A stretch of DNA of 21,058 nt from a virus (IMGVR_UViG_3300022725_000261:1-21058), one strand, 5' to 3'. Counted from the first letter of the stretch, positions 1-21,058 are shown. Notes: generated by a model not told the origin, from the letters alone. Made by a program: numbers and translations.

Positions 1-13
1 CTTTCACTGACCG

Positions 14-397
14 TCAGTCGAACACCCGCGCCGGCTGCTCGTCCCACGGCAGGGACGCCACGAAGCACAGGTCGTAGAGGCTGATCGCGCAAGGCTCGCG
101 GCGCAGGACTAGGCGCTCGAGGACGTCCGGCGACAACCATGCGAGGCGCAGGAGGCGGCTGACATAGCGGTCGGAGAGGCCCTCCTCGGCGGCGAGATCG
201 GCGATGGTGGTGATCTCGCCGCGCTCCATCCGCTTCCGCCACGCCCATGCCCGGCCAATCGCGCGCAGCACGCGGGGATCCTGCCCCGCCGGCGGGTCCA
301 GCGTCTCGATGTCCTTCGGTGGAAGGATACGCGGCCGCCCGCCGCGTTTGCGGACCGTGAGCGGGATGTGGACGCGGATTGTGTCGTTCATGGGCAT
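14..397 (-). CDS. Small HTH protein, last gene of the recombinase operon
   Basis: A 127-residue protein of unknown function. The ATG overlaps the recombinase stop by one base (TGATG), so translation is probably coupled and this start is favoured; a second ATG two codons in is possible. The N-terminus is basic and contains KRGGRPRILPP. Residues about 60-95 (DLAAEEGLSDRYVSRLLRL, then LSPDVLERL) look like a helix-turn-helix of the ParB/KorB kind, so DNA binding is likely. From memory, small proteins like this often follow recombinases of this group in Alphaproteobacteria. A role as recombination directionality factor or regulator is only inference from position. The reading frame is intact and G/C-rich at third positions like its neighbours. 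Confidence 0.75.
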   Translation of the reverse strand: MPMNDTIRVHIPLTVRKRGGRPRILPPKDIETLDPPAGQDPRVLRAIGRAWAWRKRMERGEITTIADLAAEEGLSDRYVSRLLRLAWLSPDVLERLVLRREPCAISLYDLCFVASLPWDEQPARVFD

Positions 398-1764
398 CAG
401 GCGGCGTCCTCCTGCGCGGGCGTCATCAGGCTCGCCAACGCGCCCAGCCCGTCATGGCGCAGGTCGATGTCGAGCCCATCCTCGCCCACCGTCACGCGTG
501 CCGCGAGCAGCTGGACGACGCGGGCCTGCTCGGCCGGGATCAGCGCCTTCCACAGATCGTCGAACTGCGTCAGCGCCGCGGTCACGGTGCCCTCGTCGAG
601 GTCGGGACGCTCCTTCTTCAGCGCGCGGGAGGTGCGCGCGATGATCTCGGGCGTGCGCATCAGCCGCCGGATCTCGCCGATGACCGCCTCCTCGACCATC
701 GCCGCGGGGAGCCGCTGGGGCCCGCGCAGCTCGGCCGTCGGCCGTTTCTGGATCACGTCCATCGAGACGTAATAGCAGTACCGCCTGTTGCCCTTCTTCG
801 TGTGATGCGGGGTCATCGCGGCGCCGGTCTCGGTGAAGATCAGCCCGCGCAGCAGCGCCGGTTCGGTGCTCCGCGTGCGCCCGGCGCGCTGGTTCCGGTT
901 GCCGGCCAGCACGGCATGGGCGGCGTCCCACAACTCCGCATCGATGATGGGCTCGTGCATGCCGGGATAGGTCTCGTCCTTGTGGGTGATCTCGCCGCGG
1001 TAGATGCGGTTGTGCAGAAGCTTGTAGAGCGCCCCGCGGTCGATGGGCCGGCCGCGCTTCGACCGGATGCCGCGGGCGTTCAGCTCCCGGATCACGGCGG
1101 CGGTGGAATCGGAGCGCGCGAAGAGTTCGAACATGGTCCGGACCTGCGCGGCCTCGGCCTCGTTCACGATCAGCTTGCGGTCGACCACGTCGTACCCGAG
1201 CGGCACGTAGCCGCCCATCCACATGCCCTTCTTCTTCGAGGCGGCGACCTTGTCGCGGATCCGCTCGCCGATCACCTCGCGCTCGAACTGGGCGAAGCTG
1301 AGTAGGATGTTCAGCGTCAGTCGGCCCATCGACGTGGTGGTGTTGAAGGACTGCGTGACGGAGACGAATGTCACGCCGTGGCGGTCGAAGATCTCCACCA
1401 GCTTCGAGAAATCCATCAGCGCGCGGCTGAGGCGGTCGATCTTGTAGACCACGACCACATCGATCAGCCCGTCCTCGACATCGGCGATCAGTTGTTTCAG
1501 CGCCGGCCGGTCCAGCGTGCCGCCCGAGAACCCGCCGTCGTCGTAGCGCTCGCGCAGGCAGGCCCACCCCTCGGCGCGCTGGCTGGCGATGTAGGCCTCG
1601 CAGGCCTCCCGCTGCGCGTCGAGGCTGTTGAATTCCATGTCGAGCCCTTCCTCGCTCGACTTGCGGGTGTAGACGGCGCAGCGCAGGCGGCGTGCCGGTT
1701 CGGTCTGGATCTTTTGGTCATCGGGTGCCTCCGGTCTGGTCGAGTCCGAAGAAGCGCCAGCCAT
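397..1764 (-). CDS. Serine recombinase (large resolvase/invertase type)
   Basis: Site-specific recombinase, presumably the integrase of the element. The resolvase domain has YTRKSS with the nucleophile at about Ser36, FNSLDAQREACEAY, YDDGGFSGG, and VVVYKIDRLSR (about 104-114) with the active-site arginines. A recombinase domain follows (LGYDVVDRKLIVNEAEAAQVRTMF is split here as LGYDVV and NEAEAAQV; then LYKLLHNRIYRGEI), then a C-terminal DNA-binding part; 455 residues from this ATG. The start is doubtful. The ATG that overlaps the DUF2924 stop (ATGA, 1718-1721) is out of frame by one base, and one extra A in the A4 run at 1712-1715 would give MTKKIQTEP joined directly to the resolvase domain. 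The first 20 or so residues from the ATG used here are read over the DUF2924 tail. Translation may therefore be altered or weak. Confidence 0.9.
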   Translation of the reverse strand: MAGASSDSTRPEAPDDQKIQTEPARRLRCAVYTRKSSEEGLDMEFNSLDAQREACEAYIASQRAEGWACLRERYDDGGFSGGTLDRPALKQLIADVEDGLIDVVVVYKIDRLSRALMDFSKLVEIFDRHGVTFVSVTQSFNTTTSMGRLTLNILLSFAQFEREVIGERIRDKVAASKKKGMWMGGYVPLGYDVVDRKLIVNEAEAAQVRTMFELFARSDSTAAVIRELNARGIRSKRGRPIDRGALYKLLHNRIYRGEITHKDETYPGMHEPIIDAELWDAAHAVLAGNRNQRAGRTRSTEPALLRGLIFTETGAAMTPHHTKKGNRRYCYYVSMDVIQKRPTAELRGPQRLPAAMVEEAVIGEIRRLMRTPEIIARTSRALKKERPDLDEGTVTAALTQFDDLWKALIPAEQARVVQLLAARVTVGEDGLDIDLRHDGLGALASLMTPAQEDAA

Positions 1765-2215
1765 TCCAGTGCGCCCCGGTGATCGCACGGACCGCGGCCG
1801 ACAGCGACTTGAAGCGCCGGCCTTGCCATTCGAAGCCGTCCGCCAGAACGGTGACCATGTACTCCTCGCCGCCCCACTCGCGGACCAGCTTCGTGCCGGG
1901 CGCCGGCTTGCGCGGATCCGCCACCATGCCGCCGAGCTTGCCGCTCATGATCTCGTCGGCCAGCGCATCGAGCGTGCGGCGCGTTTCGCGGCGCAGCCCA
2001 CCATGGGCCAGTTCCTGGATGCGGTAGCCGAGCCGAAGCTCGAGGTTGCCGCGGCTGGCGTTCGGCGCGCGCTCCCCGAAGATGGCCTGCCACTTCTCCT
2101 GCAACTCGGGCACCGTCATCGCCTTCAGCGCCGCCAGTTCGGCCAGGACGTCGATCCTTTCGGCCTGGGGCGCGGGCGCGGCCTTCGCGCCTGATTTTCT
2201 TGTGTTTTTCCTCAT
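1718..2215 (-). CDS. DUF2924 family protein
   Basis: A 165-residue protein that matches the DUF2924 family as I recall it. Visible marks are ALKAMTVPELQEKWQAIFG near residues 30-47, NLELRLGYRIQELAHGG, and a C-terminal half with WGGEEYMVTVLADGFEWQG and SLSAAVRAITGAHWNGWRFF. The function is not established; the family is almost always next to serine recombinases of this type, so it may help recombination or bind attachment-site DNA (inference). The ATG at 2215 overlaps the stop of the upstream small gene (ATGA). A longer in-frame reading to 2491 exists but would overlap that gene and adds an Arg/Ser-rich, non-protein-like segment. Its own stop overlaps the expected recombinase start. Confidence 0.88.
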   Translation of the reverse strand: MRKNTRKSGAKAAPAPQAERIDVLAELAALKAMTVPELQEKWQAIFGERAPNASRGNLELRLGYRIQELAHGGLRRETRRTLDALADEIMSGKLGGMVADPRKPAPGTKLVREWGGEEYMVTVLADGFEWQGRRFKSLSAAVRAITGAHWNGWRFFGLDQTGGTR

Positions 2216-2430
2216 GCGTCGTCTCCAACTCGGTTGCGAACCTGTCTCCGACGACGGCGTCTCAGGGCGAGGATGTCCAGCGAACTGTCTCCATCGAGCG
2301 GAGACTTCTCGTTCGTTTCCGGTGGGTTGGTACGCGAGATGGCGCTGGCGAGGATGCTGGTCAGTTCCTCCAGCCGCTCTTGAGTATTGAGCGTCTCGGC
2401 GGGCGGCGCGAAGGTGATGTCGTCTTGCAT
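2212..2430 (-). CDS. Small conserved protein, first gene of the recombinase operon
   Basis: A 72-residue protein. The first half (TLNTQERLEELTSILASAI) looks like one amphipathic helix; the second half is Ser/Asp-rich and ends in a run of six arginines (ALRRRRRRQVRN). I recall similar short proteins directly upstream of DUF2924 in other alphaproteobacterial elements, but no function is known to me. An AGGAGG lies on the minus strand about 11 bases before the ATG, and the stop overlaps the DUF2924 start by ATGA. Both support it as a real gene. The arginine run could contact DNA or the recombinase (inference). Confidence 0.7.
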   Translation of the reverse strand: MQDDITFAPPAETLNTQERLEELTSILASAISRTNPPETNEKSPLDGDSSLDILALRRRRRRQVRNRVGDDA

Positions 2431-2672
2431 GGGGAGCGAACCTCCTGAGGTGGTTTGCTCCGAGTTCGCCGCTCACGTGGAGGGATTTCAACTTGAAACA
2501 GCCAGTTGTCGTGGCAGGTGGTAGCCGAGCGCACCATATAGGGTTTGGCCGTCAACACAGCTGGAGCAGCGCAAATCCTCTTAATTTCCGGCCGACCAAT
2601 TGCAAAACTGAAAGTAGCGGAAGCCGAACTGGACGATTCGCCACGTAAAATGTGTTCGGCCAGAACTCCGCG
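2431..2672. other. Spacer between recombinase operon and protease; composition boundary
   Basis: No gene is seen in these 242 bases. They must hold the end of the protease transcript and the promoter of the recombinase operon, both leftward. A 7-bp inverted repeat, GCCGAAC (2623-2629) and GTTCGGC (2654-2660), lies 13 bases beyond the protease stop but has no T-run, so it is not a convincing terminator. I could not find a good promoter. Around 2450-2500 the base composition changes from GC-rich to near balanced. Confidence 0.5.
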
Positions 2673-5291
2673 CTACCGAGTTGGTACTGCCACCTGCTGA
2701 CGGAGACGTTCTCTAATCCGCTGGTACACTGCGACTGGCACATCAACGCCCACCTCGAGTGTCACAGCTACAGCATATGGAATCGGCACATCCAAATCCC
2801 CGGCGGGCGGCTTGCAGGATAAATTCAATACGATACTTCCGCCATCCACGAAAGGCTTTGCATCTTCTCCCGCCCAGCGCCGATGAAACACGGTCCCACG
2901 TCCAAAGGAATTGTGAGAGGGCTGGTCTTTTGCATTGCCCACCCCAAGCGATAGGCCTTTGTCGCTGCCATGATTGATTTCTAGCTTGGCCATTCGATAC
3001 ATCCGATGAGCAGCATTAAGTGGCGAAAGCCAGGCGGCAGTCGCTGTCACTGCACGAAATCCACCAAGATTCTCGAGTTCTGCTGGAATCGGGATCCGAA
3101 ACTCATCCGTTTCCTTAGCGTGTATCGTATTCCATCCAATCAGTGTTGCCCTATTTTCCGCGCAGTCAATAACACGTTCAATGTCTACAATCCCAAATCC
3201 AAGAAGCCGGGCTGCGTCATCGCGCCGATGCTCCCAGTAGCTCGTCCCGTTTTCCTTGGAGATTTCTTCTATTTTTCCAGCAACTTCCGCATCCCATCTC
3301 GCTGCGTGGACCAGTAATGCCTTGAGTACGACTGCATGGAATGAAGGCTCCACTGTGGGATGTGGCGGTTCTGCCGGGAGTTCTTCCAATGCTTTCAAGA
3401 TGCGCAACGCACCGTGTGTCGCCAACGCAGTTGCAACACTGGTGCCGCTAAAATTCAATTTCTTTGCAGTCTCACCCGCAGGGCCTGGGGCGGCTGCCCC
3501 GATCCCAAAAAAGCGCCCCGGTTGTCGTACGGGTATTACTGATATCGGTGCAGTATTCCTATTTGTTCGAACGTGCTCGCGTCCGCCCGGCAGTAAGAGC
3601 TCAGGCTTTACACCCCTCATGTAGCCGAGTCCCTGCGCTGAGCTTGGGTTTGGAAGGCAGGGGTTAGCATACGGATCGACAGCCATCGTGCCGGCGCCGT
3701 TAGGGGCGATCTCGTCGTAGTGCGCTGCACCGATCGTTAGGCTATTGAGCCCTTCCGAGGGGGCGAGAAGGCGGCGACGTGCGCGGTTTTGCAGGATCGC
3801 CTTCAAGAGAGTCGTTTCCCGCTCTGCAGGTTCTGAATCCTCGAAGTCCGACCACGCCGCAACTTCTGCAAGCGGTACTGGGTCAGGGATATTACCGGCA
3901 CTCACCAGAATGAGAACACCATGTTGCCAGGCAAGGTAATCGATCAATCTTGCCCAAGGACTCAAAACACCCGCGAAACGACGTTTCAAATCTCCCAACG
4001 ACATATTCACGACCCGCACTGTGGGTGCCGTGGGCTCTTCGTCGCCTTCGCCTTCAAACATACGGATAAACGCGCGCCAGATCAGGTCGATCGCCAGCTT
4101 GTCCGGGGGCATTCGTTCTTCGAATGCGTCAAAACCAACCTGCTGCGGGTACATCACCGGACGCACATAGAGCCGACGCGTAACCGGGCCGGTTGGCGCT
4201 GTGCTGTTCAAATCGCCGTGCAGGATCAGCGAGGCCATACTCGAACCATGTACCTGCTGAGCTGCTTGCCCGTACTGAGCAGCGAAGTCATCGGGATCAT
4301 CTATTTCGAGCCGACCGGCAAGCTTCTGGTGTTGAGCCATCGGCATGCCGTCAAGGAGAGCAGCAACTGGCGCTGCCAGTTCTTCCTCTTCATCAGGTTC
4401 AGTATCGCTGGCTTCTTCCAGGTCGGGACCATGAGGGTCTGCGACGAGGGATTGAGGCCTCAGTACCATCACTTCGTCGAATGCGGCGAGGCCAATATCT
4501 GGATTGTCCAGAATGTCTTGCACGAATTCCGGGAGAACTTCGACCAGAGCTGCGTCATAACGTATTTCCGGGATCGTCGCGCGATCAAGTAGTTGGCCCC
4601 CAGCATCCCCAATTACTGCCGCAAGGCGCTGATGCGCCCGATCACGGAGGGCGGCGGTCGCACGGTACCAGAATTCCACCTCAAAACGGACCGGATCATC
4701 AGGTAACTCGCGGAGACGTTCCAGCCACTCCTGCTTGGCATCTTCCGTCACCCTGTCCTGGGGCCCCCACGGCCGAATATCAGACAGATGCGCGAAGACT
4801 CTTTTCCATTCCGTATGAGGCCGGGAAATTTCCTCACCGTTCTGGTAACGGTTCCATAGGCTCACCAGCTCTCGCAACGCGGCCGCGTCAGGCAAAGTAA
4901 AATATAGACGGCGTGGAACGGATTTATCTACGCGGCGGTTGCCATCTTTATCGGTTGTCGCGAAGTCGTCGTCTGGTTCGAATTCATCCTCGTCTTCGCC
5001 CAAGAGTTCGAGCCCGCTGACCTGTCTAAGCGCGCGATGAAAGTCAACCTTGCTGCTGGCAATTTCGAAAACAAGAGCCCGCTCGGGTGCAATGGCCGCA
5101 GGATCTTGCCTTAACTCTGAAAGTCGCTGTGCATCTGGAAGGGCTTGCGAAAGCCGGTCAAATTTTGGGCCGAGACGTTCAGCTTGCCGCCCTGCTGAAG
5201 GCGCAACAACTTTTTCAGGAACCGGCCTAGCAGACCCTTTCGGCGTTTTGCGGTTGGGTTGCATCAATCCCAAAAGATGACGTTCAGCCAT
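2673..5291 (-). CDS. ietS: IetS-like subtilisin-family (S8) serine protease
   Basis: An intracellular subtilase of 872 residues with no signal peptide or membrane segment. The triad is Asp314 (ALLDG), His348 (VHGSSMASLILHGD) and Ser618 (SGTSVATALATHG), with the oxyanion Asn467 in LVSAGN. Residues 1-310 form a long non-catalytic N-terminal part with acidic stretches at about 98-109 and 290-306, the second just before the catalytic Asp. About 230 residues follow the catalytic Ser. The gene begins 3 bases after the AAA+ ATPase stop, so the two are co-transcribed. This gene order and pairing is that of IetAS, where IetS is the toxic protease held in check by IetA (Ti-plasmid work) and the pair gives phage defence. 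Substrate and trigger are unknown. Composition is much less GC-rich than the flanking phage genes, which suggests separate acquisition. Confidence 0.85.
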   Translation of the reverse strand: MAERHLLGLMQPNRKTPKGSARPVPEKVVAPSAGRQAERLGPKFDRLSQALPDAQRLSELRQDPAAIAPERALVFEIASSKVDFHRALRQVSGLELLGEDEDEFEPDDDFATTDKDGNRRVDKSVPRRLYFTLPDAAALRELVSLWNRYQNGEEISRPHTEWKRVFAHLSDIRPWGPQDRVTEDAKQEWLERLRELPDDPVRFEVEFWYRATAALRDRAHQRLAAVIGDAGGQLLDRATIPEIRYDAALVEVLPEFVQDILDNPDIGLAAFDEVMVLRPQSLVADPHGPDLEEASDTEPDEEEELAAPVAALLDGMPMAQHQKLAGRLEIDDPDDFAAQYGQAAQQVHGSSMASLILHGDLNSTAPTGPVTRRLYVRPVMYPQQVGFDAFEERMPPDKLAIDLIWRAFIRMFEGEGDEEPTAPTVRVVNMSLGDLKRRFAGVLSPWARLIDYLAWQHGVLILVSAGNIPDPVPLAEVAAWSDFEDSEPAERETTLLKAILQNRARRRLLAPSEGLNSLTIGAAHYDEIAPNGAGTMAVDPYANPCLPNPSSAQGLGYMRGVKPELLLPGGREHVRTNRNTAPISVIPVRQPGRFFGIGAAAPGPAGETAKKLNFSGTSVATALATHGALRILKALEELPAEPPHPTVEPSFHAVVLKALLVHAARWDAEVAGKIEEISKENGTSYWEHRRDDAARLLGFGIVDIERVIDCAENRATLIGWNTIHAKETDEFRIPIPAELENLGGFRAVTATAAWLSPLNAAHRMYRMAKLEINHGSDKGLSLGVGNAKDQPSHNSFGRGTVFHRRWAGEDAKPFVDGGSIVLNLSCKPPAGDLDVPIPYAVAVTLEVGVDVPVAVYQRIRERLRQQVAVPTR

Positions 5292-5294
5292 GGA

Positions 5295-6290
5295 TTACCT
5301 CGCGCTCTCTTCTTGCCCCATGGGTTTCGCACGATCTTCCCAGGCCTTAATCTGATCCGCAAAGATGGTTTTCAGAGGGGTCTCCCGCATGGAGAGTACT
5401 TCCCGACGCTTAACATCAAGAATGAACTCCTCGGCCTCTGCATAGCTAATCGGGCCAAGACGTTTCGCCAATGTCGCAGGCGCGATACCCGGCTTACCGT
5501 CAAAATTCTGGATATGCCGATCAAAAAAGACTGCCAGCTCTTTCTCAGTCGGAGCTGGCAAAGGCAAACGGAGTTGGAATCGGCGCCAAACGGCTCGGTC
5601 GAGCAGTTCCGCATGGTTGGAGGCCGCAATGATTACTGCGTAACTTGGGAGCTCATCGACATGCATAAGGAGTGACGACACCACTCGCTTAATTTCTCCT
5701 GTTTCATGGGTGTCTCCACGTTCTTTCCCTACGGCGTCGAATTCATCGAAAAAGACCACGCAGGGCGTTGTGCGTACATAGTCAAAAACGCGTTTCAGCC
5801 GGTTCGCAGTTTCGCCCAGGTAGCTGCCAATCAACGCCTCATATCGAATGACAAAGAATGGAACGGCGAGAGCTTCTGCAATCGCTTCCGCAAGAGATGT
5901 CTTGCCATTGCCGGGAGGACCGACCAGCATGATCCGGTGGCGAGGGTCCAGACCATGAGATCGCAGCAAACTTGCTCGCTGTTGCTCTTCGATCAGTTGG
6001 TCAACCGTCTTTCGTGTCTGGTCAGCTAGGACCATGTCACTGAGCTGATGCCTTGGAGTCAGCTCGGCGAGAAATTCGCGGCCGCGGATTCCAGTGTCAT
6101 GAGCCATTTGATTCATAGCACGTGTACCGTTCCCGTTGGTGTGCAGGGCGCGGGTGAGGCGCTCTGCAAGTACCCGATGCTGCTTTCCCTTCTCATCAGC
6201 AATTATGCCCTCAACAGCGGTTCGGACGGCGTTTTTATCGCCGCTGACGCTCGCCTTTACGAGGGAGAGGAGAAGATCACTTCGCGCCAT
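5295..6290 (-). CDS. ietA: IetA-like AAA+ ATPase
   Basis: A 331-residue classical AAA+ ATPase with one ATPase module. Walker A is GPPGNGKT (124-131), Walker B VVFFDEFD (178-185), sensor 1 AASN with Asn225, and the arginine-finger region DRAVWRRF (231-238). The pore-loop-like RYEALIGSYLGET (149-161) suggests substrate threading or remodelling. About 80 helical residues precede the module. The ATG at 6290 is chosen because it overlaps the ribbon-helix-helix gene by only 14 bases and is the first ATG; a TTG at 6329 would extend it by 13 residues. It lies immediately upstream of the subtilase gene. In IetAS the ATPase is reported as the antitoxin-like partner of the protease. A housekeeping FtsH/Spastin-type role is less likely because there is no fused protease or membrane part. 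Confidence 0.85.
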   Translation of the reverse strand: MARSDLLLSLVKASVSGDKNAVRTAVEGIIADEKGKQHRVLAERLTRALHTNGNGTRAMNQMAHDTGIRGREFLAELTPRHQLSDMVLADQTRKTVDQLIEEQQRASLLRSHGLDPRHRIMLVGPPGNGKTSLAEAIAEALAVPFFVIRYEALIGSYLGETANRLKRVFDYVRTTPCVVFFDEFDAVGKERGDTHETGEIKRVVSSLLMHVDELPSYAVIIAASNHAELLDRAVWRRFQLRLPLPAPTEKELAVFFDRHIQNFDGKPGIAPATLAKRLGPISYAEAEEFILDVKRREVLSMRETPLKTIFADQIKAWEDRAKPMGQEESAR

Positions 6291-6468
6291 CTGCACCGGT
6301 TCCGTTTTTTGTTCTTTTAAGTCTTTCAATCAGTGCTTCAACGATCCAGTGGTTTCGCGAGACAGGCACTTCTGCGTTACCCACGCACGAGTCGATTTCC
6401 TTCAGGATCCGTTCTGGCACCCGGACTGTCACCGGAACACGACCGTTATCGCCTTGTTGATCGCTCAT
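6277..6468 (-). CDS. Ribbon-helix-helix protein, first gene of the IetAS operon
   Basis: A 63-residue protein with a CopG/Arc-like ribbon-helix-helix pattern: the strand VPVTVRVPERILKEID, a turn, then VSRNHWIVEALIERLKR as the second helix. Such proteins bind DNA as dimers and commonly repress their own operon. The gene overlaps the ATPase start by 14 bases, so it belongs to the same transcript. The ATG at 6468 is preferred to a GTG at 6492, because the GTG lies inside a TGTGA-TG-TCACA inverted repeat that could be the operator; neither start has a strong ribosome binding site. No classical toxin of the RelE/ParE kind is next to it, so an autoregulator of the protease/ATPase pair is the best reading (inference). 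Confidence 0.75.
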   Translation of the reverse strand: MSDQQGDNGRVPVTVRVPERILKEIDSCVGNAEVPVSRNHWIVEALIERLKRTKNGTGADGAK

Positions 6469-6481
6469 TGCTTGACGCCAT

Positions 6482-6493
6482 TGTGATGTCACA
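6482..6493. promoter_or_regulatory. Candidate operator upstream of the ribbon-helix-helix gene
   Basis: TGTGATGTCACA is an inverted repeat with 5-bp arms and a 2-base centre, 13 bases before the ATG of the ribbon-helix-helix gene. The size and symmetry suit a small dimeric repressor. Only one copy was found, and short palindromes occur by chance. Confidence 0.3.
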
Positions 6494-6575
6494 CTGGAGT
6501 CATAGCTAGTCGCGGCTCCTGCGTCGACCTGATATTTTGTAACTAGTATCGTCCGTGCACCTCAAAGCAGTCACC

Positions 6576-7253
6576 TCAGATTTCCCGCGCGAACCATCGG
6601 ATGCGGCCGACGATGTGGATCTCGTCGGCCGTTCGCTCGTAGGGGCTGTAGAAGCCGTTGTCCGAGATGACGCGGACGGCGGGCGGGTCGCTGTTCGGGA
6701 TATGCTCGAGCCGTTTGGCCACCAGCCCCATGCCGTCGTCCAGCACGAAGATCCCCGGCGGGTTCGGCGCGCGGCGGGCCATGTCCACCAGCACCGCGTC
6801 GCCGTCGAGCAGCGTCGGCGCCATGCTGTCGCCCTCCACATGCATGATGCGCAGCTGCGAGGGGCTTGCCCGCAGGCTGTGCCGGATCCAGGAGCGGCGG
6901 AAATGGTAGGCGCGGTCGGCGGTGTCCTCGTGCTCTTCGACCACGGCGCCGCCGCCCATCGACGGCCGCGGGCTTGCATGCGCGATCGACACAAACGCCT
7001 CGTCCGGGTTCTCGATGAAGGGGGGCGTGCCCTCGACATCGCCGATCCCGTGGATCAGCCAGTCGCGGTCCACCTTCAGCACGTGGGCGACGCCGCCGAG
7101 TTTCTCCATGCCGGGGCGTGTCGAACGACCGCGGAGGATGTCGTAGACGAAGGAACGGTTCACGCCGGCCATCTCGGCGACGTGGGCGGGGCTGATGCCG
7201 AGCTGCTGGGCCCGGGCCCGGAGGCGGTCGGCAAGCGTGTGGTGCTCTGCCAT
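6576..7253 (-). CDS. Phage repressor, XRE helix-turn-helix with S24 peptidase domain
   Basis: A CI/LexA-like lysogeny repressor of 225 residues. The N-terminal XRE helix-turn-helix is at about 6-62 (DRLRARAQQLGISPAHVAEM, then NRSFVYDILRGRS). The C-terminal S24 peptidase fold has the Ser143/Lys180 dyad in VEGDSMAPTLLDGD and GLVAKRL. The linker (about 80-115) shows GGGAVVEE but no obvious Ala-Gly or Cys-Gly cleavage bond, so SOS-induced self-cleavage is plausible but not proven. The ATG at 7253 begins the domain; an in-frame extension to 7388 would cross its own promoter region. It is divergent from the gene at 7363, the usual cI/cro layout. Its composition is GC-rich, like the phage genes and unlike the adjacent IetAS island. 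Confidence 0.92.
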   Translation of the reverse strand: MAEHHTLADRLRARAQQLGISPAHVAEMAGVNRSFVYDILRGRSTRPGMEKLGGVAHVLKVDRDWLIHGIGDVEGTPPFIENPDEAFVSIAHASPRPSMGGGAVVEEHEDTADRAYHFRRSWIRHSLRASPSQLRIMHVEGDSMAPTLLDGDAVLVDMARRAPNPPGIFVLDDGMGLVAKRLEHIPNSDPPAVRVISDNGFYSPYERTADEIHIVGRIRWFAREI

Positions 7254-7273
7254 GTTTTCCCCAAGCGATTGTG

Positions 7274-7301
7274 GATCAAATAGGATAAGACAGGATTGAT
7301 C
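7274..7301. promoter_or_regulatory. Candidate repressor operator in the divergent control region
   Basis: The arms GATCAA (7274-7279) and TTGATC (7296-7301) are perfect inverted repeats with a 16-base gap. Three AGGATWNGA-type direct repeats start at 7282, 7292 and 7315, the first two inside the inverted repeat. The site covers the -10 of the repressor promoter in the only gap between the divergent genes (7254-7362). Confidence 0.4.
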
Positions 7302-7313
7302 GGAGGTCGTCAA
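7285..7313 (-). promoter_or_regulatory. Likely repressor promoter
   Basis: On the minus strand TTGACG (7308-7313) and TCTTAT (7285-7290) are separated by exactly 17 bases, 5/6 and 4/6 matches to the sigma-70 consensus. The -10 ends 31 bases before the repressor ATG. It overlaps the inverted repeat at 7274-7301, which fits autoregulation. This was read by eye only. Confidence 0.5.
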
Positions 7314-7362
7314 GAGGATACGAACAGAAGGTAAACACGTAGTGCGGGAATCGGAGGGGCGC

Positions 7363-8046
7363 GTGCATATCGAAAAGCTGTATTTCACGCTCCCCGAGGT
7401 GCAAGACCGCTGGCAGATCTCCGAGACGGACCTCGTCTACCTCGCGGAGAACGACAAGCTGCGGTTGTCGGTGCGCGTGTTTCACGCAGCCGTGGAGTTC
7501 GGCGACTTCGAGGAAGGCGCGGACGGCGAACGCTTCCGTGTGCCCTGGGAACGGAAACCCTTCAGTGGGCTGCTGGATCTGCATGCCTGCGACGTGTTTC
7601 AGCTTTTCCGGTGCGGCGAACTTCACGTGAGCGAGTTTCGTACCCCGCGGGCGGACTATGCCGCGCTCTATGGTGAAGCCGAGCCGATCTTCGTGCTGAT
7701 CGGCGATCTGCTGCTAAGGCGCGAGGAACGCGACCGTTTCGAGCTCCAGTCCGGCTTCTCCTCCGGCGGCTCCGCGATCGAGGAGAGCACCTTCATCGCC
7801 TCCACAGACTTCCAGGACGTGCGCTGCAACGGATACCGGTTCCGGCTGGGCCCGATCCAGGCGCAGGTCGTCCGCGCGCTGCACGAGGCCGCACTGCGTG
7901 GCGAAGCGTGGCAGAGCGGCAAGGCCATCCTGTCCTCGGCGGGCTCGAAGAGCCTGCGCATGGCCGACGTGTTCAAGTCGCAGCAGGACTGGCGCGAGTT
8001 GATTCGCTCCGACCGGCGCGGCGGCTACCGCCTGAACGTCGACTGA
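7363..8046 (+). CDS. Unknown protein divergent from the repressor, possible DNA-binding regulator
   Basis: A 227-residue protein read from a GTG at 7363 that has CGGAGGGG just before it (7351-7358); an upstream GTG at 7342 lacks such a site. I do not recognise a named family. The N-terminus (LYFTLPEVQDRWQISETDLVYL is split as LYFTLPEVQDRWQ and ISETDLVYLAEND) resembles the first helices of a MerR or excisionase-type fold. The last 70 residues (LGPIQAQVVRALHEAALRG to RSDRRGGYRLN) look like a winged helix ending in a beta wing. It is the first gene rightward of the repressor, where Cro or an early activator would be expected. A regulatory role is inference. Confidence 0.75.
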   Translation: MHIEKLYFTLPEVQDRWQISETDLVYLAENDKLRLSVRVFHAAVEFGDFEEGADGERFRVPWERKPFSGLLDLHACDVFQLFRCGELHVSEFRTPRADYAALYGEAEPIFVLIGDLLLRREERDRFELQSGFSSGGSAIEESTFIASTDFQDVRCNGYRFRLGPIQAQVVRALHEAALRGEAWQSGKAILSSAGSKSLRMADVFKSQQDWRELIRSDRRGGYRLNVD

Positions 8047-8056
8047 CTCGGCCACG

Positions 8057-8186
8057 ATCCCCCTGCGCCGGGTGAGCCGCGTGCGGCGTGGGATCGGCAG
8101 GGGGATGGAGGGGGATGACGATCCCACGGCGCGCCGTCCAACCCACTCCTGCAAGGCCGAAGCGATCCCCCTCCGCATCCCCCTGC
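8057..8186. repeat. Five ATCCCCCTSC decamers in inverted arrangement
   Basis: ATCCCCCTGC occurs forward at 8057-8066 and 8177-8186, ATCCCCCTCC forward at 8165-8174, and the reverse complements at 8097-8106 and 8107-8116. The pair at 8097-8116 is the reverse complement of the pair at 8165-8186 except for two extra bases. This can be an iteron set (origin or initiator binding), operators, or a large cruciform; the sequence alone does not decide. Confidence 0.65.
8087..8128. repeat. 9-bp inverted repeat around two of the decamers
   Basis: CGTGGGATC (8087-8095) and GATCCCACG (8120-8128) pair perfectly across 24 bases that hold two GGGGGAT decamers. There is no T-run, so it is not a standard terminator. 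A further small stem, ATCCC/GGGAT, lies at 8199-8213. Confidence 0.55.
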
Positions 8187-8221
8187 GATCCTGACGACAT
8201 CCCATAGCGGGATTTCGCATT

Positions 8222-8252
8222 CTCTCTCCGAAGCACATGCAAACGGAGAGAG
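8222..8252 (+). promoter_or_regulatory. Hairpin covering the ribosome binding site of the 8255 gene
   Basis: CTCTCTCCG (8222-8230) is perfectly complementary to CGGAGAGAG (8244-8252) with a 13-base loop. The right arm is the only Shine-Dalgarno sequence (GGAG at 8245-8248) of the ATG at 8255. In mRNA this would hide the ribosome binding site and make translation conditional. Confidence 0.55.
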
Positions 8253-8254
8253 CC

Positions 8255-8467
8255 ATGCAGCAGAAGCATTGTCTGAACCAGAAGGAACTCGCGCGGCGCT
8301 GGACGATTTCGCACCGCACGCTGGAGCGGTGGCGATGGGTCGGTGAAGGTCCCGCCTACATGAAGATCGGTGGCCGGGTCGTCTATCGGCTCGAGGACAT
8401 CGTCGCCTTCGAGCGCGGCCAGCTTCAGGACACCGTGGACACCCAGCCGCGCGCCGGGGCGGCCTGA
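8255..8467 (+). CDS. AlpA/excisionase-like small helix-turn-helix protein
   Basis: A 70-residue protein with the winged helix-turn-helix pattern of the AlpA and HTH_17 (excisionase) group. The visible parts are LNQKELARRWTISHRTLERW (residues 7-26), then a wing with GPAYMKIGGRVVYRLEDIVAFE. The ATG at 8255 is chosen because GGAG stands 7 bases upstream; an ATG at 8237 would sit inside the hairpin loop. It is probably a regulator, recombination directionality factor or replication accessory protein. It stands first in the rightward replication operon, and its stop overlaps the next ATG by one base. Family members with different roles cannot be told apart by sequence. Confidence 0.82.
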   Translation: MQQKHCLNQKELARRWTISHRTLERWRWVGEGPAYMKIGGRVVYRLEDIVAFERGQLQDTVDTQPRAGAA

Positions 8468-8829
8468 TGGGACGCCTGTCGCCTGTCACCGAGGCCGAGG
8501 TGGTACCGCTGCACGGCGCTTCCGGACCGGGACTCGACGAGGTCGGCCTTTCGGCCTGGATCGCGCAGGCCGAGCCCGGCGATGTGCTGGTCTATCACCG
8601 CGGCTTTCTCGCCGTCGATGCGATGGCCGTCATCTCCAGGCTGCCGGCGGACCGGCAACGGACGCTCCAGCAGGTTGCCGCCGCCGCGCGACGTGCGGCC
8701 GATCAGGACCTCGTCCACCTGGTGCAGTCCCGGCTCGGTCCCGACGCCTTCGCCTACATCGCCGTCGCCCGCCCCAAGCCCGGTCCGCCCGGCGCCGCGC
8801 TGTCGATGCGGCTGCTCGACGCCGCCTGA
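8467..8829 (+). CDS. Conserved phage-type protein of unknown function
   Basis: A 120-residue protein that I do not recognise. It begins at an ATG overlapping the previous stop (TGATG). The sequence is globular-looking: ISRLPADRQRTLQQVAAAARRAADQ suggests two helices, split here as ISRLPADRQRTLQQ and VAAAARRAADQD, followed by DLVHLVQSRLGPDAFAYIAV and a Pro-rich segment. GDVLVYHRGFLAVD is probably a beta hairpin. No catalytic motif, membrane segment or signal is visible. Position implies an early role connected with replication or its control. Confidence 0.75.
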   Translation: MGRLSPVTEAEVVPLHGASGPGLDEVGLSAWIAQAEPGDVLVYHRGFLAVDAMAVISRLPADRQRTLQQVAAAARRAADQDLVHLVQSRLGPDAFAYIAVARPKPGPPGAALSMRLLDAA

Positions 8830-8857
8830 TCCCCACACGTTCATTCCGGAGACCCCA

Positions 8858-9346
8858 ATGCCCTTTCCCGACAACACACCCACGCCCGACGATCTGCCGG
8901 GCATCGCCCCGCAGGAGATCGCCGACCTTCCGGTCGAACTGCTGGCGATCCTCCAGAGCGAGGTCGATGCGCGCCTGAAGCGCGACAAGGCCGCAAAGTC
9001 CCGGCTCGATGCTGCGCTGACGCTCCGCTACGCGACCCGCGCCGCCGAGGAGCGGCAGGCCCGGTCGAAGGACACCGGCACGGTCCGGTTCGACGACGGC
9101 GACTTCACCATCGTCGCCGACCTGCCCAAGCGCATCGAGTGGGACCAGGCGCAACTCGCCGCGATGGTCGAGCGCATCCGCGCCGCGGAGGACGACCCCA
9201 GCCAGTATGTCGACGTCGCATTCAAGGTGCCGGAGCGGAAATACGCGGCCTGGCCCGACGCGATCCGGGCCGGCTTCGAGCCCGCGCGGACAGTGAAAAC
9301 CGGCGCGCTCAAGGTCGAGATCCAGCCACAGGGAGGCGATGCATGA
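8858..9346 (+). CDS. Unknown protein upstream of the Sak4-like ATPase
   Basis: A 162-residue protein. GGAG at 8848-8851 precedes the ATG. The reading frame is open farther upstream but that part lies over the preceding gene. Residues about 20-70 are strongly helical and charged (LLAILQSEVDARLKRDKAAK), and the second half mixes strands and helices (TVRFDDGDFTIVADLPKRIE). I recognise no family. The stop overlaps the ATPase start (ATGA), a coupling often seen for a partner or loader of the next protein, which is only a guess. Confidence 0.75.
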   Translation: MPFPDNTPTPDDLPGIAPQEIADLPVELLAILQSEVDARLKRDKAAKSRLDAALTLRYATRAAEERQARSKDTGTVRFDDGDFTIVADLPKRIEWDQAQLAAMVERIRAAEDDPSQYVDVAFKVPERKYAAWPDAIRAGFEPARTVKTGALKVEIQPQGGDA

Positions 9347-10221
9347 GCCTCCCCATCATCAGCGCCGACGAGCGGCTGGCCGAGATGCGCGGCGTCAAGG
9401 CCGCCATCTTCGGGGCGAGCGGCCGCGGCAAGACCACGCTCCTTCGAACCCTGAACGGCACGACCACGCTGTTCTACGACCTCGAGGCCGGCGATCTCGC
9501 CATCGAGGGGCTGGCCGTCGACACGATCCGCCCGCGGACGTGGAAGGAATGCCGCGACTTCGCGGTGTTCATCGGCGGCCCCAACCCGGCGCTGCGCAAG
9601 GACCAGCCCTACAGCGAGGACCACTACGAGGCGGTCTGCGCGAAGTATGGCGACCCCGCGGTGCTCGAGAAGTACGACACGATCTTCGTCGACTCGATCA
9701 CCGTGGCGGGGCGGCTCTGCTTCCAGTGGTGCAAGGGTCAGCCCGAGGCGATGTCGGAGAAGACCGGCAAGCCGGACGTGCGCGGCGCCTACGGCCTGCA
9801 CGGCCGCGAGATGATCGCCTGGCTCACGCACCTGCAGCACACGCGGGCGAAGAACGTGATCTTCGTCGGGATCCTCGACGAGAAGCTCGACGACTTCAAT
9901 CGAAAGGTCTTCGTCCCGCAGATCGACGGATCGAAGACCGGGCTCGAACTCCCCGGCATCGTCGACGAGGTGCTGACGCTCACGTCACTGCCCGACGACA
10001 AGGGCGTCCCGCAGCGGGTCTTCGTCTGCCACACGCAGAATAGCTGGGGCTACCCGGCCAAGGACCGCTCCGGTCGTCTCGACCTGCTCGAGCCGCCGCA
10101 TCTCGGCCAGCTCATTGAGAAGATCCGCCAGCCGCTTCCGATCGATGCACGTCCGCTCGTCACCGACGCGCCGCGCATCCCGACGCCCGCTGCGACCCCT
10201 CAATCCGATCCCACCAACTGA
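9343..10221 (+). CDS. Sak4-like RecA-fold ATPase, probable single-strand annealing recombinase
   Basis: A 292-residue ATP-binding protein. Walker A is GASGRGKTT (24-32); the Walker B-like strand is YDTIFVDSIT. FYDLEAGDLAIEGL follows the first strand, as in AAA_24/Sak4 phage proteins, which have a short RecA core and promote annealing of single strands with the help of a phage single-strand-binding protein. The next gene encodes such a candidate partner, which supports the call. The last 30 residues are Pro-rich and probably disordered. A different AAA_24 ATPase of unknown role is the main alternative. The start is fixed by the ATGA overlap and a GGAGG a few bases upstream. Confidence 0.8.
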   Translation: MSLPIISADERLAEMRGVKAAIFGASGRGKTTLLRTLNGTTTLFYDLEAGDLAIEGLAVDTIRPRTWKECRDFAVFIGGPNPALRKDQPYSEDHYEAVCAKYGDPAVLEKYDTIFVDSITVAGRLCFQWCKGQPEAMSEKTGKPDVRGAYGLHGREMIAWLTHLQHTRAKNVIFVGILDEKLDDFNRKVFVPQIDGSKTGLELPGIVDEVLTLTSLPDDKGVPQRVFVCHTQNSWGYPAKDRSGRLDLLEPPHLGQLIEKIRQPLPIDARPLVTDAPRIPTPAATPQSDPTN

Positions 10222-10235
10222 AAGGACCCCACGCC

Positions 10236-10838
10236 ATGACCGGTCTCTGGAACGATTTCAACGACGCGCAGTCCAACACGAACCTCATCCCCAAGGGCAC
10301 GCTCGCCAAGGTGCGCCTGACCATCCGCCCCGGCGGTTTCGACGACCCCTCGCAGGGCTGGACCGGGGGCTATGCCACCCGCGGCTCGACCGGTGCGGTG
10401 TATCTCAACGGCGAGTTCACGGTGACCGAGGGCCCCTATGCCCGGCGCAAGATCTTCACGCTGATCGGGCTGCACAGCCCCAAGGGGCCGGACTGGGCCA
10501 ACATGGGCCGCAGCCTCGTCCGCGGCATGCTGAACTCGGCGCGCGGGATCTCTGACAAGGACACCTCAGCCGAGGCGCAGGCGGCGCGTCGGATCAACGG
10601 CTTCGCGGATCTCGACGGCCTGGAGTTCGTCGCGCGCATCGACATCGGCTCTGATGCCATGGGCGAGGACAAGAACGAGATCCGTGCCGCGGTCACGCCG
10701 GACCATCGCGACTATGCGCAGGTCATGGGCACGGCCGGCCACGGCTACCAGCCGCCTGCGCAGCCCGCGCCGCAAGCGGCGGCGGCACCGCAGCCCAACG
10801 CGCCGACGGCCCCCGGCCGTCCGGCCTGGGCGCAGTGA
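10236..10838 (+). CDS. Probable phage single-strand DNA-binding protein
   Basis: A 200-residue protein. The start WNDFNDAQSNTNLIPKGTLA is followed by strand-rich sequence (KVRLTIRPGG, AVYLNGEFTVTEGPYARRKI) to about residue 80, consistent with an OB-like fold, then a helical part and a flexible tail of Ala, Pro and Gln (about 165-200). This layout and the place right after the Sak4-like ATPase resemble DUF669-type phage proteins that bind single-stranded DNA. There is no acidic tail like bacterial SSB. AAAGGA lies before the ATG. Function is inferred from context more than from motifs. Confidence 0.7.
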   Translation: MTGLWNDFNDAQSNTNLIPKGTLAKVRLTIRPGGFDDPSQGWTGGYATRGSTGAVYLNGEFTVTEGPYARRKIFTLIGLHSPKGPDWANMGRSLVRGMLNSARGISDKDTSAEAQAARRINGFADLDGLEFVARIDIGSDAMGEDKNEIRAAVTPDHRDYAQVMGTAGHGYQPPAQPAPQAAAAPQPNAPTAPGRPAWAQ

Positions 10839-10848
10839 GGGGCGTCAG

Positions 10849-12516
10849 ATGCGGCTTCGTCCCCGCCAGAAACTCTTCGTGGAGCGCAGCCTCGCTGCGC
10901 TCTCGAAGCACGGCAACACGCTCGGCGTAGCACCCACGGGCGCCGGCAAGACGATCATGCTGTCCGCGGTCACCGGCAAGCTGGTCGCGGAGACGGAGGC
11001 CAAGGCCTGCGTGCTCGCCCATCGCGATGAACTGACCAACCAGAACCGCGCGAAATTCGCCCGCGTTAATCCCGAGGTGACAACCTCTGTGGTCGATGCC
11101 GGCTCGAAGTCTTGGGCCGGCCAGGTCACCTTCGCCATGGCGCCGACACTGTCCCGCTCGGCCAGCCTGAGGGCGATGCCGCGGCTCGACCTTCTGGTGA
11201 TCGACGAGGCGCATCACGCGGTGGCCGACAGCTATCGTCGGATCATCGACCGGGTGCGCGAGGCAAATCCCGACGCCCGCATCTTCGGCGTCACGGCGAC
11301 GCCCAACCGCGGCGACCGGAAGGGCCTGCGCGAGGTCTTCGATAATGTCGGCGACCAGGTCACGCTGGCCGAGCTGATCGCCTCGGGCCATCTCGTGCCC
11401 CCGCGCACCTTCGTGATCGATGTGGGCGTGCAGGAGAAGCTGCGTGCCGTCCGAAAGACCGCTTCCGACTACGACATGGGCGCGGTTGCGGAGATCATGA
11501 ACCGCGCGCCGATCACGGACGAGGTTATCCGGCACTGGCGCGAGAAGGCCGGTGACAGGCAGACCGTGGTCTTCTGCTCGACGGTCGCCCACGCGGAAAA
11601 CGTCGCCGAGGCATTCAACAGTGACGGGATCCCCGCCGGGGTCATCCATGGCGATCTCGGCTCCGAGACGCGCCGCCGGATCCTCGCGGCCTACGCCTCA
11701 GGGGACATTCGGGTCGTCGTCAACGTGGCAGTTCTGACGGAAGGCTGGGACCACCCGCCCACCTCCTGCGTGGTGCTGCTGCGGCCGAGCTCCTGCAAGT
11801 CCACGATGATCCAGATGGTCGGGCGCGGCCTGCGCACGATCGACCCGGCCGAGCATCCCGGCATCGTCAAGACCGACTGCATCGTGCTGGATTTCGGGAT
11901 CTCGAGCCTGACGCACGGCACGCTCGAGCAGGATGTCGATCTCGACGGGCGCGATCCGACACCGTGCGACGCGCCGACGAAGACCTGCCCGGAATGCGAG
12001 GCCGAGATCCCGCTCGCGTCGCGCCAATGCCCGATCTGCGGATACGAGTTCCTGAGCGACGGTCCGCAGCCGCTCGACAGCGTCATCCTGACCGAGATCG
12101 ACCTGCTCGAGCGCTCCAGTTTCGCGTGGGAGGACCTCTTCGGCGACGATGCCGCGCTGATGGCGAGCGGGTTCAACGCCTGGGGCGGCGTGTTCTTCCT
12201 CGAGGGGCGCTGGCACGCCGTGGGCGGTGCGAGGAACGAGCCCACCCGCCTTCTCGGGGTCGGCAAGCGCACGGTCTGCCTCGCGCAGGCCGACGACTGG
12301 CTGAACGAGCACGAGACCGACGAGAGCGCCTTCAAGTCGAAGCGCTGGCTCAACCAGGCGCCGACCGAGAAACAGCTGCAATACCTGCCCGCCGCGCAAC
12401 GCCAGGATTACGGGCTGACCCGCTACCGCGCCTCGGCGTTGATCACCTTCCAGTTCAACCGCCGCGATATCCAGCGGCTGGTGATGGCGGCCGAGCCAGA
12501 GCGGAGGGCCGCGTGA
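10849..12516 (+). CDS. SF2 DEAD/DEAH-type helicase with zinc knuckle
   Basis: A 555-residue superfamily 2 helicase. Motifs in order: Q-like LRPRQ at the N-terminus, Walker A APTGAGKT (28-35), DEAH (119-122, in VIDEAHH), VTATP (148-152), then the second RecA domain with VVFCSTVAHAENVAEAF, VIHGD, TEGWDHP and QMVGRGLR. A four-cysteine knuckle, CPEC-x10-CPIC (380-397), follows, then about 150 residues without known motifs. It is similar in plan to RadD-like and phage replication helicases. It likely unwinds branched DNA during replication or annealing-type recombination. The ATG at 10849 has GAGGGG upstream; longer frames lie over the previous gene. Confidence 0.9.
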   Translation: MRLRPRQKLFVERSLAALSKHGNTLGVAPTGAGKTIMLSAVTGKLVAETEAKACVLAHRDELTNQNRAKFARVNPEVTTSVVDAGSKSWAGQVTFAMAPTLSRSASLRAMPRLDLLVIDEAHHAVADSYRRIIDRVREANPDARIFGVTATPNRGDRKGLREVFDNVGDQVTLAELIASGHLVPPRTFVIDVGVQEKLRAVRKTASDYDMGAVAEIMNRAPITDEVIRHWREKAGDRQTVVFCSTVAHAENVAEAFNSDGIPAGVIHGDLGSETRRRILAAYASGDIRVVVNVAVLTEGWDHPPTSCVVLLRPSSCKSTMIQMVGRGLRTIDPAEHPGIVKTDCIVLDFGISSLTHGTLEQDVDLDGRDPTPCDAPTKTCPECEAEIPLASRQCPICGYEFLSDGPQPLDSVILTEIDLLERSSFAWEDLFGDDAALMASGFNAWGGVFFLEGRWHAVGGARNEPTRLLGVGKRTVCLAQADDWLNEHETDESAFKSKRWLNQAPTEKQLQYLPAAQRQDYGLTRYRASALITFQFNRRDIQRLVMAAEPERRAA

Positions 12517-12947
12517 GCCATGTCGCGCAAATCCCATCCCCGCCCGCAGAGGCTCCGGATCGACCGGGCTTTGATCGCCTCTGGCATCCGCGCCCGGTGC
12601 TCTGCGCCGTCTGTACATCCCGCACGCGCGGTTTCGGCTGGTTCGATCCGCACCGGCCGCGCCGGGACCGCACCCAAACCCACCGCTGGTTCTGCTCCAT
12701 GGGCTGCCAGGCGGCCTTCACCCTCAAAGCGAAGAGAGGACTGAGCATGGTCGATTTCACCGAGGAGGAAACCCAGGCGCTTCCCGCCGTCATGCGCGCG
12801 CTCGCCCCCGAAATGGAACGGATCGGCTGGGACCGTCCGCTGGGCCAGCTGACGCAGAACGACATGCACCGGCTGATCGTCACCACCGTCGAGGCGTTCC
12901 GAATTGAGATGGCCGAGATCGCCAGCCACTCGGAGATCCCGTTCTGA
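12513..12947 (+). CDS. Zinc-knuckle protein resembling DUF6511
   Basis: A 144-residue protein read from a GTG that overlaps the helicase stop (GTGA) and has GGAGG at 12503-12507. An N-terminal zinc site is likely (CAVC at about 31-34 and CSMGC some 30 residues later). A helical C-terminal part follows: VDFTEEETQALPAVMRAL, then IGWDRPLGQLTQNDMHRLI. The second part matches my memory of the DUF6511 family in alphaproteobacterial phages. An ATG at the MVDFT position would give the C-terminal part only. Function is unknown; the zinc site suggests nucleic-acid or protein contact. Confidence 0.7.
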   Translation: MSHVAQIPSPPAEAPDRPGFDRLWHPRPVLCAVCTSRTRGFGWFDPHRPRRDRTQTHRWFCSMGCQAAFTLKAKRGLSMVDFTEEETQALPAVMRALAPEMERIGWDRPLGQLTQNDMHRLIVTTVEAFRIEMAEIASHSEIPF

Positions 12948-13705
12948 TGCTGGACTTCAACCACCGTCCCGGCATCGCGGAACGCATAAATGCGGCCGTG
13001 GATGCAGCACTCGAAGCCGAGCGCGCTGCCACGCCGCCGCGCGATTACCTTGGCGCGTCCCGGCTGGGCCATGCCTGCGAGCGCGCGCTGCAGTTCGAGT
13101 TCGCCCGCGCACCGAAGGATGAAGGCCAGGATTTCTCCGGCCGGTCGCTGCGGATCTTCGCGATCGGGCATGAACTGGAGGATCTCGCCATCCGCTGGCT
13201 TCGGGCGGCGGGGCTCGATCTGGGCACCCAAAAACGTGACGGCGGCCAGTTCGGCTTTTCGGTCGCTCGCGGACGCATTCGCGGTCATGTCGACGGGATC
13301 GTCGCCGAGGCCCCGGCGGCGCTTGGTCTGCGCACCCCGGCGCTCTGGGAGTGCAAGACCATGAACGCGAAGAACTGGCGCGAGACGGTGGCCAAGGGCG
13401 TGACCGTCGCGAAGCCGGTCTACGCCGCGCAGATCGCGCTCTATCAGGCCTACATGGAAGCGACGGTGCCGGGCATCTCGGCGAACCCGGCGCTCTTCAC
13501 CGCGATCAACAAGGACACGGCCGAACTGCACCACGAGCTGGTGCCCTTCGATGCCGACCTTGCGCAGCGCATGTCCGACCGCGGCGTGCGGATCCTTCGG
13601 GCGACACACGCCGGTGAGCTGCTGCCGCGCGTCGCTGCCAACCGGGACTTCTTCGAATGCCGGTTCTGCCCGTGGGCCGAGCGCTGCTGGGGGCTGCCGG
13701 CATGA
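12947..13705 (+). CDS. Cas4/RecB-like PD-(D/E)XK nuclease with probable Fe-S cluster
   Basis: A 252-residue nuclease. Catalytic motifs are GHELEDLA (His75/Glu76), GHVDG (Asp116) and WECKT (Glu135, Lys137), with the QxxxY-type QIALYQ at 162-167. Cys44 (GHACERAL) and the C-terminal trio Cys238, Cys241 and Cys247 (ECRFCPWAERCW) are placed like the four ligands of the 4Fe-4S cluster in Cas4 and AddB. Such nucleases resect ends to give single strands. With the Sak4-like ATPase and the single-strand-binding protein next to it, an exonuclease role in phage recombination is likely. No cas genes or CRISPR repeats are near, so this is not an adaptation module. The start overlaps the previous stop by one base. 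Confidence 0.88.
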   Translation: MLDFNHRPGIAERINAAVDAALEAERAATPPRDYLGASRLGHACERALQFEFARAPKDEGQDFSGRSLRIFAIGHELEDLAIRWLRAAGLDLGTQKRDGGQFGFSVARGRIRGHVDGIVAEAPAALGLRTPALWECKTMNAKNWRETVAKGVTVAKPVYAAQIALYQAYMEATVPGISANPALFTAINKDTAELHHELVPFDADLAQRMSDRGVRILRATHAGELLPRVAANRDFFECRFCPWAERCWGLPA

Positions 13706-15984
13706 GCGACGACAACATCATCCATTTCAATCCCTGGCGGGATTTCAACGACGCAGCGCCGCTGGACGATCCCTTCGCGGTCGAACCGGACGCGGACCAG
13801 ATCGCCCGCTTCGTCGATGTCGTCTTCGGCTATTCCGAAGGCCTGATCCCGGTGCGCGGCTTCGTCGACAAGGGTCAGGGCAAGGACGGCCGGCCGCACA
13901 ACATTTGGATCGAGACGGACGCCACCGCGCCCGACAAGCTCGCCACCTTCGCCGGGTGGGCCGCGCGCGAGGGCGCGGCGGTCTACGTCATCCCCGGCAC
14001 GGTCGAAGAGACGGGACAGGCGCGCGCCGCGGATGTCCTGCAGATGCAGAGCCTCGTGGTCGATCTCGACTCGGGCGATATCCCGGCCAAGCTCGATCAC
14101 CTTCTCCAACATCTCGGCCGGCCGACGCTTATCGTCGAGAGCGGCGGGCGCACGCCCGAGGGCGCGACGAAGCTCCATGTCTGGTGGAAGCTGACAGAGC
14201 CTGCGGAGAGCGCAGACCTTGTCCGGCTCTGCCAACTGCGCGGCGAGATCGCGCTGAAGGTTGGCGGCGACACGCATTTCCGTTCGGCCCACCAGCCGAT
14301 CCGCGTGCCCGGGACGGTCTATCACAAGGGCGGGCTCACCCGGCTTGTGCAGATCCGCGAGGCGACAGAGCTCGAGGTCGATCTCGCCGAGATGGCCGAG
14401 CGCGTCGCCGACATGCCGCCCATGCCCGGCGTCGGCATGGCCACGGCGGACCCGCGCGAAAAGCCTGCCATCGACGACGTGCTGGTGACCCCCGTCCACG
14501 AGGGCGGTGCAGACGACTGGTCCCGCTTCGAGGGCGCCTCCGCCGCTATCGGGCATTTCATCCGCATGGTCCACGAAGGCCGGATGTCGAAGAACGCGGG
14601 CTGGGAGGCGATCTGCGGCTACAACGCCGCGATGCTGCGTCCCGCCTGGCCGCTCGACCGGCTGAGGCGCGAGTCCGATCGCCTGTGGGCGCTGCATGTC
14701 CGGAGGCACGGGCCGCCGCTTGTGCGCCTCGACAGCGCGGCGCCGACCGACCTGCAGACCTTCACGCTGGGTGCGCTGCTCGACGATTCCAGCCCCATGC
14801 CCGACGATATCATCGGACCTCGCGTTCTGACCCCGGGCGGAATGCTCGTGCTGGGTGGTGCGCCCAAGGTCGGCAAGAGCGATCTGTTGATCTGCTGGCT
14901 TGTGCACATGGCCGCGGGGCAGCCCTTCCTCGGCTTTACCCCGCCGCGACCGCTCCGGATCTTCTACCTGCAGGCCGAGATCCAGTACCACTACCTGCGC
15001 GAGCGCCTGCAGCAGATCGGTCTGCCGCCAGAGCTGCTCGCGACCGCGCGCGACAATCTGATCGTCACCCCGAAACTGCGCCTCCTGCTCGATGCCGAGG
15101 GCAGCGCCCGCGTGGCAGAAGCGATCGCCAACGACTTCCCGGCCGATCCCGTCGACATTCTCTGCATCGATCCGATCCGCAACCTCTTCGATGGTGGCCC
15201 GGATGGCGGCGGCGAGAACGACAACGCCGCCATGATGTTCTTCCTCAAGGACCGGGTCGAGGTGCTGCGCGACCACGTCAATCCCGACTGCGGCGTCATC
15301 CTCGTCCACCACACCAAGAAGCTCTCCAAGCACCAGGTCAAGGAGGACCCGTTCCTCGCGCTCTCCGGCGCCAGCGCGCTGCGCGGGTTCTACACCACGG
15401 GCCTGATCCTGCACCGCCCAGACGAGGAGGCCAGCGAGCGCCGGCTGGAGATCGAGTTGCGCAATGGCCCCGCGCTGCCCGCGAAGCTGGTCGACAAGGT
15501 GCGCGGGAAATGGGTCGAGGTGGACCCGATTTCCGAGCGGCTGGTGCGCAAGGACCTCGGCGCCAGGCACGACGCGGAGCGGGATCGGAAGAACCAGGCC
15601 GTCATCGGGTTGATCTTCGACGAGGCCGCCGAGGGCCGGCTCTACACCGCCACGCAATTCGCGGAGGCGTTCGAGAACCAGCATGATCTCGGCGGGCGCT
15701 ACAGCATCCGCGAGCGACTCTCGGTGCTCGCCACCAAGGGCCAGATCAAGTTCCGGCGGAATTTCGCGGAGCACGGCTTCGCCGGGACGCAATCGCATTT
15801 CGGATATCTCGTCGCCCGCGACATGCGTTTCGGGCGTGATCCCGTGATCGACACGGACACCGGAGAGGTCCTTGCCGAGGGCGTCGCGGTGCTGCCGACC
15901 CATTACAAATGCCCCCATTCCGGCCGCGCGCGCGAGGTCGAGAACCCCTCCGTCTGGGTCTACCCGGAGGAGGCCCATGACTGA
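13702..15984 (+). CDS. Primase-helicase replication protein (RepB-like primase plus RepA-like ATPase)
   Basis: A 760-residue replication protein. The N-terminal 300 residues resemble an archaeo-eukaryotic-type primase: Asp121-Leu-Asp123 in VVDLDSG, and His197 in RSAHQPIRVPGTVYHKGG (194-211). The middle is a RecA-fold hexameric helicase of the RepA/AAA_25 type: Walker A GGAPKVGKSD (385-394), FYLQAEIQYHYLRERL after the P-loop, ILCIDPIRNLFDGG as Walker B, and ILVHHTKK. The last 150 residues may be a winged helix (YSIRERLSVLATKGQIKFRR). It probably opens and primes the element's origin. The ATG overlaps the nuclease stop (ATGA). The primase assignment rests on few residues. Confidence 0.85.
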   Translation: MSDDNIIHFNPWRDFNDAAPLDDPFAVEPDADQIARFVDVVFGYSEGLIPVRGFVDKGQGKDGRPHNIWIETDATAPDKLATFAGWAAREGAAVYVIPGTVEETGQARAADVLQMQSLVVDLDSGDIPAKLDHLLQHLGRPTLIVESGGRTPEGATKLHVWWKLTEPAESADLVRLCQLRGEIALKVGGDTHFRSAHQPIRVPGTVYHKGGLTRLVQIREATELEVDLAEMAERVADMPPMPGVGMATADPREKPAIDDVLVTPVHEGGADDWSRFEGASAAIGHFIRMVHEGRMSKNAGWEAICGYNAAMLRPAWPLDRLRRESDRLWALHVRRHGPPLVRLDSAAPTDLQTFTLGALLDDSSPMPDDIIGPRVLTPGGMLVLGGAPKVGKSDLLICWLVHMAAGQPFLGFTPPRPLRIFYLQAEIQYHYLRERLQQIGLPPELLATARDNLIVTPKLRLLLDAEGSARVAEAIANDFPADPVDILCIDPIRNLFDGGPDGGGENDNAAMMFFLKDRVEVLRDHVNPDCGVILVHHTKKLSKHQVKEDPFLALSGASALRGFYTTGLILHRPDEEASERRLEIELRNGPALPAKLVDKVRGKWVEVDPISERLVRKDLGARHDAERDRKNQAVIGLIFDEAAEGRLYTATQFAEAFENQHDLGGRYSIRERLSVLATKGQIKFRRNFAEHGFAGTQSHFGYLVARDMRFGRDPVIDTDTGEVLAEGVAVLPTHYKCPHSGRAREVENPSVWVYPEEAHD

Positions 15985-16002
15985 CTTCCTCATCATGAGC
16001 GC

Positions 16003-16084
16003 GGCCTTCCTCATCCTCACCCCGTCCTCATGGACCAATGAAATCAATGGGTTGGGCATGAGGATGAGAAAGGCCTTCCTCATC
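16003..16084. repeat. 13-bp direct repeat and overlapping palindromes
   Basis: GGCCTTCCTCATC is present at 16003-16015 and 16072-16084, 69 bases apart. The second copy is the right half of a 22-bp palindrome (16063-16084, GATGAG to CTCATC) with a single mismatch. CTCATCCTCA (16010-16019) is the exact reverse complement of TGAGGATGAG (16059-16068), so the segment near 16063 can pair left or right. Confidence 0.65.
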
Positions 16085-16163
16085 GACCTCTCTCATCTTT
16101 CAGCCCACGAAAATTCAACGGGAACAGCGTCTTACAGACAAAACATGAGACGAGTGGGCAAGC

Positions 16164-16219
16164 CCCCATACTACGTATGGGGAGGCCAACCGACAGGTTT
16201 GGCCTCTCCTCCCATACGT
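16164..16219 (+). other. Two mutually exclusive hairpins
   Basis: CCCCATAC (16164-16171) pairs with GTATGGGG (16175-16182) over a 3-base loop. Alternatively ACGTATGGG (16173-16181) pairs with CCCATACGT (16211-16219), enclosing a second stem AGGCCAACC (16183-16191) with GGTTTGGCCT (16196-16205) and loop GACA. The longer form has about 18 pairs with one bulge and one internal loop. Both use the same central strand. Confidence 0.6.
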
Positions 16220-16270
16220 CGAGGGGTATCCGCGCGCGCGAGGTCCGACACCCCGCGTGACGTTCGATCC

Positions 16271-16314
16271 GACGACGGCGGCCCGCACCGCCAAGCACGA
16301 AAGCCGCCGTCGTC
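16271..16314 (+). other. 12-bp perfect GC-rich stem-loop in the resolvase leader
   Basis: GACGACGGCGGC (16271-16282) and GCCGCCGTCGTC (16303-16314) pair perfectly with a 20-base loop, 38 bases before the resolvase ATG. TTCC follows rather than a T-run, so it is at most a weak intrinsic terminator; mRNA processing or stability is another possible role. Confidence 0.55.
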
Positions 16315-16351
16315 TTCCACCCGAGCAGCCAACCAGAAAAGGAGACCACCC

Positions 16352-16888
16352 ATGGCTGACCTGACTCTCGCCACCGCGATGCAGGAGGCAATCCCCGATC
16401 TGCCGCCTGCCTTCCGCGCCGACCGCACATTGCTTGCGCTCGATCTGGGCACCACCACGGGCTGGGCGCTGCACGGCGCCGACGGGCTGATCACCAGCGG
16501 CACCGTGTCCTTCCGCCCCGGCCGCTTCGACGGTGGCGGCATGCGCTTCCTGCGGTTTACCAACTGGATGGGCGAGCTGGACCGGCTGTCCGGGCCCATC
16601 GCCGCCATCTGGTTCGAAGAAGTCCGCCGCCATGCGGGCACCGATGCAGCCCACGTCTATGGAGGTCTGATGGCCACGCTGACCGCATGGGCCGAGCTGC
16701 GCGGCGTGCCCTACGAGGGCGTGCCGGTCGGCACGATCAAGCGCTTCGCCACCGGCAAGGGCAACGCCAACAAGGACGCCATGATCGCCGCTGCCCGCGC
16801 CCGCGGTTTCAGCCCGGCCGACGACAACGAGGCCGACGCCATCGCGATCCTGCTCTGGGCGCTGGAGACAAAGGGGGGCATGCAATGA
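16352..16888 (+). CDS. RuvC-like Holliday junction endonuclease
   Basis: A 178-residue RNase H-fold protein. The first strand ALDLGTTTGWAL has Asp31, WFEEV has Glu89/Glu90, and the C-terminal DDNEADAIAI has Asp158 and Asp162, the acidic set of RuvC-type resolvases. VYGGLMATLTAWAELRGVPY and KRFATGKGNANKDAM are typical of phage crossover-junction endonucleases. It would cut four-way or branched DNA made by replication and recombination. GGAG at 16341-16344 fixes the ATG. It ends the recombination set begun by the Sak4-like ATPase, and its stop overlaps the next start (ATGA). Confidence 0.88.
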   Translation: MADLTLATAMQEAIPDLPPAFRADRTLLALDLGTTTGWALHGADGLITSGTVSFRPGRFDGGGMRFLRFTNWMGELDRLSGPIAAIWFEEVRRHAGTDAAHVYGGLMATLTAWAELRGVPYEGVPVGTIKRFATGKGNANKDAMIAAARARGFSPADDNEADAIAILLWALETKGGMQ

Positions 16889-17082
16889 GGTTTCATCCCA
16901 GTGGTTACGGCGGTCACCGCCGCGATCCCGAACAGGTCAAGCGCGAGGGCTGGAAAGAACAGGGTGTGCTGGCGGTTTCCCTTGACGACCAGCGCCTGAC
17001 TTGGCCTGAGCGGGAGTTGGTGCGGCAACTCGGCGAGCGTCTCTACGGCGCGCGCCCGGTCGATCGGGAGGCGCGGCAATGA
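16885..17082 (+). CDS. Small basic protein of unknown function
   Basis: A 65-residue protein starting at an ATG that overlaps the resolvase stop (ATGA), with a GGGGGG just upstream, and ending with an ATGA overlap to the next gene. The sequence starts MRFHPSGYGGHRRDPEQVKR, then has a short strand/helix pair (GVLAVSLDDQRL, WPERELVRQLGERLYG). I recognise no family. Tight coupling on both sides and G/C-ending codons support a real gene. Confidence 0.7.
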   Translation: MRFHPSGYGGHRRDPEQVKREGWKEQGVLAVSLDDQRLTWPERELVRQLGERLYGARPVDREARQ

Positions 17083-17507
17083 CGAACTGGACACCCGCCA
17101 TGATCGAGGAACGTCTGGCCGAGGCGGCCCTAGTCCTGAAGCGCCTGCCGGAGCCGAGACGCCACGGATACTTCAGCACGTGGCCCGAGATCGTCCACAG
17201 TTTCGCGGACAAGGTCGGCCAGGAACCGAGGCCCCTGCGCGTGCTGGCCTCGCCGCAGGACATCAGCCGGATGGAGGAGACCCTGACCTGGACCGGCTGC
17301 CTCGAGCCCATCGACGGCAAGATCGTCTGGATGAAGGCGCATGGCGAACGCTGGAAGGAGATCTGCTGGTCCGTGGGTCTGCAGCGCTCCGCGGCGCATC
17401 TGCACTGGCAATACGGGCTTTGCGTGATCGCGCTGACCCTGAACCGGCAGCGGTTCAATCGCAGCCTGTCGAAGCGCAAGGTGATCGCGCTGGCCGCTGG
17501 CGCGTAA
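17079..17507 (+). CDS. DUF6362-like protein
   Basis: A 142-residue protein. It starts WTPAMIEERLAEAALVLKRL and continues YFSTWPEIVHSFADKVGQ, matching my memory of DUF6362 proteins in alphaproteobacterial prophages. The C-terminal half (EPIDGKIVWMKAHGERWKEI, then CWSVGLQRSAAHLHWQYG) looks like a helix-turn-helix resembling small terminase or sigma-like DNA-binding folds. Function is unknown; DNA binding is inferred. It is the last gene of the continuous rightward series before a 417-bp gap. Confidence 0.78.
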   Translation: MTNWTPAMIEERLAEAALVLKRLPEPRRHGYFSTWPEIVHSFADKVGQEPRPLRVLASPQDISRMEETLTWTGCLEPIDGKIVWMKAHGERWKEICWSVGLQRSAAHLHWQYGLCVIALTLNRQRFNRSLSKRKVIALAAGA

Positions 17508-17556
17508 CCCCATGGTTCAAATAGAAAAGAGTCCGCCGGACAGTTTTCGCTGAGAC

Positions 17557-17600
17557 AAAAACGGCTCTCCCGGGTTAGAAAATGGATATACTCGGGAGAG
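17557..17600 (-). terminator. Terminator-like hairpin, leftward
   Basis: CTCTCCCG (17565-17572) pairs with CGGGAGAG (17593-17600), extended by one wobble and one G-C pair, around an AT-rich loop. On the minus strand the stem is followed by CCG and five T residues (17557-17561), as in an intrinsic terminator. No leftward gene that it would serve is recognised. Confidence 0.35.
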
Positions 17601-17711
17601 GCGCGCGCGGGACAGCTCGCAACGCTGGCTTCCCGGGTCCAGCGCAGGGTCCGGCCGGGGTCCAATCGGCCAACCCCTTGAATCGATGGTTCCTTCCTGG
17701 CGACTTTGTAT

Positions 17712-17758
17712 GCTGGCGGGCTTGGCGCGATATTTCGCCAGCGACAGGGCCGATTTTT
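17712..17758 (+). other. Weak terminator-like element, rightward
   Basis: GCTGGCG (17712-17718) and CGCCAGC (17736-17742) form a 7-bp stem; six T residues follow at 17753-17758 after a 10-base gap. The gap is too long for a standard terminator, but the element lies downstream of the operon that ends at 17507. Confidence 0.25.
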
Positions 17759-17924
17759 TGGGAAGCCACCCCGCGCGGAGTCCATCAGCGCCCCGCTGAA
17801 AACCACAAGATAACAGACCCTTGAAGCTGGACACCCAAGGTGGCCGCTGGACTCCGCTCGGGGTCCAGGCTGGCTGCCGGTGTCCGGAATCCGGGGAACA
17901 CCCCATCGAGGCGACCCGATCACC

Positions 17925-19247
17925 ATGACTCTGAGCTTTGCACCGGACGCGATCGAGCAATGGCCGCTGGCCAGGCTCCAGCCCTATGCCCGCAACGCCA
18001 AACAACACGGGGCGGACCAGGTCGCGAAGCTCGCCGCGAGCATGGCCGAGTTCGGCTGGACGGTGCCCTGCCTCGTGGCGGAGGACGGGGAGCTGATCGC
18101 CGGCCACGGGCGCGTGCTCGCTGCGACGCAACTGGGGCTGACCGAAGCGCCGGTGATCGTGCTCGGCCACCTGACCGAGGCGCAGAGGCGGGCCTACCGC
18201 ATCGCGGACAACAAGCTGACGGAACTCGGCAGCTGGGACGAGGCGCTGCTGTCGGCGGAACTGAATGACCTGCTCGCGGACGACTACGACCTGTCGCTGG
18301 TTGGGTTCTCCGACGGCGAACTAGACAAGCTGCTGGCTTTCGAGCCGGAAGGGGGCGGCGAAGAAGAAGGTGGCGCCGGTGGCTCCGTGCCTCCGGTGAC
18401 CATCCCCGAGCCGCCGCGCAACCCGGCCTCGCGGACCGGCGATCTGTGGATCCTCGGCGATCATCGGCTGCTCTGCGGCGACAGCACCAGCCACGACGAT
18501 GTGCGCCGGCTGATGAACGGCGAGCGGGCAATCCTGTTCGCGACCGACCCGCCATACCTCGTCGACTACGACGGCTCGAACCATCCGACCAGGAACAAGG
18601 ATTGGAGTCAGAGCTACGGCACCACCTGGGACGACAGCTCGCAGGGCGCCGAACTCTACGACGGTTTCATCGCGGCGGCCGTGGCCGAGGCCATCACCGA
18701 GGACGCCGCCTGGTACTGCTGGCACGCCTCCCGCCGCCAGGCGATGCTGGAAGCCTGCTGGGAGAAGGCGGGCGCCTTCGTCCATCAACAGATCATCTGG
18801 GTGAAGGACCGCGGGGTTCTGACCCGGTCGCACTACCTCTGGAAGCACGAGCCCTGCTTCATGGGGTGGAGGCGTCCGAACCGGCCGCCGAAGGTCGCGG
18901 AGCAGACGCTGCCCTCGACCTGGGAGATGCCGTCCTTTGCCAAGGATGAGCGCCCGGACCACCCGACACCGAAGCCGCTCGACGCCTTCGGCATCCCGAT
19001 GCGCCAGCACGTTGCGCGCGGCGGGCTCTGCTACGAGCCGTTCTCGGGCTCCGGCTCGCAGATCATGGCGGGCGAGGCCAACGGCCGGCGCGTCTTTGCG
19101 ATGGAGATCAGCCCGGCCTATGTCGATGTCGCCGTCGAACGCTGGCAGGCCGAGACCAGCCGCGACTCGATCCTCGACGGCGACGGACGGAGCTTCGCCG
19201 GGGTGAAGGAAGAGCGGCTGAGCGACAAGGCCGATGCCGCCGCCTGA
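17925..19247 (+). CDS. ParB-domain DNA methyltransferase (N6-adenine/N4-cytosine type)
   Basis: A 440-residue fusion. Residues about 10-95 are a ParB/Spo0J N-terminal-like domain (PLARLQPYARNAKQHG, LIAGHGRVLAATQLG, RIADNKL). A Gly/Glu-rich linker at about 140-155 follows, then an amino-methyltransferase with the catalytic DPPY at 208-211 and the SAM motif FSGSG at 373-377 (YEPFSGSGSQIMAGE). Catalytic motif before SAM motif is the beta-class order. The ATG at 17925 is the first with the ParB pattern in phase; the ribosome binding site is weak (GAGG about 12 bases away). No restriction endonuclease is adjacent, so it is probably a solitary phage methylase masking sites from host restriction, or one with an epigenetic role. 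Target sequence cannot be read from the protein. Confidence 0.92.
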   Translation: MTLSFAPDAIEQWPLARLQPYARNAKQHGADQVAKLAASMAEFGWTVPCLVAEDGELIAGHGRVLAATQLGLTEAPVIVLGHLTEAQRRAYRIADNKLTELGSWDEALLSAELNDLLADDYDLSLVGFSDGELDKLLAFEPEGGGEEEGGAGGSVPPVTIPEPPRNPASRTGDLWILGDHRLLCGDSTSHDDVRRLMNGERAILFATDPPYLVDYDGSNHPTRNKDWSQSYGTTWDDSSQGAELYDGFIAAAVAEAITEDAAWYCWHASRRQAMLEACWEKAGAFVHQQIIWVKDRGVLTRSHYLWKHEPCFMGWRRPNRPPKVAEQTLPSTWEMPSFAKDERPDHPTPKPLDAFGIPMRQHVARGGLCYEPFSGSGSQIMAGEANGRRVFAMEISPAYVDVAVERWQAETSRDSILDGDGRSFAGVKEERLSDKADAAA

Positions 19248-20242
19248 TGGCCGTCTACTACAACGATGCCGATCCCGCGGCCTGCGCATGGCTGCGGGAG
19301 CTGATCGCGGCCAATCTGCTGCCGGATGGCGAGGTAGACGAGCGGTCCATCCTGGACGTGGAGCCCGCCGAGCTGCGCGGTTTCGCACAATGCCATTTCT
19401 TCGCCGGGATCGGCGGCTGGCCCTACGCGCTCCGGCTCGCGGGCGTTGCCGAGGACCTGTCCGTCTGGACCGGCTCGCCGCCCTGCCAGCCCTTCAGCCA
19501 GGCCGGGCAACGGAAGGGACAGGACGATGATCGCCATCTCGCCCCGGCCTTCCTGCGGCTCGTCGCAGCCTGCCGGCCGGAGCTCGTCTTCGGCGAGCAG
19601 GTCGCGAGCGCGGCGGTGCTCGGACACGTTAGCCGGACGCCTCGCGCGGCGGTTGAGGGTCCGACTGAATGGGCGTGGTTCGACGCTGTGGCGACTGGGC
19701 TGGAAGCAGCATCTTACGCCGTCGCGGCGGCCGATCTGCCGGCTGCGGGCATTGGCGCGCCGCACATCCGCCAGCGGTTGTTCTTCGGCGCCGTTGCCCT
19801 TGAACCGGGTGGGCTGGGCGACGGCCTCGGCGCGGGATCACAAGGACGGGTCGGAATGCCCGGCGGTCCCGATCAATGCACTGCTCGGCCGGCAGGTCTG
19901 GCTGGCGGGATGGCCGACGGCGATGGCCGGGTCGCCGGCCACGGACAAATACAACGCGGCCGGCAATACCGATGCGAGCCGCAGGACAGTGAAGCTGGTG
20001 AACTGATCGACGTCGCCGACTCTGCCGGGACCAACGCGACTGACGGCGTCTGGCGAGATCCGGACTGGCTCCTCTGCCGCGATGGCCGCTGGCGGCCCGT
20101 TGACCCCGGAACATTCCCGCTGGCTGATGGGATACCCGGCCGCATGGGGCTCCTGCGGGGCTACGGCAATGCGATCGTGCCGCCGCTCGCGGCGGAGTTC
20201 GTGACGGCGTTTCTGGAAAGCCTGCCGGAGGGGATGGGATGA
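19247..20242 (+). CDS. C5 cytosine-specific DNA methyltransferase
   Basis: A 331-residue frame with the C5 methylase motifs: I FFAGIGG (51-57), IV GSPPCQPFSQAG with catalytic Cys80, VI as GEQV (Glu117), VIII IRQRLFFG (174-181), and X YGNAIVPPLAAEF near the end. WRDPDWLLCRDGRWRPVDPG before motif X is also typical. The segment at about residues 185-255, where the target recognition domain should be, is Gly-rich and odd in this frame, while the +1 frame there is more protein-like and has more G/C-ending codons. The intact frame suggests function but the recognition domain is doubtful. The ATG overlaps the previous stop by one base, so both methylases are co-translated. No restriction partner is visible. 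Confidence 0.85.
   Translation: MAVYYNDADPAACAWLRELIAANLLPDGEVDERSILDVEPAELRGFAQCHFFAGIGGWPYALRLAGVAEDLSVWTGSPPCQPFSQAGQRKGQDDDRHLAPAFLRLVAACRPELVFGEQVASAAVLGHVSRTPRAAVEGPTEWAWFDAVATGLEAASYAVAAADLPAAGIGAPHIRQRLFFGAVALEPGGLGDGLGAGSQGRVGMPGGPDQCTARPAGLAGGMADGDGRVAGHGQIQRGRQYRCEPQDSEAGELIDVADSAGTNATDGVWRDPDWLLCRDGRWRPVDPGTFPLADGIPGRMGLLRGYGNAIVPPLAAEFVTAFLESLPEGMG
19620..20204 (+). other. Second protein-like reading frame inside the C5 methyltransferase gene
   Basis: In the +1 frame relative to the methylase, this stretch reads as recognisable phage methylase-associated sequence: GSTLWRLGWKQHLTPSRR, ICRLRALARRTSASGCSS, RDHKDGSECPAVPINALLG, WLAGWPTAMAGSPA, AGNTDASRRTVKLV, then a TGA at 20004-20006, then TASGEIRTGSSAAM and SRWLMGYPAAWGSC. 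From memory, such strings occur in phage proteins annotated as cytosine methyltransferases or hypothetical proteins. Between about 19805 and 20000 a hand count gives 9 A/T-ending codons of about 70 in this frame against about 29 in the methylase frame. It may be an overprinted frame or the mark of two compensating frameshifts. Confidence 0.5.
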
Positions 20243-20448
20243 GACAGAGCCGCATCATGTCGATGATCGAGGCCGCGACGAACGTCGTGGTGGGCTATGT
20301 GCTGGCCATCGCCACGCAGATCCTCGTGTTCCCGTGGTTCGGGATCGAGACAGGGCTGGCCGAGCACATGACCATCGGACTCGCCTTCATCGGCGTGTCG
20401 CTGGCGCGGGGTTACCTGCTGCGACGGCTATTCGAGTGGCTTGCTTGA
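20239..20448 (+). CDS. Small membrane protein resembling DUF7220
   Basis: A 69-residue protein with two hydrophobic segments, NVVVGYVLAIATQILVF (about 15-31) and MTIGLAFIGVSLARGYLL (about 44-61), and a basic C-terminal RRLFEW. The start MRQSRIMSMIEAATNVVVGY matches my memory of the DUF7220 family in phages and prophages. It is predicted in the inner membrane; its function is unknown and holin-like activity is possible but unsupported. The ATG overlaps the methylase stop (ATGA). Confidence 0.8.
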   Translation: MRQSRIMSMIEAATNVVVGYVLAIATQILVFPWFGIETGLAEHMTIGLAFIGVSLARGYLLRRLFEWLA

Positions 20449-20505
20449 CCGGGGGACCGCCCGATGGTCTACGCCCACCGAAATCGTATCGTTCGGGCAG
20501 GTTGA

Positions 20506-20946
20506 ATGAGGGATCAGGACGACATCCGCGAGCGGCTGGAAAAGCTCGAGGCGCTTTTCGCCCGCGGCGCGACCGAGGGCGAGCGCGCGGCAGCCGGTGC
20601 CGCGCTGGAGCGACTGCAGGCAAGACTCGATCCAGCAGGATCTCCGCGGGACGAACCGGAGATCGAACTGCAATACTCGCTGCCGGATGTCTGGGCGGTG
20701 CGCCTGTTCGTGGCCCTCTGCCGCAAGCACGGCGTCAAACCGTATCGCTATCCTCGCCAGCGCCGTACGACGGTCATGGTGCGGGTTCAGCAGGCCGCGT
20801 TCGAGCAGACTATCGCGGCCGAGTTCCAAGCGCTGCACCGCGAACTGACGACCTATTTCGACGAGACGGTAAACCATCTCATCGCCAACGTGATGAAGTC
20901 GGACGGCGACGACGAGACCCTCGAGCAGCGCCAGATCGGTCGCTAG
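20506..20946 (+). CDS. Unknown protein with helical N-terminus
   Basis: A 146-residue protein. Residues about 1-45 form a charged helix, probably a coiled coil (DDIRERLEKLEALFARG, then AAAGAALERLQARLD). A compact domain follows (SLPDVWAVRLFVALCRKHGV, KPYRYPRQRRTTVMVRV) and a helical tail (FQALHRELTTYFDETVNHL). The LCRKHGVKPYRYPRQ part recalls the second half of DUF2786/DUF7168-type proteins, but I am not sure. The ATG has a weak AGG upstream (GCAGGTTGA). The gap 20449-20505 holds nothing I recognise. Confidence 0.7.
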   Translation: MRDQDDIRERLEKLEALFARGATEGERAAAGAALERLQARLDPAGSPRDEPEIELQYSLPDVWAVRLFVALCRKHGVKPYRYPRQRRTTVMVRVQQAAFEQTIAAEFQALHRELTTYFDETVNHLIANVMKSDGDDETLEQRQIGR

Positions 20947-20966
20947 GCCTCGTCGCCGGCGCATCG

Positions 20967-21058
20967 TTACGCGTCGGTGATGCGGTATGTCCTACCACGC
21001 CCCTCGACCTTCTCGGAGGTGATCGTCAGGCCCAGCTTCTTCTTCAGCGCGCCGGACA
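20967..21058 (-). CDS. DUF3489 family protein, C-terminal end only
   Basis: The window edge cuts this leftward gene. The last 30 residues are readable: SGALKKKLGLTITSEKVEGR followed by GRTYRITDA and a TAA stop. GLTITSEKVEGRGRTYRI is the typical end of DUF3489 proteins, which have a winged-helix-like fold and are often found near recombinase/DUF2924 modules of Alphaproteobacteria. It converges on the gene ending at 20946, with only 20 bases between the stops and no clear terminator. Confidence 0.8.
   Translation of the reverse strand, partial: SGALKKKLGLTITSEKVEGRGRTYRITDA

Follow-up and report, generated by a model that had tools for sequence, protein, structure and literature searches.

Gene content of the locus

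The DNA analysed is a 21,058-base stretch from a virus (the window), and an operon of three genes occupies positions 2673–6468 of its minus strand. In the order of transcription, this strand encodes a CI-like S24 repressor, a small ribbon-helix-helix (RHH) protein, IetA, IetS, a small phage ORF, a DUF2924 protein and a serine recombinase:

6576–7253, minus strand: CI-like S24 phage repressor, which bounds the slot on the left (Pfam Peptidase_S24 and HTH, PHROG repressors)
6277–6468, minus strand: RHH leader gene, 63 aa, ATG at 6468 (homologues at the same place, dN/dS, predicted fold)
5295–6290, minus strand: ietA, AAA+ ATPase, 331 aa, starting with ATG (MARSD...) (PADLOC IetA PDLC04232, E=4.8e-146)
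2673–5291, minus strand: ietS, S8 subtilase, 872 aa (PADLOC IetS PDLC04233, E=3.9e-287; Pfam Peptidase_S8)
2513–6575: inserted cargo, in a slot delimited by the stop codon of the repressor and, on the right, by a conserved boundary (flank alignments, low G+C)
2212–2430, minus strand: small conserved phage ORF (MQDDI...) that forms the right margin of the slot and overlaps the start of the DUF2924 gene (flank alignment)
1718–2215, minus strand: DUF2924 protein of the recombinase module (Pfam PF11149, E=2.2e-47)
397–1788, minus strand: large serine recombinase, with a tentative start codon (Pfam Resolvase and Recombinase)

On the plus strand, from about 8.4 kb, phage early genes code for a helicase, a Cas4-like exonuclease, a primase/helicase and a RuvC-like resolvase, and the same region also contains ParB/methyltransferase and DNA methyltransferase genes. 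In Wolbachia phage WO, too, a DUF2924 gene has a resolvase-family integrase as its neighbour. Copies of the repressor 59–93% identical to that of the window were found in viral contigs; repressor searches returned relatives in Rhodobacterales (7/197) and in none of 143 genomes from the class to which G002, a Pseudomonadales assembly, belongs, this search having no positive control. The carrier is a temperate phage, probably one of Rhodobacterales.

Identity of the ATPase/protease pair

The AAA+ ATPase and the S8 protease, which the preliminary description had taken for an IetAS pair, matched the PADLOC profiles of IetA and IetS over their full length (positions 1–326 of 330 in PDLC04232 and 1–850 of 855 in PDLC04233). 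The order ietA–ietS on the same strand, the 3-nt gap between the adjacent genes (5292–5294) and the complete Asp/His/Ser triad were all present as had been described. The ORF called mechanically for ietA starts with TTG at 6329 and would encode 344 aa; because homologues begin with MARSD, we place the true start at the ATG at 6290. IetA retains the Walker A motif GPPGNGKT, the Walker B motif FFDEFD and the WRRF arginines, and in IetS the catalytic residues Asp314, His348 and Ser618 as well as the oxyanion Asn467 were unchanged in 40 homologues. Judged by full-length profiles and intact motifs, the pair is IetAS. The NCBIfam equivalogs IteA and IteS, a group narrower than IetAS in the PADLOC definition, gave 228.4 bits (cut-off 510) and 47.5 bits (cut-off 900) with the window proteins; as both cut-offs were missed, the pair is a divergent member of IetAS in PADLOC's sense, outside IteA/IteS.

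A sequence search for relatives of IetS among solved structures found none, while structural matches were obtained with its AF2 model (pLDDT 89.8). The model contains an I9-propeptide-like domain at about 199–280, a low-confidence linker at 286–298 and a C-terminal beta-sandwich. Residues 199–709 aligned with pro-subtilisin E in its unprocessed form, the propeptide being covered as well (Z 22.4, 321 residues, 3.5 A), and the predicted build of IetS is therefore that of a subtilase zymogen in which one domain resembles a propeptide.

The G+C content of all three cargo genes was 0.54–0.59 compared to 0.64–0.70 outside, and their GC3 was 0.50–0.55 compared to 0.87–0.92. This base composition marks RHH, ietA and ietS as acquired genes.

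A prophage slot with exchangeable cargo

When the flanks of 16 loci from related prophages were aligned, the left junction of the slot coincided with the stop codon of the repressor, and the right junction fell in a conserved CGACAA...TTGAA stretch. We surveyed 53 loci, window included, that had both a related repressor (59–93% identical) and DUF2924. The slots ranged from 341 to 5466 bp, six of them being near-empty, and their G+C was below that of the phage in every case. Elsewhere the slot was occupied by PifA (E=1.6e-234), a GmrSD-type protein (E=7.9e-185) or PD-Lambda-4 (E=5.3e-265), and further by OLD, LmuB, AbiJ-like and PIN_8 genes. A different IetAS, with an IetA only 35% identical, was found in the slots of L144, L191 and L197, of which L191 had no RHH gene. 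Since related slots are near-empty or filled with other defence genes, the interval between recombinase and repressor, earlier called a usual place for cargo, is demonstrated to be such a position, and on these comparisons the window operon is cargo of the prophage slot, probably for defence.

Relatives of IetAS stabilise SGI1 (PMC5006074) and, in what that article states with reference to Yamamoto (2009), the Ti plasmid. The pair might thus mainly retain the prophage in the cell by addiction, as on Ti plasmids, instead of fighting other phages. We consider this rather unlikely, as the same slot elsewhere holds genes matching antiphage profiles that are not addiction modules (PifA, PD-Lambda-4, OLD among them), although addiction and antiphage roles are not mutually exclusive. 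IetAS carried by Pf phage has been linked with phage resistance, and its mode of action on phages was stated as not known (PMC11878078).

A ribbon-helix-helix gene ahead of ietA

The leader gene overlaps ietA with its 3' end by 14 nt (6277–6290), in agreement with the preliminary description; an alternative GTG start at 6492 would give 71 aa. The exact overlap of 14 or 11 nt is not independent evidence for the gene, because the conserved MARSD codons of ietA contain the RHH stop codon, and it was dropped as an argument. A chance ORF ahead of ietA would be compatible with the small size of the frame, with a stop dictated by ietA codons and with the matching ORF of a Paracoccus plasmid, which was left unannotated. 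It would not account for homologues that recur at the same place, for the closest non-identical pair having a dN of 0.062 against a dS of 0.386, or for a candidate operator situated at the RHH start codon, and we regard it as next to impossible. By the recurrence of its homologues at the same position of the locus, RHH is a genuine gene, and in the single close pair for which they were calculated, the dN and dS values indicate purifying selection.

In sequence searches the protein reached 27.8 bits with NCBIfam YlcI_YnfO_N (cut-off 30), and its relatives matched RHH_1 with E=0.007 and E=0.016, the latter below the cut-off. Pfam matches of the RHH itself were below threshold, a PDB sequence search gave no match to solved RHH proteins, and used as a single query against viral contigs it found nothing. 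A tblastn search of plasmids returned one unrelated match (Pseudanabaena) with no IetAS nearby. In the predicted structure (pLDDT 64) an extended VTVRVP segment is followed by helices at 19–31 and 38–54. RHH proteins made up most of the structural neighbours of this model, TraM, omega, PutA, ParD, NikR and Arc among them, with a best match of Z 4.9 over 47 residues at 2.0 A, for what is a small protein. A strand-helix-helix topology is thus predicted with modest confidence. Past helix 2 the window protein has 9 residues, modelled with low confidence.

We read the upstream region in all frames in about 110 IetA loci. Homologues of the window RHH (type a) were present in L014/L048/L099, L016, L019, L092 and L097, whereas the copies of L012, L013 and L018 were damaged or had diverged strongly; later searches found the gene intact in L248 and L283, with a premature stop in L284 and as a remnant in L285. 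The branch comprises 19 loci, in which RHH is intact in 10 (four near-identical), decayed in five and without trace in four. RHH thus recurs in one branch of IetAS as a part that is apparently unreported, in line with the earlier remark that it was not known as a standard one; most IetAS loci are without it. Two loci, one on a Paracoccus plasmid and one in Pseudoduganella (L007, L023), have a different RHH-like leader (type b). When seven genomes with such loci were searched with an RHH profile, four gave a single match, at ietAS, one gave two weak matches and two gave none. On the tree of IetA proteins, one change is enough to separate the type-a loci from the other labelled groups, as it is in 97% of bootstrap trees (branch 90/77); a single origin of type-a RHH is likely, though not firm, because the smaller IetA tree has a weak backbone.

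The five decayed RHH genes each stand beside complete ietAS reading frames, and RHH is therefore dispensable at least in those loci, with the limit that, L012 and others being metagenome assemblies, some of the single lesions may stem from misassembly.

Candidate operator and promoter

Upstream of the RHH gene the following elements were recognised:

6522–6527, minus strand: putative -35 element TCGACG, separated from the -10 element by 17 bp
6499–6504, minus strand: putative -10 element TATGAC, which shares bases with the first operator box
6473–6502, read on the minus strand: candidate operator of three 8-bp boxes, TGACTCCA, TGACATCA and TGGCGTCA, matching at 18/18 positions

The boxes (6502–6495, 6491–6484 and 6480–6473; consensus TGRNNYCA) are spaced by 11 bp, and the array stops 4 nt short of the RHH ATG. 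The 8-mer TGACATCA is common to the upstream regions of RHH genes whose IetA is 58–66% identical to that of the window. Around it, the fit to TGRNNYCA was 5.3 of 6 at offset -11 and 4.0 at offset +11; nearly all other offsets stayed below 3, the exceptions being -22, two spacings away, with 3.9 and +24 with 3.3. The array score was 16.1 at a spacing of 11 and at most 12.4 at other spacings. A perfect array (18/18) was found in the window, L016 and L283. In the window it was the sole match, with 0.01 expected per window at up to two mismatches, and shuffled sequences never attained a perfect three-box array. Among control IetA loci without RHH, 1/102 reached 15 of 18 (Fisher p=4e-6); the consensus was derived from the same loci that were later scored, a circularity limited by the perfect match, the fixed spacing and these controls. 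No clear array emerged from the scoring for L018, for L019/L092 or for either of the type-b RHH loci.

Five loci have their best sigma70-like promoter in one common register to the boxes: the -10 element begins two bases upstream of the first box, and the spacer is 17 bp long. A stricter promoter scan of the window did not call this promoter, which is weak. The overlap of the -10 element with the first box would suit a repressor that acts in the classical way, by occluding the promoter, and RHH probably binds the three-box array over the promoter of its own operon and turns the operon down.

Role of the RHH protein

The preliminary description had suggested that the small protein keeps the toxic protease silent and releases it on phage entry. 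The first part of this proposal was not borne out: five decayed RHH genes accompany complete ietAS, and in studied relatives the antitoxin is the AAA protein and the toxin the S8 protease, as was shown for SgiAT (PMC5006074) and for a mycoplasma pair (PMC8562856). From the decayed copies we argue that RHH is not needed for surviving the toxin; its repeated loss beside intact ietAS suggests that it is a dose-setting autorepressor and not an essential antitoxin. On the sequence evidence from the operator region, transcriptional autorepression is the better-supported role compared to silencing and release of the protease.

Antitoxins are common among RHH proteins, and the structural neighbours include several, such as ParD; the first position in the operon would also suit a second antitoxin that directly binds and blocks IetS or IetA. 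We nevertheless find this very unlikely, because RHH loss is tolerated and because the family has only about 9–20 poorly conserved residues after the second helix, which leaves no ParD-like toxin-binding extension.

Alternatively, RHH could act as a phage sensor: infection would inactivate it, the operon would be derepressed and a burst of IetS would kill the cell. The overlap of operator and promoter fits derepression, and SgiAT was reported to require activation for expression (PMC5006074). However, the five loci with decayed RHH beside complete ietAS, together with the four without RHH, indicate that constant derepression is tolerated, and the gene is absent from most IetAS loci; such a switch therefore seems unlikely. 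A broader version, in which IetAS branches acquired different DNA-binding leaders (RHH of type a or b, Cro/C1 HTH) and the RHH repressor doubles as infection sensor, appears distinctly unlikely as well. Were a sensor at work, phage interference with RHH would derepress a protease toxin.

We favour, as a likely reading of the whole, a three-gene IetAS defence cargo in which the RHH autorepressor sets the dose and a protein-level trigger unleashes IetS. RHH dimers would bind the three boxes side by side, covering the -10 region and the leader, and would repress their own operon, so that IetA and IetS stay low and in proportion; in the lysogen, transcription running on from the adjacent upstream repressor gene may contribute a basal level of expression. 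IetA, an AAA+ protein and the antitoxin in studied relatives, would restrain or deliver IetS until a phage signal unleashes it. The trigger would act at the protein level, RHH only setting the dose, and the unleashed IetS may cut cell or phage proteins and so stop infection.

The ietAS pair is already known, while its RHH-headed form with a candidate operator is apparently unreported: we did not find it in the open-access papers searched, which is weak evidence of absence, and it is not named in PADLOC. RHH and its sharply defined candidate operator offer a concrete handle on the poorly understood control of IetAS, and the natural loci with decayed RHH reveal which part of the operon is dispensable. 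The prophage slot is a predictable site for finding more defence genes in phages of Rhodobacterales.

Comparison with known systems

The window operon resembles IetAS of pTiC58, the PADLOC antiphage system and SgiAT of SGI1 in its AAA+ ATPase followed by an S8 subtilase, its full-length profile matches, its intact catalytic motifs and its mobile-element context. Unlike these, it is headed by an RHH gene with its own tandem-box candidate operator and lies on a phage, between repressor and recombinase. Region 1–50000 of the Ti plasmid contained no annotated ietAS pair.

As in omega-epsilon-zeta and PaaR-PaaA-ParE, a small RHH protein is the third gene; omega and PaaR are strict repressors that act through repeated operators near the promoter (PMC3874152). 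The window RHH has, correspondingly, repeated operator-like boxes over its putative promoter, and a C-terminal toxin-binding extension of the ParD-like antitoxin kind was not found in it. It differs from omega and PaaR in heading an AAA/subtilase pair and in its three 8-bp boxes at 11-bp spacing, and resembles them in fold only, without sequence match to solved RHH proteins.

Operators of the MetJ/Arc type are runs of palindrome-like 8-bp boxes that recur on the same side of the DNA helix. There the spacing is 8 bp, whereas the boxes of the window follow TGRNNYCA at 11 bp.

P2/P4-like phages have prophage defence slots with conserved flanks, in which low-G+C cargo is exchanged between lysogeny genes. 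The window slot shares the conserved flanks and the exchangeable low-G+C defence cargo, but lies exactly behind the stop codon of the CI repressor and ahead of a DUF2924/serine-recombinase module, in prophages of the Rhodobacterales type.

The prophage slot and its edges

The slot between the CI-like repressor gene and DUF2924, which holds IetAS in the window (2513-6575), is a variable defence slot common to Rhodobacterales-type prophages (loci L142-L240), among which both filled and near-empty versions are present. Its cargo includes many uncharacterised proteins, for example one of 829 aa in L236, and an uncharacterised family of 239-243 aa that lies immediately 3' of the repressor. A distant second IetAS lineage, whose IetA is 35% identical, occupies the same slot in related prophages (L191:10701-14124, also L144 and L197); in L191 it was found without an RHH leader.

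Related prophages share a conserved stretch, CGACAA...TTGTTT.AACTTGAA, at the slot's right edge, and this stretch contains a TTCAAsTTGAA palindrome. It is possibly a promoter, an operator or a recombination point.

Features at the right edge (window)
2480-2512, conserved right-edge stretch
2212-2430, conserved phage ORF of 72 aa (MQDDI...) that overlaps the start of DUF2924

IetS and the leader genes

IetS (gene at window 2673-5291) is predicted to carry a propeptide (I9)-like domain at residues 199-280, N-terminal to its subtilase domain; the linker at residues 286-298 is modelled with low confidence.

A second RHH-like leader type was observed in a Paracoccus plasmid, where the gene carries no annotation, and in Pseudoduganella (L007 and L023); both loci have AAATCATGAA 5' of this gene. 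As Cro/C1-type HTH or HTH_17 genes precede ietA in other IetAS loci, different small DNA-binding leaders recur.

Leader genes in compared loci
Second-type RHH-like leader
L007:3757-4017
L023:4727-5011
Small Cro/C1-type HTH gene directly 5' of ietA
L077:4760-4972
L081:4823-5053
L108:4784-4993
L109:4769-4960
HTH_17 excisionase-like gene directly 5' of ietA
L073:4669-5004
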